DNA from: Streptomyces sp. NBC_00377
GTDB taxonomy: Bacteria; Actinomycetota; Actinomycetes; Streptomycetales; Streptomycetaceae
Assembly: GCF_036075115.1 (NCBI RefSeq)
Contig: NZ_CP107958.1
Coordinates: 1,488,001 to 1,552,000, forward strand
Reading direction: 5' to 3'
Length of the DNA: 64,000 nt
Part shown: positions 1-64,000 of the stretch, piece by piece
Numbering within the stretch: position 1 is the first letter of the stretch
Layout: each line of letters opens with the position of its first letter
Program-made: the position numbers and the translations under genes
Notes under the pieces: generated by a model
Told to the model about the DNA's origin: nothing
What the model saw: only the letters and a program-made list of their open reading frames with translations
Database searches by the model: none

Positions 1-142
1 CGTCGTGGGCGATCGGGCGACGGTGGCGGGACGGACGGGGCCAGGCGCTCGCGGCGGCGGCGCTCGCGGCGCCCGCGGGCGCGACGGCGGCCAGGGTGGA
101 TCCGGCTGCGAGGGTCACGAATGCCCTCCGGGTGGTCGTCAT
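1..142 (-). CDS. Partial secreted protein with Tat-type signal peptide (N-terminus only)
   Basis: Only the first 47 codons are in the window; the rest lies beyond base 1. The ATG at 142 follows AAAGGAG at a good distance. The protein begins MTTTRRAFVTLAAG and continues with an Ala-rich hydrophobic stretch. Twin arginines followed by a hydrophobic core and small residues match a Tat export signal, so the product is probably secreted folded. No catalytic domain is visible, so function is unknown. A LacI-type dyad (AAGCGCTT) lies just upstream, which would fit a sugar-related enzyme, but that is inference. Confidence 0.7.
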   Translation of the reverse strand, partial: MTTTRRAFVTLAAGSTLAAVAPAGAASAAAASAWPRPSRHRRPIAHD

Positions 143-162
143 GCCGGTCGGCTCCTTTGATG

Positions 163-174
163 GAAAGCGCTTGC
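163..174 (-). promoter_or_regulatory. Candidate LacI-family operator upstream of the partial secreted gene
   Basis: The plus strand reads GAAAGCGCTTGC, centred on the perfect octamer palindrome AAGCGCTT. LacI/MalR-type regulators of actinomycete sugar genes bind CpG-centred dyads of this kind. It lies 21-32 bp upstream of the ATG at 142. A regulator of this gene has not been identified. Confidence 0.35.
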
Positions 175-314
175 TCCTCGACGGAGACCACTGTGTCCCC
201 ACCCCGCCCGCCTGTCGATGGGGCGAAAAGGACCGCCACGAGAACGCAACAGAACGATCAGCGTCGCGCAGACCCGTCATCGACCGCCGCGTCGGGCGGT
301 GCCTCATCCCGACC

Positions 315-361
315 CGCCGGACCCAGACCCGGATCCGAGCCGCCGGACCCAGACCCGGATC
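315..361. repeat. 21-bp direct repeat, two tandem copies
   Basis: A 21-bp unit containing GCCGGACCCAGACCCGGATC occurs at 315-335 and again at 341-361, separated by 5 bp. It lies between the partial secreted gene and the terminator of the M23 gene, and probably arose by local duplication. Confidence 0.7.
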
Positions 362-380
362 TGGATCTGGTCCCGGACAC

Positions 381-430
381 GCCGAAGGCCGGACCCGGGA
401 ACGGCGTGTTCCACGGGTCCGGCCTTCGGC
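381..430 (-). terminator. Rho-independent-type hairpin after the M23 peptidase gene
   Basis: A perfect 16-bp stem pairs 381-396 with 415-430 across an 18-nt loop. It begins 31 bp past the stop codon of the LysM/M23 gene and has no T-tract, as is usual in Streptomyces. Confidence 0.75.
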
Positions 431-460
431 CGCGCGTCAGGCGGTGGGTCGTCGCGGGGG

Positions 461-1426
461 TCAGCCGACGGAGACCCCGTGCGAACGGAGGTAGGCGAGC
501 GGGTCCACGTCGGAGCCGTAGTCCGGCCCGGTCCGGATCTCGAAGTGCAGGTGCGGGCCGGTCACGTTGCCGGTCGCACCGGAGAGGCCGACCTGCTGGC
601 CCGGGGTCACGGTCTGGCCGGCGGAGACGGAGAGCTGCGACAGGTGGGCGTACTGGGCGTAGTAGCCGTCGGCGAGCCTGATGACGACCTGGTTGCCGTA
701 CGCGCCGCCCCAGCCCGCGGAGACGACGGTGCCCGCGCCCACGGCCTTGAGGGAGGTACCGGTCGGCACGACGAAGTCGGTGCCGGTGTGGTAGCCGCTG
801 GACCACATGCTGCCGGCGGTGTGGTACGCGGTGCCGACGGTGGCGCCCGCCACCGGCAGGACGTAACCGCTGGAATCGGCGCTGTTGCCGCCGCTGCTGC
901 TCTCGACGGCCCGGGTGACCGCCTTCGAGGAGGACGAGCCGGACGACGAGGAGGGCGACGCCTTGCTGCCGGACGTCTTCGACGAGGAGGACGACTTCGA
1001 GGACGAGCCGGACGACGAGCCGGAGCCGCCGGTCGTGGCGGCCTTCCTGCCGATCGAGAGCTTCAGTCCGGGGTGGATCAGCGACGGGTCGCTGCCGACG
1101 GCCTGCCGGTTGTCCTGGTACAGCTTCTGCCAGCCGCCGCTGACGTTCTGCTCGTCGGCGATCTTCGAGAGATAGTCGCCGGACCGCACGGTGTAGGTCT
1201 TGGCGCTGGTGGCGTTGGCCGCCTTCTGCGCCACCGGCACGGACTGCACGGCCTTCTCCGGAACGGCCTGGGAAGCCGACTGCGCGACGGACTGCGTGGG
1301 CGCCGCATGGGCACCACTGGCGCCCATGAGCGGAAGGGCGAGCGCGGCGCCGCCAGTTCCGGCGACGGCTATGGAGCGGGTGAGGCGCTGAGCCTTGGGA
1401 CGGCGGTGCTTACCCTTCGCGGGCAT
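461..1426 (-). CDS. Secreted LysM and M23 family peptidase (cell-wall hydrolase)
   Basis: 321 aa. The N-terminus has a basic region (KGKHRRPKAQR) and a hydrophobic core ending GASGAHA, a signal peptide. A LysM domain follows at about residues 75-125 (YTVRSGDYLSKIADEQ), then a Ser-rich linker, then an M23 lysostaphin-type endopeptidase at about 200-300. Zinc ligands are visible in HTGTDF and in HLHFEI. It should bind peptidoglycan through LysM and cleave peptide crosslinks outside the cell. The ATG at 1426 has a GGAGAGG Shine-Dalgarno. The 5' leader is a c-di-AMP riboswitch, a known arrangement for actinomycete wall hydrolases. Confidence 0.93.
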   Translation of the reverse strand: MPAKGKHRRPKAQRLTRSIAVAGTGGAALALPLMGASGAHAAPTQSVAQSASQAVPEKAVQSVPVAQKAANATSAKTYTVRSGDYLSKIADEQNVSGGWQKLYQDNRQAVGSDPSLIHPGLKLSIGRKAATTGGSGSSSGSSSKSSSSSKTSGSKASPSSSSGSSSSKAVTRAVESSSGGNSADSSGYVLPVAGATVGTAYHTAGSMWSSGYHTGTDFVVPTGTSLKAVGAGTVVSAGWGGAYGNQVVIRLADGYYAQYAHLSQLSVSAGQTVTPGQQVGLSGATGNVTGPHLHFEIRTGPDYGSDVDPLAYLRSHGVSVG

Positions 1427-1434
1427 GGCGAATT

Positions 1435-1590
1435 CCTCTCCGGCGCCTGCGAGGTGAGCTGTCGGGTGCGGACTGGAGATGCCCGGCCGCGCCGAGGCGC
1501 GGCTTTACCCCAAAGCCTGTTCCGGAGACCGGAACAGGCAGTACTGCCTGTGGGTCCCCCGCTCCTGCCATGCACGGGTGAGTGTGCGGG
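1435..1590 (-). promoter_or_regulatory. c-di-AMP riboswitch (ydaO-yuaA class)
   Basis: On the minus strand the leader carries the conserved blocks of the ydaO-yuaA element in order: GCAGGAGCGGGGGACCCA (about 1568-1551), then TTTGGGGTAAAGCCG (about 1514-1500), then ACCCGACAGCTCACCTC and GCAGGCGCCGGAGAGGAA next to the gene. This class senses cyclic di-AMP and controls cell-wall hydrolases and osmotic genes. The last conserved block runs into the GGAGAGG Shine-Dalgarno of the M23 gene, so control could act on ribosome access. Boundaries are approximate. Confidence 0.85.
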
Positions 1591-1893
1591 ATCCGGGCGG
1601 TGGCAGGATTCGGCGTCCGTCCGGATTGGTGTGGAACGTAAGCGACTCGGACGCACAGGGACAAGCAGAGGTTGCACGGTTCACGCGTTTCGCTTGATCC
1701 TCGGTGGGAATCCCCGGTCACACTCCGTTGAAGAAGACACTCGCGTACCACCAACCACCCATGAATGCCCGCGCATTACGTGAACATGACCGACGACGCA
1801 CGGTCACGAATATGACGCTGCTCACGTGACGGTTCTCCAGGTTCCGTCATTTCAGAGCGAGTTGTAACGAAGGAACTAATTCGGGCAGATGCC
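1591..1893. other. Intergenic region upstream of the riboswitch
   Basis: This 303-bp stretch lies between the riboswitch and the 3' end of the alpha-galactosidase gene, both read on the minus strand. It should contain the promoter of the riboswitch transcript. I do not see a convincing -35/-10 pair, a clear terminator for the galactosidase, or another gene. Confidence 0.4.
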
Positions 1894-3969
1894 TCAGATG
1901 CGACGCAGACGGATAACCGTCGCATCGAGGTCGCTCCGCAGTCCCACCCGCAGCCCGTGATGCAGCAGGACCGCACCCCGGTGGACTTCACCCGTTTCAC
2001 GGCATTCATACGACGCTGCCGGGTCGAGTCCGCGCAGCCTCAGCGCCGGCACCGGTTCGCCGAACCGCTGCGCCTGGAGCCAGGCGAGGACGACGCACTC
2101 GTCGCCGCGCACGTACTGGACGGCGCTCAGGCCGCCCGCCGGGGGCCGCAGCCGGTAGAGGTCGCCATGCTGCACGAGGGGCCGGATCTCCTTGTAGAGC
2201 TCCACCCACCCGCGCGCCTCGGCGAGCTCCTCCTCACTCCACTCGGAGAGATCTCCGCCGACGCCGAGCACCCCGGCCATGGCACTGACGAACCGGAAGC
2301 GCAGCGAGCTGACCCTGCCGTTGAGCTGCGTGTTGGGGCTGTCGGTGACCCAGGCCGCCATGACCCGGGCGGGGTGGATCTGGCTGAAGCCGTGCTGGAT
2401 GTCGAGCCGGTCGAGCGGATCGGTGTTGTCGGAGGTCCACACCTGGTCGGTGCGGCTCATGATCCCCAGGTCGATGCGGCCGCCGCCGCCCGAGCAGGAC
2501 TCGAAGGCCACCCCGGGATGCGCGGCCCGCAGCCGGTCCAGAAGGCCGTACAGGGCACGCACGTGGTCGACCCACAGACGCTGCGGGTAGGGGTCGTCCG
2601 GCCAGCCCGCGTCGGTGAAGCAGCGGTTGAAGTCCCACTTCACATAGTCGACGGGCGCGCTGGAGAGGAGCCCGTGAAGCTGCTCCCAGAGATACTCCTG
2701 GACGTCCTCACGCGCAAGATTCAGTACGAGCTGATTGCGGAACTCCGTACGCTTTCGTCCGGATTGGAACTGCACCCAGTCGGGGTGGGCCCGGTACAGC
2801 TCGCTGTCCGGGTTGACCATCTCCGGCTCGACCCAGATGCCGAACTGCATGCCGAGGGCGTGCACCTGGTCGGCCAGGGGCTTCAGCCCGTTCGGGAAAC
2901 GGTCCGGGTTGGGCCGCCAGTCGCCGAGCCCGGCATGGTCACCGGTGCGCGCCCCGAACCAGCCGTCGTCGACGACGAAGAGCTCCACGCCCATCGCGGC
3001 GGCCCGCCGGGCGAGCATGCCCTGCTGCTCCTCGGAGATGTCGAAGTAGGTCGCCTCCCACGAGTTGAACAGCACCGGCCGGTCCTGTCCGGCGTCCGGG
3101 ACGATGTGGGCGCGCTGGTAGGCGTGCCAGGTGCGGCTCGCGCCGCCGAAGCCGGCGTCGCTCCACAGGCCGGCGAAGACCGGCGTGGTGAAGGACTCCC
3201 CCGCCGCCAGCCGCAGCAGGCCCGAGTCGTCGTACCCCACGCCTCCGGTGATCTGCACGCGCGCGTCCGGGAGTTGGGCGACGGCGATCCGCCAGGAACC
3301 CGACCAGCCGAGGGCGCAGCCGTAGACCTCGCCGCGCTCCTCCGTCGCGTCCGTGTCCAGGGCGACCCACGGCAGGTGCTGGTGCCCGGTGTGCCCGCGG
3401 CGGCTGCCGATGACCTTCTCACCGTAGGTGAGGGGAGATCGCGTGAGCCGGGACTCCGCGGCCCAGCGGCCGTGCAGCTGGGAGAGCCGCCAGTCGTCAC
3501 GCTCGGGCAGGGTCCAGGTGGCGGAGTCGGCGCGCAGCAGCTCCAACGCCCCCTCCCCCTCGTTGCGCAGGGTCGTCCAGCGCTCGACGACGTCGCCCCG
3601 CATCCGGTAGTGCAGCGTGAGGGCGAGACCGGCGTCGCGGAACCGCAGGCGCAGCTCCTCGGCGTCGGCCTCGAAGCCCTCGTAGGACCACTCGGTGCCG
3701 CGCCGCTCGTCGGTGCGCACGGACAGGGCCGGCCGGACGAAGCGGGGGCCGCCCTCGACGGGATACTCCTCGCGGCCGTCGAGCGGGGCCTCGAAGGACG
3801 CCCCGCGCTGCGACGGCGGGAGGGCGGCCAGCGCCTCGGCGTCCGCGAGCGCGATGCCCGGGCCCCAGTGCAGGTGGACCAGCTCGTCGGCCTCGGTGAG
3901 GTGGAGGGCGTAGCTGCTCGTCGGCCCCGAAAGGAGCCAGGTGCGGCCATTGTCGGCGATCTCGGGCAT
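1894..3969 (-). CDS. Alpha-galactosidase, GH36 family
   Basis: 691 aa from the ATG at 3969, which is preceded by GTGGGGG; an upstream in-frame start at 4002 would add 11 residues. GH36 landmarks are clear: ELFVVDDGWFG and GIWVEPEMVNPDSEL in the barrel, the nucleophile motif YVKWDFNR, and ESCSGGGGRID followed by WTSDNTDP, which carries the acid/base Asp. It hydrolyses terminal alpha-galactosides such as melibiose and raffinose. There is no signal peptide, so it is probably cytoplasmic. No transporter or regulator adjoins it, so its inducer cannot be read from context. Confidence 0.93.
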   Translation of the reverse strand: MPEIADNGRTWLLSGPTSSYALHLTEADELVHLHWGPGIALADAEALAALPPSQRGASFEAPLDGREEYPVEGGPRFVRPALSVRTDERRGTEWSYEGFEADAEELRLRFRDAGLALTLHYRMRGDVVERWTTLRNEGEGALELLRADSATWTLPERDDWRLSQLHGRWAAESRLTRSPLTYGEKVIGSRRGHTGHQHLPWVALDTDATEERGEVYGCALGWSGSWRIAVAQLPDARVQITGGVGYDDSGLLRLAAGESFTTPVFAGLWSDAGFGGASRTWHAYQRAHIVPDAGQDRPVLFNSWEATYFDISEEQQGMLARRAAAMGVELFVVDDGWFGARTGDHAGLGDWRPNPDRFPNGLKPLADQVHALGMQFGIWVEPEMVNPDSELYRAHPDWVQFQSGRKRTEFRNQLVLNLAREDVQEYLWEQLHGLLSSAPVDYVKWDFNRCFTDAGWPDDPYPQRLWVDHVRALYGLLDRLRAAHPGVAFESCSGGGGRIDLGIMSRTDQVWTSDNTDPLDRLDIQHGFSQIHPARVMAAWVTDSPNTQLNGRVSSLRFRFVSAMAGVLGVGGDLSEWSEEELAEARGWVELYKEIRPLVQHGDLYRLRPPAGGLSAVQYVRGDECVVLAWLQAQRFGEPVPALRLRGLDPAASYECRETGEVHRGAVLLHHGLRVGLRSDLDATVIRLRRI

Positions 3970-4191
3970 CAAACCCCCACTAATTCGAACAGGTGCGATC
4001 AAGCACCAACATCATCGAATGCGGTCGGCCCCCTGGGCAACTTTCCCCGGTCGACTCTTCACCTGGTCAGACGTGCGGGGCACCGGCCCGTGGGCAACTC
4101 GTTGCCCCGGGAATCCATGTCGTATGGTCGAGGAGGTGTCCCGTCGGCCACGGAGCCGCGCCGACGCGGACCCGACAGGGAGGGAGCTTTC

Positions 4192-4989
4192 GTGACGCAG
4201 CAGGTCCCGTCGACCGAGCCCGAGCTGGCCGGGGTGCGCAACTTCCGGGATGTGGGCGGCCTGCCGACCGTCGACGGCCTGCGGGTGCGGCACGGCGTGC
4301 TGTTCCGCAGCGGCCATCTCGCGCACGCGACCGACGAGGACGCCGCGTTCCTCGCGGGTCTGGGCCTGCACACGATCTTCGACTTCCGCAACGCCGCCGA
4401 CCACAAGCTGGAGGGCCCGGACGTCGAGCTGCCGGGCGTGCGCAATGTGAACCTGCCCCTGTCGGACCCGGCGGACGGCGCCGAGTTCTGGAAGATGGTG
4501 CGGGACGGCGAGCTCGACCAGCTGCGCGCGATCCTCGGCGACGGCAAGGCGGCCGGCCGGATGATCGCCTCCTACCGCTCGATCATCAGGAAGCGCACGG
4601 CCGAGCACGCGCGTGTGCTGCGCTCGCTCGCCGAGGACAGCGTCCCGGCGCTGATGCACTGCGCGGCGGGCAAGGACCGCGCGGGCCTGTCCGTCGCGGT
4701 GACGCTGCTGGCCGTGGGCGTGGAGCGCGAGGCGATCCTCGCCGACTACCTGGAGTCCAACGCCAAGCACCGCCGCTATGTGGTGCGCCGCAGCGGGACC
4801 TCCTCCGCCGCCTACTCCCCCGAGGTCATGGAGCTGCTCGGCCCCCTCTTCGACGCGCGCGCCGAGTACCTCGACGCGGCCTTCGAGACCATCGAGGCGA
4901 CCTGGGGAGGCGTCGACGCCTATCTGGAGCAGGGCCTCGGGATCACTCCGGCGACCCGCGAGCGGCTGCGGGACCGGCTGCTCGACTGA
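4192..4989 (+). CDS. Tyrosine-protein phosphatase (Y_phosphatase3 / lipid-phosphatase-like)
   Basis: 265 aa, GTG start at 4192 with AGGGAGGGA upstream. The N-terminal GVRNFRDVGGL motif and the P-loop HCAAGKDRAG (about residue 160) define the Y_phosphatase3 family. The loop has the CX5R signature with the catalytic Cys and Arg, and the KDR variant is typical of members that dephosphorylate phosphotyrosine or phosphoinositides. It is probably cytoplasmic. It is divergent from the alpha-galactosidase gene with 222 bp between them, and no partner kinase is nearby. The physiological substrate is unknown. Confidence 0.88.
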   Translation: MTQQVPSTEPELAGVRNFRDVGGLPTVDGLRVRHGVLFRSGHLAHATDEDAAFLAGLGLHTIFDFRNAADHKLEGPDVELPGVRNVNLPLSDPADGAEFWKMVRDGELDQLRAILGDGKAAGRMIASYRSIIRKRTAEHARVLRSLAEDSVPALMHCAAGKDRAGLSVAVTLLAVGVEREAILADYLESNAKHRRYVVRRSGTSSAAYSPEVMELLGPLFDARAEYLDAAFETIEATWGGVDAYLEQGLGITPATRERLRDRLLD

Positions 4990-5136
4990 CGCCGTGGTCC
5001 GGCGCCCTGGCCCGAAGACACCCGCGCGGCACCCGGACCACACCCCGGGACCCGACGGGTCGGCCGGGCCGTACCGGGTCGATGTCCCCGACCGGGCCCC
5101 ACCGGCCCGCACCGCGCCCCACCCGGCCCTCGGGCT

Positions 5137-5259
5137 CTACTGGTTGGCGCCCACCTCGAACAGCAGCCAGAGGAACCCCGCGAAGAGGTGCCCGACGGCG
5201 ATGTAGATGATCAGCCGGATCCAGAGGGTGCGGGGGAACTTCTCCTCGATGTCGCTCAT
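5137..5259 (-). CDS. Small single-pass membrane protein, DUF6126-type
   Basis: 40 aa. The N-terminus is charged (MSDIEEKFPRTLW) and one membrane segment follows at about residues 14-36 (IRLIIYIAVGHLFAGFLWLL). The ATG at 5259 overlaps the stop of the XRE-cupin gene by 4 nt (ATGA), so the two are translationally coupled. Small proteins of this type sit beside cupin-type XRE regulators in many Streptomyces and are classed as DUF6126 as I remember. Function is unknown. The coupling suggests the two act together, for example as a membrane anchor or sensor for the regulator. Confidence 0.8.
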   Translation of the reverse strand: MSDIEEKFPRTLWIRLIIYIAVGHLFAGFLWLLFEVGANQ

Positions 5260-5888
5260 GGTGTCTCTCCGATGTCCGAAGGGGTCGGGCCCAGGCACAG
5301 GGTGGCCGTGGGGCTCTGCAACAGGGTGTGGACGAACAGCAGCTCGACGCCGTCGTCGTCCTGGGCGGCGATGCGGTGGGGGGTCAGCGAGTCGAAGTGC
5401 GCGCTGTCACCGGGCCCGAGCAGGTCCGTGGTGTCCCCGAGGCGCAGCCGCAGCCGCCCCTGAAGGACGTGCAGCCACTCCTCCCCGGGGTGTACGCGCA
5501 CGACGTCCGGCTGGGAGCCGTACGGCACGAGGACCCGCAGGGCCTGCATCCCGCGGCCAAAGGCGCCGGCCTGCCAGTACGTCCAGCCGCCCGCACGGGT
5601 CGGTTCCATGTCGGCGGCGCGGACGACGGCGTCCCGGTCGGCGACCGTCTCGCCGAGCAGGTCCGAGACGGTCGTACCGTAGATGCGGGCGAGTGCGAGC
5701 AGCATCGGCAGCGAGGGCTGGCGCTGCCCGGTCTCCAGGCGGGAGAGATGGGCGGGCGAGAGCCCGGCGGCGCGGGCCGCGGCCTCCAGGGTGAGGGCGG
5801 CCCGGCGGCGCAGGGCACGCAGCTGGGGGGCGACGGCGGGGAGAGCCTCGGCGTGTTCCGCCGGGGGCTCGGACTGGGGCGGGCTCAT
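5256..5888 (-). CDS. XRE-family transcriptional regulator with C-terminal cupin
   Basis: 210 aa. A helix-turn-helix at about residues 28-85 contains LTLEAAARAAGLSPAHLSRL, and a cupin_2 barrel follows at about 125-190 (VHPGEEWLHVLQG, GPGDSAHF). Such proteins bind DNA through the HTH and sense a small ligand in the cupin. The gene lies 147 bp downstream of hpnO in the same direction and is coupled to the DUF6126-type gene. Two copies of TTGCC-N5-GGCAA directly upstream look like its own operator. It may regulate itself and possibly hopanoid genes; the latter is inference only. Confidence 0.9.
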   Translation of the reverse strand: MSPPQSEPPAEHAEALPAVAPQLRALRRRAALTLEAAARAAGLSPAHLSRLETGQRQPSLPMLLALARIYGTTVSDLLGETVADRDAVVRAADMEPTRAGGWTYWQAGAFGRGMQALRVLVPYGSQPDVVRVHPGEEWLHVLQGRLRLRLGDTTDLLGPGDSAHFDSLTPHRIAAQDDDGVELLFVHTLLQSPTATLCLGPTPSDIGETP

Positions 5889-5909
5889 GCACCCATTTCA
5901 CCCCCCGGA

Positions 5910-5944
5910 TTGCCTCTGCGGCAAATCTGTTGCCCCAGAGGCAA
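5910..5944 (-). promoter_or_regulatory. Tandem dyad operator, two TTGCC-N5-GGCAA sites
   Basis: Two 15-bp palindromes, TTGCCTCTGCGGCAA (5910-5924) and TTGCCCCAGAGGCAA (5930-5944), are spaced exactly 20 bp centre to centre, two helical turns. They lie 22-56 bp upstream of the XRE-cupin start. The position and symmetry fit autoregulation by a dimeric XRE protein binding cooperatively on one DNA face. Binding is inferred. Confidence 0.6.
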
Positions 5945-6035
5945 AAGCCGGCCGGAGGCGCGTGCGCACCGGCCCGCCGGCCCGTCGACGCCGCGTCCCG
6001 CAGCGACAGGGACGGCCGCTCGCGCGGTCGTCCGC

Positions 6036-7421
6036 TCAGCGGTTGGCCACCGCCTGCTTCACCAGCGTCCTGCCGAAGTCCCACATCAGCCCGCCGCCGC
6101 CGTGCGCGTCGTCCATCACGGCGGTGAAGGCGTCGACGAACCGGTCGACCTCCGGCTCACCGATGATCAACGGCGGGATCAGTTTGATCACCTCCAGATG
6201 GTCACCGGAGACCTGGGTGAGGATCCGGTGCCGCTGCAACAACGGTACGACCACCATCTGGGCGAACAGTCCCTTGCGCGCCGCCTGGAGCATGGCCCAC
6301 CGGCTGCGCAGCTTCAGCGATCGGGGTTTGCCGAACTCGATGCCGATCATCAGACCCCGGCCGCGGACGTCGGCCAGCAGCTCGTACTTGTCGACCAGTG
6401 CCGCCAGTCTGGACCTGAGCAGGTCGCCCGTGACCCGCGCGTTGGCCACGACCTGCTCGTTCTCCAGTACGGACAGCACCGCGAGCCCGGCCGCCATGGC
6501 CTGCGCGTTGGACCCGAAGCTCGCCGAGTGCACGAGCACCCGGTCCATCGACGAGTAGACCTTCTTGAAGATCCAGTCCCTGCCCAACGTGGCGCCGACC
6601 GGCACGTACCCCCCGGACAGCGCCTTGGCCACGCACACCAGGTCGGGTTCGACGCCGTCCTCGTGCTGGTACGCGTAGAAGTCACCGGTCCGGCCGAGCC
6701 CGGTCTGCACCTCGTCCGCGATCAGCAGCGCCTTGTGCCGGTGCAGCAGCTCCTGGGCGGCGCGCAGATAGCCGGGCGGAGCCTCGTGCACGCCCTTTCC
6801 CTGGATCGGTTCGACGATCAGGGCGGCGACGTCCCCCTTGCGCAGCTCACCGGCCAGGGCGTCCAGGTCGCCCAGCGGGACCGCCGTGTCGGGCAGCAGG
6901 GGCGCGAACCCGTCCCGGAACCCCGACTCGCCGTTCACGGAGAGCGAGCCCGTGGTGAGGCCGTGGAAGGCATGGTCGCAGTACAGGACCCTCGGCCTGC
7001 CGGTGGCGTACCGCGCGAACTTCAGCGCCGTCTCCACCGCCTCCGTGCCACTGTTGCCGAAGAACACCCGGTCCAGGTGCGGGCTGTGCGTGAGGAGCTT
7101 CTCGGCGAGCAGCCCGGGAAGCGGCTGGCAGTCGAAGCGGGTCAGGTCGGCGAGCCGGGCATCGAGGACGTCGTGCAGCGCCTTGCGGACGACGGGGTGG
7201 TGCCGGCCGAGCCCCATCACCCCGAACCCGGCGAGCATGTCCAGGTAGTCGTTGCCGTCCGCGTCCCAGAAATACGCGCCCTCGCCGCGCTCGTAGACCT
7301 TGTCGAAGCCGATCGTGCGCAGCATGCGCGGCAGCTGGTGGTTGAGGTGCTTGCCGTGCAGCTCGTAACGCTCGGCTCCGCGCGCGGCCAGCAGTGCGCC
7401 GAGGTCGAACTCCGTCGTCAT
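6036..7421 (-). CDS. hpnO: Class III aminotransferase of hopanoid synthesis (HpnO-like)
   Basis: 461 aa, PLP-dependent class III aminotransferase. The pyridoxal lysine lies in [13 protein letters not shown], and the [14 protein letters not shown] motif supplies the Asp that contacts the PLP ring nitrogen. In hopanoid clusters this family converts the ribosylhopane-derived aldehyde to aminobacteriohopanetriol. The ATG at 7421 overlaps the dxs stop (ATGA). It is the last biosynthetic gene of the hop operon. The hpnO assignment rests on cluster context, since the family includes ornithine and acetylornithine enzymes. Confidence 0.85.
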
Positions 7422-9340
7422 TCCGCTTTCTCCTTGACTTCGCCGGCCGCCGGAGCGCCGACGGACCCGACGTCCTTGACGGCCAGGCTCGCGCTGATCC
7501 GGCCGGCCACCTCGACGGGCGTGAGGCCGATGTCGGCGAGCAGCTCGCCGCGCTTGGCGTGCGCGAGGAACTGCTCCGGGATCCCGAACCGCCGTACGGG
7601 TACGTCGACCTCGGCGTCGCCAAGGGCCAGCGCCACCGCCGATCCGACGCCGGCGGCGCGGCTGTTGTCCTCGACGACGGCCACCAGCCGGTGCTCGGCG
7701 GCAAGGCCGGGCAGCGCGGGGTCGACGGGTTTGACCCAGCGGGGGTCCACGACCGTGCAGGCGATGCCCCTGGCCTCCAGCAGCTCGGCGGCCTGGAGAC
7801 AGACCGGCGCCATGACACCGACGGCCACCAGGAGGACCTGCGCGCGGTCGCCCCTGTGCAGGACGTCCATACCGCCGACCCGGCCGACGGCCGGGACCTC
7901 CGGTCCGACCGACTCCTTCGGGAAGCGGACCAGCGTCGGCGCGTCGTCCACCGCGACCGCCTCCCGCAGCTGCGCGCGCAGCTGCTCGGCGTCGCGCGGC
8001 GCGGCGATCCGCAGACCGGGGACGACCTGGAGCACCGACATGTCCCACATGCCGTTGTGGGAAGCGCCGTCGACACCGGTGACCCCGGCCCGGTCCAGCA
8101 CGAACGTGACACCGCAGCGGTGCAGGGCGACGTCCATCAGCAGCTGGTCGAAGGCCCGGTTGAGGAAGGTGGCGTAGACGGCGACGACGGGGTGCAGGCC
8201 ACCGGTCGCCAGGCCGGCCGCACTCACGGCCGCGTGCTGCTCGGCTATGCCGACGTCCCACACGCGGTCCGGGAAGCGGGCGGCGAACCTCCCCAGCCCG
8301 ACCGGGTGCAGCATCGCCGCGGTGATCGCCACGACATCGTCGCGCTCCTCTCCGATCGCCACGATCTCGTCGCCGAAGACGGACGTCCAGGAGGGTCCTC
8401 CGGCAGGCGTGAGGGGCTCACAGGTGAGGGGGTCCATCGCGCCGACCGTGTGGAAGTGGTCCTCCTCGTGCGCGAGGGCGGGCTCGTACCCGCGGCCCTT
8501 CTCGGTCAGGCAGTGCACCAGCACGGGCCCGTGGAATCGCTTGGCCCGCCGCAGCGCGGACTCGACGGCCTTGAGGTCGTGGCCGTCGATCGGGCCGACG
8601 TACTTCAGGCCGAGGTCCTCGAACATGCCCTGCGGCGCGAACGCGTCCTTGAAGCCCTTCTTCGCCCCGTGCAGCGACTCGTAGACCGTGTGGCCGACGA
8701 CCGGCGTGCGCAGCAGTACGTCCTTCCCCCAGGCCAGCACCTTCTCGTAGCCGTCGGTGGTGCGCAGGGTCGCCAGGTGGTTGGCGAGTCCGCCGATGGT
8801 CGGCGCGTACGAGCGCTCGTTGTCGTTGACGACGATGATCAGCGGCCGGTCCCTGGCCGCCGCGATGTTGTTCAGCGCCTCCCAGGCCATGCCGCCGGTG
8901 AGCGCGCCGTCGCCGATGACCGCGACCACATGGCCTTTCCCGCCCTGCACCTGGCGGGCCTTGGCGAGGCCGTCCGCCCAGCCCAGCGCGGTGGAGGCAT
9001 GGCTGTTCTCGATGACGTCGTGCTCGGACTCCTCGCGCGACGGATAGCCGGACAGCCCGCCCTTGCCGCGCAGCTTGGAGAAGTCCTGACGGCCGGTCAG
9101 GAGCTTGTGCACATAGCTCTGGTGGCCGGTGTCCCACAGGATGCGGTCGACCGGCGACTCGAAGACCCGGTGGAGCGCGACGGTCAGTTCGACGACACCC
9201 AGATTGGGCCCCAGGTGGCCGCCTGTCCTGGCGACCGCCTGCACCAGGAACTCCCTGATCTCTTCGGACAGTTCACCGAGTTCCGCCTCGGACAGCGCCT
9301 TCAGGTCGCGTGGTTGCCGGATCTTCTCCAGGATCGTCAC
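7418..9340 (-). CDS. dxs: 1-deoxy-D-xylulose-5-phosphate synthase
   Basis: 640 aa, full length for the family. The thiamine-diphosphate site is visible as [18 protein letters not shown], with the conserved [14 protein letters not shown] region near the N-terminus and [15 protein letters not shown] in the pyrimidine-binding domain. It condenses pyruvate and glyceraldehyde-3-phosphate, the first step of the MEP isoprenoid pathway, in the cytoplasm. Its place between ispG and hpnO, coupled to hpnO by a 4-nt overlap, indicates a dedicated copy that boosts precursor flow to hopanoids. A housekeeping dxs is expected elsewhere. Confidence 0.96.
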
Positions 9341-9370
9341 GTCGGGCCCCCTCCAGGTCCGTGCCTTGCT

Positions 9371-10546
9371 TCAACTCACCGTCACTGCCGGTTTCCCCGT
9401 GCCGCCGGGGGTGCCGGAAGCGGCGCCGTCGTGTTCCATCTGTTCGGCCAGCTTCATGGCCTCCTCGATGAGGGTCTCCACGATCTTCGACTCGGGGACG
9501 GTCTTGATGACCTCGCCCTTGACGAAGATCTGCCCCTTGCCGTTGCCGGAGGCGACGCCCAGGTCGGCCTCCCGGGCCTCGCCGGGCCCGTTGACGACAC
9601 AGCCCATCACCGCGACACGAAGAGGAACCTCCATCCCCGTCAGACCCGCCGTGACCTCCTCGGCCAGCTTGTACACATCGACCTGCGCCCGCCCGCAGGA
9701 CGGACACGACACGATCTCCAGACCCCGCTGCCTCAGGTTCAGGGACTCCAGGATCTGGTTGCCGACCTTGACCTCCTCCACCGGCGGAGCCGACAGGGAG
9801 ACCCGGATCGTGTCACCGATGCCCTGCGACAGCAGCGCACCGAAAGCCACCGCCGACTTGATCGTCCCCTGGAACGCCGGACCCGCCTCGGTCACCCCCA
9901 GGTGCAGCGGATAGTCGCTCTGCGCGGCAAGCTGACGGTACGCCTCGATCATGATCACCGGGTCGTTGTGCTTGACCGAGATCTTGATGTCACGGAAACC
10001 GTGCTCCTCGAACAGCGACGCCTCCCACAGAGCACTCTCGACGAGCGCCTCCGGAGTCGCCCTGCCGTACTTCTGAAGCAGACGGCGGTCCAGCGACCCG
10101 GCATTCACCCCGATCCGGATCGGCGTGCCGTGCGCCTTCGCCGCCTCCGCGATCTCCTTGACCTTGTCGTCGAACTGCTTGATGTTCCCCGGGTTCACCC
10201 GCACCGCCGCGCAACCCGCCTCGATCGCCGCGAACACGTACTTCGGCTGGAAATGAATGTCCGCGATCACCGGGATCTGCGACTTCCGCGCAATCGTCGC
10301 CAGCGCGTCCGCGTCGTCCTGCGTGGGACAGGCGACCCGCACGATCTGACAACCGGACGCCGTGAGCTCGGCGATCTGCTGCAACGTCGCACCCACGTCG
10401 GAGGTACGGGTCGTCGTCATCGACTGCACCGACACCGGAGCGTCCCCACCCACCGCCACGGACCCGACCTGGATCCGCCGGCTCTTGCGGCGCGACGCCA
10501 CCGGCCGGACCGGCATCCCGGGGACGCCCAGCGAGACGGCGCTCAC
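9371..10546 (-). CDS. ispG: 4-hydroxy-3-methylbut-2-enyl diphosphate synthase
   Basis: 391 aa (GcpE/IspG). The N-terminal TIM barrel includes [11 protein letters not shown], and the C-terminal Fe-S domain has the cluster cysteines in [11 protein letters not shown] and [11 protein letters not shown]. It reduces the cyclic diphosphate MEcPP to HMBPP with a [4Fe-4S] cluster. The GTG start at 10546 lies 4 nt after the hpnH stop and the dxs start follows 30 nt downstream, so all are one transcript. Like dxs, it is probably an extra copy serving hopanoid production. Confidence 0.96.
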
Positions 10547-10550
10547 GCCG

Positions 10551-11573
10551 TCACTCCCGGTTCCCGCTGACGGTCTCCCGCATGGCGCGCAGGGACTCCT
10601 TCAGGGAGCCCATGGTGGCGAGGACGGCCGTGGGCTCGTAGCCGCAGTGCGCCATGCAGTTGGCGCAGCGCGGGTCCTTGCCGCGGCCGTACTTGTCCCA
10701 GTCCGTCTCCTCGATCAGCTCGCGGTACGTCGGCACATACCCGTCGCTCATCAGGTAGCAGGGCCTCTGCCAGCCGAAAAGCGAGTAGTTGGGGATCGCC
10801 CACGCCGTGCACGGGAAGTCGACCTTGCCCTCGAGGAAGTCGAGGAAGAGGGGCGAGTGGTTGAGGCGCCAGCGCCGCCGGTTGCCGCCCGAGAACGCCT
10901 TCTTGAACAGCTCGCGGGTCTGCTCCACACCGAGGAAGTGCTCCTGGTCGGGAGCCTTCTCGTAGGCGTAGGCGGGCGAGATCATCATCTCGTCGACCTT
11001 GAGGTCGTCGTTGAGGAAGTTGAGCACCTCGATGATGGTCTGCGGGGTGTCGGTGTTGAAGAACGTCGAGTTGGTGGTCACCCGGAAGCCCCGTCGCTTG
11101 GCTTCCTTGATGGCCGCCACGGCCTCGTCGAACACGCCCTCCTTGGCCACCGACTCGTCGTGCCGCTCCCGCAGCCCGTCGATGTGCACGGCGAAGGCGA
11201 AGTAGGGCGAGGGCGTGAACTTGTCCATCTTCTTCCGCAGCAGCATGGCGTTGGTGCAGAGGAACACGTACTTCCTCTTGGCCACCAGCTGCCGCACGAT
11301 CTCGTCCATCTGAGGGTGCATCAGGGGCTCACCGCCCGCGATCGACACCATCGGCGCGCCGGACTCCAGCACCGCGCCCACGGCCTGGGCGACCGGCATG
11401 CGCTGTTTGAGCACTCCCGCCGGATGCTGGATCTTGCCGCAGCCCTCGCACTTGAGGTTGCAGGCGAAGAGGGGTTCCAGCTCGACGATGAGCGGGAACT
11501 TGTCCCGCTTGCGGAGCTTCTGTTCAGCCAGATATGTAGCGACCTTGATTGACTGGCGCAGCGGCATGGCCAT
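10551..11573 (-). CDS. hpnH: Adenosyl-hopene transferase HpnH (radical SAM)
   Basis: 340 aa. The radical SAM motif [10 protein letters not shown] has the CX3CX2C spacing, and a C-terminal SPASM-like cysteine set ([12 protein letters not shown]) is present. HpnH joins an adenosyl group to hopene (diploptene), the first step of the extended C35 side chain. I start at the ATG at 11573 (MAMPLRQ), because GGAGG lies 8 nt upstream, inside the end of hpnG; a GTG at 11582 overlaps that Shine-Dalgarno. hpnG ends 5 nt before this start. Confidence 0.95.
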
Positions 11574-11578
11574 GTGGC

Positions 11579-12220
11579 TCACCTCCGGGGGAGCAGAACA
11601 TTACGGTGCCATTCGAAAAAAGCAGGCAGGACGGAGCGAAGGACACGGAAAGCCGATATTCCACCGCGCACCGTGCCGATCCGGACCAGTTCATGTTCAG
11701 GAGCGTCCACGACCACTCGGACGGCCGCAACCGGGCGCAGGTCCCCGCGCACGGCGCTCAGGAGCGTGGCCGCCGACTCCATGTCGACGGCGATCGCACC
11801 GGTCGCGAGCAGGTCGGCCCGCTCGTGACCGCGAACCACGTGGTCGGAGCCGGTGAGGGGCCCCGTGTGGACGGTGCGCCCCGGCAGGGTACGCACCAGT
11901 TCCTTGACGAGCAGTTCGGTGCCGACGCAGGGGACACCGCCGCGCGGGTCGCGGGTCTCCTCCGCGACGACCAGGTCGCCGGGGTGCATGCCGGGCGCGA
12001 GGCCGGCACAGAAGCCCGTGGCCAGCACGGCCGCCCCGGCGAACACCGGATCCGCCAGGACACGGGTGACGGCACGCTCCGCCGCCTTCGGTCCCATGCC
12101 CGTCCGCAGCACGGTGACCGGCCCGTCGGCTCCGCCGCGGTCGCCCATGCGCAGGGCGAGGTGCTCGATGCCGAGGGCGCAGGCGATCAGCAGCGGAGCC
12201 GGGACGGGCGGTGTGCTCAT
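11579..12220 (-). CDS. hpnG: Adenosylhopane nucleosidase/phosphorylase HpnG
   Basis: 213 aa, purine-nucleoside-phosphorylase fold. It begins MSTPPVPAPLLIACALGIE and has the family motif AIAVDMESAATLL that carries the substrate-binding Met-Glu. HpnG removes adenine from adenosylhopane, giving ribosylhopane for HpnO. Its ATG overlaps the shc stop by one base (TGATG), so it is translationally coupled. It ends just ahead of hpnH. The order hpnG-hpnH matches the chemistry in reverse, as in other hop clusters. Confidence 0.92.
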   Translation of the reverse strand: MSTPPVPAPLLIACALGIEHLALRMGDRGGADGPVTVLRTGMGPKAAERAVTRVLADPVFAGAAVLATGFCAGLAPGMHPGDLVVAEETRDPRGGVPCVGTELLVKELVRTLPGRTVHTGPLTGSDHVVRGHERADLLATGAIAVDMESAATLLSAVRGDLRPVAAVRVVVDAPEHELVRIGTVRGGISAFRVLRSVLPAFFEWHRNVLLPRR

Positions 12221-14241
12221 CAGCTCCCCTTGACCTCGGTGGAAGCCGCGAGCGTGGCGGGCTTCTTGCTGAACGGCTCTCCGTGGACGTACCGGCCGAG
12301 CGCGGTCAGCGGGAAGACCTGCCGGTAGAGGTGGTAGTTGATCGAGAAGTCCCACGGGAAGCCGGTGCCGGTGAAGTAGGGCTCGTCCCAGGAGCCGTCC
12401 TCCCGCTGGGTCCGGGCCAGCCAGGCGACACCCCGCTCGACGGCCCCGGAGTCCTTCTCCCCGGCCGCCAGCAGCGCCATCAGGGCCCACGCGGTCTGCG
12501 AGGGCGTCGAGGCGCCCCGGCCGCTCCAGCGGACCGCGTCCTGGTAGGAGCGCAGGTCCTCGCCCCAGCCGCCGTCGTCGTTCTGCACCCGCTCCAGCCA
12601 GCCGACCGCCCGCCGGATCGCGGGGTGCTGGGCGGGCAATCCCGCGGCGGTGAGTGCGGGCACCACCGACCCGGTGCCGTAGATGTAGTTGACGCCCCAG
12701 CGCCCGAACCACGAACCGTCCGGCTCCTGTTCGGCGAGCAGCCACTCGATGCCGCGCCGGGTGCGCGGGTCGTGCGAGAGCCCCTCGACCGCCAGCATCT
12801 CGACGACGTGCGCGGTGACATCGGCCGACGGCGGGTCGATGACCTCGCCGAAGTCGCAGAACGGCAATCGGTTGGGGAACGGACTGGTGTTGTCGACGTC
12901 GAAGGCGCCCCAGGCCCCGTTCCTCGACTGCATCCCGAGGTTCCAGCGCACCCCTCGCGCGACGGCCCGGTCCATCCGCTCCTGGTCGTGGTGCTTGACC
13001 CGGCGCAGCGCGAGGACGACCTCGGCGGTGTCGTCGATGTCGGGGTAGTTGTCGTTGTGGAACTCGAACGCCCAGCCACCGGGCGGGAGTTGCGGTCTGC
13101 GCACCGACCAGTCGCCGGGCCGCACGACCTGCTCGCCGAGCATCCAGTCGGCGGCCTTGACCAGTTGCGGGTGGTCGGCGGGGAGTCCGGCGTCGGCGAG
13201 CGCGATGGTCGCCAGGCAGGTGTCCCAGACCGGCGACTGACATGCTTCGATCATCCGTGCGCCGTCCTCGCGCCACACGGTGTAGCGGTCCAGCGACTCC
13301 AGCCCCGCCCGCATCACCGGGTGCTGGAGGTCGTAGCCGAGCAGGTGCAGGGCGATCACGGAGTACACGGCGGGCGGCTGGATCCCGCCCCAGCAGCCGT
13401 CGTTCTCCTGCCGCTCGATGATCCAGCGGGCCGCCGAGTTCAGCGCGGCCCTGCGCAGCCTGCGCACCGCGACCGACCGGTAGCCGCGGACCACCTTGTC
13501 GAGCCGCTGGAAGAGTCCGTCCCAACTGTTGACCGGTGCAAGGGGCTTGGGCGGGTGGGGGTTCGAGGGGTCGGTGTGCAGCTCGTCCAGCGGAAAAGGC
13601 GCCGGACGCACCGGACGCTTGGCCGACACGACGGTCAGCGGCACGATCGTCTGCCTCGCCCAGCAGCCGAAGTTGTAGATGCTCAAGGGAAACCATTTAG
13701 GGAAGAACAAGAGCTCCGGCGGCAGTTCGGGCAGGTCCTCCCACTTCCACCAGCCGAACAGGGCCAGCCAGATCCGGGTGAAGACCCGCGCGGAGGCGAT
13801 GCCCCCCTGCTCACGGACCCACTCGGAGGCCTTTCGCATGTGGGGCGCCCCGGGCTCGTCGCCCGCCAGCCGCAGGGCGACATACGCCTCGACGGTGGCG
13901 GAGAGGTCGGGCGGGCCGCCGTAGAACGTGGCCCATGTCCCGTCCTCGCGCTGCTCGCCGCGGACGAACAGCGCGGCGGCCCGGGTGGTGGCCTCGTCGC
14001 GGATGCCCAGGAACTGACGGAGCAGCAGGTCCTCGGCGTCCATCGTGACGTTCGTCTCGAGGTCGCCCTTCCACCAGCCCTCGGCGTCCTGCCCGGCGAG
14101 CAGGAAGTCGGTGGCGCGTTGCATGGCGCGTGCGGCGGCTTCTTGTACCCCGGCCGCCACGGGGATGGTGATGTCGGTTTCGCTGGCCGAGGCAGCGCGG
14201 GGCGGCAGGGCCCCGGTGCTTCCGTCGGTCGTCGCTGTCAT
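12220..14241 (-). CDS. shc: Squalene-hopene cyclase
   Basis: 673 aa from the ATG at 14241 (MTATTDGST), which follows GAAGGGGAAGCC. The catalytic DXDD motif is DIDDTAEV, and several QW repeats are visible (GGWAFEF, GAWGAFDVDN, GSWFGRWGVN, GGWGEDL, GSWDEPYFTG). The enzyme folds squalene to hopene and diplopterol as a monotopic membrane protein. The 5' gap of 116 nt after the polyprenyl synthase contains a strong hairpin. The gene is coupled to hpnG by a 1-nt overlap. It is the defining gene of the cluster. Confidence 0.98.
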   Translation of the reverse strand: MTATTDGSTGALPPRAASASETDITIPVAAGVQEAAARAMQRATDFLLAGQDAEGWWKGDLETNVTMDAEDLLLRQFLGIRDEATTRAAALFVRGEQREDGTWATFYGGPPDLSATVEAYVALRLAGDEPGAPHMRKASEWVREQGGIASARVFTRIWLALFGWWKWEDLPELPPELLFFPKWFPLSIYNFGCWARQTIVPLTVVSAKRPVRPAPFPLDELHTDPSNPHPPKPLAPVNSWDGLFQRLDKVVRGYRSVAVRRLRRAALNSAARWIIERQENDGCWGGIQPPAVYSVIALHLLGYDLQHPVMRAGLESLDRYTVWREDGARMIEACQSPVWDTCLATIALADAGLPADHPQLVKAADWMLGEQVVRPGDWSVRRPQLPPGGWAFEFHNDNYPDIDDTAEVVLALRRVKHHDQERMDRAVARGVRWNLGMQSRNGAWGAFDVDNTSPFPNRLPFCDFGEVIDPPSADVTAHVVEMLAVEGLSHDPRTRRGIEWLLAEQEPDGSWFGRWGVNYIYGTGSVVPALTAAGLPAQHPAIRRAVGWLERVQNDDGGWGEDLRSYQDAVRWSGRGASTPSQTAWALMALLAAGEKDSGAVERGVAWLARTQREDGSWDEPYFTGTGFPWDFSINYHLYRQVFPLTALGRYVHGEPFSKKPATLAASTEVKGS

Positions 14242-14294
14242 GGCTTCCCCTTCGTGCAGTGTGCATGGCGTTGCGTCTGCTGTGGGTCCGCCGT

Positions 14295-14324
14295 CGGCCG
14301 GTGCTTCTCCCCGCACACCGGCCG
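14295..14324 (-). other. Intercistronic hairpin between polyprenyl synthase and shc
   Basis: A perfect 9-bp stem, CGGCCGGTG (14295-14303) with CACCGGCCG (14316-14324), closes a 12-nt loop in the only sizeable gap in the middle of the operon, ending about 54 nt before the shc start. It could be a processing site, a stability element or a partial attenuator that sets the shc to synthase ratio. Confidence 0.5.
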
Positions 14325-14357
14325 GCGACTACGCGAGGGCTATTCGACCGATAGGGA

Positions 14358-15431
14358 TCATCTCTTTCGTACGACGACGAAGTCGGCGAGCGCCGTGAAC
14401 CGGTCCCGCACCTGCTCGGGCATGTCGACGGCGTCCAGGGCGTCCAGGGCGACGGTGTGCTGGCGGCGCGCCTCCTCGGCGGTCCAGTCACGGCCGCCCG
14501 CCTCCTCGATCAGAGCGGCACGGGCCGCGAACTCCCCCTCGGAGAAGGTCTCGAAGTCGCTGCTCTTCGCGTCGGCGGCGAGGATGTCCCCGAGCCGTTC
14601 CGAGGCGGAACCGCCCGCCGCGAGCGCGGCCACCACCGGCAGGGACTTCTTGCGCTGGCGCAGGTCGCTCCAGGTCTGCTTGCCGGTGGCCTCCGGATCG
14701 CCCCAGATGCCGAGGAGGTCGTCGACGGCCTGGAAGGCCAGGCCGAGGTGGTACCCGTACTTCTCCAGGGCGTCGGCGGTGCGCGCGTCCGCGCCGCCGA
14801 GCACGGCGCCGATGGAGCTGGCGCAGGCCAGCAGGGCGCCGGTCTTGTTGCCCTCCATCTCCAGGCACTCCTCGACGCTGACCCGGTCGCGGTGCTCGTA
14901 GGAGATGTCCTGGGCCTGGCCGTCGATGAGGGCACGGGTGGCGACGGTCAGCCGGTGGGTCGCGCGGGCCGCTTCCGCTGTGCCGAGTTCGAGGAGGATC
15001 TCGCCGGCCAGGGCGAACAGGGCGTCGCCGACCAGGATGGCCTGGGCGGGGCCGTGCACCTTCCAGACGGTGTCGCGGTGCCTGCGCTGCTCGTCGCCGT
15101 CCATCAGGTCGTCGTGCAGCAGCGAGAAGTTGTGGACCAGTTCGACGGCGACCGCCCCGGGGACGCCGGTCTCGGGGGCGGCCCCGGTGACCTCGGCGGA
15201 GAGCACCGCGAGGGCCGGACGCACGGCCTTCCCGCCGTCCCCGGCGGTCGGGTTGCCCTGGGCGTCGATCCAGCCGAAGTGGTAGGCGGCGACCGTGTCC
15301 ATGGGTGGCGCCAGACGGTCGACGGCCGCCCGCAGCACCGGTGTGGCCAGGGTGCGGCCACGCTCCAGGAGCGCGGTGACGTCCACCGCGGTCCTGCGAG
15401 CGGCCGGCGTGGCCGGGGGCACAGTGGGCAC
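14358..15431 (-). CDS. Trans-isoprenyl diphosphate synthase of the hopanoid cluster
   Basis: 357 aa from a GTG at 15431, chosen because GAGGAG lies 5-6 nt upstream. An ATG at 15497 that overlaps the hpnE stop (TGATG) would add 22 residues and cannot be excluded. The first Asp-rich motif is HDDLMDGDEQRR and the second is DDLLGIWGD, with the last Asp of DDXXD replaced by Gly. It elongates allylic diphosphates with IPP and should supply farnesyl diphosphate to HpnD. It lies between hpnE and shc in the same operon. Confidence 0.9.
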   Translation of the reverse strand: MPTVPPATPAARRTAVDVTALLERGRTLATPVLRAAVDRLAPPMDTVAAYHFGWIDAQGNPTAGDGGKAVRPALAVLSAEVTGAAPETGVPGAVAVELVHNFSLLHDDLMDGDEQRRHRDTVWKVHGPAQAILVGDALFALAGEILLELGTAEAARATHRLTVATRALIDGQAQDISYEHRDRVSVEECLEMEGNKTGALLACASSIGAVLGGADARTADALEKYGYHLGLAFQAVDDLLGIWGDPEATGKQTWSDLRQRKKSLPVVAALAAGGSASERLGDILAADAKSSDFETFSEGEFAARAALIEEAGGRDWTAEEARRQHTVALDALDAVDMPEQVRDRFTALADFVVVRKR

Positions 15432-15496
15432 AGTTTCTCCTCTTGTTGCGGTGCCGGAGAGGGTGCGGGGGTGTGCCGAGCCGTGCTGATCGAGCA

Positions 15497-16918
15497 TCAG
15501 GCCGCCTCCTCGAACTCGAAGAGATGGCGGGGGCGGGGCCGGCCCAGGGCGCTCAGCGCGGCGTCCGCCGCACTCACACCGCTGCGGACCGCACTCTCCA
15601 TGGTCGCGGGCCACCCTGTGGCGGTCCACGCTCCGGCCAGGTACAGGCCGGGGGCTCTGGTGCGGGCGCCGGGCCGAAGGCGCCCGACGCCGGGGGCGGG
15701 GGCGAACGTCGCCGTGCGCTCCCGGGTCACGAAGAAGTCCCTCACCTCGGCGCCGCGCGCGCGGGGCAGCAGCCGCTGAAGTTCGGGCAGAAAGCGTGCG
15801 CGCAGCGCGGCGACGGGTTCGTCGATCTCGTCCTGCGCGGCGGACTGGGAGAGGGCGAGGTACTGGCCCTCGCGCAGACCGGAGGCGCCGGTGCGGTCGA
15901 AGACCCACTGCACGGGTGTGCCGAGCGCCGCGAAGAAGGGCTTGTCGAGGACCTTGCGGTCGTAGACGACGTGCACGTTGAGGATGGGGGCGGCGCCGAT
16001 CGCGAGCAGCCGCTCGGGTTCGTCGAGCGCCCCGTCGGGCAGCAGGTCGTACGCCTCGCGCTGCGGTACGGCGAGGACGACCGAGTCGGCGCGGAGCGTC
16101 TCGCCCGGAACCTGAACGCTCCACGTCCCGTTTCCGTCAGGAGAGAGGGAGGTGACGCGTGTACGGACCTCGGTACGCACGCCCGCGGAGTCGAGCGCCT
16201 TGCGCGCGAGCCGGTCGTGCAGGTCGCCCAGCGGGACGTGCGCCCAGCCGATGTCGGCGGCGCCCGGGTCGGACAGCAGGCCGGTCTTGAACACCATCGC
16301 GGCGAGCCCCAGCGAGGAGTCGCCCGCGACCGCGTTGAGGGTGGCGACCCCGACCAGGTCCCAGAGGGCCTCGACGGCACGCGCCGACTGACCGTGGGCG
16401 GTCAGCCAGCTGCCGAAGTCCTGCGCGTCCAGCGCCGGATCGGCGAGGTCGAGTCCCTTGAGCGCGAGAGCGGCACGGCCCACCCTGGCGCGTTCGGCGA
16501 GCGAGAGATGCGGATACGTGGCGAGGCTGCGCCCCAGATGCAGGGGTACGGGCAGCGCGTCGCGCCGCAGCCTGCCGAGCCGCCTTCCCTCGGGCCGGGC
16601 GAGGTCGACGACGGGCACGTCGAGGCGGTCCTGCAACGGTGCCAGCGCACTGCCCTCGATGCGGTCGAGGAACCAGCGGTAGGCGGTGCAGCAGCGCAGG
16701 TAGACGTGTTGTCCGTTGTCCACGGTCAGTTCGCCGCGCCGGAAGGAGAAGGCGAGACCGCCGAGCCGGGGCCGGCCTTCGAGCAGGGTGACGCGCACGC
16801 CCGCGTCGGCGAGCGCGAGCGCGGCGGTCACACCGGCGAGGCCGCCCCCGACGACGACGGCGGTACGGCCTGAGAAGCCGGACGCCTGCGAGGCGTCCGC
16901 GAGCTGCTCGTCGTTCAT
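15497..16918 (-). CDS. hpnE: Hydroxysqualene dehydroxylase HpnE
   Basis: 473 aa flavoprotein. The N-terminal dinucleotide fold is AVVVGGGLAGVTAALAL, and the C-terminal FAD motif PGLYLAGAWTATGWPATME is typical of the phytoene-desaturase/amine-oxidase family. HpnE reduces hydroxysqualene to squalene, the third step of the HpnDCE route from farnesyl diphosphate. The ATG at 16918 follows GGGAGGGTGCAGG and overlaps the stop of the 50-aa small ORF by 4 nt. An open frame upstream to 17038 has no better start. Confidence 0.93.
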   Translation of the reverse strand: MNDEQLADASQASGFSGRTAVVVGGGLAGVTAALALADAGVRVTLLEGRPRLGGLAFSFRRGELTVDNGQHVYLRCCTAYRWFLDRIEGSALAPLQDRLDVPVVDLARPEGRRLGRLRRDALPVPLHLGRSLATYPHLSLAERARVGRAALALKGLDLADPALDAQDFGSWLTAHGQSARAVEALWDLVGVATLNAVAGDSSLGLAAMVFKTGLLSDPGAADIGWAHVPLGDLHDRLARKALDSAGVRTEVRTRVTSLSPDGNGTWSVQVPGETLRADSVVLAVPQREAYDLLPDGALDEPERLLAIGAAPILNVHVVYDRKVLDKPFFAALGTPVQWVFDRTGASGLREGQYLALSQSAAQDEIDEPVAALRARFLPELQRLLPRARGAEVRDFFVTRERTATFAPAPGVGRLRPGARTRAPGLYLAGAWTATGWPATMESAVRSGVSAADAALSALGRPRPRHLFEFEEAA

Positions 16919-17067
16919 CCTGCACCCTCCCGTGCGGGCCGACCGTGGTGCTTGAATGCTGCACCGCTGGCCGTCGCAGTCAGGGACGCCGCGCCGCACC
17001 GGAGGGTTGCGTGCCGCTTTTCGCCGCCGGAATCGCATCGGCCCGCTTCGTCACCGGTGGCGGCCAT
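16915..17067 (-). CDS. 50-aa small protein coupled between hpnD and hpnE (DUF6380-like)
   Basis: The ATG at 17067 shares one base with the hpnD stop (TGATG), and its TGA overlaps the hpnE ATG (ATGA), so the ORF fills the 148-nt gap exactly. It encodes MAATGDEAGRCDSGG at the start and RHATLRCGAASLTATA then FKHHGRPAREG near the end, a basic C-terminus. The second half resembles the small Streptomyces proteins I remember as DUF6380, which I could not check. No function is known. It may be a regulatory or coupling peptide. Confidence 0.6.
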   Translation of the reverse strand: MAATGDEAGRCDSGGEKRHATLRCGAASLTATASGAAFKHHGRPAREGAG

Positions 17068-18017
17068 CAGATGTGCCTCCTGGCGGCCTGCCGCGACACG
17101 TGCCGGGCGTCCAGGCCCGAGAGCCCCCGTACGGCCACGTAGGCCTTCTCCCGTCCGGGCAGCGAGACCCGGCCGCGCAGCACGGCCTCGGGGTCGCGCT
17201 CGATGCGGTCGAGGAGACGACGGTAGATGCCTGCCATGGCGGCGACACAGGCGCCGCTGCGCCGGTCGAGCATCGGGAGCAGACGGTAGCCCTCGGCGAA
17301 CAGGGCGCGGGCCCGCCGTACCTCGAAGTGCACGAGGCCCGCGAAATCGGAGCCCTCCGGCGGCTCGGGCCCGTCGAACCCGGCCGAGCAGCCGAATTTC
17401 GCGAGGTCGTCGGCGGGCAGATAGGTGCGGCCGCCCTCGGCGTCCTCGCGGACGTCCCTGAGGATGTTCGTGAGCTGGAGCGCGAGCCCGAGCGTGTCCG
17501 CGTACTCCGGCGCGCGTTCGGCGCCGCGCGCCCCCGGTTCGGTGCCGAACACCCCGAGTGAGAGCCTCCCGATGGCGCCCGCCACACAGCGGCAGTACGC
17601 CTTCAGGTCGTCCCAGGTCTCGTAGGTCTCGCCGCGCACGTCCATGAGCACGCCGTCGATCAGCTCGTCCAGACCGCGCAGCGGAACCGGGAAGGTACGG
17701 GCCGTGTGCGCGAGGGCGACCGCGACGGGGTCGGTGTCGTCCTCCTCGACCTCGCCCGCGCGGACCCGGGAGAGCAGCACCCGGGTCTCCTCGAGCCTCG
17801 CGCTCTTGACCTCGCCGTCCAGTGCGCCGTCGCCGATGTCGTCGACGCGGCGCGAGAAGGCGTACAGCGCCGACATCGCGCGGCGCTTGGGGGTGGGCAG
17901 CAGCCGGATGCCGTAGGCGAAGTTACGGGCCTGCTGGCCGGTGACGGTCTCGCAGTAGCCGTAGGCGGCGAGTACCGGTGCGGACACGTGCGGTGACGAC
18001 TCCACGCCCCGGATCAC
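17067..18017 (-). CDS. hpnD: Presqualene diphosphate synthase HpnD
   Basis: 316 aa, squalene/phytoene synthase family. The two Asp-rich Mg-binding regions are SRRVDDIGDG and LRDVREDAEGGRTYLP, with YAFSRR upstream of the first. HpnD joins two farnesyl diphosphates into presqualene diphosphate. The GTG at 18017 overlaps the hpnC stop by 4 nt and has GAGGAG upstream. hpnD and hpnC are paralogues next to each other, as in other bacterial squalene operons that lack a eukaryote-type squalene synthase. Confidence 0.93.
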   Translation of the reverse strand: MIRGVESSPHVSAPVLAAYGYCETVTGQQARNFAYGIRLLPTPKRRAMSALYAFSRRVDDIGDGALDGEVKSARLEETRVLLSRVRAGEVEEDDTDPVAVALAHTARTFPVPLRGLDELIDGVLMDVRGETYETWDDLKAYCRCVAGAIGRLSLGVFGTEPGARGAERAPEYADTLGLALQLTNILRDVREDAEGGRTYLPADDLAKFGCSAGFDGPEPPEGSDFAGLVHFEVRRARALFAEGYRLLPMLDRRSGACVAAMAGIYRRLLDRIERDPEAVLRGRVSLPGREKAYVAVRGLSGLDARHVSRQAARRHI

Positions 18018-18916
18018 CCCTCTCCTCGCAGGGTCACGCCCACCTCGCGCAGCAGCTGGATCCTGCCGGGCTTGGGCGGGCCGGGAAGCACGTCGTACCC
18101 GGCGGCGGCGATCGCCTTGATCGCCGCCCTTCCCCCCGCCACGAAACCCGCCAGCAGCAGCCTCAGCCTGCCGTGAACGCTACCCACCAGGGGGGCGCCT
18201 TCATTCAGGAGATCGCGGGCGCGTTCCGCTTCGTACGCGATCAGGGCGCGCACCGACGCACTCGCGGTCCCCGCGGCCAGATCCGCCTCCCGGACGTGGA
18301 AGCGCCTCATGTCCGCGGCGGGCAGGTAGACGCGGTCACGGCCGAGGTCCTCGGTGACGTCCTGAAGGTGCTCGACGATCTGGAGGGCGGTGCAGATCGC
18401 GTCGGAACGGCGGATCCGCTCGGGGGTGGCGGCGCCGGTGACGGCGAGGACCAGGCGGCCGACGGGGTTGGCGGACAGTTCGCAGTAGGCCAGGAGGTCG
18501 TCGTACGTCTCGTAGCGGCTGACGAGCTGGTCCTGCCGGTTGGCGGCGATCAGACCGAGGAAGGGCTCGGGGCCGAGCGAGCGGCTTCGGACGGTCGGCC
18601 GGAGGCGGCGCAGCAGGGGGTGACGGGGCGCGCCGTCGAAAACGCGATGCAGATCGGCCTCGAAGGCGTCCAGCAGGACGAGGCGGTCCCCGGCCTCGGA
18701 GTCCGGCACCCCGAGCAGGCGGGCGTCGGCGCCGCCGGGTGCCAGGTCGCCGTCGCCGATGTCGTCGACGAGCCGGGCGAAGCCGTAGACGGCCATCAGG
18801 TCGTCGCGCCAGGCCCGGGGCAGGAAGAAGGGGGCCACGGGGAAGTTCTCGTCCGCGGCCTTGGCGAGCGTGCCGCGCTCCGGGTCGCCGACGCGCGGCA
18901 CGGCGGGTGCCGTCAT
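18014..18916 (-). CDS. hpnC: Hydroxysqualene synthase HpnC
   Basis: 300 aa, squalene/phytoene synthase family. Conserved regions are FLPRAWRDDLMAVYGFARL with VDDIGDG, and DVTEDLGRDRVYLP. HpnC converts presqualene diphosphate to hydroxysqualene. It is the first large gene of the operon. The ATG at 18916 has no strong Shine-Dalgarno of its own; a 21-codon ORF with a better ribosome site ends exactly on this ATG, so initiation may depend on translational coupling. Confidence 0.92.
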   Translation of the reverse strand: MTAPAVPRVGDPERGTLAKAADENFPVAPFFLPRAWRDDLMAVYGFARLVDDIGDGDLAPGGADARLLGVPDSEAGDRLVLLDAFEADLHRVFDGAPRHPLLRRLRPTVRSRSLGPEPFLGLIAANRQDQLVSRYETYDDLLAYCELSANPVGRLVLAVTGAATPERIRRSDAICTALQIVEHLQDVTEDLGRDRVYLPAADMRRFHVREADLAAGTASASVRALIAYEAERARDLLNEGAPLVGSVHGRLRLLLAGFVAGGRAAIKAIAAAGYDVLPGPPKPGRIQLLREVGVTLRGEG

Positions 18917-18978
18917 CGCCGACCGCCCAAGGCGGGGACGGCACGGCCTGCGTCGAGCTGGGGAGTTTCCGTAGCCAT
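18913..18978 (-). CDS. Possible 21-aa leader peptide at the head of the hopanoid operon
   Basis: The ATG at 18978 follows GGGAGATGTGACGGCG and opens a 21-codon frame (MATETPQLDAGRAVPALGG then RR) whose TGA overlaps the hpnC ATG (ATGA). hpnC itself lacks a good Shine-Dalgarno, so this ORF could load ribosomes for hpnC. It may only be a chance reading frame. No family is recognised. Confidence 0.4.
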   Translation of the reverse strand: MATETPQLDAGRAVPALGGRR

Positions 18979-19233
18979 CGCCGTCACATCTCCCGTTCTA
19001 CACTGCCGACCTAATACGCACTATTTCGGACACGCCGCCCGGCCGCTCGCGCGGTGACCCCTACGGTGGGCGCTGCGCGTTTTCGCCCCACTTGCCGCGT
19101 TTCGGGGGCCGGTCCAGCTTACGTTGTACAACGTGGCGAGGTTCCCGGGGGTGTTCTGGACATCACAAGAACACACCGATTGGCGTCAAGATTCCTGGGC
19201 AGGCCCGGAGTTGACGTTTCCTTTGCAGACGCA

Positions 19234-19263
19234 GGGCCCCACCGGACAGTTCCGGTGGGGCCC
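19234..19263 (-). terminator. Hairpin terminator after the TagH-like gene
   Basis: A perfect 13-bp stem, GGGCCCCACCGGA (19234-19246) with TCCGGTGGGGCCC (19251-19263), and a 4-nt loop lie 14 bp past the stop of the ABC ATPase gene. It closes the seven-gene minus-strand unit and separates it from the hopanoid operon downstream. Confidence 0.85.
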
Positions 19264-19276
19264 TGGCCGACTCGCG

Positions 19277-20068
19277 CTACCTGCCCGAGAACTTCTCGTA
19301 TTCCTTCATGACCTCTTCGGTCGGGCCGTCCAGGCGCAGTTCGCCCCGTTCCAGCCACAGCACCCGGTCGCAGGTGTCGCGGATGGACTGGTTGCTGTGG
19401 CTGACCAGGAACACGGTGCCGGCGTGCTCGCGCAGCTCCCGCACCCGCGCCTCGGAGCGTCTGCGGAACTTCGCGTCCCCGGTGGCCAGTGCCTCGTCGA
19501 TCATCAGGACGTCGTGGTCCTTGGCGGCGGCGATGGAGAAGCGCAGCCGCGCCTGCATGCCGGACGAGTAGGTACGCATCGGCAGGGTGATGAAGTCGCC
19601 CTTCTCGTTGATGCCGGAGAAGTCGACGATCTCCTGGAAGCGCTGCTTGATCTGCTCCCGGGACATGCCCATCGCCAGCCCGCCGAGCGTCACGTTGCGC
19701 TCGCCCGTGAGGTCGTTCATCAGGGCCGCGTTGACCCCGAGGAGCGAGGGCTGGCCGTCGGTGTAGACCTTGCCGCTCTCCGGCGGCAGCAGCCCCGCGA
19801 TGGCGCGCAGCAGCGTCGACTTGCCCGAGCCGTTGGAGCCGATCAGACCGATGGCCTCGCCGCGGTGGGCGACGAAGGAGACACCGCGCACCGCGTGCAC
19901 CTTGCGCACCCCGCGTGCCGTGTCGTCGGAACCCCGCCTGACGATACGGCTGAGGGCGGCGGTGGCACTGCCCTTGCCGGCCTTGGCGCCGTTGACCCGG
20001 TAGACGATGTGGACCTCGTCGGCGATGACGGTGGGGATGCGGTGCTGCCCCGCGAGCGGCTCAACCAC
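19277..20068 (-). CDS. ABC transporter ATPase, TagH/Wzt-type polysaccharide exporter
   Basis: 263 aa. The Walker A motif is GLIGSNGSGKSTLL, the signature MRTYSSGMQARLRFSIA, the Walker B VLMIDEALATGD, and the switch histidine lies in FLVSHS. The short ATPase with the TYSSGM signature marks the teichoic-acid/O-antigen exporter subfamily. It lacks the C-terminal carbohydrate-binding domain of Wzt. The GTG at 20068 overlaps the permease gene by 8 nt. With the permease it should flip an undecaprenyl- or lipid-linked glycopolymer across the membrane. Confidence 0.92.
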   Translation of the reverse strand: MVEPLAGQHRIPTVIADEVHIVYRVNGAKAGKGSATAALSRIVRRGSDDTARGVRKVHAVRGVSFVAHRGEAIGLIGSNGSGKSTLLRAIAGLLPPESGKVYTDGQPSLLGVNAALMNDLTGERNVTLGGLAMGMSREQIKQRFQEIVDFSGINEKGDFITLPMRTYSSGMQARLRFSIAAAKDHDVLMIDEALATGDAKFRRRSEARVRELREHAGTVFLVSHSNQSIRDTCDRVLWLERGELRLDGPTEEVMKEYEKFSGR

Positions 20069-20990
20069 GGCCGTACCTCTCCTCCGCCTGCCAGAAGTAC
20101 ACGAAGCCGCCGATGGCGAAGACCACGGCCCAGCCGCCCGCGACCGCCCAGACGTGCGCGGGAAGGTTCTCGGCCCCGTACTCCTCGATGAGCGCGAAGC
20201 GCATCAGGTCCATGTAGATGGCGGCCGGGTTCCACTGGAGGATGTTGGCCACCCACTGCGGCTTGTCCGCGAGGAAGACCGGGATGGAGAACATCACGCC
20301 GGACGCGTACATCCACGTCCGCATCACGAACGGCATCAGCTGCGCCAGGTCCGGGGTCTTCGCGCCGGCCCGGGCGAAGATCAGCGCCAGACCGGAGTTG
20401 AAGCAGAACTGCAGGATCAGCACCGGGACGACCAGCGCCCAGGAGGCGTCCGGATAGCTGCCGGAGCCGATCACCACGAGGAACAGCACCAGCATCGAGT
20501 AGAGCAGCTGCTGGAGTTGCTGGAGGGCGAACGAGATGGGCAGCGAGGCACGCGGGAAGTGCAGGGCGCGGACCAGGCCGAGGTTGCCCGAGATCGCCCG
20601 GACGCCGCTCATCACCGAACTCTGCGTGAACATGAACACGAAGACGCCCGTGACGAGGAACGGGATGTACACGTCCTTCTCCAACCCCCGGCCGGCGTCG
20701 AGGAGCAGGCCGAAGATCGCGAAGTACACGGCGGCGTTCAGCAGCGGGGTGGCCACCTGCCACAGCTGGCCGAGCTTGGCCTGGCTGTACTGGGAGGCCA
20801 GTTTCGCCCGGGAGAACGCCATGATGAAGTGCCGACGCCCCCAGAGCTGCCGGACGTACTCCCCCAGCGGAGGCCGGGCGCCGCTCACGGCCAGCCCGTA
20901 CCTGGCGGCCAGCTGCGCCGCCGTGAGGCCCTCCTCAGGCGACGGAGGCGCGGTCACCACAACTCCGACGTCGTGCGTTGTCTCACTCAC
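20061..20990 (-). CDS. ABC transporter permease, TagG-type (ABC-2)
   Basis: 309 aa with six predicted membrane segments after a cytoplasmic N-terminus of about 60 residues (PLGEYVRQLWGRRHF precedes the first). The ABC2_membrane family is recognisable from SQYSQAKLGQLWQVATPLL and from the WNPAAIYMDLMR region near the end. GTG start at 20990. It pairs with the overlapping ATPase. It lies 99 nt downstream of a GT2 gene in the same direction, so the exported molecule is probably built by the upstream enzymes. Confidence 0.92.
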   Translation of the reverse strand: MSETTHDVGVVVTAPPSPEEGLTAAQLAARYGLAVSGARPPLGEYVRQLWGRRHFIMAFSRAKLASQYSQAKLGQLWQVATPLLNAAVYFAIFGLLLDAGRGLEKDVYIPFLVTGVFVFMFTQSSVMSGVRAISGNLGLVRALHFPRASLPISFALQQLQQLLYSMLVLFLVVIGSGSYPDASWALVVPVLILQFCFNSGLALIFARAGAKTPDLAQLMPFVMRTWMYASGVMFSIPVFLADKPQWVANILQWNPAAIYMDLMRFALIEEYGAENLPAHVWAVAGGWAVVFAIGGFVYFWQAEERYGRG

Positions 20991-21089
20991 AAGTAGGAAC
21001 TTTCGTCTTCGGGATGCGCGGCCTTGACGAGGCCGGCATGAGCCGGGGGGCCCGCGGTACGGCCCGGGGTGCCCTCAGGGACGAGCTTG

Positions 21090-21974
21090 TCAGATCACCG
21101 GAGGCCGGCCCAGTCGTGTCAGCCGCCACACCGTACGCCACTTCATGGGCCTGCGAGGTCCGCACGAAGTGCTCCAGCCTTCCCGGAAACCGCCGAACCA
21201 GGCCTTCAGCGCCGGCCCCGACGGGCGCCGCGCCAGCGTGAGCAGCAGCCAGACCCCGAGGTAGACCGGGACCAGCGGCGCGGGCAGGTTGCGGCGGGCC
21301 AGCCAGACGCGGTTGCGGGCGACCATGCGGTGGTACACCGCGTGCCGCGAGGGCGCGGTCGTCGGGTGGTACAGCACCATGTCGGGCCGGTAGTCGATCA
21401 TCCAGCCCGCGTCGAGCGCCCGCCATGCCAGGTCGGTCTCCTCATGGGCGTAGAAGAACTCGTCCGGGAGTCCGCCCACTTCGGCGAAGACCTTCGTGCG
21501 CACCGCGTTGGCGCCCCCGAGGAACGTGGTGACCCGGGAGGAGCGCATCGGGTCGGAGGCACGCAGCCGGGGTACGTGGCGGCGCTGGGTGACACCGGTG
21601 TCCGGGTCGGCGATCCGGAAGCTGACGATGCCGAGCCCCGGATCGGCGTCGAAGGCCCGCCGGCACAGTTCGGCCGTGTCGTGCTGGGCCAGGAGGCCGT
21701 CGTCGTCCAGGAACATCAGGACGTCGACGTCGCGGCCGCTGGGACCGAAGGCCTCGATGCCGACGTTGCGGCCGCCGGGTATGCCGAGGTTCTCGGGCAG
21801 CTCGATCGTCCTGACGCCCTCGGGGACGTCCGGGACGGGCGAGCCGTTGCCGACCACGACCACCTCGACCTTCTCGCCCTCCTGCTTGGCGACCGAGTCG
21901 AGCAGCGCCCTCAGCTCGTCGGGGCGGTTGCCCATGGTGATGACGACCGCGCCGACCTTGACGGGCGCGCTCAC
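21090..21974 (-). CDS. Family 2 glycosyltransferase
   Basis: 294 aa, GT-A fold. It opens VKVGAVVITMGNRPDELRAL, has the metal-binding DDDG in LMFLDDDGLL, the acceptor-side GGANAVRTKVF, and HEETDLAWRALDAGW, the ED-containing helix. This resembles rhamnosyl- and galactofuranosyl-type GT2 enzymes. The C-terminal part has one hydrophobic stretch (PVYLGVWLLLTLA), so it is probably membrane-associated. The GTG at 21974 overlaps the stop of the CDP-alcohol transferase gene by 4 nt. Donor and acceptor are unknown; context suggests a surface polymer. Confidence 0.88.
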   Translation of the reverse strand: MSAPVKVGAVVITMGNRPDELRALLDSVAKQEGEKVEVVVVGNGSPVPDVPEGVRTIELPENLGIPGGRNVGIEAFGPSGRDVDVLMFLDDDGLLAQHDTAELCRRAFDADPGLGIVSFRIADPDTGVTQRRHVPRLRASDPMRSSRVTTFLGGANAVRTKVFAEVGGLPDEFFYAHEETDLAWRALDAGWMIDYRPDMVLYHPTTAPSRHAVYHRMVARNRVWLARRNLPAPLVPVYLGVWLLLTLARRPSGPALKAWFGGFREGWSTSCGPRRPMKWRTVWRLTRLGRPPVI

Positions 21975-22750
21975 TTCAGCCTGCTCGACGCGAGGATGGA
22001 CACCAGGTGCAACAGGGTCTGGAGCAGCGCGATGCCGGCCAGTACCGCGACGCCGAGCCGGGTGAAGAACAGGTCGCCGCGCACCTGGTCGATGACGGCC
22101 AGGAGCAGGATCAGCAGGGACGCCTCGATGCCGAGGACCAGCCGGTGGAACTGGAGCGCCGAGGCTGCCCGGCGGGCCAGCGCCATCCCGGAGGAACGCG
22201 GTTCGGACGCCGACTCCTTGACCGGTGGCAGACCACCCTGGTGCCGGGCGACGCCGACGAGGTCGGTCTCGGCCTTGATCAGGATCGCGCCGAGCGCGGC
22301 CAGCGTGCCGAGGAAGGCCCACAGCCAGTCGATCCGCCCGGTGCCCCACAGGTCGGCGGCGCGCAGGCCGAAGCCCACGAGGACCGCCGCGTCGGTGAGA
22401 TACGCCCCGACCCGGTCCAGATAGACCCCGCCGAGCGAGTACTGCTTCTTCCAGCGCGCGATCTCGCCGTCGACGCAGTCCAGCAGCAGATACATCTGGA
22501 CGCACACCACGCCGAGCACGGCGCCCGTGATCCCCGGCACCAGCAGGGCCGGGGCCGCGAGCACTCCGAAGACGGTCATCAGGTACGTGAGCTGGTTGGG
22601 CGTGACCCTGGTGTTGACCAGGTAGCGGTCGACCCGCAGGGACACCTCACGCATGTAGAGGCGCCCCATCCAGTGCTCACCGCTGCGCCGGTCCTTCACC
22701 CCCGGGGGGTGGACGACCGGTCTGAGTTCAGCTACCGATGGCCTTGACAT
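21971..22750 (-). CDS. CDP-alcohol phosphatidyltransferase-like membrane enzyme with altered active site
   Basis: 259 aa from the ATG at 22750 (MSRPSVAELRPVV), which overlaps the preceding gene by 23 nt. Several membrane helices are predicted. The CDP-OH-P motif starts correctly (DCVDGEIARW, then GGVYLDRVGA), but the fourth Asp, expected four residues after the third, is Ala. The family transfers a phospho-alcohol from CDP-alcohol to an acceptor alcohol. Here it may use a modified mechanism or specialised substrate, or be inactive. The neighbouring cytidylyltransferase and dehydrogenase suggest what it would use. Confidence 0.82.
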   Translation of the reverse strand: MSRPSVAELRPVVHPPGVKDRRSGEHWMGRLYMREVSLRVDRYLVNTRVTPNQLTYLMTVFGVLAAPALLVPGITGAVLGVVCVQMYLLLDCVDGEIARWKKQYSLGGVYLDRVGAYLTDAAVLVGFGLRAADLWGTGRIDWLWAFLGTLAALGAILIKAETDLVGVARHQGGLPPVKESASEPRSSGMALARRAASALQFHRLVLGIEASLLILLLAVIDQVRGDLFFTRLGVAVLAGIALLQTLLHLVSILASSRLK

Positions 22751-23789
22751 AGTCGGCGTAGATGTCCTTGATCTGTTCGGTCTTGAGGTCGAGGTGTTCG
22801 AGGATCGTGTACCGGCCGGGCCGGGTCTCGGGCGCGAACTGCACCGCACGGACGAACTCGTCCACGGTGAAGCCGATGTCGCCCGGCAGGACCGGCAGTC
22901 CGTGCCGCCGCAGCACCTGCGCCATGTAGGCGGACTCCTCGTGGGCTCCGCGCAGGTACATCGCGAAGGCCGCGCCCAGTCCGCACTGCTCTCCGTGGGC
23001 GGCCGCCCGCTTGGGGAAGAGCAGGTCGAAGGCGTGGTTGATCTCGTGGCACGCGCCGGAGGAGGGGCGGGAGTCGCCCGACACCGACATGGCGATGCCG
23101 CTGAGCACCAGTGCCTCGGCCAGCACCTGGAGGAAGTCGGTGTCGCCGACGCCGCCCGGGTGGCGCAGCACCGCTTCCCCGGCCTGCCGGGCGATCGCGG
23201 CGGCGAGGCCGTCGATCTTCTCGCCCTTGATCCGGTTGGCGAGTTCCCAGTCCGCGATGGCGGAGATGTTGGAGACGGCGTCGCCGATGCCGGCCCGTAC
23301 GTACCGGACCGGTGCCTCGCGGATGACGTCCAGGTCGATCACGACGGCGATCGGGTTCGGCACACCGTAGGAGCCGCGGCCCGCGTCGTTGTCGAGGGTG
23401 GCCACCGGCGAGCACAGGCCGTCGTGCGCGAGGTTCGTCGGCACGGCGACCAGCGGGAGGCCCACCCGTGCCGCGGCGAACTTGGCGCAGTCGATGATCT
23501 TTCCGCCGCCGAGGCCGACGACCGCGTCGAAGTGGCCGGCCTTTATGTCGGTGGCCAGCTGTACGGCGTCGTCGAGGGTTCCGCCGCCGACCTCGTACCA
23601 GGTGGCGCCTGGCAGGGCGGGAGTCAGGCGCTCGCGCAGCCGGGCGCCCGAGCCGCCGCTGACGGCGATCGCGAGCTTGCCCGAGTGCGAGATGCGCTCG
23701 TCGGCGAGGACCCCGACCAGGTCGTCCAGGGCACCCGGGCGGATGTCCACGACGACCGGTGAAGGGATCAGCCGGGTCAGTACTGGCAC
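22728..23789 (-). CDS. Glycerol-1-phosphate dehydrogenase-like enzyme (AraM/G1PDH family)
   Basis: 353 aa from a GTG at 23789 with CGGGAG upstream; it overlaps the nucleotidyltransferase gene by 13 nt. It is an iron-containing-alcohol-dehydrogenase fold. The NAD site is VVGLGGGKIIDCAKF, and metal ligands are expected in GIGDAVSNISAIADW, GACHEINHAFD and AAAHGEQCG. This pattern fits sn-glycerol-1-phosphate dehydrogenases and AraM rather than dehydroquinate synthase. It would reduce dihydroxyacetone phosphate, or a related keto-phosphate, to the polyol phosphate that the next enzyme activates with CTP. Confidence 0.85.
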   Translation of the reverse strand: MPVLTRLIPSPVVVDIRPGALDDLVGVLADERISHSGKLAIAVSGGSGARLRERLTPALPGATWYEVGGGTLDDAVQLATDIKAGHFDAVVGLGGGKIIDCAKFAAARVGLPLVAVPTNLAHDGLCSPVATLDNDAGRGSYGVPNPIAVVIDLDVIREAPVRYVRAGIGDAVSNISAIADWELANRIKGEKIDGLAAAIARQAGEAVLRHPGGVGDTDFLQVLAEALVLSGIAMSVSGDSRPSSGACHEINHAFDLLFPKRAAAHGEQCGLGAAFAMYLRGAHEESAYMAQVLRRHGLPVLPGDIGFTVDEFVRAVQFAPETRPGRYTILEHLDLKTEQIKDIYADYVKAIGS

Positions 23790-24529
23790 GCGATCTCCCG
23801 TCCACGGGCGAGATCGTCGTGGTTGTCGATCTCGACCCACTTGACGTCGCCGATCGGCGCCACGTCGATCCGGAAGCCGCGGTTCACCAGTTCCTGGTAC
23901 CCGTGCTCGTAGAACTGCTGCGGGTCGGTCTCCCACACGGCCTTGAGGGCGTCGGCCAGTTCGGGGGCCGCGTCGCCCTCGATGAGGGTGACGCCGATGT
24001 ACTCGCCGGTGGCCTCGGACGGGTCCATCAGCTTGGTGATCTTCGTCATGCCCCGCTCGGGGTCGACGACGACCTTCATCTCCTCGTCCGCGAGGGACTT
24101 CACGGTGTCCAGGGCCAGGATGATCCGCCTGCCCTCGCCGCGGGCGGCGAGCAGCGTCCGCTCGACGGAGACCGGGTGCACTGTGTCGCCGTTGGCGAGG
24201 ATCACGCCGTCCTTGAGGGCGTCACGGCCGCACCACAGGGAGTAGGCGTTGTTCCACTCCTCGGCCTTGTCGTTGTCGATGAGGGTGAGCTTGAGCCCGT
24301 ACTTCGCCTCCAGCGCGGCCTTGCGCTCGTACACGGCCTCCTTGCGGTAGCCGACGATGACCGCGACCTCGGTCAGACCGATCTCGGCGAAGTTGCCGAG
24401 CGTCAGGTCCAGCACCGTGGGCTCGCCCTCTATACCCGCGGGCCCCACCGGCACCAGCGCCTTGGGCAGGCTGTCGGTGTAGGGGCGCAGACGCCTTCCG
24501 GCGCCGGCCGCCAGCACGAGGCCGATCAT
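23777..24529 (-). CDS. Sugar/alcohol-phosphate nucleotidyltransferase (LicC-like, probably CTP-using)
   Basis: 250 aa. The N-terminal GXGXR-PK signature is LAAGAGRRLRPYTDSLPKAL, and EEWNNAYSLW and ILANGDTV are conserved substrate and metal-binding regions. The NNAYSLW element is typical of choline-phosphate and inositol-phosphate cytidylyltransferases rather than hexose enzymes. It probably activates a phospho-alcohol with CTP for the two CDP-alcohol transferases nearby. The ATG at 24529 overlaps the stop of the 614-aa protein (ATGA), and the 3' end overlaps the G1PDH-like gene. Confidence 0.85.
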   Translation of the reverse strand: MIGLVLAAGAGRRLRPYTDSLPKALVPVGPAGIEGEPTVLDLTLGNFAEIGLTEVAVIVGYRKEAVYERKAALEAKYGLKLTLIDNDKAEEWNNAYSLWCGRDALKDGVILANGDTVHPVSVERTLLAARGEGRRIILALDTVKSLADEEMKVVVDPERGMTKITKLMDPSEATGEYIGVTLIEGDAAPELADALKAVWETDPQQFYEHGYQELVNRGFRIDVAPIGDVKWVEIDNHDDLARGREIACQY

Positions 24530-26370
24530 GCGGGTTCTCCTTCATCGTGTACGGACGGGGCGCCTGCCCGGTGGGCGGCGACCCAGAAGCGGATGCTCTC
24601 GACGAGCGCCACGAGGGCGACGACCACGGCGAGGACCGTGAGCGCGACCGTGAACTGCGAAGCGGAGAGCAGCACGGCCAGCACGACCACGAGCAGCGTG
24701 CGCCCGTCCTGCCCCCCGATGACGCGCACCAGCCAGGCCGGCGGCGCTCCGGCGTTGCCGCGGATGCGGTACACCGTGTCGTAGTGATGGTAGGCGACGG
24801 CGGCGACCAGCCCGAAAGCCGCGGGAAGCGCTCCGTTCGCATCGGCCTTGGCCGCGAGAATGAGGACCGTGCAGTATTCGCCGGCCCGGAAGATCGGCGG
24901 GACCAGCCAGTCCAGGGCGCCCTTGAGGGGTCGGGCTACGGCGTCGGCGGACAGCAGCACATAGAGGACGGCGGCGAGGAGCAGCGAGAAGCCGGATCCG
25001 TCGAGCCAGGCCGCGCACACCAGCAGCGCGACGCCGGCGAGCGCGCTGACCGGCGCCGGAACCCGGATGCCGGCGGGCAGTGTGCGGGCCAGCAGCTCCG
25101 TGAGGGGTCCGCTGTCCGCGAGGTCCGCGAGCGCCTGCGCCGCCCGGTCCGTCCGCCTGGCCTTGCGGGTCAGCGAGCGCAGCACCCGGCCCGCCGTGGT
25201 GTAGACCGCCGCGAAGGAGCAGCCGACGAGGAGCGCGTAGAAGGTGATGCGGGGGGTGGTGACAGCGGTGAGAACGGCGATCATGGCCCATCGTTCGCCG
25301 ATGGGCAGGACTATCATCCGCCGCACCCAGACCGTCCAGCCGACGCTGTCGAGCTTGTCGGAGAGGGCGGCGGTGGGGCTGGTGTTGGCGGTGGCGTCGT
25401 GGTTGGCCTCGTTGAAGGAGAAGTCCACGACGTGCCGGCAGGTCTGGAGGACCATCGCGCCCAGCGCGAGGGCCCAGACGTCGTCGCTGCCGCCGCCCCG
25501 GGTCGCTCCGAGCGCGAGGCCGGCGTAGTAGGCGTACTCCTTGGCGCGGTCGAAGGTGGCGTCGAGCCAGGCGCCGAGGGTGGAGTACTGGAGGGAGTAG
25601 CGGGCGAGCTGGCCGTCGGTGCAGTCCAGGACGAACGACGCGATCAGCAGGACGCCGGCCGCGACGAACCCGCCCCGGGTGCCGGTGGCGGCGCAGGCCG
25701 CCGCGATCAGCGCGGTGATCAGCGAGGCGGTGGTGACCTGGTTCGGGGTGAGCCCGCGGCGGGCGCACCAGCGGGCGAGGTAACGCGAGTACGGGCTGAT
25801 GCAGTAGGTGGTGAAGAAGCCGTCGCGGGCCTTCACGGCCGACTTCAGGCGGACGGCCTCGTCGTCGACGGCGCTGACGGCCTGCCGTGCCTCGTTGCGG
25901 GCCTGCGGGTCGGCGGGGACCTCGGCGACCAGGCTGCCGAGTTCGGGGCGGTGCACGTCGACGCCGTCGGCGTCGAGGGCGGTGACGACCCGGTCGGCGA
26001 GGCTGTCGACGTCCTCGGCGCTCGACTTCGCCCGCACGGGGGCGCCCCCGCGGACGGTGCCGCCGCTCGCCGAGTTCTCCCGGGCCATGGCGCGGGTCAG
26101 GGCCTGGCGGCCGGCGGGCTGTGCGGTCACCGCGCCCGGGATCGCGGCGAGCGGGAAGCGGGGGTCGGTGAGGCCGAGGCGCAGCGCGTGCTCGTGGCCC
26201 ACGAAGCGGGCGTCCACGACGGCGACGCGTTCGTCACCGGGGACGGCGGCGAGGAGGGCTTCGGCGTCACCGGCGTCGGAGGCGGTCCGCACGTCGAAGC
26301 CGAGGGACCGCAGATCGCCCTCGATCGACGATCCGGGGACCGGCGAGCCGGTGAGGATGGCGGTCGACAA
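24526..26370 (-). CDS. Large multidomain CDP-alcohol phosphatidyltransferase (DUF5941-type C-terminus)
   Basis: 614 aa, TTG start at 26370 with GGGAG 9 nt upstream. Residues 1-180 form a soluble region of unclear type (VAVVDARFVGHEHAL). A CDP-OH-P domain at about 195-330 has the complete motif: DCTDGQLARY, then GAWLDATFD with both last aspartates. A long membrane C-terminal part with multiple helices follows, ending in a segment I recall as DUF5941. It starts the seven-gene unit and is coupled to the cytidylyltransferase. The product is a CMP-releasing phosphodiester transfer; the alcohol and acceptor are not known. Confidence 0.82.
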   Translation of the reverse strand: MSTAILTGSPVPGSSIEGDLRSLGFDVRTASDAGDAEALLAAVPGDERVAVVDARFVGHEHALRLGLTDPRFPLAAIPGAVTAQPAGRQALTRAMARENSASGGTVRGGAPVRAKSSAEDVDSLADRVVTALDADGVDVHRPELGSLVAEVPADPQARNEARQAVSAVDDEAVRLKSAVKARDGFFTTYCISPYSRYLARWCARRGLTPNQVTTASLITALIAAACAATGTRGGFVAAGVLLIASFVLDCTDGQLARYSLQYSTLGAWLDATFDRAKEYAYYAGLALGATRGGGSDDVWALALGAMVLQTCRHVVDFSFNEANHDATANTSPTAALSDKLDSVGWTVWVRRMIVLPIGERWAMIAVLTAVTTPRITFYALLVGCSFAAVYTTAGRVLRSLTRKARRTDRAAQALADLADSGPLTELLARTLPAGIRVPAPVSALAGVALLVCAAWLDGSGFSLLLAAVLYVLLSADAVARPLKGALDWLVPPIFRAGEYCTVLILAAKADANGALPAAFGLVAAVAYHHYDTVYRIRGNAGAPPAWLVRVIGGQDGRTLLVVVLAVLLSASQFTVALTVLAVVVALVALVESIRFWVAAHRAGAPSVHDEGEPA

Positions 26371-26703
26371 CCGAACTCACTCCCTGGGTCCGGCGCGTTG
26401 ACGCCGGTCATGTACACGGTGGAGGCGCCCCTGGGCTGCACCGGCGACTTCACCAGTGGCTGCACCAGGCGGGCGGCATGTCGGCTGAGGCTATCGGATG
26501 CCGGGAAGGCCGTGTTCACCGCCCGTTCGGGCGCGATCCCCACGATCCGGCAGCACGGCTTGAACTCGGCTTGAACCGCCCTTTGCCGAGATCATCATCG
26601 GTGATCGGCGGCCCGGGCGACAAACCGCGGCGCCCAGAGCCGACATCCGGGACATTGACCGCAGGGCCGGGACGCCGCCCCGGTCGGCATAGGGTCTACA
26701 GCC
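26371..26703. other. Divergent intergenic region between glycopolymer unit and galE
   Basis: This 333-bp region should hold the start signals for both the seven-gene minus-strand unit and galE. A TTGACC hexamer at 26655-26660 could be a -35 for galE, but no -10 lies at a normal distance. I see no small gene or strong hairpin. Confidence 0.4.
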
Positions 26704-27672
26704 ATGACGTGGCTGATTACCGGCGGAGCCGGATACATTGGGGCGCATGTGGCACGGGCGATGACCGGGGCCGGGGAGCACGTCGTCGTGCTGGACGATC
26801 TCTCCACCGGCACGGCCGCGCGACTGGGGGCGGACGTACCGCTCGTGACGGGTTCGGCGCTCGACGCCCGCCTGCTTGAGCGCGTCCTCGCCGAACACGC
26901 CGTGACGGGCGTGGTGCACCTGGCCGCACACAAGCAGGTCGCCGAGTCCGTGGCGCAGCCCACCCGCTACTACCGGGAGAACGTGGGCGGTCTGGCCACC
27001 CTCCTCGACGCGGTCGCGGGGGCCGGGATCCGGCGGTTCCTGTTCTCCTCCTCCGCCGCCGTCTACGGCAACCCGGACGTGGACCTGATCACGGAGGACA
27101 CCCCGTGCTCGCCGGTGAACCCGTACGGCGAGACCAAGCTCGCCGGGGAGTGGCTGGTCAGGGCGGCGGGCCGGGCGCACGGCATCGCCACGACCTGTCT
27201 GCGCTACTTCAACGTGGCCGGAGCGGCGGCGCCCGAGCTGGCCGACACCGGTGTCTTCAACATCGTCCCGATGGTCTTCGACCGGCTCACCCGGGACGAG
27301 GCCCCGCGGATCTTCGGCGACGGCTATCCGACGCCCGACGGCACCACCGTCCGCGACTACATCCACGTCGCCGACCTGGCCGAGGCGCATCTCGCGGCGG
27401 TCCGGCGGCTGACCGCGACGGACGCGGCGGGAGATCTGACGGTGAACGTCGGCCGGGGCGTGGGCGTCTCGGTGCGCGAGCTGGTGTCCCTCATCGGCGA
27501 GGTCACGGGCGACACCAGGCCGCCGGTCGTGGAGGGACCCAGGCCGGGCGATGCCCCGCGCGCGGTGGCCGCGGCGGACCTGGCGGCCCGGGAGCTGGGC
27601 TGGACGGCCCGGCGCGATGTGCGCGAGATGATCGGGTCGGCGTGGCAGGGCTGGCGGCTGCACCATTCCTGA
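26704..27672 (+). CDS. galE: UDP-glucose 4-epimerase
   Basis: 322 aa, extended SDR. The NAD motif is WLITGGAGYIGAHVA, the catalytic Ser lies in FSSSAAVYG and the YXXXK pair in NPYGETKL. It interconverts UDP-glucose and UDP-galactose in the cytoplasm. It is divergent from the glycopolymer unit and could feed its GT2 with UDP-galactose, but that is inference. The ATG at 26704 has AGGG 9 nt upstream. A strong hairpin follows the gene. Confidence 0.94.
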   Translation: MTWLITGGAGYIGAHVARAMTGAGEHVVVLDDLSTGTAARLGADVPLVTGSALDARLLERVLAEHAVTGVVHLAAHKQVAESVAQPTRYYRENVGGLATLLDAVAGAGIRRFLFSSSAAVYGNPDVDLITEDTPCSPVNPYGETKLAGEWLVRAAGRAHGIATTCLRYFNVAGAAAPELADTGVFNIVPMVFDRLTRDEAPRIFGDGYPTPDGTTVRDYIHVADLAEAHLAAVRRLTATDAAGDLTVNVGRGVGVSVRELVSLIGEVTGDTRPPVVEGPRPGDAPRAVAAADLAARELGWTARRDVREMIGSAWQGWRLHHS

Positions 27673-27685
27673 GACGGGATGAGGG

Positions 27686-27722
27686 TGCCCTGACCTGCAC
27701 TTCGTTTGCGCAGGTCAGGGCA
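27686..27722 (+). terminator. Hairpin terminator after galE
   Basis: TGCCCTGACCTGC (27686-27698) pairs perfectly with GCAGGTCAGGGCA (27710-27722) around an 11-nt loop, 14 bp past the galE stop. Confidence 0.85.
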
Positions 27723-27832
27723 CATGACAACGGTGTTCAGTGCCGCGTTGCCCGGTACCCCCCACCCGTAGTTGACTGTGATCCCGGGGCAGAACGCGAC
27801 GGCCCGTGAAGGACCACAGGAGGGCTGCTTCC

Positions 27833-28774
27833 ATGGGGGCTGGGCACGACCACAGTCATGCGCACACCCACGCGCCGACCACCGGAACGGCCGCGGCGGC
27901 GTACCGGGGCAGGCTGCGCGTGGCTCTGGGGATCACGCTCGGCGTCATGGTGGTCGAGATCGTCGGCGGGGTGCTCGCCGACTCCCTCGCGCTGATCGCG
28001 GACGCGGCGCACATGGCGACGGACGCGCTCGGCCTGGGCATGGCGCTGCTCGCCATTCACTTCGCCAACCGCCCGCCGAGCGAGAACCGCACCTTCGGGC
28101 TGGCCCGCGCCGAGATCCTGGCCGCCCTCGCCAACTGCCTGCTGCTGCTCGGGGTGGGCGGCTACGTCCTCTACGAGGCGGTCCAGCGGTTCTTCACGCC
28201 GGCCGCCACCGAGGGCGGGCTGATGATCTGGTTCGGCGCGATCGGTCTGGTCGCGAACATGGTCTCCCTGTCGCTGTTGATGCGCGGCCAGGCGGAGAGC
28301 CTGAACGTGCGCGGGGCGTTCCTGGAGGTGGCGGCGGACGCGCTGGGGTCGGTGGCGGTGCTGATCTCCGCGGTGGTGATCCTGACCACCGGCTGGCAGC
28401 CCGCCGACCCGATCGCCTCGCTCGTGATCGGCCTGATGATCGTGCCGCGGACCGTGAAGCTGCTGCGCGAGACCCTGGACGTGCTGCTGGAGTCGGCGCC
28501 CAAGGACGTCGACATGGCGGACGTGCGCTCCCACATCCTCGCCCTGGACGGGGTGGAGGACGTCCACGACCTGCACGCGTGGACGATCACCTCCGGGATG
28601 CCGGTGCTGTCGGCGCACGTGGTGGTGCGCTCGGACGTGCTGAACGCGATCGGCCACGAGAAGATGCTGCACGAGCTCCAGGGCTGCCTGGGCCACCACT
28701 TCGACGTGGAGCACTGCACCTTCCAGCTGGAGCCGAGCGGGCACGCCGAGCACGAGGCGCGGCTCTGTCACTGA
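27833..28774 (+). CDS. Cation diffusion facilitator (zinc/cadmium-type efflux protein)
   Basis: 313 aa from the ATG at 27833, which follows AGGAGG at 9 nt. The His-rich N-terminus (GHDHSHAHTHAP) and six membrane helices are typical. The metal site is formed by HMATD in helix 2 (LIADAAHMATDAL) and EVAADALGS in helix 5. A cytoplasmic C-terminal domain (residues 225-300) includes DVHDLHAWTI and HFDVEHCTFQLE. ZitB/CzcD-type members exchange Zn2+ or Cd2+ for protons. It stands alone between galE and idi. Confidence 0.93.
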   Translation: MGAGHDHSHAHTHAPTTGTAAAAYRGRLRVALGITLGVMVVEIVGGVLADSLALIADAAHMATDALGLGMALLAIHFANRPPSENRTFGLARAEILAALANCLLLLGVGGYVLYEAVQRFFTPAATEGGLMIWFGAIGLVANMVSLSLLMRGQAESLNVRGAFLEVAADALGSVAVLISAVVILTTGWQPADPIASLVIGLMIVPRTVKLLRETLDVLLESAPKDVDMADVRSHILALDGVEDVHDLHAWTITSGMPVLSAHVVVRSDVLNAIGHEKMLHELQGCLGHHFDVEHCTFQLEPSGHAEHEARLCH

Positions 28775-28998
28775 GCGCGTACGGAGCACTCGGCGCGACT
28801 TCGTCACGGAGTGCGTACGGGCCGTCCGTCCCGGGTGATCCGCACAGGCGTTCCGGACGGTTCCCGGCGCCCGGCCCCGGGCAAGATCACCTACCGGGTC
28901 CCCTGCCCCGCTGAACATGGCCGCTTTCGTGTGAAGTGCCGGGAGTGCCGGACGCGTACGGCAGACTGGGGGCGCGAGGACCGATGCTAAGGATGGGT

Positions 28999-29592
28999 AT
29001 GCCGATCACACCTGCCACCGCGACACACCACTCGACGAACGGCACCGCGGAGGCGATCTTGCTGGAGCTGGTCGACGAGAACGGCGTCACGATCGGCACC
29101 GCGGAGAAGCTCGCCGCCCATCAGCCGCCGGGGCAGCTGCACCGCGCGTTCTCCGTGTTCCTCTTCGACGAGCGGGGCAGGCTGCTGCTCCAGCAGCGGG
29201 CGCTCGGGAAGTACCACTCCCCCGGTGTGTGGTCCAACACCTGCTGTGGCCACCCCTACCCCGGTGAGGCGCCGTTCGCGGCGGCCGCGCGGCGCACGTT
29301 CGAGGAGCTGGGCGTCTCCCCCTCGCTGCTCGCGGAGGCGGGCACGGTCCGTTACAACCACCCGGACCCCGACTCGGGTCTGGTGGAGCAGGAGTACAAC
29401 CACCTGTTCGTCGGGCTGGTGCAGTCGTCGCTGCGGCCGGACGCGGAAGAGGTCGGCGACACGGCCTTCGTGACGCCCGCCGAGCTGGCGGAGCTGCACG
29501 CGAAGGGCACGTTCTCGGCCTGGTTCATGACCGTGCTGGACGCGGCGCGTCCGGCGGTCAGGGAGTTGACGGGGCCCTCGGCCGGCTGGTGA
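28999..29592 (+). CDS. idi: Isopentenyl-diphosphate delta-isomerase, type I
   Basis: 197 aa from the ATG at 28999, with AAGGA five nt upstream; earlier in-frame ATGs at 28984 and 28993 are less well placed. It is a Nudix-fold enzyme. The catalytic Cys is in NTCCGHPYPGE and the catalytic Glu in EQEYNHLFVG. It interconverts IPP and DMAPP, giving the starter unit for the polyprenyl synthase of the hopanoid operon about 13 kb away. No regulatory element is obvious. Confidence 0.95.
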   Translation: MPITPATATHHSTNGTAEAILLELVDENGVTIGTAEKLAAHQPPGQLHRAFSVFLFDERGRLLLQQRALGKYHSPGVWSNTCCGHPYPGEAPFAAAARRTFEELGVSPSLLAEAGTVRYNHPDPDSGLVEQEYNHLFVGLVQSSLRPDAEEVGDTAFVTPAELAELHAKGTFSAWFMTVLDAARPAVRELTGPSAGW

Positions 29593-29595
29593 CCC

Positions 29596-30150
29596 TCAGG
29601 GCACCCGGACGGGCTTGAGCGGCAGGGCGGCCCAGACCACCTTGCCGCCGCCCGAGGTGTGCTCGATGTCGCAGACCCCGCCCGCCTCCCTGGTGATCTC
29701 CCGCACCAGAAGCAGTCCGCGGCCGCCCGTCCGGCCGTGGTCGGCCTCCAGGGCGGTCGGGCGGTAGGGGTGGTTGTCCTCCACCGCGACCCGTACCCAC
29801 TCGGCTCCGACGGCGACCTCCACGGCGAGCACCGGGGACAGCACCGCCGCGTGCCGGACGGCGTTGGTCACCAGCTCGGAGACGATCAGCAGGAGCGCCT
29901 GGGCCAGGTCGTCGGAGACCGGCACTCCCTGGCGGTACAGCAGGTCCCGCACGGCGTGTCGGGCCTGCGGGACCGAGGCGTCCACGGCGGAGGCGGTGAA
30001 CCGCCAGACGCCTTCGTAGGGCAGCGGTCGCGGTACGGTTTCCGCGACGGATTCGGGAGGTTCGCCCGGAGCGCCCTCTGGGCGTGGGTCGGGCCCGCGC
30101 CCTTGATCGTCCATTCTCCGGTCGCCACCCTCGCGCTCGATTGTCACCAC
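29596..30150 (-). CDS. ATP-binding protein of the anti-sigma/SpoIIE-associated kinase family (HATPase_c_2)
   Basis: 184 aa from a GTG at 30150; an ATG at 30114 (MDDQGRG) is an alternative, and neither has a good Shine-Dalgarno. The GHKL fold shows an N-box (LLIVSELVTNAVRHA), a G1 box (VAVEDNH) and a G2 box (GGRGLLLVREI). Such stand-alone kinases act as anti-sigma factors or as regulators in the large Streptomyces RsbW-like family. It has a disordered, Pro-rich N-terminus. Partner sigma or anti-anti-sigma genes are not adjacent. It ends 3 bp from the convergent idi gene. Confidence 0.85.
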   Translation of the reverse strand: MVTIEREGGDRRMDDQGRGPDPRPEGAPGEPPESVAETVPRPLPYEGVWRFTASAVDASVPQARHAVRDLLYRQGVPVSDDLAQALLLIVSELVTNAVRHAAVLSPVLAVEVAVGAEWVRVAVEDNHPYRPTALEADHGRTGGRGLLLVREITREAGGVCDIEHTSGGGKVVWAALPLKPVRVP

Positions 30151-30418
30151 ACGTGAAGTGTTGGGAACGACACACCCCCCGCCGGATGACTGAACAGAAG
30201 TCAGCAGTTATCGAGCACTTTTGACCGGTCGAAGAAGAAGGAGTCGACCGCGGGACCGTTTCTGTCGTATCCGCGCCGCCTTCGCGCACTCTTCGGGTTG
30301 TACGGGTTCGGCAGCGCCGCTCCTCCCCTTTGCGGTGCTTCGGTGCCCCTTCGCCGCCGGTGCCGCCCGGTGTCGCCCCTCTCACACCGGCCGCCGTGAT
30401 CATGCGGGCGAGCCGGTG
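30151..30418. other. Intergenic region upstream of the hairpin element
   Basis: This stretch is divergent between the HATPase gene and the enoyl-CoA hydratase gene. I see no gene here. It must contain the HATPase promoter and probably the promoter for the hairpin and echA transcript. Confidence 0.4.
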
Positions 30419-30589
30419 GCTAGTGCCGCGGCGGGCAACGTTTGCCCGTCAAGGAGCGGCGTCCGGTGCGTGCTCTCGGCGTGCCGGCCGGAAGTCCTCG
30501 TACTGGACGTACCTGGGCTTTCGGCCGGTGCGGCGAGAGTGCGTGCCGGGCGTCGCGACGGGGCGAACGTTGCCTGTCGCGGCACTAGC
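30419..30589 (+). repeat. 171-bp long imperfect palindrome (structured RNA or miniature element)
   Basis: The element starts GCTAGTGCCGCG and ends CGCGGCACTAGC, and its two arms of about 80 nt pair along nearly their whole length around CGTACTGGACGTAC. I count 11 transition differences between arms. Every one leaves a G-U pair in a plus-strand transcript, none being G-C/A-U breaks of that strand, whereas a minus-strand transcript would have A-C mismatches. A few transversions and a short gap also occur. It ends 9 bp before the enoyl-CoA hydratase ATG. I recall similar sequences in other Streptomyces but could not check. Confidence 0.85.
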
Positions 30590-30598
30590 ATCCGGGGC

Positions 30599-31348
30599 AT
30601 GGAGCCCGAACTGCTGCACGGCGTCACCGACGCGGTCGCCACCGTCGTCCTGCACCACCCGGCGAAGCGCAACGCCATGACGGCCGCGATGTGGGCGGCG
30701 CTGCCCCCGTTGCTCGACACCCTGGCCGCCGACCCGGCGGTGCGGGCGCTGGTGCTCACCGGCGCGGGCGGCACCTTCTGCGCGGGGGCCGACATCTCCA
30801 CCCTCCAGGGGTCTCCGGACGAGGCGCAGGGGCTGGCGGTACGGGCCGAGGAGGCCCTCGCGGCGTTCCCGAAGCCGACCCTGGCCGCGGTCCGGGGGCA
30901 CTGCGTCGGCGGTGGCGCCCAGCTCGCCGCCGCCTGTGACCTGCGGTTCGCCGAGGAGGGCGCGCTGTTCGGGGTGACTCCGGCGAAGCTCGGGATCGTC
31001 TACCCGTCCACCGCCACCCGGCGACTGGTGCACCTGGTGGGCCCGGCCACCGCCAAGTACCTCCTGTTCTCCGGTGAGTTGATCGGCACGGAGCGGGCGC
31101 TGCGCACGGGCCTGGTCGACGAGGTGCTGCCCGCCGACGGACTCGACGAGCGCGTTGCGGAGTTCACCCGCGTGCTGGTCTCCCGCTCCCAGCTCACGCA
31201 GGCCGCCGCGAAGGAGTTCGCCAACGGGCGCGAGGACCGGGACGCCCACTGGAGCGCGCAGGCCCGCGGCAGCGGCGACACCGCGGAGGGCGTCGCCGCG
31301 TTCCTGGAACGCAGGGAGCCGCGCTTCACCTGGACCACGTCGGGCTGA
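30599..31348 (+). CDS. Enoyl-CoA hydratase/isomerase family protein
   Basis: 249 aa, crotonase fold. The oxyanion-hole segments are [13 protein letters not shown] with [13 protein letters not shown], and [16 protein letters not shown]; the catalytic region is [13 protein letters not shown]. It should act on a CoA thioester, hydrating or isomerising a double bond. Which substrate it uses is not readable. The ATG at 30599 directly follows the 171-bp hairpin, whose end is 9 bp upstream, and the Shine-Dalgarno is weak (CCGGGG). A large hairpin terminator follows. Confidence 0.9.
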
Positions 31349-31728
31349 ACCGGCCGCGGGCCCGCAGCCGCTCGACGGGGTGCGCCGACGCGCCCGGGCC
31401 GTCCGTCCGGCCGGCCACCGGGTACGAGCCGCGGCCGCCGCGCGGGGAATCCGTCGCTGTCGCCCTGCGCCGGCCGGCGCGGGACAGGGGACGGACATGT
31501 TCCGCGGCGGTCGCAGCTGTGCCGAGGCGGCCCGGCCCCCGTGGCGACGCCACCCCCCACGGGGGCCGGGCCGCCTCATCGGCGGGTCCCCGGGCCCACC
31601 GGGAGTCGCGGGGCCCGGCCGGCCGCGCCCCGGTCCGCGCGCCCCGCACCCCGCGCCCTGATCCCCGAGTGTCGGTGTCACCTGCCACAATTGCCGCGCA
31701 ACCTCAGTGGAGAAGGCGGTACGGGATC
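31349..31728. other. Intergenic region between echA-like gene and tex
   Basis: This 380-bp gap carries the hairpin terminator of the hydratase gene and the region ahead of tex. No gene is visible. The promoter of tex is expected in its last 150 bp, but I see no convincing hexamers. Confidence 0.45.
31524..31577 (+). terminator. Long GC-rich hairpin after the enoyl-CoA hydratase gene
   Basis: GAGGCGGCCCGGCCCCCGTGG (31524-31544) pairs almost perfectly with the complement at 31557-31577. It lies about 175 bp after the hydratase stop and just before the tex leader, so it could end the hydratase transcript. Confidence 0.75.
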
Positions 31729-34134
31729 GTGACGACACCCGGGTCCATCGAAGTAGGGTCCATCGAAAGCAGGATCGCCGAGGAGCTCGGCGTACGGCAG
31801 CGGCAGGTGAAGGCCGCCGTGGAGCTGCTCGACGGCGGCTCGACGGTGCCTTTCATCGCCCGCTACCGCAAGGAAGCGACCGAGATGCTCGACGACGCGC
31901 AGCTGCGCACGCTCGAGGAGCGGCTGCGCTACCTGCGGGAGCTGGAGGAGCGGCGGACGGCGATCCTGGAGTCGGTGCGTGAGCAGGGCAAGCTCACCGA
32001 CGAGCTGCGCGCGCAGATCCTCGGCGCCGAGACCAAGGCGCGGCTGGAGGACATCTACCTGCCGTACAAGCCCAAGCGGCGCACCAAGGCGCAGATCGCC
32101 CGCGAGGCGGGCCTCGAACCGCTCGCCGAGGGGCTGCTCGGCGACCCGACGGTCGATCCGCTCGCGGCGGCCGCCGCGTTCGTCGACGCCGGCAAGGGCG
32201 TCGCCGATCCGCAGGCCGCGCTGGACGGCGCACGGGCGATCCTCACCGAGCGGTTCTCGGAGGACGCCGACCTGATCGGAGAGCTGCGCGAGCGCATGTG
32301 GCGGCGTGGGCGCCTCGCGGCCAAGGTGCGGGACGGCAAGGAGGAGGCGGGCGCGAAGTTCGCCGACTACTTCGACTTCGCCGAGCCGTTCACCGCGCTG
32401 CCCTCGCACCGTGTCCTGGCGATGCTGCGCGGCGAGAAGGAGGAGGTCCTCGATCTCGTCCTGGAGCCCGAGGAGCCCTCCGAGCAGCCCGGCCCGTCGT
32501 CCTACGAGGGCATCGTGGCCGCCCGGTTCGGCATCGCCGACCGGGGCCGCCCGGGTGACAAGTGGCTGACGGACACGGTCCGCTGGGCCTGGCGCACCCG
32601 CCTCCTCGTCCACCTCGGCATCGACCTGCGGCTGCGGCTGCGCACCGCCGCGGAGGACGAGGCCGTCGACGTGTTCGCCGCCAACCTCCGCGACCTGCTG
32701 CTCGCCGCCCCCGCCGGCACCCGCGCGACGCTGGGCCTGGACCCCGGCTTCCGTACGGGCGTGAAGGTCGCCGTCGTCGACGCCACCGGCAAGGTCGTCG
32801 CCACGGACGTGATCTACCCGCACGTCCCGGCCAACAAGTGGGACGAGGCGATCGCCAAGCTCGCGCGGCTCGCCAAGGAGCACGCGGTCGACCTGATCGC
32901 CATCGGCAACGGCACCGCGTCCCGCGAGACCGACAAGCTCGCCGGTGAACTCATCACCAAGCACCCGGAGTTGCAGCTCACCAAGGTCATGGTGTCCGAG
33001 GCGGGGGCCTCCGTGTACTCGGCCTCGGCCTTCGCCTCCCAGGAGCTGCCCGACATGGACGTGTCGCTGCGCGGCGCCGTGTCGATCGCTCGCCGGCTCC
33101 AGGATCCGCTCGCCGAGCTGGTGAAGATCGACCCGAAGTCGATCGGCGTCGGCCAGTACCAGCACGACCTGTCCGAGGTGAAGCTGTCGCGTTCGCTGGA
33201 CGCGGTGGTGGAGGACTGTGTGAACGGCGTGGGCGTGGACGTCAACACGGCCTCGGCGCCGCTCCTGTCGCGGGTGTCCGGCATCTCCTCCGGTCTCGCC
33301 GAGAACATCGTGGCCCACCGGGACGCCAACGGCCCCTTCGGCTCCCGCTCCGAGCTGAAGAAGGTGGCCCGGCTCGGCCCGAAGGCGTACGAGCAGTGCG
33401 CCGGCTTCCTGCGCATCCGCGGCGGCAGCGACCCCCTGGACGCCTCCAGCGTGCACCCGGAGGCCTACCCGGTGGTGCGGCGCATGGTGAAGACCTCCGG
33501 CCAGGAGGTGGCGTCCCTGATCGGCAACACGGGGGTCCTGCGCTCGCTGCGGCCGACGGAGTTCGTCGACGAGACGTTCGGTCTGCCGACCGTCACCGAC
33601 ATCCTCAAGGAGCTGGAGAAGCCGGGGCGCGACCCCCGGCCCGCCTTCAGGACGGCCACCTTCAAGGACGGGGTGGAGAAGATCTCCGACCTGTCCCCCG
33701 GGATGGTGCTGGAAGGGGTCGTGACCAACGTGGCGGCCTTCGGGGCGTTCATCGACGTGGGTGTCCACCAGGACGGTCTCGCGCACGTCTCCGCGCTGTC
33801 GAAGACGTTCGTCAAGGACCCCAGGGACGTCGTCAAGCCCGGCGACATCGTCAAGGTGAAGGTCCTCGACATCGACATCCCGCGCAAGCGGATCTCGCTG
33901 ACGCTGCGGCTGGACGACGAGGCGGCCCCGCAGGGCGGCCAGGCCCAGTCCGGCGGGGGCCGTCCGCAGCGCGGCGGCGGGCGTCCGCCGCAGCAGCGGC
34001 AGCAGGGCGGACAGCGCGGCGGTGGCGGTGGTGGCGGCGGTGGTTCACGCCAGGCCGCCGCACCGGCCAACAGCGCCATGGCGGACGCACTGCGCCGGGC
34101 AGGCCTCGCCGACCCGAAGAAGGGCAGGCGCTGA
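31729..34134 (+). CDS. tex: Tex-like RNA-binding transcriptional accessory protein
   Basis: 801 aa, GTG at 31729. N-terminal Tex helices ([17 protein letters not shown]), a YqgF-type RNase H-like domain ([20 protein letters not shown]), helix-hairpin-helix pairs ([17 protein letters not shown]) and a C-terminal S1 domain at about 655-725 ([20 protein letters not shown]) are all in the normal order. A Gly/Arg/Gln-rich tail of about 65 residues follows, longer than in E. coli or Bordetella Tex, and could bind RNA. Tex assists transcription and RNA handling. It is monocistronic. Confidence 0.94.
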
Positions 34135-34230
34135 CCGGGTACGACCCGCGCCGGGGGCCGGCTGGACGAGAGCCGCACGAGGGCGTCCCGGTCCGGGCCG
34201 GACCGGCGCTCCCCGGCACCTGAGCGGCGA

Positions 34231-34263
34231 ACGGCCCGCCCCGCATCGCGCGGGGCGGGCCGT
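34231..34263. terminator. Bidirectional hairpin between tex and the convergent ABC-F gene
   Basis: ACGGCCCGCCCCGC (34231-34244) pairs with GCGGGGCGGGCCGT (34250-34263), a perfect 14-bp stem with a 5-nt loop, lying in the 184-bp convergent gap. Confidence 0.85.
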
Positions 34264-34318
34264 CGCGTACGGCGTCGGGAGGCGAGCGGGACTTCGCCCG
34301 GCGGCCTCCGTCGCAGGA

Positions 34319-35959
34319 CTACCGCTCCGTCACCTTGCCGTCGGCGATCTCCAGCCGGCGCGTGACATGCACGGCGTCCAGCATCCGCCGGTCGTGGGTG
34401 ACCAGGAGCAGGGTGCCCTCGTAGGCGCCGAGGGCCGACTCCAGCTGTTCGATGGCCGGGAGGTCGAGGTGGTTCGTCGGCTCGTCGAGGACGAGGAGGT
34501 TGACTCCCCGGCCCTGGAGCAGTGCGAGCGCGGCGCGGGTGCGTTCGCCCGGTGACAGGGTCGCCGCCGGGCGCATGACGTGGTCCGACTTCAGGCCGAA
34601 CTTGGCGAGCAGGGTGCGCACCTCGGCCGGTTCGGTGTCGGGCACGGCCGCGCGGAACGCGTCGGCCAGGGCCTCCGGGCCGTGGAACAGCTGCCGTGCC
34701 TGGTCGACCTCGCCGACCAGGACGCCCGAGCCGAGGGTGGCCTGTCCGGCGTCCAGCGGGACCCGGCCGAGGAGCGCGCCCAGGAGGGTCGACTTGCCCG
34801 CGCCGTTCGCGCCGGTCACCGCGACCCGGTCGGCCCAGTCGATCTGGAGGGAGACGGGCCCGAAGGTGAAGCCGCCGCGCCGCACCTCGGCTTCGCGCAG
34901 GGTCGCCACCACCGCGCCCGAACGCGGGGCGGTCGCGATCTCCATGCGCAGCTCCCACTCCTTGCGCGGCTCCTCGACGGTCTCGAGGCGTTCGATCATG
35001 CGCTGGGTCTGCCGTGCTTTCGCGGCCTGCTTCTCGCTCGCCTCGCTGCGGAACTTGCGGCCGATCTTGTCGTTGTCGTTGCCGGCCTTGCGGCGCGCGT
35101 TCTTCACGCCCTTGTCCATCCAGGAGCGCTGGGTCTGCGCGCGGTCCTGAAGGGCCGCCTTCTTGTCGGCGTACTCCTCGAAGTCCTCGCGGGCATGCCG
35201 GCGGGCCACGTCCCGCTCCTCCAGGTAGGCGTCGTAACCGCCACCGTAGAGGTTGATCTGCTGCTGCGCGAGATCGAGTTCGAGGACCTTGGTGACCGTG
35301 CGGGTGAGGAACTCGCGGTCGTGGCTGACGACGACCGTGCCGGCCCGCAGACCCTTCACGAAGCGTTCCAGCCGCTCCAGGCCGTCGAGGTCGAGGTCGT
35401 TGGTCGGCTCGTCGAGGAGGAAGACGTCGTAGCGGGAGAGGAGGAGCGAGGCGAGGCCCGCCCGGGCCGCCTGGCCACCGGACAGGGAGGTCATCGGCTG
35501 GTCGAGGCCGACGCCGAGGCCGAGGGAGTCGGCCACCTCCTCTGCGCGCTCGTCGAGGTCGGCGCCCCCGAGGTCGAGCCAGCGCTCCAGACTCGTCGCG
35601 TAGGCGTCGTCGGCTCCGGGCGCGCCGTCCACCAGGGCCTGGGTGGCCTCGTCCATCGTGCGCTGTGCCTCGGCGACGCCGGTGCGGCGGGCGAGGAAGT
35701 CCCGCACGCTCTCGCCGGGGCGGCGCTCGGGTTCCTGGGGCAGGTGGCCGACGGTCGCGGTCGGCGGCGAGAGCCTGAGCTCGCCCTGCTCGGGCGCGGT
35801 GAGCCCGGCGAGCAGCTTCAGCAGGGTGGACTTGCCCGCGCCGTTGGCGCCGACCAGCCCGATCACGTCCCCGGGGGCGACGACGAGGTCGAGCCCGGAG
35901 AAGAGGGAGCGGTCGCCGTGGCCGGCGGCGAGGTTCTTGGCGACGAGGGTGGCAGTCAT
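34319..35959 (-). CDS. ABC-F family ribosome-associated ATPase
   Basis: 546 aa with two ABC cassettes and no membrane segments. The first has GLVGANGAGKSTLL, SLSGGQAARAGLASLL and FLLDEPTNDLD; the second has VTGANGAGKSTLL, TLSPGERTRAALALL and LVLDEPTNHLD. The linker between them (about 235-345) is Lys/Arg-rich and contains the P-site tRNA interaction motif region. ABC-F proteins act on stalled ribosomes and some give antibiotic protection. No resistance-type leader is visible. It is convergent with tex. Which ABC-F subgroup it belongs to is uncertain. Confidence 0.92.
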   Translation of the reverse strand: MTATLVAKNLAAGHGDRSLFSGLDLVVAPGDVIGLVGANGAGKSTLLKLLAGLTAPEQGELRLSPPTATVGHLPQEPERRPGESVRDFLARRTGVAEAQRTMDEATQALVDGAPGADDAYATSLERWLDLGGADLDERAEEVADSLGLGVGLDQPMTSLSGGQAARAGLASLLLSRYDVFLLDEPTNDLDLDGLERLERFVKGLRAGTVVVSHDREFLTRTVTKVLELDLAQQQINLYGGGYDAYLEERDVARRHAREDFEEYADKKAALQDRAQTQRSWMDKGVKNARRKAGNDNDKIGRKFRSEASEKQAAKARQTQRMIERLETVEEPRKEWELRMEIATAPRSGAVVATLREAEVRRGGFTFGPVSLQIDWADRVAVTGANGAGKSTLLGALLGRVPLDAGQATLGSGVLVGEVDQARQLFHGPEALADAFRAAVPDTEPAEVRTLLAKFGLKSDHVMRPAATLSPGERTRAALALLQGRGVNLLVLDEPTNHLDLPAIEQLESALGAYEGTLLLVTHDRRMLDAVHVTRRLEIADGKVTER

Positions 35960-36054
35960 CAGGTCGTAGATCCTAGTGGTCGTCCCGGGGTGCGGTCGCG
36001 CCGGATGCCCGGTGACCTCGCTGTCCGGCGGCGCGGTCGGTTACCGTCCGGGGC

Positions 36055-37020
36055 GTGAGGACTCGGTGGAGCAGCGATGTCATCGTGGTCGGCGGCGGGG
36101 TCATCGGGCTGGCGACGGCCGTCGTCCTCGCCGAACGCGGCCTGCGGGTCCGGGTCTGGACGCGCGAGCCGGCCGAGCGGACCACCTCGGCCGTGGCCGG
36201 TGCGCTGTGGTGGCCCTACCACATCGAACCGCTGGGGTCGGCGCGGGCGTGGGCGCTGCGCTCGCTGGAGGTCTACGAGGAACTCGCCGGGCGGCCCGGG
36301 GAGACCGGTGTGCGGCTGGTCGACGGGATCTTCGGCGGGCCGGACCTGGCCGGGGTCGAGAGCTGGGCGGCGGGCCGGCTGGCCGGGCTGCGCCGGACGA
36401 CTGCACACGAGTACGCCCTGGGGCCGGGCATCCGGGCACGGCTTCCACTGATCGACATGTCGATGTATCTGCCCTGGCTCCGGGGGCGGCTGCTGCGGTC
36501 GGGCGGCACGGTCGAGGAGCGAACGGTGAGCGGTCTGGCGGAGGCCGAGGCGCCGGTGGTGGTCAACTGCACGGGGCTGGGAGCCCGGGAACTGGCGGCG
36601 GACCCCTCGGTGCGGCCCGTGCGGGGGCAACTGGTCGTCGTGCAGAACCCCGGCGTCGACACCTGGCTCGTCTCCACCGGTCCGGACGGAGAGCTGGCGT
36701 ACCTGTTCCCGCACGCCGGGAGGTTGCTGCTGGGCGGCACCGCGGAGGACGACGTGTGGTCGCCCGAGCCCGATCCGAAGGTGGCCGAGTCGATCGTCCG
36801 CCGCTGCGCGGCCCTGCGGCCGGAGGTCGCCGGGGCCAGGATCCTGGAGCACCGGGTGGGACTGCGGCCGGTGCGGGGCACGGTGCGGCTGGAGCGGGCC
36901 GAGCTGCCGGACGGGCGGGTGCTGGTGCATCACTACGGGCACGGCGGGGCGGGTGTCACGGTCGCGTGGGGATGCGCGGAGGAGGCGGCCGGGCTGGTGC
37001 TCCCGGCCGCCTCCTCCTGA
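36055..37020 (+). CDS. FAD-dependent D-amino-acid oxidase-like protein
   Basis: 321 aa, GTG start at 36055. The FAD motif is VIVVGGGVIGLATAVVLAERG. Family landmarks are WWPYHIEP, VVVNCTGLGARELA, VRPVRGQLVVV, the substrate-binding arginine in EHRVGLRPVRGTVRLE, and HHYGHGGAGVTVAWG at the C-terminus. It matches D-amino-acid oxidases (DAO fold) and would deaminate D-amino acids to keto acids with release of H2O2. Substrate preference cannot be read. It starts 95 bp upstream of the ABC-F start, divergently. Confidence 0.88.
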   Translation: MRTRWSSDVIVVGGGVIGLATAVVLAERGLRVRVWTREPAERTTSAVAGALWWPYHIEPLGSARAWALRSLEVYEELAGRPGETGVRLVDGIFGGPDLAGVESWAAGRLAGLRRTTAHEYALGPGIRARLPLIDMSMYLPWLRGRLLRSGGTVEERTVSGLAEAEAPVVVNCTGLGARELAADPSVRPVRGQLVVVQNPGVDTWLVSTGPDGELAYLFPHAGRLLLGGTAEDDVWSPEPDPKVAESIVRRCAALRPEVAGARILEHRVGLRPVRGTVRLERAELPDGRVLVHHYGHGGAGVTVAWGCAEEAAGLVLPAASS

Positions 37021-37069
37021 CCCCGCTCCTGTGCCACCGGGATCCGGTGTCAGCGGGATCCGGGCGTGG

Positions 37070-39013
37070 TCACGGGATGCGGTACGTGTGGTGCGGTGGC
37101 CGTACGCCGTCCAGCGGGCGGGCGCCGGGGGTGACCGCGACCGATCCCGAGGTGGCGCGGGCGAAGGCGTCGGCGCCGCCGACGAGCGGGACCCGGGCCG
37201 AGGTGCGGGACAGGTCCAGGGTGAGGGTCGGGGTGTCGGCGGGCGGGTCGATGAGGTCCTTGTCGGTGCCCGCGACGATCAGCGCGAGACGGTGACCGGC
37301 CGGGACGACATGGTCGGTGGCCGCCAGGTCGATGGTGAGGGTGTACGCCCTGCCCGGGGTGAGCGGGACGCCCCGGCCCGGGTCCGCGTAGGTGCCGAGG
37401 TCGGCCCAGCCGCGGCTGACGACCGTCTGAGTGACGTCGGCTGTCCTGGCGGCGGTCTCCTTGAAGCACCCGCTGTCGCCCGTGGTGCTCGCGCCCCAGC
37501 AGGTGCGTCCGGTGAGCGTGCTGATGCCCTCGCCGCTCGCCGCGTAGTCGCGGATGGTGTCGGGTCCGAGGTCGACGAGGACGGCGCTCAGGTGGGCCGT
37601 CGCGGTGGTGGGGGTGGCGGTGACGGTGACCCGGGAGGAGCCGGACAGGCGCAGGTCGCGGGTGAGGGCTCCGGTGACGAAGGCGGCCTTCTCGGGGGTC
37701 GGGGTGTCGGTCCGCGCGGCCCACTCGCTCTCGCCGAGCCGCGGGTCGTCGGTGAAGGAGGCGGCGCCCTTGCCCTCGTGCGGGCCGAGGGTGCCCACGC
37801 CGGGCCGGCTGCCGGTGGCGGGGCGCAGGGTGGCGGTCCGGGTGCCGTGCGGCGGCCAGACGGCGGAGGTGACCCACCGGTCGGGGTGGCGTTCGATGTC
37901 GGCCATGGGCTCGCGGTCGATGCCGTTGTCGTAGCCGAGGAGTTCATGGTCGAACCAGCGGTGCAGGGTGTCCACCCAATCGGCCCGGCGGAAGTCGAAG
38001 GGGTCGACGTGGCCGGTCTGGGAGAGCCAGATCTTGCGCTCGACACCGTGCTTCGCGAGGGCGTCCCACCACTGGCCGAGGTGCTTGGTGCGGACGTTGA
38101 GGTCCTGGAGGCCGTGGACGAGGAAGACGCTCGCCTTCACCTTGCGCGCGTCCTTGACGTAGTCGCGCTCGGTCCACAGCGGCGTCCGGTCGCCGGTGCG
38201 CGGGGCCTCGTCGACGAGTCTGCGCTGGACGGTGGCGCACTTCGTGCGGGCCTCGGGGCTGTCCACGTAGTCGGAGAGCCAGTCGGGTCCGGAGTCGTAC
38301 AGGGGGGCGCCCTGGGCGAAGTAGTAGTCGTACCAGGAGGAGATGGCGGCGATCGGGACGATGGTCTTCAGGCCCCGCACACCGGTGGCGGCCACACCGT
38401 TGGCTATCGTGCCGTCCCAGCTCTTGCCGATCATGCCGGTTCTGCCGTTGGTCCACCCGGCCGTGGCGGTCGTGCCGCCGGTGCGGGTGGTGTACGCCCT
38501 GGCGCGGCCGTTCAGCCAGTCGACGACGGCCTTCGCGGACTGGATGTCGGAGCGTCCTCCGACGTCGACACAGCCGTCGGAGCGGTTGGTTCCGGCGAGA
38601 TCGACCATGACGAAGGCGTAGCCGCGCGGCACGAAGTAGTTGTCGTAGAACAGCGGGGCCTGGACGACGTTCCCGGCCGCGTCGTACGTCTTGCGCTGGC
38701 TCTCGTTGCCTCGCCCGCAGCAGGAGTAGTACGGGCTGGCGTCCATGATGACGGGCACCTTGCGGCCCTGGGCGGCGGGTTCGCGGGGGCGGACGATGTC
38801 CACGGCGACGCGGTCCGTCCGCCCGTCGCCGTCGCCGTCGAGCCCCGTGTCCACCCAGACGGCCTCGCGGACGGCGTTGTCGTAGGAGTAGACGGGCCGG
38901 CTCTCACGTGGGGTGCCGTGGGCCGTGGCCGGGGTGAGGAAGGCGGCCACCAGGAGGGTGATGGCGGCGGTCGCGAGCGGTCTCCAGGTCGTGAAGCGCA
39001 TGCGTGTCGGCAT
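37070..39013 (-). CDS. Secreted Xaa-Pro dipeptidyl-peptidase-like protein, S15 family
   Basis: 647 aa from the ATG at 39013; a TTG at 39037 and an ATG at 39001 are alternatives. A signal peptide is present (LATAAITLLVAAFLTPATAHG). The alpha/beta-hydrolase core has the nucleophile in GMIGKSWDGT, the Asp in LVHGLQDLNV and the His in LSQTGHVDPF, followed by the C-terminal X-Pro_dipeptid_C jelly-roll (about 430-645). It likely removes X-Pro dipeptides from peptides outside the cell. It is divergent from an M1 aminopeptidase, so both may serve extracellular peptide use. Confidence 0.92.
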   Translation of the reverse strand: MPTRMRFTTWRPLATAAITLLVAAFLTPATAHGTPRESRPVYSYDNAVREAVWVDTGLDGDGDGRTDRVAVDIVRPREPAAQGRKVPVIMDASPYYSCCGRGNESQRKTYDAAGNVVQAPLFYDNYFVPRGYAFVMVDLAGTNRSDGCVDVGGRSDIQSAKAVVDWLNGRARAYTTRTGGTTATAGWTNGRTGMIGKSWDGTIANGVAATGVRGLKTIVPIAAISSWYDYYFAQGAPLYDSGPDWLSDYVDSPEARTKCATVQRRLVDEAPRTGDRTPLWTERDYVKDARKVKASVFLVHGLQDLNVRTKHLGQWWDALAKHGVERKIWLSQTGHVDPFDFRRADWVDTLHRWFDHELLGYDNGIDREPMADIERHPDRWVTSAVWPPHGTRTATLRPATGSRPGVGTLGPHEGKGAASFTDDPRLGESEWAARTDTPTPEKAAFVTGALTRDLRLSGSSRVTVTATPTTATAHLSAVLVDLGPDTIRDYAASGEGISTLTGRTCWGASTTGDSGCFKETAARTADVTQTVVSRGWADLGTYADPGRGVPLTPGRAYTLTIDLAATDHVVPAGHRLALIVAGTDKDLIDPPADTPTLTLDLSRTSARVPLVGGADAFARATSGSVAVTPGARPLDGVRPPHHTYRIP

Positions 39014-39214
39014 GCGCGGGACGCTACCTCGCGTCAACTCCCGTACAGAAGAGGGCGACTGTGGTTCCGCTGTGGCCGAAACGCGCCCCTGGGGCGGTCG
39101 GCCCGTGACGGCCGAATGGCGATCGTGTGACGGGGGTGGCGGTGGGCAGGCCCTGGGACACAGGGAGTCAATAGGCTCCGAACAGACCTCGTGACCCTAC
39201 GACTTGGAGCTCTC

Positions 39215-40708
39215 GTGCACCGCAGAATCATCACGCCGGGCGCACTCGCCGCCGCGTCCGTCCTGCTGGCGATCCCGGCATCGGCCGCGAGCGCCTCCCC
39301 CGGCGCCCCGGGCATCGGCGACCCCTACTACCCGGCGTACGGCAACGGCGGATACGACGTCTCCCACTACGATCTGCGGCTGAAGTACCAGCCGGCCACG
39401 GACGAGCTGGAGGGCACGGCGACGATCCTGGCGAAGACCACGCAGGAGCTGTCCCGGTTCGACCTGGACTTCCTGCTCGACGTGAGCGAGGTGCGGGTCA
39501 ACGGCGTCAGGGCGGCCTTCACGACCTCGGGCGAGCACGAGCTGGAGATCACGCCGAGGACGCCCCTGGCCGAGGGCGCGACGGTCACGGTCGTGGTGCG
39601 GTACAGCGGGATCCCGTCGTCGAAACAGGCGTACGGCTTCACCAGTTGGCACCGCACGCCGGACGGCGGGGTGGGTGCCAACGAGCCCGAGGCGGCCTGG
39701 TGGTGGTTCCCCGGCAACGACCACCCGCTCGACAAGGCCACCTACGACGTGTCGGTGCTGGTGCCCGACGGCTCACAGGCCATCTCCAACGGCACGCTCC
39801 AGTCGACGAGTTCACGCCTCGGCTGGACCCGCTACAACTGGCGTTCCGACAAGCCCCAGGCCAGCTATCTGGCCACCCTCGCCGTCGGGAAGTTCGACCT
39901 CTCGACCGGGACGAGCGAGAGCGGCATCCCGGTCGTCAACGCCTACAGCAAGGACCTGGGCGCCAATACCGGGGCGGCGCGGGCGAGCGTCGAGCGGACC
40001 GGGGAGATCGCCGACTGGCTGAGCGGGTACTTCGGGCCGTACCCCTTCGACGCGCTCGGCGGCTACGTGCCCAACACCACCACCGGGTACGCGCTGGAGA
40101 CGCAGACCCGGCCCTTCTACAGCCCCCGGCAGTTCGCGAACGGCTCCAACGTCTCCGTGGTGGTGCACGAGCTGGCCCACCAGTGGTACGGCGACTACGT
40201 GTCCGTGGCCGGGTGGAAGGACATCTGGCTCAACGAGGGCTTCGCCCGGTACGCGCAGTGGCTGTGGTCCGAGCACGAGAACGAGGGCACGGCGAGGGAA
40301 CTCGCGGACTACGTGTACGCCTCGCACCCGGCCGACGACCCGTTCTGGACGGTGAAGCCCGGTGACCCGGGCGCGGCGAACCAGTTCGACATCGCCGTCT
40401 ACGACCGGGGCGCACTGGCGGTCCAGGCACTGCGGGGCGAGATCGGCGACGACGCCTTCTTCGCCGTACTGAAGGGCTGGCCGCAGAAGCACGCGTACGG
40501 CAACGCGAGCGTCGCCGACTTCCAGAAGTACGCCGAGCAGGTCTCCGGCAGGCAGCTGGACGGCCTGTTCGACACCTGGCTGTTCCGGCCGGAGAAGCCG
40601 GCGGCTCCCGCGGCGCGGACGGCGTCCGTCGCGAAGGCGCTGGCCGCTCCCGCGCAGCCGAAGTCCTGGAAGAAGATCGCCGCGACGGACGACGTGCACG
40701 AGCACTGA
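39215..40708 (+). CDS. Secreted M1 family metallo-aminopeptidase
   Basis: 497 aa, GTG at 39215 with TTGGAG upstream. The signal peptide is in the first 35 residues (HRRIITPGALAAASVLLAI). After an N-terminal beta-sandwich the zinc motif HELAHQWYGD is followed 18 residues later by the third ligand in NEGFARY. The exopeptidase GAMEN motif is replaced by a GYALETQTRPFY region, as in other short secreted M1 members. It lacks the large C-terminal helical domain of PepN, so it is a compact member. It probably acts with the neighbouring S15 peptidase. Confidence 0.92.
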   Translation: MHRRIITPGALAAASVLLAIPASAASASPGAPGIGDPYYPAYGNGGYDVSHYDLRLKYQPATDELEGTATILAKTTQELSRFDLDFLLDVSEVRVNGVRAAFTTSGEHELEITPRTPLAEGATVTVVVRYSGIPSSKQAYGFTSWHRTPDGGVGANEPEAAWWWFPGNDHPLDKATYDVSVLVPDGSQAISNGTLQSTSSRLGWTRYNWRSDKPQASYLATLAVGKFDLSTGTSESGIPVVNAYSKDLGANTGAARASVERTGEIADWLSGYFGPYPFDALGGYVPNTTTGYALETQTRPFYSPRQFANGSNVSVVVHELAHQWYGDYVSVAGWKDIWLNEGFARYAQWLWSEHENEGTARELADYVYASHPADDPFWTVKPGDPGAANQFDIAVYDRGALAVQALRGEIGDDAFFAVLKGWPQKHAYGNASVADFQKYAEQVSGRQLDGLFDTWLFRPEKPAAPAARTASVAKALAAPAQPKSWKKIAATDDVHEH

Positions 40709-40815
40709 GCCCGATACGCCGGCCGCCCCGCTCCGCTTTCCGAACGCCTGTCTGACACGAGGCGACTTTGGGTAGCAAGCAGTGCAGACATCGTGAAGAG
40801 AGCGGGGAGACGGCC

Positions 40816-40995
40816 GTGGCGGGTACGCAGAACAGCAATGAGGGCTTGGGACTGTGGAGGGTGCTGCCGCTGATCGGAGCAGTGGTGCTGGCCGTCGGCC
40901 TGATCGGCCAGGTGCCGCTGTTGACCCTGTTGGGCGCGGTCGTCGCCCTCGTCGGGGTGATCGGACTCAGCGCTGCGAGACGCAGACAGAGATGA
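40816..40995 (+). CDS. Small two-helix membrane protein
   Basis: 59 aa from a GTG at 40816 with GCGGGGAGA upstream. Two hydrophobic segments (LWRVLPLIGAVVLAVGLI and LTLLGAVVALVGVIGLSA) end in a basic tail (ARRRQR), so the tail should face the cytoplasm. No family is recognised. It lies 107 bp downstream of the M1 peptidase gene in the same direction and 21 bp from the convergent PfkB gene. Confidence 0.7.
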   Translation: MAGTQNSNEGLGLWRVLPLIGAVVLAVGLIGQVPLLTLLGAVVALVGVIGLSAARRRQR

Positions 40996-41016
40996 CCGCT
41001 CCGGCCCCGGCCGCGG

Positions 41017-42033
41017 CTACCGCAGGGTCGTCGCCGCCCGGGCCAGGAGTACCTCGCGCGGCAGGGCCGCGCTGTCCGTGGACGGCACCGTGCACGCGTA
41101 CGCCCCGGCCAGCGCGCCGAACTCGGCACACCGGTGCGGGTGCTCGCCGTTGAGGCGGCCGAAGAGGAACGCGGACGCGAAGGCGTCACCCGCGCCGTTG
41201 GAGTCGACCACCGGTCCGGGCGGGGCCGCGGCCGGGACGTGGGTCAGCTCGCCGTCGGCGAGCAGGTACGCGCCCTTCGCACCGGCCGTGGCCACGACCA
41301 CCTCGGCGCGGCCCCGCCCGGCGATGCGCCGCATGGTCGCCTCCGGGTCCGTCAGCGCGGTCACGGAGACGAAGACGACGTCAGCCTCGTGGGCGAAGGC
41401 CTCGTGGTACGGGTTCTCCCCGTCCCAGTTGTGCAGGTCCGTGGAGATGCCGACGCCCGCCTCGCGCAGTACCGGCAGAGCCTCGGCACAGGGGTGGGTG
41501 ATGGACACGTGCGCGTGGCGGCTCGCGGCGGCCAGGGTCCGCAGGGTGTCCTGCGGGAAGCGGTCGCCGGGTCGCCCCCGGCTGTTGTCGTACAGCGACA
41601 GCCGCCGCCCGTCCGGCCCGACCAGGTTGACCGCGCGCTTGGTACCGGCGGGCTGCGGGATCGCGGTCAACGCGATGCCCTTCTCCCGGTGCAGGGCGCG
41701 CACCAGGTCTCCCTCGGGGTCGTCGCCCAGGAAGTCGAGGTGGTGGACGCGCAGGCCGAGGGCGACCAGGCCGAGGGCGACGAAGTCACCGGTCTGTCCG
41801 GCGCGGGCGCGGATCCCGCCGTCGATCATGTAGCTGTCGGCGTACGGGAGCGGCAGCTCCGGCACGTACACGATCGTGTCCACGCCGGCCCCGCCCAGCA
41901 CCAGGACGTCGACGTCGCCGGTGTTCTCGGACGGTCCGGCGTTCGCGGCGTTCCGTGCGCTGTCGGCACGGTCCGCGGCGCCGGCACCTTCCGCGCTGTC
42001 GGCGTTGCCCGCGTTCCCCTTGTCGGCGCGCAT
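41017..42033 (-). CDS. PfkB-family carbohydrate kinase
   Basis: 338 aa from the ATG at 42033, with GGGAGGGG upstream. The first 45 residues are low-complexity (repeats of NA, AD, SA). The kinase begins DVDVLVLGGAGVDTIVY, and the C-terminal anion-hole and catalytic Asp motif is DSNGAGDAFASAFLFG. Ribokinase-type enzymes of this family phosphorylate sugars or nucleosides; the substrate is unknown. Its start lies 5 nt after the stop of a macrodomain gene, an operon-like arrangement that hints at ribose or ADP-ribose metabolism. Confidence 0.88.
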   Translation of the reverse strand: MRADKGNAGNADSAEGAGAADRADSARNAANAGPSENTGDVDVLVLGGAGVDTIVYVPELPLPYADSYMIDGGIRARAGQTGDFVALGLVALGLRVHHLDFLGDDPEGDLVRALHREKGIALTAIPQPAGTKRAVNLVGPDGRRLSLYDNSRGRPGDRFPQDTLRTLAAASRHAHVSITHPCAEALPVLREAGVGISTDLHNWDGENPYHEAFAHEADVVFVSVTALTDPEATMRRIAGRGRAEVVVATAGAKGAYLLADGELTHVPAAAPPGPVVDSNGAGDAFASAFLFGRLNGEHPHRCAEFGALAGAYACTVPSTDSAALPREVLLARAATTLR

Positions 42034-42038
42034 GGGCG

Positions 42039-42521
42039 CTACCCCTCCCCGTGGTCGTACACCGTCACCGCGACCCCCCGCTCGACCAGCCGCCCGAGGA
42101 CGAGCGGTTCGACGCGGGACCACTTGCCGCCGGCCAGACCGCAGCCTATCCGGGGCATGTGCACGGACGCGCCGAGGCCGATCGCACGGTCGGCGAGACG
42201 GGCCAGTGCCGTGTCGACGGCCGGGTAGCGCACGGGAACGCCCTTGCTGCCCGTCCTGGTGCCACGCTGGCCGATCATGTTGGCGACCCAGACGTCGGGC
42301 TTCACCTGGACGAGCTGGAGCGCGCCCAGGGCGAAGTCGTTCGAGGCGCGCTCCCGGTGCCAGGCACGGTAGGCCGCCTCGGGCTCCGGCCAGCGGCGGG
42401 ACAGTGCCAGGACGAAGCCCTTCCCCCATCCCCCGATGTCGTTGCAGACGTGGGCGATCACCTTGACGCCTTTCACCGACGGCACGGTGGCGTCACCCCG
42501 GACATAAGTGATCTCCGACAT
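42039..42521 (-). CDS. Macrodomain (Appr-1''-p processing) protein
   Basis: 160 aa. The macro fold is recognisable from EITYVRGDATVP, VIAHVCNDIGGWGKGFVLALS (the ADP-ribose diphosphate loop) and HMPRIGCGLAGGKW (second loop). It probably binds or hydrolyses ADP-ribose, its phosphate or ADP-ribosyl groups. It heads a two-gene unit with the PfkB kinase. It is divergent from a MerR regulator with 90 bp between them, which may control the pair. Confidence 0.88.
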   Translation of the reverse strand: MSEITYVRGDATVPSVKGVKVIAHVCNDIGGWGKGFVLALSRRWPEPEAAYRAWHRERASNDFALGALQLVQVKPDVWVANMIGQRGTRTGSKGVPVRYPAVDTALARLADRAIGLGASVHMPRIGCGLAGGKWSRVEPLVLGRLVERGVAVTVYDHGEG

Positions 42522-42575
42522 GACGCCACCGTAGGCGATGCCACTGACAGCGGCCCCGGCCTGCGGCCCGAGCGG

Positions 42576-42608
42576 TTTCACAGCAGTGGTGTGACAGCGA
42601 TACTGCTG
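42576..42608 (+). promoter_or_regulatory. Candidate promoter and dyad for the MerR gene
   Basis: TTTCAC (42576-42581) and GATACT (42599-42604) are separated by 17 bp and would start transcription close to the MerR ATG at 42612. An inverted repeat CAGCAGT-N14-ACTGCTG (42581-42608) covers the spacer and -10. There is no Shine-Dalgarno, so a leaderless transcript under self-repression is plausible. Confidence 0.45.
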
Positions 42609-42611
42609 CAC

Positions 42612-43343
42612 ATGACGATCGAGACCGAGGATCCGGCCCTCACGGTCGACGAGCTGGCCGCCCGCGCGGGCGTCACGGTGCGGACGGTGCGCTTCTACGG
42701 CACCAAGGGCCTCCTGCCGCCGCCGGTCATCGGACCGCGCCGGGTGGGGCGCTACGGCGCCGGGCATCTCGCGCGTCTGGCGCTCATCGAGGAGCTTCGG
42801 GGGCAGGGCCTGACGCTGGCGGCGATCGAACGCTATCTGGACCGGCTGCCGCCCGGTCTCGACGCCCGCGACCTCGCCGTGCACCGGGCCGTGGTGGCCT
42901 CCTGGGCGCCGGACGCCGTGGAGACGGTGGAGCGCGAGGAACTCCGGCGGCGGGCGGGGCGGGAGCTCAGCGAGGAGGACGTGGACCGGCTCGCCGCGAT
43001 GGGCGTGCTGGAGGCCGGCGCCGCGGACCCGGCCGGCGGGGAGACGTACCGCGTCGACGCGGGGCTGCTGCGGCTGGGTGTGCGGCTCCTCGACGTACCA
43101 CTGTCCCCCGAGGTGATCCGGGCGGCCCGCAACGTCCTGCTCGACCATGCGCGCGCCACGGCCCACGAGCTGTCGCGGCTGCTGCGCGAGGAGGTACCGG
43201 AAGGCGACGCGCGGGCGGTGAGATCGCTGTCGGCGCACATGCAGCCCTTGGTCGTCCAGGCGTTGCTGACGGCTTTTCAGCGGTCGCTGACGCAGGAGTT
43301 GCGGGAGTGGCCCGGGGAGCCGCGGGCGGGCGGCTCCCCCTGA
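42612..43343 (+). CDS. MerR-family transcriptional regulator
   Basis: 243 aa. The winged HTH at the N-terminus reads LTVDELAARAGVTVRTVRFY and GLLPPP, with the typical second helix GHLARLALIEELRGQGLTL. A long C-terminal region of about 150 residues is unlike the short MerR metal sensors and has no Cys-rich metal site, so it probably binds an organic ligand. Targets are unknown. The divergent macrodomain and PfkB pair is the natural candidate. Confidence 0.88.
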   Translation: MTIETEDPALTVDELAARAGVTVRTVRFYGTKGLLPPPVIGPRRVGRYGAGHLARLALIEELRGQGLTLAAIERYLDRLPPGLDARDLAVHRAVVASWAPDAVETVEREELRRRAGRELSEEDVDRLAAMGVLEAGAADPAGGETYRVDAGLLRLGVRLLDVPLSPEVIRAARNVLLDHARATAHELSRLLREEVPEGDARAVRSLSAHMQPLVVQALLTAFQRSLTQELREWPGEPRAGGSP

Positions 43344-43355
43344 CGGGCCGGCGGC

Positions 43356-45551
43356 TCAGCGGCCGTCCGTGAAGGTCTCCCCCTTCTCGGCCTTCTCCAC
43401 CAGCAGCGCCGGCGGGGTGAAGCGGTCGCCGTAGCGTTCGGCGAGCTGACGTGCGCGGGCCACGAACCCGGTGAGCCCGTCACCCACCTCGGCGTCGCCC
43501 TCGTAGCCGTTGACGTACTGAAGGACACCGCCGGTCCAGCCGGGGAAGCCGATGCCGAGGAGGGAGCCGATGTTGGCGTCCGCGACGGACGTCAGAACGC
43601 CCTCTTCGAGGAGCTTGACGGTGTCGAGGGCCTCGGCGAAGAGCATGCGCTCCTGCATGTCCCTGAAGGGGATCTCGGCCCCCGCGCGCGTGAAGTGCTC
43701 ACGCAGGCCCGGCCACAGACGGGTCCGCCCGCCGTCCTCGCCGTACTCGTAGAAGCCGGCGCCCCCACTGCGGCCGGTGCGGCCGAACTCGTCGACCATG
43801 CGGTCGATGACGGCCTCTGCGGGGTGCCCCGGCCAGGTGCCGCCCGCCTCCTCCACGGCCCGCTTGGACTCGCCCCGGATCTTGCGCGGGAGGGTGAGCG
43901 TCAGCTCGTCCACGAGGGACAGGACCTTGGCCGGGTAGCCCGCCTGGGCCGCCGCCTGTTCCACGGACGCGGGCTCGATGCCCTCGCCGACCATGGCGAC
44001 GCCCTCGTTGATGAAGTGGCCGATCACCCGTGAGGTGAAGAAGCCGCGCGAGTCGTTGACGACGATCGGCGTCTTCTTGATCTGCCGGACCAGGTCGAAG
44101 GCGCGCGCGAGCGCTTCGTCGCCGGTGCGCTCGCCCTTGATGATCTCGACGAGCGGCATCTTGTCCACGGGCGAGAAGAAGTGCAGTCCGATGAAGTCGT
44201 CCTGCCGCTCGACGCCCTCGGCGAGCGCCGTGATCGGCAGGGTGGAGGTGTTGGAGCACAGCAGGGCGTCGGGGGCGACGACCTGCTCGATCTCCTGGAA
44301 CACCTTGTGCTTGAGGGCGGTGTCCTCGAAGACGGCCTCGATCACGGCGTCGCAGCCGGCCAGATCCTGGGGGTCGGCGGTGGGCGTGATGCGGGCGAGC
44401 AGCGCGTCGGCCTTCTCCTGCGTCGTACGGCCGCGGGAGACGGCCTTGGCGCACAGGTTCTCGGAGTAGGCCCTGCCCTTGAGGGCGGCTTCCAGGGAGA
44501 CGTCCTTCAGAACGACGTCGATGCCCGCGCGGGCGCACGAGTAGGCGATGCCCGCGCCCATCATCCCGGCGCCGAGGACGGCCACCCTGCGGACCTGGCG
44601 GGGTGTGACGCCCCGGGGGCGGCTGACGCCGGAGTTGACGGCCTGGAGGTCGAAGAAGAACGCCTGGATCATGTTCTTCGACGTCTGTCCGGCGGCCAGC
44701 TCTACGAAGTAGCGGGCCTCGATGACCTGCGCGGTCTCGAAGTCGACCTGGGCGCCCTCGACGGCCGCGGCGAGGATGCTGCGCGGAGCCGGGTACGGGG
44801 CGCCGGCGGTCTCCTTGCGCAGGCTGGCCGGGAAGGCGGGCAGGTTGGCGGCGAACCTGGGGTTCGACGGGGTGCCGCCCGGGATGCGGTAGCCGGGCCT
44901 GTCCCAGGGCTGCTGCGACTCGGGGTTCGCGTCGATGAAGGCGCGGGCCTTGGCGAGCAGGTCCTCGGGGGTGTCGGCGACCTCGTCGACCAGGCCGTTC
45001 TCGAGGGCTCGCCGCGGGCTGTACTGGGTGCCCTTGAGGAGGACCTTGAGGAGGGCGTCGGTGATGCCCAGCAGCCGGACGGTGCGCACGACGCCGCCAC
45101 CGCCGGGGAGCAGGCCGAGGGTGACTTCGGGGCAGCCGATCTTCGAGCCGGGCGCGTCCAGGGCGACGCGGTGGTGGCAGGCGAGGGCGAGCTCGTAGCC
45201 GCCGCCGAGGGCCGCGCCGTTCAGGGCGGCGACGACCGGCTTGCCGAGGGTCTCGATGCGGCGGAGGTTGCGCTTGATCTCCAGCCCGCCGTCCAGCAGT
45301 TCCTGGGCCGTCGCGGGGGTGACCCGGATGAGGTCGCGCAGATCCCCGCCGGCGAAGAACGTCTTCTTTGCGGAGGTGAGGATGATGCCCCGGACGGAGT
45401 CCTTCTCGGCCTCCAGACGGTCGGCGACCGCGGCGAGCGAGGCGCGGAACGCCGCGTTCATGGTGTTCGCGGACTGGTCGGGGTCGTCCAGGACGAGGGT
45501 GACGAGGCCGGTGCGGTCCTGTTCCCAGCGGATGGTGGTGCTCTGTGTCAT
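43356..45551 (-). CDS. Bifunctional 3-hydroxyacyl-CoA dehydrogenase / enoyl-CoA hydratase (FadJ-type)
   Basis: 731 aa from the ATG at 45551, which follows GGAG. The N-terminal crotonase part has KKTFFAGGDLRDL and ALNGAALGGGYELALACH; the dehydrogenase part has the NAD motif VAVLGAGMMGAGIAYSCA, the catalytic His in FIGLHFFSPVDKMP and the C-terminal 3HCDH domains. It carries out the two middle steps of beta-oxidation. The thiolase gene lies just upstream, with 40 bp between, and is the usual partner subunit. Confidence 0.94.
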   Translation of the reverse strand: MTQSTTIRWEQDRTGLVTLVLDDPDQSANTMNAAFRASLAAVADRLEAEKDSVRGIILTSAKKTFFAGGDLRDLIRVTPATAQELLDGGLEIKRNLRRIETLGKPVVAALNGAALGGGYELALACHHRVALDAPGSKIGCPEVTLGLLPGGGGVVRTVRLLGITDALLKVLLKGTQYSPRRALENGLVDEVADTPEDLLAKARAFIDANPESQQPWDRPGYRIPGGTPSNPRFAANLPAFPASLRKETAGAPYPAPRSILAAAVEGAQVDFETAQVIEARYFVELAAGQTSKNMIQAFFFDLQAVNSGVSRPRGVTPRQVRRVAVLGAGMMGAGIAYSCARAGIDVVLKDVSLEAALKGRAYSENLCAKAVSRGRTTQEKADALLARITPTADPQDLAGCDAVIEAVFEDTALKHKVFQEIEQVVAPDALLCSNTSTLPITALAEGVERQDDFIGLHFFSPVDKMPLVEIIKGERTGDEALARAFDLVRQIKKTPIVVNDSRGFFTSRVIGHFINEGVAMVGEGIEPASVEQAAAQAGYPAKVLSLVDELTLTLPRKIRGESKRAVEEAGGTWPGHPAEAVIDRMVDEFGRTGRSGGAGFYEYGEDGGRTRLWPGLREHFTRAGAEIPFRDMQERMLFAEALDTVKLLEEGVLTSVADANIGSLLGIGFPGWTGGVLQYVNGYEGDAEVGDGLTGFVARARQLAERYGDRFTPPALLVEKAEKGETFTDGR

Positions 45552-45591
45552 GACGGGGTCTCCGTTGAAGTGTGTGGGTTCCGCTGGGTGG

Positions 45592-46806
45592 TCAGACACG
45601 CTCGACGATGGTGGCGATGCCCATGCCGCCGCCGACGCAGAGGGTGGCGAGGCCGTAGCGCTTGTCCTGGCGCTCCAGTTCGTCGACGAGCGAGCCGAGG
45701 ATCATCGCGCCGGTGGCGCCGAGCGGGTGACCGAGGGCGATGGCGCCGCCGTTGACGTTGACCTTGTCCAGGGACAGGCCCATGTCCCTGGCGAAACGCA
45801 GGACGACCGCCGCGAACGCCTCGTTGATCTCGACGAGATCGATGTCGTCGATGGTCAGACCGGCCTTGGCGAGGGCCTTGCGGGTGGCCGGAGCGGGGCC
45901 GGTGAGCATGATCGTCGGCTCGGAGCCGGAGACCGCGGCGGAGACGATCCGCGCACGGGGGGTGAGTCCGTACCGCTCGCCGACCTCCTGGGAGCCGATC
46001 GCGACGAGGGAGGCGCCGTCGACGATGCCGGAGGAGTTGCCCGCGTGGTGGACGTGATCGATCTTCTCCACCCAGTGGTACTTCTGGAGGGCCACCGCGT
46101 CGAAGCCGCCCAGCTCGCCGATGTCGGCGAAGGACGGCTTCAGCTTGCCGAGCGAGTCGGCGGTGGTGCCGGGGCGCGGGTGCTCGTCGTGGTCGAGGAC
46201 CACGAGGCCGCTGCGGTCCTTCACCGGCACCACGGAGCGGTCGAAGCGGCCCTCCTTCCAGGCCGTCGCCGCCCGCTCCTGCGACAGGGCCGCGTACTCG
46301 TCGACATCGCGCCGCGAGAAGCCCTCGATGGTGGCGATGAGGTCGGCGCCGATGCCCTGCGGCACGAAGTTGACGGCCAGGTTGGTCATCGGGTCGTTGA
46401 ACCAGGCGCCGCCGTCCGAGGCCATGGGCACCCGGGACATCGACTCCACCCCGCCCGCCAGGACGAGGTCCTCCCAGCCCGAGCGGACCTTCATGGCGGC
46501 CAGGTTGACGGCCTCCAGGCCCGAGGCGCAGAAGCGGTTCTCCTGCACGCCCGCCACGGTGTCCGGCAGGCCGGCCGCGATCGCGGCGATGCGTGCGATG
46601 TCGGAGCCCTGGTCGCCGACAGGGCCGACCACGCCGAGCACGATGTCGTCGATCGCGGCCGGGTCGAGGCCGGGGAAGCGGCTGCGCAGTTCGTGGATGA
46701 GGCCGACGACGAGATCGATGGGCTTCGTGCCGTGCAGGGCGCCGTTCGCCTTGCCGCGCCCGCGCGGGGTGCGGATCGCGTCGTACACGTACGCTTCGGT
46801 GCTCAC
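45592..46806 (-). CDS. Acetyl-CoA C-acyltransferase (thiolase)
   Basis: 404 aa, GTG start at 46806. The nucleophilic Cys is in [14 protein letters not shown], with [15 protein letters not shown] carrying the catalytic His and [11 protein letters not shown] carrying the second Cys. It cleaves 3-ketoacyl-CoA to acetyl-CoA and a shortened acyl-CoA. It precedes the FadJ-type gene and follows a CoA-transferase gene by 39 bp, so the three form a fatty-acid degradation operon. Confidence 0.95.
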
Positions 46807-46845
46807 TGGTAAGCCTTTCGGGAGGGTGGGCCGTGCCGGGCGCGG

Positions 46846-48216
46846 TCAGTCGCCCTGATGCGGGAAGTCCCCGACGGGGAACTTCGCGGTGGTTCCGACA
46901 GGTGTGGTCGCAGGGGCCTTCGGAGCGGTCCCGGGAAGGTCCTCGCCGGTCGGCGCGAGGGGCTCCGCGGAGCTCTCCGCGGTCGCGCCGGAAGGCTCCG
47001 CGGCGGCCTTCGCGCGGAGGCCGGCGGGCGGCTCGGCACCGGCCGTCCCGGGACTCCTCACCGGTGGCTCCGCACCCTCGGTCGCCAGGTCCGCGAGGAG
47101 CCCGGGTACGTCCCAGTCGCGGGCCACCTCACGGGTGTCGGCGCCGGGTCGCGCGGGCCCGGTGCGGACGGCCGTCGGCGTCGCCGAGAAACGGGGTGCG
47201 GGGGCCGGCTGGGTGATGCCGCCGTGGTCGGTGAAGGTGCCGCGGGCCACGAGATGAGGGTGGTGCGGGGCCTCGCGCAGCGACAGCACCGGCGCCACAC
47301 ACGCGTCGGAGCCCTCGAACACGGCGGTCCACTCGTCCCTGGTGCGGGACCTGAAGCGGGCGGCGACGGCCTCGCGCAGTTCGCCCCAGCGCGTCCAGTC
47401 CGTGCGGGCCCCGTGGACGTCCTCGAGGCCGAGGAGGTCCACGAACGTGTCGTAGAAGCGGGGCTCCAGGGCGCCGACGGCCATGTACCCGCCGTCGGCG
47501 GTCTCGTAGGTGCCGTAGTACGGGCAGCCCCCGTCCAGCAGGTTGGCGGCGCGCCGGTCCTGCCAGCCGCCGGCGGAGAGCATGCCGTGGATCATCGCGG
47601 ACAGATGGGCGGTGCCGTCGACGATGGCCGCGTCGACGACCTGGCCGGTGCCGCTCACGCGCGCGTGGTGCAGCGCGGCGAGCACGCCGACGACGAGGTA
47701 GAGGGAGCCTCCCGCGAAGTCGCCCAGCAGGTTGGCGGGGACGGGCGGCGGCCGGTCCGGGGAGCCGATCATGCCGAGCGCGCCGGTGACGGCGATGTAG
47801 GACACGTCGTGACCGGCGCGGTCGGCGAGCGGACCGTCCTGGCCCCAGCCGGTCATCCGGCCGTAGACCAAACGGGGGTTGCGGGCGTGGCAGTCCTCGG
47901 GACCGATGCCCAGTCGCTCGGCGACACCCGGCCGGTTGCCCTCGATCAGTACGTCGGCCCGGGCGGCGAGGTCGAGCACGCGCGCGGGGCCGTCCGGCGC
48001 CTTCAGGTCGACGACGACCGAGCGCTTGTTGCGGTTGGTGACGTCGTGGGCGGCGTCGATGGCGAGGACGGCGCCGCCGGGGCGGTCCACGCGGACGACG
48101 TCCGCGCCGAGGTCGGCCAGCAGCATGCCCGCGAAGGGGCCGGGGCCGATCCCGGCGAGTTCCACCACGCGCACGCCCGTGAGCGGGCCGTGCCCGGCCG
48201 TCCGTCCCGTTGTCAT
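46846..48216 (-). CDS. CaiB/BaiF-type CoA-transferase (alpha-methylacyl-CoA racemase-like)
   Basis: 456 aa from the ATG at 48216, with AAGGGGG upstream. Class III CoA-transferase landmarks are VRVVELAGIGPGPFAGMLL and DLGADVVRVDRPGG; the latter two and GHDVSYIAVTGAL (Asp) fit racemase-like members. The last 75 residues, from about 380 on, form an Ala/Pro/Glu/Thr-rich tail not usual in the family. Racemisation of branched-chain acyl-CoA before beta-oxidation fits the operon with thiolase and FadJ. Confidence 0.9.
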   Translation of the reverse strand: MTTGRTAGHGPLTGVRVVELAGIGPGPFAGMLLADLGADVVRVDRPGGAVLAIDAAHDVTNRNKRSVVVDLKAPDGPARVLDLAARADVLIEGNRPGVAERLGIGPEDCHARNPRLVYGRMTGWGQDGPLADRAGHDVSYIAVTGALGMIGSPDRPPPVPANLLGDFAGGSLYLVVGVLAALHHARVSGTGQVVDAAIVDGTAHLSAMIHGMLSAGGWQDRRAANLLDGGCPYYGTYETADGGYMAVGALEPRFYDTFVDLLGLEDVHGARTDWTRWGELREAVAARFRSRTRDEWTAVFEGSDACVAPVLSLREAPHHPHLVARGTFTDHGGITQPAPAPRFSATPTAVRTGPARPGADTREVARDWDVPGLLADLATEGAEPPVRSPGTAGAEPPAGLRAKAAAEPSGATAESSAEPLAPTGEDLPGTAPKAPATTPVGTTAKFPVGDFPHQGD

Positions 48217-48295
48217 CCAGCCCCCTTGCTGTGACACAACCGATGTAACACCAGTGATGCTAAGAACGTGTTCCAGCGGGCACAAGAGGTGAGCG

Positions 48296-48309
48296 AGCAA
48301 GCGCTTAGA
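48296..48309. promoter_or_regulatory. Candidate TetR-type operator in a divergent beta-oxidation promoter
   Basis: AGCAAGCGCTTAGA is an imperfect 14-bp palindrome around AAGCGCTT, located between the CoA-transferase operon (start 48216) and the divergent reductase gene (start 48400). Acyl-CoA metabolism genes of actinomycetes are often under TetR repressors that use similar dyads. Regulator unknown. Confidence 0.35.
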
Positions 48310-48399
48310 CACTTTAGGGGCACCTGCCGTCGGCCTCCGTACCGCTCACGCTAGCCTCAGCCACCGACAGCGGCGCGGGCTGCACGACGAAGGGGTGTC

Positions 48400-49572
48400 A
48401 TGAGCAGGCTGAAAAGGTCGGACCGTCCGTACGACATCGTGCTCTTCGGGGCCACCGGCTTCGTGGGGGCACTCACCGCCGAGTACCTCGCGGCCCACGC
48501 GCCCGCGGAGCTGCGCTGGGCGATCGCCGGCCGGAGCCAGGAGAAGCTGGAGCGGCTGCGGGAGCGGCTCGGCGTGGACGTCGGGGTGCTGCGGGCCGAC
48601 GTCGGCGACCCGGCGTCCCTGCGCGCCCTGGCGGAGCACGCGCGCGTGGTGGCCACGACGGTGGGCCCCTACGTGTCGTACGGCGAGGAACTCGTGGCGG
48701 CCTGCGCGGACACCGGCGCCGACTACCTCGACCTCACCGGCGAGCCGGAGTTCGTGGACCTGGTGTACGTCCGGCACGACGCACGCGCGCGAGAGACCGG
48801 CGCCCGGCTGATCCACGCCTGCGGCTTCGACTCCGTCCCGCACGACCTGGGCGTGTACTTCACCGTCCGCCAGCTTCCCGAGGGCGTACCGCTCAGCGTG
48901 GACGGCTTCGTGACCGCCGACGCGGCCTTCTCCGGCGGAACCTTCGCCTCCGCCCTGGGCCAGTTCGCCCGCGGCCGGCAGATGATGTCCGCCGCGCGGG
49001 AGCGCGGACGGCACGAACCCCGCCTGATCGGCCGTCGGGCCGCCGCTCCGGTGGGAGCGCCCCGGTTCGCCCCCGAGGTCGGCGCCTGGGCGCTGCCGCT
49101 GCCGACCATCGACCCGCAGATCGTGCTGCGGTCGGCCAGGGCGCTGCCGCGCTACGGCCCCGACTTCCGCTACCGGCACTACGCGGCCGTACGGCGGCTG
49201 CCCGTCGCCGTGGGCGGTGTCGCGGCGGTCGGGGCGCTCGTCGCCGCGGCCCAGCTTCCGCCCGCGCGGCGCTGGCTGTCGGACCGGCTCGGCCCCGGGG
49301 AGGGGCCGAGTGCCGAGAAGCGGGCGCGGAGCTGGTTCTCGGTGCGCTTCGTCGGCGAGGGCGGCGGCCGGCGGGTGTGCACGGAGGTCGCGGGCGGCGA
49401 CCCCGGCTACGACGAGACGGCGAAGATGTTCGCGGAGGCGGCGCTGGCCCTGGCCTGCGACGATCTCCCGCCGACCGCGGGACAGGTGACGACGGCGGTG
49501 GCGATGGGCGAGGCGCTCACCGGGCGGTTGACCCGGGCGGGTGTCCGCTTCCGCGTCGCGGCCCGCCGCTGA
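48400..49572 (+). CDS. Saccharopine-dehydrogenase-like trans-acting enoyl reductase family protein
   Basis: 390 aa, ATG at 48400 with GAAGGGG upstream. The NADP fold starts DIVLFGATGFVGALTAEYLA and continues with GRSQEKL; a hydrophobic stretch at about 265-285 (VAVGGVAAVGALVAAAQL) may be membrane-associated. The family includes the trans-acting enoyl reductase of mycobacterial phthiocerol synthesis, but most members have no proven role. It is divergent from the fatty-acid degradation operon. A lipid-related reductase is likely, but the substrate is unknown. Confidence 0.85.
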   Translation: MSRLKRSDRPYDIVLFGATGFVGALTAEYLAAHAPAELRWAIAGRSQEKLERLRERLGVDVGVLRADVGDPASLRALAEHARVVATTVGPYVSYGEELVAACADTGADYLDLTGEPEFVDLVYVRHDARARETGARLIHACGFDSVPHDLGVYFTVRQLPEGVPLSVDGFVTADAAFSGGTFASALGQFARGRQMMSAARERGRHEPRLIGRRAAAPVGAPRFAPEVGAWALPLPTIDPQIVLRSARALPRYGPDFRYRHYAAVRRLPVAVGGVAAVGALVAAAQLPPARRWLSDRLGPGEGPSAEKRARSWFSVRFVGEGGGRRVCTEVAGGDPGYDETAKMFAEAALALACDDLPPTAGQVTTAVAMGEALTGRLTRAGVRFRVAARR

Positions 49573-49596
49573 TCCTCCCCCTGCCGGGCGCGCGGC

Positions 49597-49743
49597 TCAG
49601 AGCGGCCACTGCACGAGCGTGTAGATCATCCCGACGATCCAGCCGAGACCGGACAGGACGGCGAGGATCAGCGCGGCGTTCACGGCACGCTCGACGGGGC
49701 GGCCGGGGTCGGCGAGGGGCTTCGGAGCACGGTGCGTCGTCAT
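49597..49743 (-). CDS. Small single-pass membrane protein
   Basis: 48 aa from an ATG at 49743. A basic, Pro-rich N-terminus (HRAPKPLADPGRPVERA) is followed by one membrane helix (NAALILAVLSGLGWIVGMIY). It is convergent with the reductase gene 24 bp away. No family is recognised and no partner is apparent. Confidence 0.6.
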   Translation of the reverse strand: MTTHRAPKPLADPGRPVERAVNAALILAVLSGLGWIVGMIYTLVQWPL

Positions 49744-49960
49744 GGGCCCCAGCCTGCCGAGCAGGCTCGGGTCGCACATCCGTACGCGTACTCAGACGGC
49801 GTACTCAAACAGCGCGTTGAGACAGCGCATGCGGACGGCAGACGTCGCTTCTCGAGCTCGCGCGAGGCACTCGACGGCCGCTCGGACCGCGGTGGTGCAG
49901 AGCGCGTTCAGCGGCCGGGAAGCTCATACCCGTGCCGGCCGGCGCTTCGACGACGGCCGG

Positions 49961-50656
49961 TCAGTGACGGACGGCCGCCTCCCGGAGGGCGCGTCGGCAC
50001 AGTGCGTCGGCTCTCCGGGTCGTCTCCGGGAGACGGAACCGCGGGGTGAGCGCGAGGGTGTGGGCGCAGGCGTCGTCCAGGGTGACGCGATGGCCGACGG
50101 ACACGAAGACCGGCTTCACGCCGTCCCTCGTGCGCAGCGCACGCCCCACCTCGTCGCCGCCCGCCAGCAGCGGGGACGTCGATCCGCGTGGGGTGTCCGG
50201 GTCGTCGTGGACGAAGGTGAACGGGTTCTTGGCGACGCCGATCGTGGGCAGGCCGGTGAGGACCCCCAGGTGGCTGGCCAGGCCGAAGCGGCGCGGGTGG
50301 GCCAGACCGTAGCCGTCGCAGACGACCAGGCCGGGCGGGCCGGGCAGGGCTTCCAGGGCGGCGAGCACGGTGGGTATCTCGCGGAAGGCGAGCAACCCGG
50401 GCACGTACGGGAAGGAGATCCGCCCGACGGCGGTGGCCTCCGCGACGACTTCGAGGCTCGCCGCGTCCAGTACGACGGCCGCCGCCGCGACGACGTCACG
50501 CTCGTCGTCGTAGGCGACGTCGACCCCCGTCACGTGTCCGGTCCCGGGCGGCGGACCCGGTTCGTCCAGCACCACCCGGGCCCGCAGTTCGTCCTGGACG
50601 GCGCGGGCCGCCTGCTCGGTCGCGGGCCAGCCCGCGGGAATGTCTACGGTCGTCAT
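49961..50656 (-). CDS. nfi: Endonuclease V
   Basis: 231 aa. Active-site motifs are TGVDVAYDD (first metal-binding Asp), ISFPYVPGLLAFREIPTVL (wedge and PYxPGxLxFRE) and VVCDGYGLAHPRRFGLASHL (DGxGxxHPRxxGxASHxG). It cleaves near deoxyinosine, at the second phosphodiester 3' to the lesion, in DNA, and inosine RNA in some members. Length and motif order are normal. It is a single gene and lies about 60 bp upstream of the next minus-strand ORF. Confidence 0.95.
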   Translation of the reverse strand: MTTVDIPAGWPATEQAARAVQDELRARVVLDEPGPPPGTGHVTGVDVAYDDERDVVAAAAVVLDAASLEVVAEATAVGRISFPYVPGLLAFREIPTVLAALEALPGPPGLVVCDGYGLAHPRRFGLASHLGVLTGLPTIGVAKNPFTFVHDDPDTPRGSTSPLLAGGDEVGRALRTRDGVKPVFVSVGHRVTLDDACAHTLALTPRFRLPETTRRADALCRRALREAAVRH

Positions 50657-50717
50657 CGTGCGGACGAGCGTACGGCTCCCGGTGGCCGGCCCGCGATCGG
50701 GTTCCGGAGCGGCCGGG

Positions 50718-51047
50718 TCAGCCCTTGCCGCCGAGCGCGCGCTGCAACTGGCTCTTGTTCATGTCCGAGCGGCCCTTCACGCCCTTGCGCCTGGCCTCCT
50801 CGTAGAGCTGGTCGTAGGTGGGCCCCTGCGAGCCCTTCCCGGACCGCTGGCCGCCCCGCTTGCCGGACGACATGTCCTGCGTGGACGTGCGGCCGGCGGT
50901 CTTCGACTCGCCGGACCGGGCGCGCTCCTTGTTGACCGTCCGGGCCGCGATCTCCTTCGCGCGGCCGGCGCTCTCTCCCCGGTCCTGCGCGCTTTCCTTG
51001 ATGTGCTCGTACTGACGCTCCCGCTTGGGGCTGGAACCGCGTGGCAT
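50718..51047 (-). CDS. Small highly charged basic protein (Rho_N/plasmid-stabilisation-type)
   Basis: 109 aa, Lys/Arg/Ser/Gly-rich and largely disordered. It starts MPRGSSPKRERQYEHIKESA and ends with a fold resembling the Rho N-terminal helix domain (YDQLYEEARRKGVKGRSDM then SQLQRAL). Similar proteins in Streptomyces are annotated as plasmid stabilisation proteins or ChaB-like, mostly by history. It could bind nucleic acid. No toxin partner is visible, so a stabilisation role is not supported here. Confidence 0.7.
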   Translation of the reverse strand: MPRGSSPKRERQYEHIKESAQDRGESAGRAKEIAARTVNKERARSGESKTAGRTSTQDMSSGKRGGQRSGKGSQGPTYDQLYEEARRKGVKGRSDMNKSQLQRALGGKG

Positions 51048-51096
51048 GTGGACTCTCCTTCCGTGTCCGCGCCCACCCGGGTACCCCGTAAACGGC

Positions 51097-52206
51097 TCAG
51101 CTCTCCAGGCGGGCCACCCGACCCTGTTCGCCGGCGGCCCAGCAGCCGAGGTCGGGCGTGCAGTCCACGGTGTCGTACGAGCCCGTGTCGAGGGTGCGCC
51201 AGGTGCGGCCGGCGTCGGAGGTGAGGTCCGTGCCGGTGGGACCGACCGCGAGGGCTGCGGAGCGGCTGTGCGGCAGCCAGGCGACGCCGGAGCGGTAGGC
51301 GGACGGGGGTGCGGCGGACGGCCGCCAGGTGCGGCCCGCGTCGCCGGTCGCGGCAGCGGCCCGCGGGGAGGGCTGGTCGGCGCGGTAGTCGCCGCCGACG
51401 GCGAGGCCGTGGGCGCGGTCGCGGAAGGCGAGGGCGAAGACGCCGCGCGCGGGATCCCCGGCGGGGACCGGGGTGTCGGTGGCCTTCCAGGTCAGTCCCC
51501 GGTCGGACGAGTGCAGCACACGCGCGTGCGCGCCGCCGCCGGTGGCCAGCCAGACGTCCTTCGCCCCGGCGGAGACCAGGCACTGGCCACTGGCCGCGAA
51601 GCCCGCCTCACCGGCCAGGGCGGCCGGCATGCCGTCGTCCGGCAGCACCTTCCAGGAACGGCCGCCGTCGCCGGTCGACAGGATGCGGAACTTCCCGTCC
51701 ACCGGGTCGCTCATGGCGAGGCCGTGGCGGCTGTCGAAGAACGTCAGGCAGTCGTAGAAGGCGCGCGCGTCGGTGTTGCGGAAGGACTCCGTCCAGGACC
51801 TGCCGCCGTCCTCGGTGCGGTACACGCGCGACGCCTCCCCCTCGCCGATGGCGAGCACCACGGCGCGGCGCGCGTCGAACGCCTCGATGTCCCGGAACTG
51901 GAGGTCGGCGGCGCCGGGCGGTGAGACGTTCCGCCAGGTCCCACCGCCGTCGGTGGTGCGCAGGACGGTGCCCTGGGTGCCGGCCACCCACGCCGTGTCC
52001 CGGTCGACCGCCGCGAGGCCCCGGAACCGTACGCCGGTCGTGCCGGTGTCCTTGAGGTCCCAGTGCGGTGGCGCGGAGCCCGGTGTCCGCGCCTGCGCGG
52101 GCAGGGCGGTCAGGAGCGCGAGCGCCGCCCCGCAGACCGCCGCCGCCACCCGGCCACCCGTACGTGCTGTGAGAACCGTGCGTCGCGTCTTCCCCAAGCG
52201 CCTCAT
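51097..52206 (-). CDS. Secreted BNR/Ycf48-like beta-propeller protein
   Basis: 369 aa from the ATG at 52206. A signal peptide (RVAAAVCGAALALLTALPAQA) leads into repeated BNR units: TTDGGGTWRNV, TEDGGRSWTES, STGDGGRSWKVL, SSDRGLTWKA and TGDAGRTWRP, spaced about 45-60 residues as in a beta-propeller. Such secreted proteins are often labelled oxidoreductases without proof. It may bind extracellular ligands or assist assembly. It is a single gene with a 50-bp gap to the basic-protein gene downstream. Confidence 0.82.
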   Translation of the reverse strand: MRRLGKTRRTVLTARTGGRVAAAVCGAALALLTALPAQARTPGSAPPHWDLKDTGTTGVRFRGLAAVDRDTAWVAGTQGTVLRTTDGGGTWRNVSPPGAADLQFRDIEAFDARRAVVLAIGEGEASRVYRTEDGGRSWTESFRNTDARAFYDCLTFFDSRHGLAMSDPVDGKFRILSTGDGGRSWKVLPDDGMPAALAGEAGFAASGQCLVSAGAKDVWLATGGGAHARVLHSSDRGLTWKATDTPVPAGDPARGVFALAFRDRAHGLAVGGDYRADQPSPRAAAATGDAGRTWRPSAAPPSAYRSGVAWLPHSRSAALAVGPTGTDLTSDAGRTWRTLDTGSYDTVDCTPDLGCWAAGEQGRVARLES

Positions 52207-52428
52207 GGCGGGCGAAGCTAGTCCACGGCTTCGGTGCCGTCCAGATGCCCTCGTCCGCCTCGGCGGTCCCGAGGGGTGCGGGAGGAGAAGTGAGTGACTC
52301 CCGTGCATGAAGGCGGTGACCGAGGTCACTAGGAACGGGTGTGCACGGATCGGCCGGTTCCGGCGTCTCTTCCAGTGTCCGGACGCACCGCCCGGAAGAT
52401 CGTCCCGCCGTCGCGAGGGAGCAAGGCG

Positions 52429-52845
52429 TTGTCCACCGTCATCGAGCAGCCCGTAGAGGCACGTCTGGTCGCCGCCGCGCCTCGGATGCAGACCATCCCC
52501 GCCATCCTGTGCTACGACCGCCAGGACCCCTTCGCCGTCCGTATGACCTTCCCCGCTCCGGCCACCCTGGAGGGCGTCGAGGTCTGCTGGACCTTCGCCC
52601 GTGACCTGCTCGCCGCGGGCCTGCACGACGCCGAGGGCCACGGCGACGTCCGGGTACGTCCCTACGGGTACGGCCGTACGGTGCTCGAGTTCCACGCGCC
52701 CGAGGGCACCGCCGTCGTGCACGTCCACTCGGCGGACATCCACAGCTTCCTGCTGGCCACGAACGAGTTGGTGCCCACGGGCACGGAGGGACGGCAGCTC
52801 GACCTCGACCACGACCTGGCGGAGCTGATGCGGGACGCCGCTTAA
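52429..52845 (+). CDS. ssgD: SsgA-like sporulation/cell-division protein (SALP)
   Basis: 138 aa from a TTG at 52429 with GAGGGAGC upstream. It shows the SALP pattern: a central CYDRQDPFAVRMTFPAP, VCWTFARDLLAAGL and VRVRPYGYGRTVLEFHAP with SADIHSFLLATNELV. SALPs guide septum placement and wall remodelling in morphological development and are found only in sporulating actinomycetes. The ssgD assignment rests on context and memory of the S. coelicolor gene order, and is less certain than the family. The next gene has its own promoter. Confidence 0.85.
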   Translation: MSTVIEQPVEARLVAAAPRMQTIPAILCYDRQDPFAVRMTFPAPATLEGVEVCWTFARDLLAAGLHDAEGHGDVRVRPYGYGRTVLEFHAPEGTAVVHVHSADIHSFLLATNELVPTGTEGRQLDLDHDLAELMRDAA

Positions 52846-52849
52846 TCCG

Positions 52850-52878
52850 TTGACAGCCGTTCCGGACCCTCCTACGGT
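52850..52878 (+). promoter_or_regulatory. Vegetative-type promoter for the ABC-F leader
   Basis: TTGACA (52850-52855) and TACGGT (52873-52878) are spaced 17 bp, a good match to HrdB-type promoters. Transcription would start near 52885, giving a leader of about 230 nt ahead of the ABC-F start codon. Confidence 0.6.
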
Positions 52879-53113
52879 GTAGAACGCTTCTGCTGCCGTC
52901 GATCGGAGAAGGACGTTGCTCGTCTGAGGTCATGAGACACCGCGCCACACCCCTGGAGTGTGTGCGTCGCGTGCGACCTCGGCCTTCGAGCCGTCCTTGC
53001 GGAGCAGGACCTTTCCCATGCCTTCGCGCTCCCCCGCCGCTCACGGTGGTCGCCGCTTTCCGGTGTCTCGACATGTGTCGTCCCTGACCGCACACGCACC
53101 CACGAGGCCCGTT
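52879..53113 (+). promoter_or_regulatory. Long 5' leader of the ABC-F gene with possible leader ORF (attenuator candidate)
   Basis: The leader contains GGAGAAGGACG before TTG at 52916, which opens a three-codon ORF (Met-Leu-Val, stop), and an ATG at 52932 opening a 51-codon frame that ends at 53087. Candidate hairpins are GTCCT/AGGAC and the long-range pair GTGTGTGCG with CGCACACGC. Streptomyces antibiotic-response ABC-F genes are known to be controlled by ribosome-mediated attenuation, and the leader fits that. The details are inference. Confidence 0.5.
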
Positions 53114-54736
53114 TTGACTCAGTCCATCACCTGTACCTCCCTCGCGTTCTCCTGGCCGGACGGCACCCCCGTCTTCGACGGGCTCGACGTCGCGTTCGGC
53201 CCCGGCCGGACCGGACTCGTCGGGGTCAACGGCTCCGGCAAATCGACCCTGCTGAAGCTGATCGCCGGGGAACTCGCCCCCGCCGACGGCACGGTGCGCA
53301 TCTCCGGCGAGGTCGGACACCTCCCGCAGAGCGTCACCCTCGACACGGCCCTGAAAGTCGACGCGGCGCTCGGCATCGCCGCACAGCGGGCCGCTCTGCA
53401 CGCCATCGAGGCCGGTGACGTGTCCGAGCGGCATTTCGAGGCAGTCGGCGACGACTGGGACGTCGAGGAACGCGCCCTGGCCACCCTCGGCGAACTCGGG
53501 CTCGGCCACATCGACCTCGACCGCACCATCGGCGAAGTCTCCGGCGGCGAGTCGGTCCTGCTGCGGCTGGCCGCGCTGCTGCTGCGCCGGCCGGACGTCC
53601 TGCTGCTGGACGAACCGACCAACAACCTGGACCTGTACGCCCGGCGGCGGCTGTACGCGGCTGTCGCCTCCTGGCCCGGCGTGCTCGTCGTGGTCAGCCA
53701 CGACCGGGAACTCCTCGACCTCGTCGACCAGATCGCCGACCTGCGCTCCGGCGAGGTGACCTGGTACGGCGGCAACTTCTCCGCCTACGAGGAGGCCCTG
53801 GCCACCGAGCAGGAGGCAGCGGAGCGCATGGTGCGCGTCGCGGAGGCCGACCTGCGGAAACAGAAACGCGAACTGGTCGACGCCCAGGTCAAGCTGGCCC
53901 GCCGCAAGCGGTACGGACAGAAGATGTACGAACAGAAACGAGAACCGAAGATCGTCATGGGGGCCCGCAAGCGCGCGGCACAGGAGTCGGCGGGCAAACA
54001 CCGGATCATGCACGAGGAGAGGCTCGCCGAGGCCAGGGAGCGGCTCGACGACGCGGCGGAGGCCGTCCGCGACGACGACGAGATCCGCGTCGACCTGCCG
54101 TACACGGCCGTACCGCCCGGCCGGGACGTCCTCACCCTCATGGATCTGCGGCTGGCCCACGGCGCGCGCGTGGAGGGCGGTCTCGACCTGCGCGGTCCCG
54201 AGCGGGTGGCGCTGGTCGGGCGCAACGGCGCGGGCAAGACGACGCTGCTGCGGACCATCGCCGGGGAACTGGCGCCGGAGGCGGGCGAGGCGCACGCGCA
54301 CGTGCCGCTGCGGTTCCTCCCCCAGCGCCTCGACATCCTCGACGGCGACCTCACGGTCGCCGAGAACGTGGCCCGGTTCGCGCCGGGTGCCACCAACAAC
54401 CGGGTCCGGGCCCGGCTGGCCCGCTTCCTGTTCCGGGGCGCCCGCGCCGATCAGAAGGCGGCCACCCTGTCCGGCGGGGAGCGCTTCCGGGCAAGCCTCG
54501 CGGCGCTGATGCTGGCCGAGCCCGCGCCCCAGTTGCTCCTGCTGGACGAGCCGACCAACAACCTCGACATGGCGAGCGTGCGCCAGCTCACGACCGCCCT
54601 GGAGTCCTACGAGGGCGCCCTCGTCGTGGCCAGCCACGACGTGCCGTTCCTGGAGTCCATCGGCATCACCCGGTGGCTGCTGCTGGACGGCGAACTGCGG
54701 GAGACGACGGCGGAGGAGGTGGCGGATCCGGCCTAG
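53114..54736 (+). CDS. ABC-F ribosomal protection-type ATPase (TiaA/LmrC-like)
   Basis: 540 aa from a TTG at 53114 (reads LTQSITC), with GAGG 6 nt upstream. Two ATPase cassettes: GLVGVNGSGKSTLL, EVSGGESVLLRLAALL and LLLDEPTNNLD, then ALVGRNGAGKTTLL, TLSGGERFRASLAALM and LLLDEPTNNLD. The inter-domain linker (about 240-330) is charged and includes the RKRYGQKMYEQKREPK stretch. This subgroup includes streptogramin, lincosamide and pleuromutilin responsive proteins of Streptomyces. The strong promoter and long leader support regulated expression. Antibiotic range is not known. Confidence 0.9.
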   Translation: MTQSITCTSLAFSWPDGTPVFDGLDVAFGPGRTGLVGVNGSGKSTLLKLIAGELAPADGTVRISGEVGHLPQSVTLDTALKVDAALGIAAQRAALHAIEAGDVSERHFEAVGDDWDVEERALATLGELGLGHIDLDRTIGEVSGGESVLLRLAALLLRRPDVLLLDEPTNNLDLYARRRLYAAVASWPGVLVVVSHDRELLDLVDQIADLRSGEVTWYGGNFSAYEEALATEQEAAERMVRVAEADLRKQKRELVDAQVKLARRKRYGQKMYEQKREPKIVMGARKRAAQESAGKHRIMHEERLAEARERLDDAAEAVRDDDEIRVDLPYTAVPPGRDVLTLMDLRLAHGARVEGGLDLRGPERVALVGRNGAGKTTLLRTIAGELAPEAGEAHAHVPLRFLPQRLDILDGDLTVAENVARFAPGATNNRVRARLARFLFRGARADQKAATLSGGERFRASLAALMLAEPAPQLLLLDEPTNNLDMASVRQLTTALESYEGALVVASHDVPFLESIGITRWLLLDGELRETTAEEVADPA

Positions 54737-54798
54737 GGCGTGTCGGCGGTCGCCCAGTGACAGCCGGCGGCCGGCGACCGGCGGTTGCTCAGTGACGG

Positions 54799-54859
54799 TC
54801 GGCTGTCGGCTGTCGGCTGTCGGCTGTCGGCTGTCGGCTGTCGGCTGTCGGCTGTCGGC
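54799..54859. repeat. Heptanucleotide tandem repeat (TCGGCTG)n
   Basis: The unit TCGGCTG is repeated eight times perfectly and ends with five bases of a ninth. It lies 63 bp after the ABC-F stop and 125 bp before ddaH. It is likely to vary in copy number by slipped-strand replication. Confidence 0.95.
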
Positions 54860-54984
54860 GCATGGTCTCAGGAGGGGCACATTGTTACTGGGGGGTTTTG
54901 TCCTGGTGGTCCCGCCCTGCATGATGGCTGACCGGCGCCGCATCCGAGGCGCCGGTCTGTGCCACCCGATTCGGAGACCAGGAC

Positions 54985-55761
54985 GTGCCCAGCAAGAAGG
55001 CCCTCATCCGCCGCCCCAGTCCACGCCTCGCCGAAGGCCTGGTGACGCACGTCGAACGCGAGAAGGTCGACGTGGAGCTCGCCGTGGAGCAGTGGGAGGC
55101 GTACGCCGAGGCCCTGCGGACGCACGGCTGGGAGACCGTCGACGTCGACCCGGCCGACGACTGCCCGGACTCGGTCTTCGTCGAGGACACGGTGGTGATG
55201 TACAAGAACGTGGCCCTGATCGCCCGCTCCGGCGCCGAGTCCCGGCGGGACGAGACCCTCGGGGTCGAGGAGGCCGTGGCGCGCCTGGGCTGCTCGGTCA
55301 ACTGGATCTGGGAGCCGGGCACGCTGGACGGCGGCGACGTCCTCAAGATCGGCGACACGGTCTACGTCGGCCGGGGCGGGCGGACCAACGCGGCCGGCGT
55401 CCAGCAGGTGCGCGCCGCGTTCGAACCGCTGGGCGCGCGGGTCGTGGCCGTACCGGTGAGCAAGGTGCTGCACCTGAAATCGGCGGTCACGGCGCTGCCC
55501 GACGGAACGGTGATCGGCCACATCCCCAAGGTGGACAGGCCCTCGCTGTTCCCGCGCTTCCTGTCGGTGCCTGAGGAGGCCGGCTCGCACGTGGTGCTGC
55601 TCGGCGGTCCGCAGGTGCTCATCTCGGCCGCGGCGCCCAAGACGGCCGATCTGCTCGCGGACCTCGGTCTCGAACCCGTCGTGGTCGACATCGGCGAGTT
55701 CGAGAAGCTCGAAGGATGTGTGACATGCCTCTCGGTGCGTCTGCGTGAGTTGTACGCCTGA
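54985..55761 (+). CDS. ddaH: Dimethylarginine dimethylaminohydrolase
   Basis: 258 aa, GTG at 54985 with GGAGACCAGG upstream. It is a pentein-fold amidinotransferase-type enzyme. The nucleophile Cys is in KLEGCVTCLSVRLREL near the C-terminus, the catalytic His in LHLKSAVTAL, and substrate-binding Asp/Glu in FVEDTVVM and LDGGDVLKIG. It splits dimethylarginine into citrulline and dimethylamine, or arginine-like substrates. It has no partner gene and a hairpin terminator follows. Confidence 0.92.
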   Translation: MPSKKALIRRPSPRLAEGLVTHVEREKVDVELAVEQWEAYAEALRTHGWETVDVDPADDCPDSVFVEDTVVMYKNVALIARSGAESRRDETLGVEEAVARLGCSVNWIWEPGTLDGGDVLKIGDTVYVGRGGRTNAAGVQQVRAAFEPLGARVVAVPVSKVLHLKSAVTALPDGTVIGHIPKVDRPSLFPRFLSVPEEAGSHVVLLGGPQVLISAAAPKTADLLADLGLEPVVVDIGEFEKLEGCVTCLSVRLRELYA

Positions 55762-55784
55762 CCGGGTGATCGCCTCGCCATTTC

Positions 55785-55812
55785 AGCCCCGGGACCTGCG
55801 GTTCCCGGGGCT
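55785..55812 (+). terminator. Hairpin terminator after ddaH
   Basis: AGCCCCGGGA (55785-55794) pairs with TCCCGGGGCT (55803-55812) around an 8-nt loop, 24 bp after the ddaH stop. Confidence 0.85.
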
Positions 55813-55892
55813 GTTCGGCGTGTCCCGGATTGCCCGGCGCACCACGGCTGATCAGCGATCTTTACATCGCGCTTAACCTCAGGCTTCGTAAC

Positions 55893-55906
55893 CTACGGAT
55901 ACGTAG
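55893..55906. promoter_or_regulatory. Dyad in the acyl-ACP desaturase promoter region
   Basis: CTACG-GATA-CGTAG is a 14-bp palindrome in an AT-richer stretch 70-85 bp before the desaturase GTG, with TACGAT (55909-55914) close by as a possible -10. A TetR-type lipid regulator could bind here; none is adjacent. Confidence 0.35.
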
Positions 55907-55976
55907 CCTACGATCCCGTAAGTTCTGGCCCAGCTGCCGGACTGTTCCACTCCGCTTCACGTCCCCTGGAGTTCTC

Positions 55977-56951
55977 GTGACGATCACTTCCCCTCACCTC
56001 GGCAGCCCCGCCGTCTGGACCGACGCCAAGCTGTTGCATGCGCTGGAGGAAGTGGTCGAGACGGAACTCAACCGGCACCTGAAGGTCACCAAGGACTGGA
56101 TGCCGCACGAGTACGTGCCGTGGAGCGACGGCCGCAACTTCCCCGGCTTCTTCGAGGACGGCGAGGCCTGGGGCAAGGAGCAGTCCAAGGTCACCGAGAT
56201 CGGCCGGATCGCGCTGGTCGTGAACCTGCTCACCGAGGACAACCTGCCCAGCTACCACCACGAGATCGCCTCGCTCTTCGGCCGGGACGGCGCCTGGGGC
56301 ACCTGGGTGCACCGCTGGACGGCCGAGGAGGGCCGGCACGGCATCGTGATGCGCGACTACCTGCTCGCCTCGCGCGCGGTGGACCCGGACAAGCTGGAGC
56401 AGTTCCGCATGTCCCACATGAGCGAGGGCTTCGAGTCCGACAACCGGCACTCGATGCTGCACTCGGTCGCCTACGTGGCCTTCCAGGAGCTGGCGACCCG
56501 CGTCTCGCACCGCAACACCGGCCACCAGTCCGGGGACCCGGTCTGCGACCGCATGCTGGCGCGCATCGCCACCGACGAGAACCTGCACATGGTCTTCTAC
56601 CGCAACCTGCTGAAGGCCGCCTTCGAACTGGCCCCCGACCTGACCATGCAGGCCGTGCGCGACGTGCTGGTCAACTTCCGGATGCCCGGGCACGGCATGC
56701 CCGGCTTCGAGCGCTTCGCCGCGCAGATGGCGATCGGCGAGGTGTACAACCTGCGCATCCACCACGACGACGTCATCCAGCCCGTACTGCGCTTCCTGAA
56801 GGTCATGGAGATCGACGGTCTCGGCCCGGAGGGGCAGAAGGCGCAGGAGGAGATCGGCCTGTACATGGGCGGTCTCGACTCGGAGGCGTCCAAGTTCGAC
56901 GAGAAGCTGGCGGCGCGTAAGGCACGCATGGCGGCCCGCGCCGCGGGCTGA
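55977..56951 (+). CDS. desA: Acyl-ACP desaturase (ferritin-like, stearoyl-ACP desaturase family)
   Basis: 324 aa from a GTG at 55977 with CCTGGAG upstream. Di-iron ligands are visible in the two EXXH motifs WTAEEGRHGIVMRD and ARIATDENLHMVFY, and in TEDNLPSYHHEIASL and FQELATRVSH. It introduces a double bond into acyl-ACP and needs ferredoxin. It is soluble. In actinomycetes it controls membrane fluidity together with branched-chain fatty acids. It is monocistronic, with a hairpin after it. Confidence 0.94.
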   Translation: MTITSPHLGSPAVWTDAKLLHALEEVVETELNRHLKVTKDWMPHEYVPWSDGRNFPGFFEDGEAWGKEQSKVTEIGRIALVVNLLTEDNLPSYHHEIASLFGRDGAWGTWVHRWTAEEGRHGIVMRDYLLASRAVDPDKLEQFRMSHMSEGFESDNRHSMLHSVAYVAFQELATRVSHRNTGHQSGDPVCDRMLARIATDENLHMVFYRNLLKAAFELAPDLTMQAVRDVLVNFRMPGHGMPGFERFAAQMAIGEVYNLRIHHDDVIQPVLRFLKVMEIDGLGPEGQKAQEEIGLYMGGLDSEASKFDEKLAARKARMAARAAG

Positions 56952-56953
56952 CC

Positions 56954-56981
56954 GGACGACTGCCCTCCCGAGGGCTCGTCC
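56954..56981 (+). terminator. Hairpin after the desaturase gene
   Basis: GGACGA-CT-GCCCTC (56954-56967) pairs with GAGGGC-TCGTCC (56970-56981) with a two-base bulge and a 2-nt loop. It lies directly after the stop codon. Confidence 0.7.
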
Positions 56982-57036
56982 GAGGCGCCGGCCGTCCGGG
57001 GCCGGCCGTCCGGGGCGCCGGTCGTCCCGAAGAGGG

Positions 57037-57110
57037 GCGGGGCGGCTGGATTCGAACCAGCGTGATCCAGTTTTGGAGACCGGTGCGACTGCCTCTGCGC
57101 TATGGCCCCG
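57037..57110 (-). tRNA. tRNA-Trp(CCA)-like gene with irregular acceptor base
   Basis: The minus strand has all four arms. The anticodon arm is CCGGT-CTCCAAA-ACTGG (anticodon CCA), the D-stem GCGC with loop AGAGGCAG, the variable region ATCAC, and the T arm GCTGG-TTCGAAT-CCAGC. The acceptor pairs over six bases, CGGGGC with GCCCCG, but base pair 7-66 is C-C and one extra A lies between position 7 and U8. The D-stem 13-22 pair is C-U. It has no encoded CCA. It follows the LRR gene on the same strand. Whether it is charged and used is uncertain. Confidence 0.65.
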
Positions 57111-57263
57111 CCTTGCCCCAGAGCCTAAAGCCCCGGCCCGTCCGCCCGGTACCCGCTACGCGCGGGTGGCGGCCCGCTCCCCCGCGCGTCCGGCCGGCGG
57201 GTGGGACGGAGCCGAGGGCCTGCGGCGGACGGGTCCGAGGGCATCCGGCGGGCTGAGTGGGCG

Positions 57264-58469
57264 TCAGCCCTCCGCGGGCGCCTCCGGCACCGCCGTGCGG
57301 TGCACGCTGCGTACGGCCGCCACGTCGTCGGGAACGGACGGAGCCGGAACGCCTGCGCTGAGGGCCGCCAGCCGCCGTTTCACACTGGTGGCCACGCCCT
57401 GGCCCAGCACGAAGCGGGTGGCCGTGGCCGCACGGGGCGCGTGGTCGAGGATGCGGTGGGCCTCGCGGCTGCGCAGGCCCGTGTGACGCAGGACGAGGTG
57501 GGCGAGACGGTGCTCGCCGGCCGCCAGGGTCCGCCCGACGGTCTCGGCGGCCGCCGCGTCCAGCCGGTTGTCCCTCGCGCCGAGGACACCGGCCGCCCGG
57601 ACCCGGCCGAGGTCCAGCAGGGTGACGCCGGCGACGGTTGCCCCGCCGACCAGACGGGCAGCGGCCGTCGGTCCGATGCCGTTGCTCGCCACCGACAGCC
57701 GGGTGAGCCGTCCGTACGGCGCCCGCTCCAGTGCCTCGGCGAGACGGAGCGCGCCCGCGTCGCCCAACCGGGCGGCGGACACGTACAGTTCGTCGATCGC
57801 TCCGGCCGCGATCACCGCCGCCAGCGCCTCCGCGCCCGCCTCCCCCAGCGGGTTGCCGCCGACGAACAGCCGCTCGACACGGCGTCCGTTGCCGGCGGCG
57901 GCCACCAGGGCGTCGGCGAGCACGGTGACGCCCGCCGCGTCGAAGCCGGTCTGCACCAGGTCGAGCGTGCGCAGACTCCGGACGGACTCGATGAGTTCGG
58001 CCGCCGCCCGGCCTGCGCCACGGCCCAGCGGGTTGCGTTTGAGCCACACCCCCGTGACCACCTGTGGTGAAGCGCGCAACTGGTCCGCGATACGGCAGGC
58101 GCCGCCGGCGGTGATGCCGTTGCACCCGAGGTAGAGCGTCTCGACCGGCGCGTCCGCACCTGCCACGGTGACGGCGCCGTCGTCCCCCAGGGCGTCGGTG
58201 CCGAGCAGCAGATGCCGCACGGGCGAGGGACCGTCGGCCAGAGCCTCGGCCACCAGGGCCGCGCCCTCGGCCCCGAGCCCCTGTTTGCACAGGTCGAGCC
58301 GCCCGTCGGGCAGCGCGGTGCCCGCGGCGAAGTCCAGCCGCTCACCGGCCGGCCGTCCGGCCCGCAACCAGTCGAGCAGCGGGGCGAGTTCGGCCGGCGG
58401 GCGGGGCACGACGTGGGGTACCCCGGCGAATCCGGCCGGCCCCGGGCCGGCCGCGGTCTCCTCACTCAC
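57264..58469 (-). CDS. Leucine-rich-repeat protein, ribonuclease-inhibitor type
   Basis: 401 aa from a GTG at 58469 that overlaps the SDR gene by 4 nt and has GGAGG upstream. At least eight repeats of about 28 residues follow the RI pattern (for example VETLYLGCNGITAGGACRIA and LRTLDLVQTGFDAAGVTVLA, also LTRLSVASNGIGPTAAARLV). No signal peptide, so it is probably cytoplasmic. Such repeats bind proteins or nucleic acids. It is coupled to the zinc-ribbon SDR gene and followed by the tRNA-Trp-like gene. Function unknown. Confidence 0.82.
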   Translation of the reverse strand: MSEETAAGPGPAGFAGVPHVVPRPPAELAPLLDWLRAGRPAGERLDFAAGTALPDGRLDLCKQGLGAEGAALVAEALADGPSPVRHLLLGTDALGDDGAVTVAGADAPVETLYLGCNGITAGGACRIADQLRASPQVVTGVWLKRNPLGRGAGRAAAELIESVRSLRTLDLVQTGFDAAGVTVLADALVAAAGNGRRVERLFVGGNPLGEAGAEALAAVIAAGAIDELYVSAARLGDAGALRLAEALERAPYGRLTRLSVASNGIGPTAAARLVGGATVAGVTLLDLGRVRAAGVLGARDNRLDAAAAETVGRTLAAGEHRLAHLVLRHTGLRSREAHRILDHAPRAATATRFVLGQGVATSVKRRLAALSAGVPAPSVPDDVAAVRSVHRTAVPEAPAEG

Positions 58470-59848
58470 CACTGCGCCTCCCGGTAGTCCTTGAGGAACA
58501 CTCCCGAGACCGGGTGTCCGGCCTCGCCGCGCACGATCGGGTCGTACACGCGGGCCGCGCCGTCCACGATGTCCAGCGGGGTACGGAACCCCGCGCCCGC
58601 CATCCGGGCTTTCTTCGGCGCCGGGTTCTCGTCGGTGATCCAGCCGGTGTCGACCGCGCACATGTGCACGCCCTGCTCGGCGAGTGCCGCCGCGCTGGTG
58701 CGGGTGAGCATGTTGAGAGCGGCCTTGGCCATGTTGGTGTGCGGGTGCCCGGGCATCTTGTTGCGCACCGCGAACCGGCCCTCCACGGCCGTCACGTTGA
58801 CCACGTACCGGCGCGGATGCGGGGAGGCCAGCAGCAGCGGCAGCAGCCGGTCGCAGAGCAGCGCGGGCGCGAGCGCGTTGACGAGCTGGGTCTCCAGGAC
58901 CTCGGCGGGGTCGAGCGCGCCGAGCCGGGCCGACCAGGAGTTCTCCGGGGAAGGATCGGGCAGCAGTCCGGCCTCGTCGGCCTCGCGCAGGGCGGCGGGC
59001 AGCGCGGAGACGGAACCGCCGAGCCCCTCCAGCATCCGCATCGGGGTGAAGCCGGGCGCCCGGCGCGCCCCCTCGGGCAGCGCGTCGTACTCACCGGCGG
59101 CCAGCAAGGCGTACGCCTGGGGCGGGCGGCGCACGGTCTGCGCCGCGTTGTTGACGAGGATGTCGAGCGGTGTGCCCTCCCGGCGCAGTTCCTCGCACAG
59201 GCCCAGCACCTGGCGCGGGTCGCGCAGATCGACGGCGACGACGGTGAGCCGGTCCAGCCACTCGGCGCTGCCCGGCTCGGCCCGGAAGCGACGGACGGTG
59301 TCGTGCGGGAAGCGGGAGGTGACGACGGTCTCCGCGCCGTCCCGGAGCATCATCAGCGCCAGCCGGAAGCCGATCTTCACCCGGCCGCCGGTCAGCAGGA
59401 CGCGCCGTCCGCTCAGGTCGGTGCTCAGGGAGCGGCGGGCGGTGTTGTCGGCGGCACAGGCGGGACAGAGCCGGTGATAGAAGGTGTCGACATCTCGGTA
59501 GGGCGACTTGCAGACGTAGCAGGTGCGCGGCCGATGGAAGCGCCCTCCCTGCCCCGCGCGCCCTCCGTGCCCCGTGTCCGGCAGGGGTGCGTCCTCACGC
59601 CGGTCCAGGGCGCCGGTCGCGGTCGCCGCCATCGCCGCCGCGTCGGCCGCCGCCACCTCGGCGCCCCGCTCCTTGCGCCGCCGCAGCCGTCCGTCGCGCG
59701 CGAAGGAGGCGGCGACCTGCTCGGCCCGCAGCCGTACGGGATCGTCGACGGGCAGCGCGCGCAGCTTGCCCAGGACCTCGTGGAAGGCGGTCAGCTCCGC
59801 CTCGGTGACCGACGAGCCGAACGCCGCCCCTCCGGTGTGCTCGCCCAT
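58466..59848 (-). CDS. SDR-fold protein with N-terminal zinc ribbon and degenerate catalytic residues
   Basis: 460 aa from the ATG at 59848. Residues 1-125 form a helical region ending in a zinc ribbon (TCYVCKSPYRD with RLCPACAADN, a CXXC pair). The Rossmann domain begins VLLTGGRVKIGFRLALM and keeps a cofactor site (DILVNNAAQT), but the YXXXK motif is TNMAK in place of YXXXK, so the catalytic Tyr is Thr, and the Ser region is VTAVEG. It may be a sensor or structural protein rather than a dehydrogenase. Overlaps the LRR gene by 4 nt. Confidence 0.8.
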   Translation of the reverse strand: MGEHTGGAAFGSSVTEAELTAFHEVLGKLRALPVDDPVRLRAEQVAASFARDGRLRRRKERGAEVAAADAAAMAATATGALDRREDAPLPDTGHGGRAGQGGRFHRPRTCYVCKSPYRDVDTFYHRLCPACAADNTARRSLSTDLSGRRVLLTGGRVKIGFRLALMMLRDGAETVVTSRFPHDTVRRFRAEPGSAEWLDRLTVVAVDLRDPRQVLGLCEELRREGTPLDILVNNAAQTVRRPPQAYALLAAGEYDALPEGARRAPGFTPMRMLEGLGGSVSALPAALREADEAGLLPDPSPENSWSARLGALDPAEVLETQLVNALAPALLCDRLLPLLLASPHPRRYVVNVTAVEGRFAVRNKMPGHPHTNMAKAALNMLTRTSAAALAEQGVHMCAVDTGWITDENPAPKKARMAGAGFRTPLDIVDGAARVYDPIVRGEAGHPVSGVFLKDYREAQW

Positions 59849-59892
59849 CCGTCCCCGCCCCGCCCGGTCCCCGCCCTGTGTTCGCCGTACCG

Positions 59893-59964
59893 TGGTCCCG
59901 ACCGGATTCGAACCGGCGTATCCGCCCTGAGAAGGCGGCGAGTCTGCCTCTGCTCTACGGGACC
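59893..59964 (-). tRNA. tRNA-Glu(CTC)-like gene
   Basis: 72 nt. The acceptor GGTCCCG/CGGGACC is perfect over seven base pairs. The D-stem is GAGC with ACTC around the loop AGAGGCAG (13-22 unpaired), the anticodon arm is CCGCC-TTCTCAG-GGCGG (anticodon CTC, reads GAG), the variable region is ATAC and the T arm GCCGG-TTCGAAT-CCGGT. No CCA is encoded. It lies 44 nt before the SDR start and 8 nt from another tRNA-like sequence. It looks foldable and could be functional, as an extra tRNA-Glu isoacceptor. Confidence 0.75.
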
Positions 59965-59972
59965 GCACACGT

Positions 59973-60078
59973 GTCCGGACGACGGAATCGGACCGGCGTG
60001 GGCCGCCGGGCCGGGAGTCCCCCGCTCGAGCGAAGCCGAGAGTGGGGGAGGTGTGCCCGCCTCTGCGCCACGCCCGGA
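59973..60078 (-). tRNA. Third tRNA-like sequence, interrupted in its anticodon arm
   Basis: The acceptor TCCGGGC/GTCCGGA pairs with one G-U, the D-stem GCGC faces GCAC with loop AGAGGCGG, the variable region is CCCAC, and the T arm is GCCGG-TCCGATT-CCGTC with one mismatch. The total is 106 nt, but removing the 33-nt hairpin repeat inside gives 73 nt, a normal tRNA length. An extra G separates the acceptor from U8, as in the tRNA-Trp-like gene. The anticodon cannot be assigned. Probably a disrupted tRNA gene. Confidence 0.5.
60018..60050. repeat. 33-bp GC-rich hairpin repeat inside a tRNA-like sequence
   Basis: The plus strand reads TCCCCCGCTCGAGCGAAGCC and then GAGAGTGGGGGAG. The CCCCC and GGGGG arms pair with CTCG/CGAG inside. 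I recall this sequence as one of the most common small palindromic repeats in Streptomyces genomes, which I could not check. Confidence 0.7.
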
Positions 60079-60184
60079 CGCGCTCCCGGATCCTAACCGC
60101 ACCCCCGCGACGCGGTCATTCGAATTCCGGGGCGCCTCCCCCGCAGCCCGCCCCGACCTCACAGGCGGGCGGGCAGAGCGCCGG

Positions 60185-60430
60185 TCAGTGTGCCGTGCGC
60201 CGGAGGTTCAGGCGCTCCTTCTCGGACAGGCCGCCCCAGACGCCGAAGCGTTCGTCGTTGGCCAGGGCGTAGTCGAGACAGGCGGTGCGCATCTCGCACA
60301 TGCCGCAGATGCGCTTGGCCTCCCGTACCGAACTGCCGGGCTCGGGGAAGAAGAAGTCCGCCCCGGTCTGTGCGCACAGCGCCTCCCGCTGCCAGCCGAG
60401 GTCGGGGGTCGGAATCGTGTCGGTGTACAT
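60185..60430 (-). CDS. wblH: WhiB-like iron-sulfur regulator
   Basis: 81 aa from the ATG at 60430. The four cluster cysteines are in EALCAQTG, then KRICGMCEM (CXXC), then RTACLDYA, and the downstream turn reads FGVWGGLSEKER, the GVWGG signature of the family. It binds a [4Fe-4S] cluster and acts as a transcription regulator with the sigma factor or alone. It has a short N-terminus. The wblH name comes from the matching S. coelicolor gene order and is less sure than the family. Confidence 0.88.
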   Translation of the reverse strand: MYTDTIPTPDLGWQREALCAQTGADFFFPEPGSSVREAKRICGMCEMRTACLDYALANDERFGVWGGLSEKERLNLRRTAH

Positions 60431-60759
60431 GGCCAGGATCGTGCCCTGCGGCGCAAAACGTTCGATCAACGCCGGATATACGCGGCGCCGCGAGGCTCCC
60501 GGCCGCCCGATGATGCTCCTGGCGGGCACCCCGACGCACGGCGGCGCGCGGCACGCCCCGGCACGCTCACGAACTCCCGGCCCGGCGCACGGAACATTCG
60601 GCGTGAGCGGCGGACCCGGAGCGACCACCGCCCACCTCCCCGCCCGCGGCAGGACCGCACGGCGCTTTCGCGCCCGTGGCCGTGCTCCGGCAGCGTTTGT
60701 CAGTGGGCGGTGCGAGACTCGGCAGTGCACAGGACGGGACCCCTTCGAGGAGGGCAATG
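60431..60759. other. Divergent intergenic region between wbl gene and VOC gene
   Basis: This stretch of 329 bp holds the promoter of the WhiB-like gene on one side and the promoter of the glyoxalase-like gene on the other. No small gene or hairpin is convincing. Confidence 0.4.
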
Positions 60760-61551
60760 ATGCTCACCACCCGTTTCGTCAACGGCGCTCCCAACTGGAT
60801 CGAAGTCGGCACGCCCGACATCGACGGCTCCACCTCCTTCTACGGCGCTCTCTTCGGCTGGCGGTTCCGGTCGGCGGGGCCCGACGCCGGCGGCTACGGC
60901 TTCTTCCAGCTGGACGGGAGGACCGTGGCGGGCGGCATGCAGACCACCCCCGCACAGGGCCCGCCGTCATGGACGGTCTACTTCCGGACGCAGGACGCAC
61001 AGGCCACGGCCAAGGCCGCGGAGCAGACACACGGCCGCGTGCTCCTCGCGCCGATGGACGTGATGGGCCAGGGCACGATGGCGGTCCTCGCCGATCAGGC
61101 AGGCGTGCCGTTCGGCCTGTGGCAGCCGGGACACACCAAGGGCGTGGACGTGGCCGGTGAACCCGGCTCGCTGTGCTGGGTCGAGCTCTACACCCCGGAC
61201 ATCGCCGCGGCGGCCGCCTTCTACCACGCGACGCTGGGCCTCGAGACCTCCGCCGTCCCCTTCCCCGGCGGCACCTACACCTGCGTCAACCCGGCCGGTG
61301 CCGGGGAGGACGCGATGTTCGGCGGGATCGTCCCGCTGGCCGACGATCCCGTGGAGGCGGAGTCCGGCGCCTACTGGCTGCCCTACGTCGAGGTCGCCGA
61401 CGCGGACGCGGTCGTGGCCAGGGCACAGGAGCTGGGCGGCAGCGTGCGGATGCCCGCCACGGACGTCGAGGGCGTCGGCCGGGTGGCCAGGCTCGCCGAC
61501 CCGTACGGGGCGCGTTTCGCGGTGATCAAGAGCCTGCCACAGGAGATGTGA
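60760..61551 (+). CDS. VOC (glyoxalase/bleomycin-resistance fold) protein with two domains
   Basis: 263 aa from the second of two adjacent ATGs (60757, 60760), chosen because GGAGG is 7 nt upstream. Two vicinal-oxygen-chelate domains (about 8-120 and 135-260) each begin with a metal-binding motif: PNWIEVGTPDIDGSTSFYG and LCWVELYTPDIAAAAAFYH. The family includes dioxygenases, isomerases and antibiotic-binding proteins. The substrate is unknown. It is a single gene, convergent with the LacI gene. Confidence 0.85.
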   Translation: MLTTRFVNGAPNWIEVGTPDIDGSTSFYGALFGWRFRSAGPDAGGYGFFQLDGRTVAGGMQTTPAQGPPSWTVYFRTQDAQATAKAAEQTHGRVLLAPMDVMGQGTMAVLADQAGVPFGLWQPGHTKGVDVAGEPGSLCWVELYTPDIAAAAAFYHATLGLETSAVPFPGGTYTCVNPAGAGEDAMFGGIVPLADDPVEAESGAYWLPYVEVADADAVVARAQELGGSVRMPATDVEGVGRVARLADPYGARFAVIKSLPQEM

Positions 61552-61630
61552 GACGGCTCGGGAGGGTCGGCGTCCGAGCGGGGGGCCAGCGGGACGGTCC
61601 CGCCGGGTCGGGCCGAGGCGAGCCGCCGGC

Positions 61631-62656
61631 CTAGGCCGAGGCGCGGCGCACCAGGGTGGTCGGCAGCACCACGCCGCCCGGTTCCTCGTCGGCGAGGCGT
61701 CGGTCGACGCGGCGCAGCAGGAGGCGGGCCATGATCCGGCCCATCTCCTCGATGTCCTGACGGACCGTCGTCAGCGGCGGGTCGGTCTGCTCGGCGACGG
61801 GCAGCATGTCGTCGAAGCCGACCACGGCGACGTCCTCGGGCACCCGCCGTCCGCGTTCACGCAGGACGCGCAGGGCTCCCGAGGCGGCGAGGTCGTTGGC
61901 GGCGAACACGGCGTCCAGGTCGGGGCAGCGGTCCAGCAGCTCCCGCATGGCCCGCTCGGCGCCACCGGGCGTGAAGTCGCTCTCGACGACGAGCCCCGGG
62001 TCGGCGTCGCCCATGACCTCCCGGTATCCGTCCAGCCGGTCCGCCGCGGAGGTCTGGTCCAGGGGCCCGGTGATGTGCGCGATGCGGGTACGGCCCAGCC
62101 CGGCCAGGAGGCGCACGGCCTCGCGGGCGCCACCGCGGTTGTCGCTGTCGACGTAGACCACGTCCCGTGTGCCGTCGCTCCAGCCGGGACGGCCGCCGAA
62201 GACGGTGGGCACGCCGGCGCCCTGGATCAGACCGGGGAGCGGGTCGTCGAGGTGCAACGAGAAGACCAGCGCCCCGTCGACGTGTCCGCCGGCGAGGTAG
62301 CGGGCGACCCGGGCATGGTCGTCACGGCCCTCGGTGAGCAGCAGCACCAGCTGATTGTCATGAGCCGTCAGTTCCTTGCTGATGCCACGGAGCTGGAGCG
62401 CGAAGAAGGGGTCGGCGAAGACCCGGGTCTCCGGTTCGGCGATGACCACGGCGACCGCGTCGTGCCGCTTCGTCACCAGGCTGCGCGCCGCCTGGTTGGG
62501 GACGTAGCCGAGCTCGTCCACGGCCCGCCGGACCCGCTCCACGAGCGGCTCCCGGACCCCGTCCCCGCCGTTGACGACCCGCGACACGGTCGCCCGGGAG
62601 ACCCCGGCCCGTGCGGCCACGGCCTCCAGCGTGGGACGTGAAGCTGTCTCGGTCAC
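61631..62656 (-). CDS. LacI-family transcriptional regulator
   Basis: 341 aa from a GTG at 62656 with AGGAGG 9 nt upstream. The HTH is TLEAVAARAGVSRATVSRVV with hinge helix YVPNQAARSLV, and the C-terminal periplasmic-binding-protein fold has VFAANDLAASGALR and VAVVGFDDMLPVAEQTDPPL. It should respond to a sugar-type ligand and repress its target. A perfect 12-bp dyad lies 58-69 bp upstream of its start. The next minus-strand gene upstream is the laccase; it may or may not be a target. Confidence 0.92.
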   Translation of the reverse strand: MTETASRPTLEAVAARAGVSRATVSRVVNGGDGVREPLVERVRRAVDELGYVPNQAARSLVTKRHDAVAVVIAEPETRVFADPFFALQLRGISKELTAHDNQLVLLLTEGRDDHARVARYLAGGHVDGALVFSLHLDDPLPGLIQGAGVPTVFGGRPGWSDGTRDVVYVDSDNRGGAREAVRLLAGLGRTRIAHITGPLDQTSAADRLDGYREVMGDADPGLVVESDFTPGGAERAMRELLDRCPDLDAVFAANDLAASGALRVLRERGRRVPEDVAVVGFDDMLPVAEQTDPPLTTVRQDIEEMGRIMARLLLRRVDRRLADEEPGGVVLPTTLVRRASA

Positions 62657-62713
62657 TTCGGAGCTCCTCCTGGCCGGCTGCGGATCAGGATAGCTCCGGG
62701 GGACGGCCGGGAT

Positions 62714-62725
62714 GAGAGCGCTCTC
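62714..62725. promoter_or_regulatory. LacI-type operator, perfect 12-bp palindrome
   Basis: GAGAGCGCTCTC is a perfect palindrome with the CpG-centred core typical of LacI-family sites. It lies between the laccase and LacI genes, 58-69 bp upstream of the LacI start, so autoregulation is the simplest reading. Confidence 0.6.
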
Positions 62726-62855
62726 CGAGCTCGTGACGAGCAGGACGGTTCCCCCGTCCTCGCGGTTCGGGAACCGGCTCACCCCGCTCGGTACCGTAGG
62801 TGCCTCAGGTGCCGGGCGCCTCAGGCCCCTCAGGCTGGCTGGTCTCTCACATCGC

Positions 62856-63950
62856 TCAGTGCTGGTGAGTGCCGGCGGCCTCGTTCGCCGCATCGGACGT
62901 GTGCGCCTTCTGCGGTCCGTCCGTCTCGGACGACCGCTGCGACTTCCCCGACTCCGGCGGCTTCCCCGCCTCCTGCGGCTCCTGCGACTGCGACCCGTGC
63001 GGCGCGTGCGGTTCGTAGCCGGGGATCGTGCCGTCGGGCTTCTTCACCAGGAACAGACCGACCATCCCCATGTCGGAGTGGCTCTGCACATGGCAGTGGT
63101 ACATCCATGCGCCGGCGCCCACCCCCTCGCCCGCGATCACCTGGAAGCCGAAGGAGTCGGCCGGCCCCACGATCTTGTTGTCGACGACCTGACTGGGGTC
63201 GTCCGGGCCGGTGAGCAGGCCGGTGCGGTTGTCGGCCCAGCGGTGACCGTGCATATGGAAGGTGTGGTAGTACTCGCCATGCGTGATCACCACGAACTCG
63301 ACCCGATCGCCCACTGTGGCCTCGAAGTCGGGGCCCTGGTGGCCCGAGTGGGCCGGTCTGTTGTTGATCGTCATGTCGTTGAAGACGATCGTGTGGGTGG
63401 CATCGGGGAGGACGTCGCCCTTGCGCCGGACGATCACCGGCCCGTACAGACCCTTGCGGATGCCGCCGGTGCCGTGTTCCGTGCCGACGACATGGTCGTG
63501 GTAATGCCAGTAGCCGGCGCTGCCCGCACGCCAGGTGCCGTCGGCGCGGCGGCCCGGGGCGTGGGTGCGCCAGGTGTAGGTGCGCGTGCCACCGGGCTCG
63601 ATGTCACTGCGGTTCACCTTCGTTCCGTCGCTGGACACTTCGTAGTCCAGGCCGTGGACGTGCAGGCTCGCGGCGACGTCCAGGGTGTTCTCCACCTCGA
63701 TGTGGACGGTGTCGCCCTCGTCGAGTTCGATCAGCGGTCCGGGGATGGTCGCCTTCCCCTTCTCCAGGCCGTAGCCGAGCTGCCCGTCCGCGAGCTTCTC
63801 CGCGTACAGCTTGAGGTGTCTGACGGCTCCCCCGGGCGGCGCGGTCTTCACCGGCCCTTCGGCGCTCGCCGCCCTCGGGCCGAGAGACAACGATGTCGCG
63901 GCGGCGGCTCCGCCCAGCAGCACCCGGCGGTTGAACCCGCGTCTGTCCAT
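62856..63950 (-). CDS. Two-domain small laccase (SLAC-type multicopper oxidase)
   Basis: 364 aa. A Tat signal ([14 protein letters not shown] then [10 protein letters not shown]) starts the protein. Copper ligands are seen in [27 protein letters not shown] and the type-1 site [13 protein letters not shown], which lies in the second cupredoxin domain. The two-domain architecture is that of the Streptomyces small laccase, which works as a trimer and oxidises phenols with O2. A 45-residue Ser/Pro/Gln-rich tail follows the fold. The gene lies upstream of the LacI gene and runs in the same direction. Confidence 0.95.
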
Positions 63951-64000
63951 GCCGAACTCCCCACCCTGGTACGGAATGTACGACGACGATGAAGACGAGC

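Follow-up and report, generated by a model that had tools for sequence, protein, structure and literature searches.

A putative IS630-derived MITE of Streptomyces carrying a hairpin core whose plus-strand fold appears to be kept by selection

Non-autonomous transposons of the MITE type are usually taken as DNA parasites, and their stem-loop as a by-product of the inverted ends. Several such elements have been described in other bacteria. The repeat unit of pneumococcus (RUP, 107 bp) is non-autonomous, has ends like those of the IS630 family, shows a TA duplication and is present in many recent copies (PMC2229807). The Correia or NEMIS elements of Neisseria are MITEs with a TA duplication whose transcripts form long stems (PMC2229807), and cleavage of these transcripts by RNase III is reported (PMC2229807; PMC2649163). 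The 127-bp ERIC or RU-1 elements of enterobacteria have TA at their ends, form a stable stem and affect mRNA stability in an orientation-dependent manner (PMC2229807). Members of the IS630 family (Tc1/mariner-like) transpose by double-stranded cut-and-paste (PMC2170065), and the title of Tenzen and Ohtsubo (1991), as cited in PMC2170065, gives the TA of CTAG as the insertion site of IS630.

The hairpin analyzed here resembles RUP in all of the features named, but a strand-polarised covarying core and a core common to different terminal repeats are not reported for RUP (PMC2229807). Correia/NEMIS and ERIC/RU-1 belong to different hosts and are likened to the Streptomyces element by description, not by sequence; RNase III action is here only a candidate, and the orientation relative to genes, unlike in ERIC/RU-1, is not significantly biased. 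The IS630 family is the likely source of the ends and of the transposase, going by its TA in CTAG target (title cited in PMC2170065); the element itself lacks a transposase.

The locus lies in a stretch of 64,000 nucleotides from Streptomyces sp. NBC_00377, which as a whole is called the window. The first-pass annotation had placed a hairpin at 30419-30589; the inverted repeat itself covers 169 bp (30420-30588), runs from CTAG to CTAG, and the earlier extent was one accidental base too long at either end. The plus-strand RNA folds along the whole length of the repeat. Folding of 30400-30610 gave -172.9 kcal/mol for the plus-strand RNA (shuffles -107.6 ± 4.9, z -13.4) and -122.2 kcal/mol (z -7.9) for the minus-strand RNA; on its own, the element forms 76 plus-strand pairs, which include 13 G-U and no A-C, and 63 pairs on the minus strand. 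The two arms were aligned with each other at the DNA level, treating both kinds of transition alike. Besides 3 transversions they differ by 14 transitions, all of which give G-U and none A-C in the plus-strand RNA (p = 1.2e-4 for a fair coin), so that the one-sidedness noticed earlier on a count of 11 is stronger than was thought. As the plus orientation of the element we took the strand whose RNA retains the G-U pairs. Its features are listed in Table 1; the core hairpin has a UGGAC apical loop and GUGC:GUGC tandem wobble blocks. A search of 30300-30700 gave no promoter- or terminator-like site, and an intrinsic terminator was rejected since a T-run is missing. The best Rfam match was mir-8515 with 28.5 bits against a gathering threshold of 100; no family reached its threshold.

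Table 1. Features of the element and its surroundings (window coordinates)
Feature	Coordinates	Strand	Evidence
Left CTAG target copy	30420..30423		sequence; TA at 30421-30422 is one of two target-site duplicates; empty site of relatives has a single TAG
Putative mobile element (MITE), 163 bp	30423..30585	+	25 copies with identity of at least 99%; 172 of 296 genus genomes have a relative (E 1e-10)
Left terminal inverted repeat	30423..30449	+	resembles the right end of the IS630-family insertion sequence (30 nt including CTAG, 87%)
AAGGA unpaired bulge at boundary of terminal repeat and core	30451..30455	+	fold; common to terminal-repeat families A and B
Conserved 102-nt core hairpin	30456..30557	+	covariation and pair counts; common to elements with different terminal repeats
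Right terminal inverted repeat	30557..30585	-	resembles the left end of the IS630-family insertion sequence (32 nt including CTAG, 91%)
Right CTAG copy	30585..30588		sequence; second TA at 30586-30587
TAGCAT, probable -10 box of leaderless hydratase gene	30586..30591	+	conserved with the ATG in relatives lacking the element
Enoyl-CoA hydratase/isomerase gene, chance neighbour	30599..31348	+	Pfam PF00378 (ECH_1), E 2.6e-43

The genome (9.24 Mb, two contigs) contains 25 full-length copies, the one in the window included, which lie in both orientations and at unrelated places. What they have in common ends with the CTAG on either side (169 bp). Small variants recur among them, one in four of the copies and another in three, and point to several active lineages. 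The window element sits between two copies of TA, whereas the empty hydratase site of relatives, the one site examined, carries a single TA; the element proper is thus 30423-30585, with the TA duplicated inside CTAG. It has no transposase gene, inverted repeats of about 27 bp and no codon periodicity, and its end GCTAGTGCCGCG is composed of the CTAG target and the terminal repeat GTGCCGCG. On the same contig, a CTAG-bounded element at 7,653,931-7,655,668 (L086, 1432-3169) has perfectly matching 16-nt inverted ends and encodes a 390-aa transposase with HTH and DDE_3 domains; it is an insertion sequence of the IS630/Tc1-mariner type. A second, truncated copy of this reading frame (327 of 390 residues) is located near the chromosome end at about 42.7 kb (L087, around 2140). 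The ends of the hairpin resemble those of the insertion sequence crosswise, left to right and right to left (Table 1), a pattern that would be expected of internal replacement. No phage matches the element.

The hairpin is short and without a transposase, its ends match an autonomous element, its TA is duplicated with an empty site in relatives, and near-identical copies are many. As judged from these features it is a non-autonomous transposon (MITE) derived from IS630. The suggestion of a mobile structured element with the end given above, one of several made in the first-pass annotation, is therefore borne out by the copies and the CTAG/TA duplication; the 24 further copies, the target duplication and the insertion sequence with matching ends go beyond what had been noted. 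An IS630-family transposase made elsewhere in the genome would bind the terminal repeats, cut the element out and paste it into the TA within a CTAG, thereby duplicating the TA; this movement in trans is read from the ends only.

The other role proposed for the hairpin was that of a 5' regulatory leader RNA of the enoyl-CoA hydratase gene. The gene is indeed present, directly downstream and on the same strand, with its ATG at 30599, 10 bp past the element and not 9 bp as first given. This arrangement would suit a leader, but such a role is highly improbable: the 24 other copies adjoin unrelated genes, no Rfam family matches at its threshold, and conservation upstream of the same gene was not found in relatives, which have the hydratase gene with an empty site, GG(C/A/T)TAGCATCC...ATG. 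These relatives conserve both TAGCAT and, 7 nt further on, the ATG, and TAGCAT persists on the right side of the element, between hairpin and ATG, where it is probably the -10 box of a leaderless promoter. Because this -10-like motif lies to the right of the element, the native hydratase mRNA is expected to begin past the hairpin. The element would then be located upstream of the probable hydratase start, with only the -35 region displaced.

Many of the relatives counted in Table 1 match element positions 37-138 only, because the 102-nt core sits between different terminal repeats. Across such elements in Streptomycetaceae the core is mostly 85-100% identical. The terminal repeats fall into family A (GTGCCGCGRCAGGCAACGTT), family B (GGGGGTKTCTGAYGGATC), family C (GGGCCTGTCGTCAAA), family E (GGTCGTGTCCGCAAAG or GGGCGTGTTGCGAAAG) and family F (GGGGGTGTTTCGAAAG), and the core-bearing elements of these differing ends lie nearly all at CTAG. 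A covariance model of the core, the kind of search recommended earlier, found copies in 70 of 121 genomes of the genus; within a class-wide sample of 114 genera it had no hits in any other genus. Exact pattern matches extend the core to Kitasatospora and plasmids extend it to Embleya. The core is dispensable for mobility, as family C includes elements of 64-75 bp that lack it. The short core-less elements are near-perfect palindromes and the long ones carry G-U. A transposase carrying the core within one insertion sequence was not found. For families B, C, E and F, no autonomous partners were detected among the DDE_3 and DUF4096 transposases of eight genomes or with the end pattern in four; transposases adjacent to elements in two genomes (G009, G038) were rejected as partners, being unrelated insertions beside a MITE. 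From the range of ends we infer that the core may have been captured by several different transposases.

The relatives allowed the fold of the core to be followed copy by copy. In 74 distinct cores 97.7% of the cells are paired, and 15 of the 45 pairs are changed on both sides (98 cells). None of 500 shuffles reached any of the covariation measures, and sliding the partner by 1-3 columns reduced pairing to 30-52%. Among the pair cells of 139 distinct cores, 4762 are Watson-Crick, 1316 G-U, 25 A-C and 152 other. A palindrome decaying without selection would yield G-U and A-C equally. Equal numbers were not seen, and the selection on the plus strand claimed in the first-pass annotation is well supported by these counts together with the covariation.

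A strand-biased mutation from C to T on the plus strand of a decaying palindrome could mimic the G-U excess without selection, and C to T is in fact the main one-sided change (160 cells versus 16 with G to A). For this reason rare and common changes were compared, a one-sided change at a Watson-Crick pair being called rare if seen in two cores or fewer and common if seen in more. Rare changes comprise 8 G-U and 11 A-C, common ones 16 and 2 (Fisher p = 0.005); the contrast depends on the cut, for if only changes seen in one core are called rare the values are 5:6 and 19:7 (p = 0.14). That rare changes lack a strand bias while those that have spread are biased argues against mutation bias. In addition, compensating double changes, C-G to G-C included, occur among the 15 pairs, and insertions are found in both orientations. 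Mutation bias is thus a very improbable explanation.

The GTGC blocks in both arms might instead be protein sites on the DNA, with the G-U pairs as a by-product, and GTGC is kept in 95-98% of the cores at five of the six places. However, the G-U excess is equally clear outside the blocks (462 cells versus 18 with A-C), and in the families read the blocks form pairs with one another, which makes this explanation improbable. Families A and B also contain an open frame with a well-placed ribosome site (AAGGAG, then GTG, 40 codons and the terminal TAG as stop). That the core encodes this small protein can be dismissed almost entirely: substitutions show no codon periodicity (49, 56 and 54 distinct ones by position), variable pairs alter amino acids, and the ribosome site is absent in the other families.

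The outer arms carry G-U over A-C in families A (102 versus 11) and F (11 versus 0) and less so in family E (32 versus 14). Family C has no such bias (20 versus 32), 20 of the 32 lying at one arm-junction position that may be misaligned. In all of twelve more distant relatives, among them some whose middle stem is rebuilt, the same strand gives the better fold. Comparison of the copies shows selection that keeps the plus-strand fold of the core even with different transposon ends. Changes in the 102-nt cargo arise on both strands, and almost only those preserving plus-strand pairing have spread. We are fairly confident that the locus as a whole is best explained as a MITE moved by an IS630-type transposase and carrying a cargo whose plus-strand fold is selected.

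To determine the gene context, we used our own codon-usage gene calls instead of the annotation, together with the detected element ends, which left 106 sites with callable genes. Of these, 44 lie between convergent and 14 between divergent genes. Where neighbours are co-directional, they run with the plus strand at 15 sites and against it at 27 (p = 0.09, not significant). The earlier conclusion that the strand bias implies reading towards the adjacent gene does not hold against these figures, and selection via co-directional read-through at insertion sites was rejected, orientation not being significantly biased. Since there is no orientation with genes, a benefit to co-directional neighbours can hardly account for the constraint, which more probably operates in the element's own cycle or at any time the element is transcribed.

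At 60 of the 106 sites the stop codon of a neighbouring gene is the TAG of the element's own CTAG, compared to 44 of 139 other CTAG located at stops (p = 1.4e-4), and such stop-codon insertions usually lie between convergent genes. An insertion re-creates CTAG at either end and so preserves the stop. CTAG is uncommon within coding DNA, it frequently coincides with a TAG stop, and the rebuilt stop would make an insertion harmless, which the data show as an association. Overlapping convergent transcripts are numerous in Streptomyces (PMC3765725).

The polarity of the fold does not by itself decide between RNA and DNA, since the plus strand is also the more stable one when DNA parameters are used for folding (-80 versus -57 kcal/mol for the minus strand). 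The constrained molecule could therefore be the plus DNA strand folded as a single strand during replication, repair or transposition, and the lack of an orientation preference relative to genes would fit a function in DNA. Tandem G-U blocks are well tolerated in RNA and poor in DNA. These blocks are near-invariant in the core, and IS630-type transposition is double-stranded cut-and-paste (PMC2170065), for which one folded strand is unnecessary; on both grounds RNA is favoured and single-stranded DNA is unlikely.

As to an RNA, we tentatively propose a read-through transcript, which may well not be the final answer. RNA polymerase would read through the element. The resulting transcript would have a 75-bp stem, which probably either is cut by RNase III or stops decay from the 3' end; cleavage by RNase III is plausible for a stem this long and is reported for the neisserial elements (PMC2229807). 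With G-U pairs the RNA would remain paired while the DNA would be an imperfect and hence stable palindrome. It is also possible, if rather doubtful, that the core is itself a structured RNA and a hyperparasite of transposons. A hairpin lineage would then have been caught between the ends of several insertion sequences, its folded transcript acting in cis or trans on transposition or host RNA metabolism, and the G-U pairs reconciling paired RNA with stable DNA.

The element represents a MITE group that is new but of a known kind, and its shared hairpin core, maintained by selection, is unusual. No description of it was found in the open literature, subscription journals lying outside the scope of the search. 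Its many natural copies show that the one-strand fold itself is selected, that the core is common to different ends and that insertions gather on stop codons. Within a genus of importance for antibiotics, these copies form a dataset where selection acting on the RNA structure of a mobile element can be measured one copy at a time, and they suggest a way to encode a long RNA stem without a perfect DNA palindrome.

Further forms of these elements were observed. A second, diverged core type, GGTGCGGTGCATCGCAAGGCGGAG...GCGAGGTGCCGTGCC, is present in this genome and in others (L089-L096; L350, L351, L353, L354, L364, L367, L368); it has the lower stem and apical loop in common with the first, and its middle stem is different. 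Six loci (L439, L441-L445) carry core-less near-perfect palindromes of 64-91 bp at CTAG with ends like those of family C, which are minimal MITEs consisting of nothing but terminal repeats. GGA or GNA recurs in the loops, for example in the apical UGGAC and CGGAG (core columns 50-52). A CsrA/Rsm target was rejected, as PF02599 had no match in the genome while controls were positive. Families C and E have a left sub-hairpin, CGCCC-GGA/GAA-GGGCG, and in a core variant of genome G103 (L446, 181-bp element) the apical stem is wholly different in sequence, perfectly paired and closed by a GGA loop. At L430 (1220-2513), an IS630-type element with the ends GTGACCTGAGTCAGAG is inserted exactly into the terminal CTAG of a family B MITE, showing that other CTAG-specific elements use the ends of MITEs as targets.
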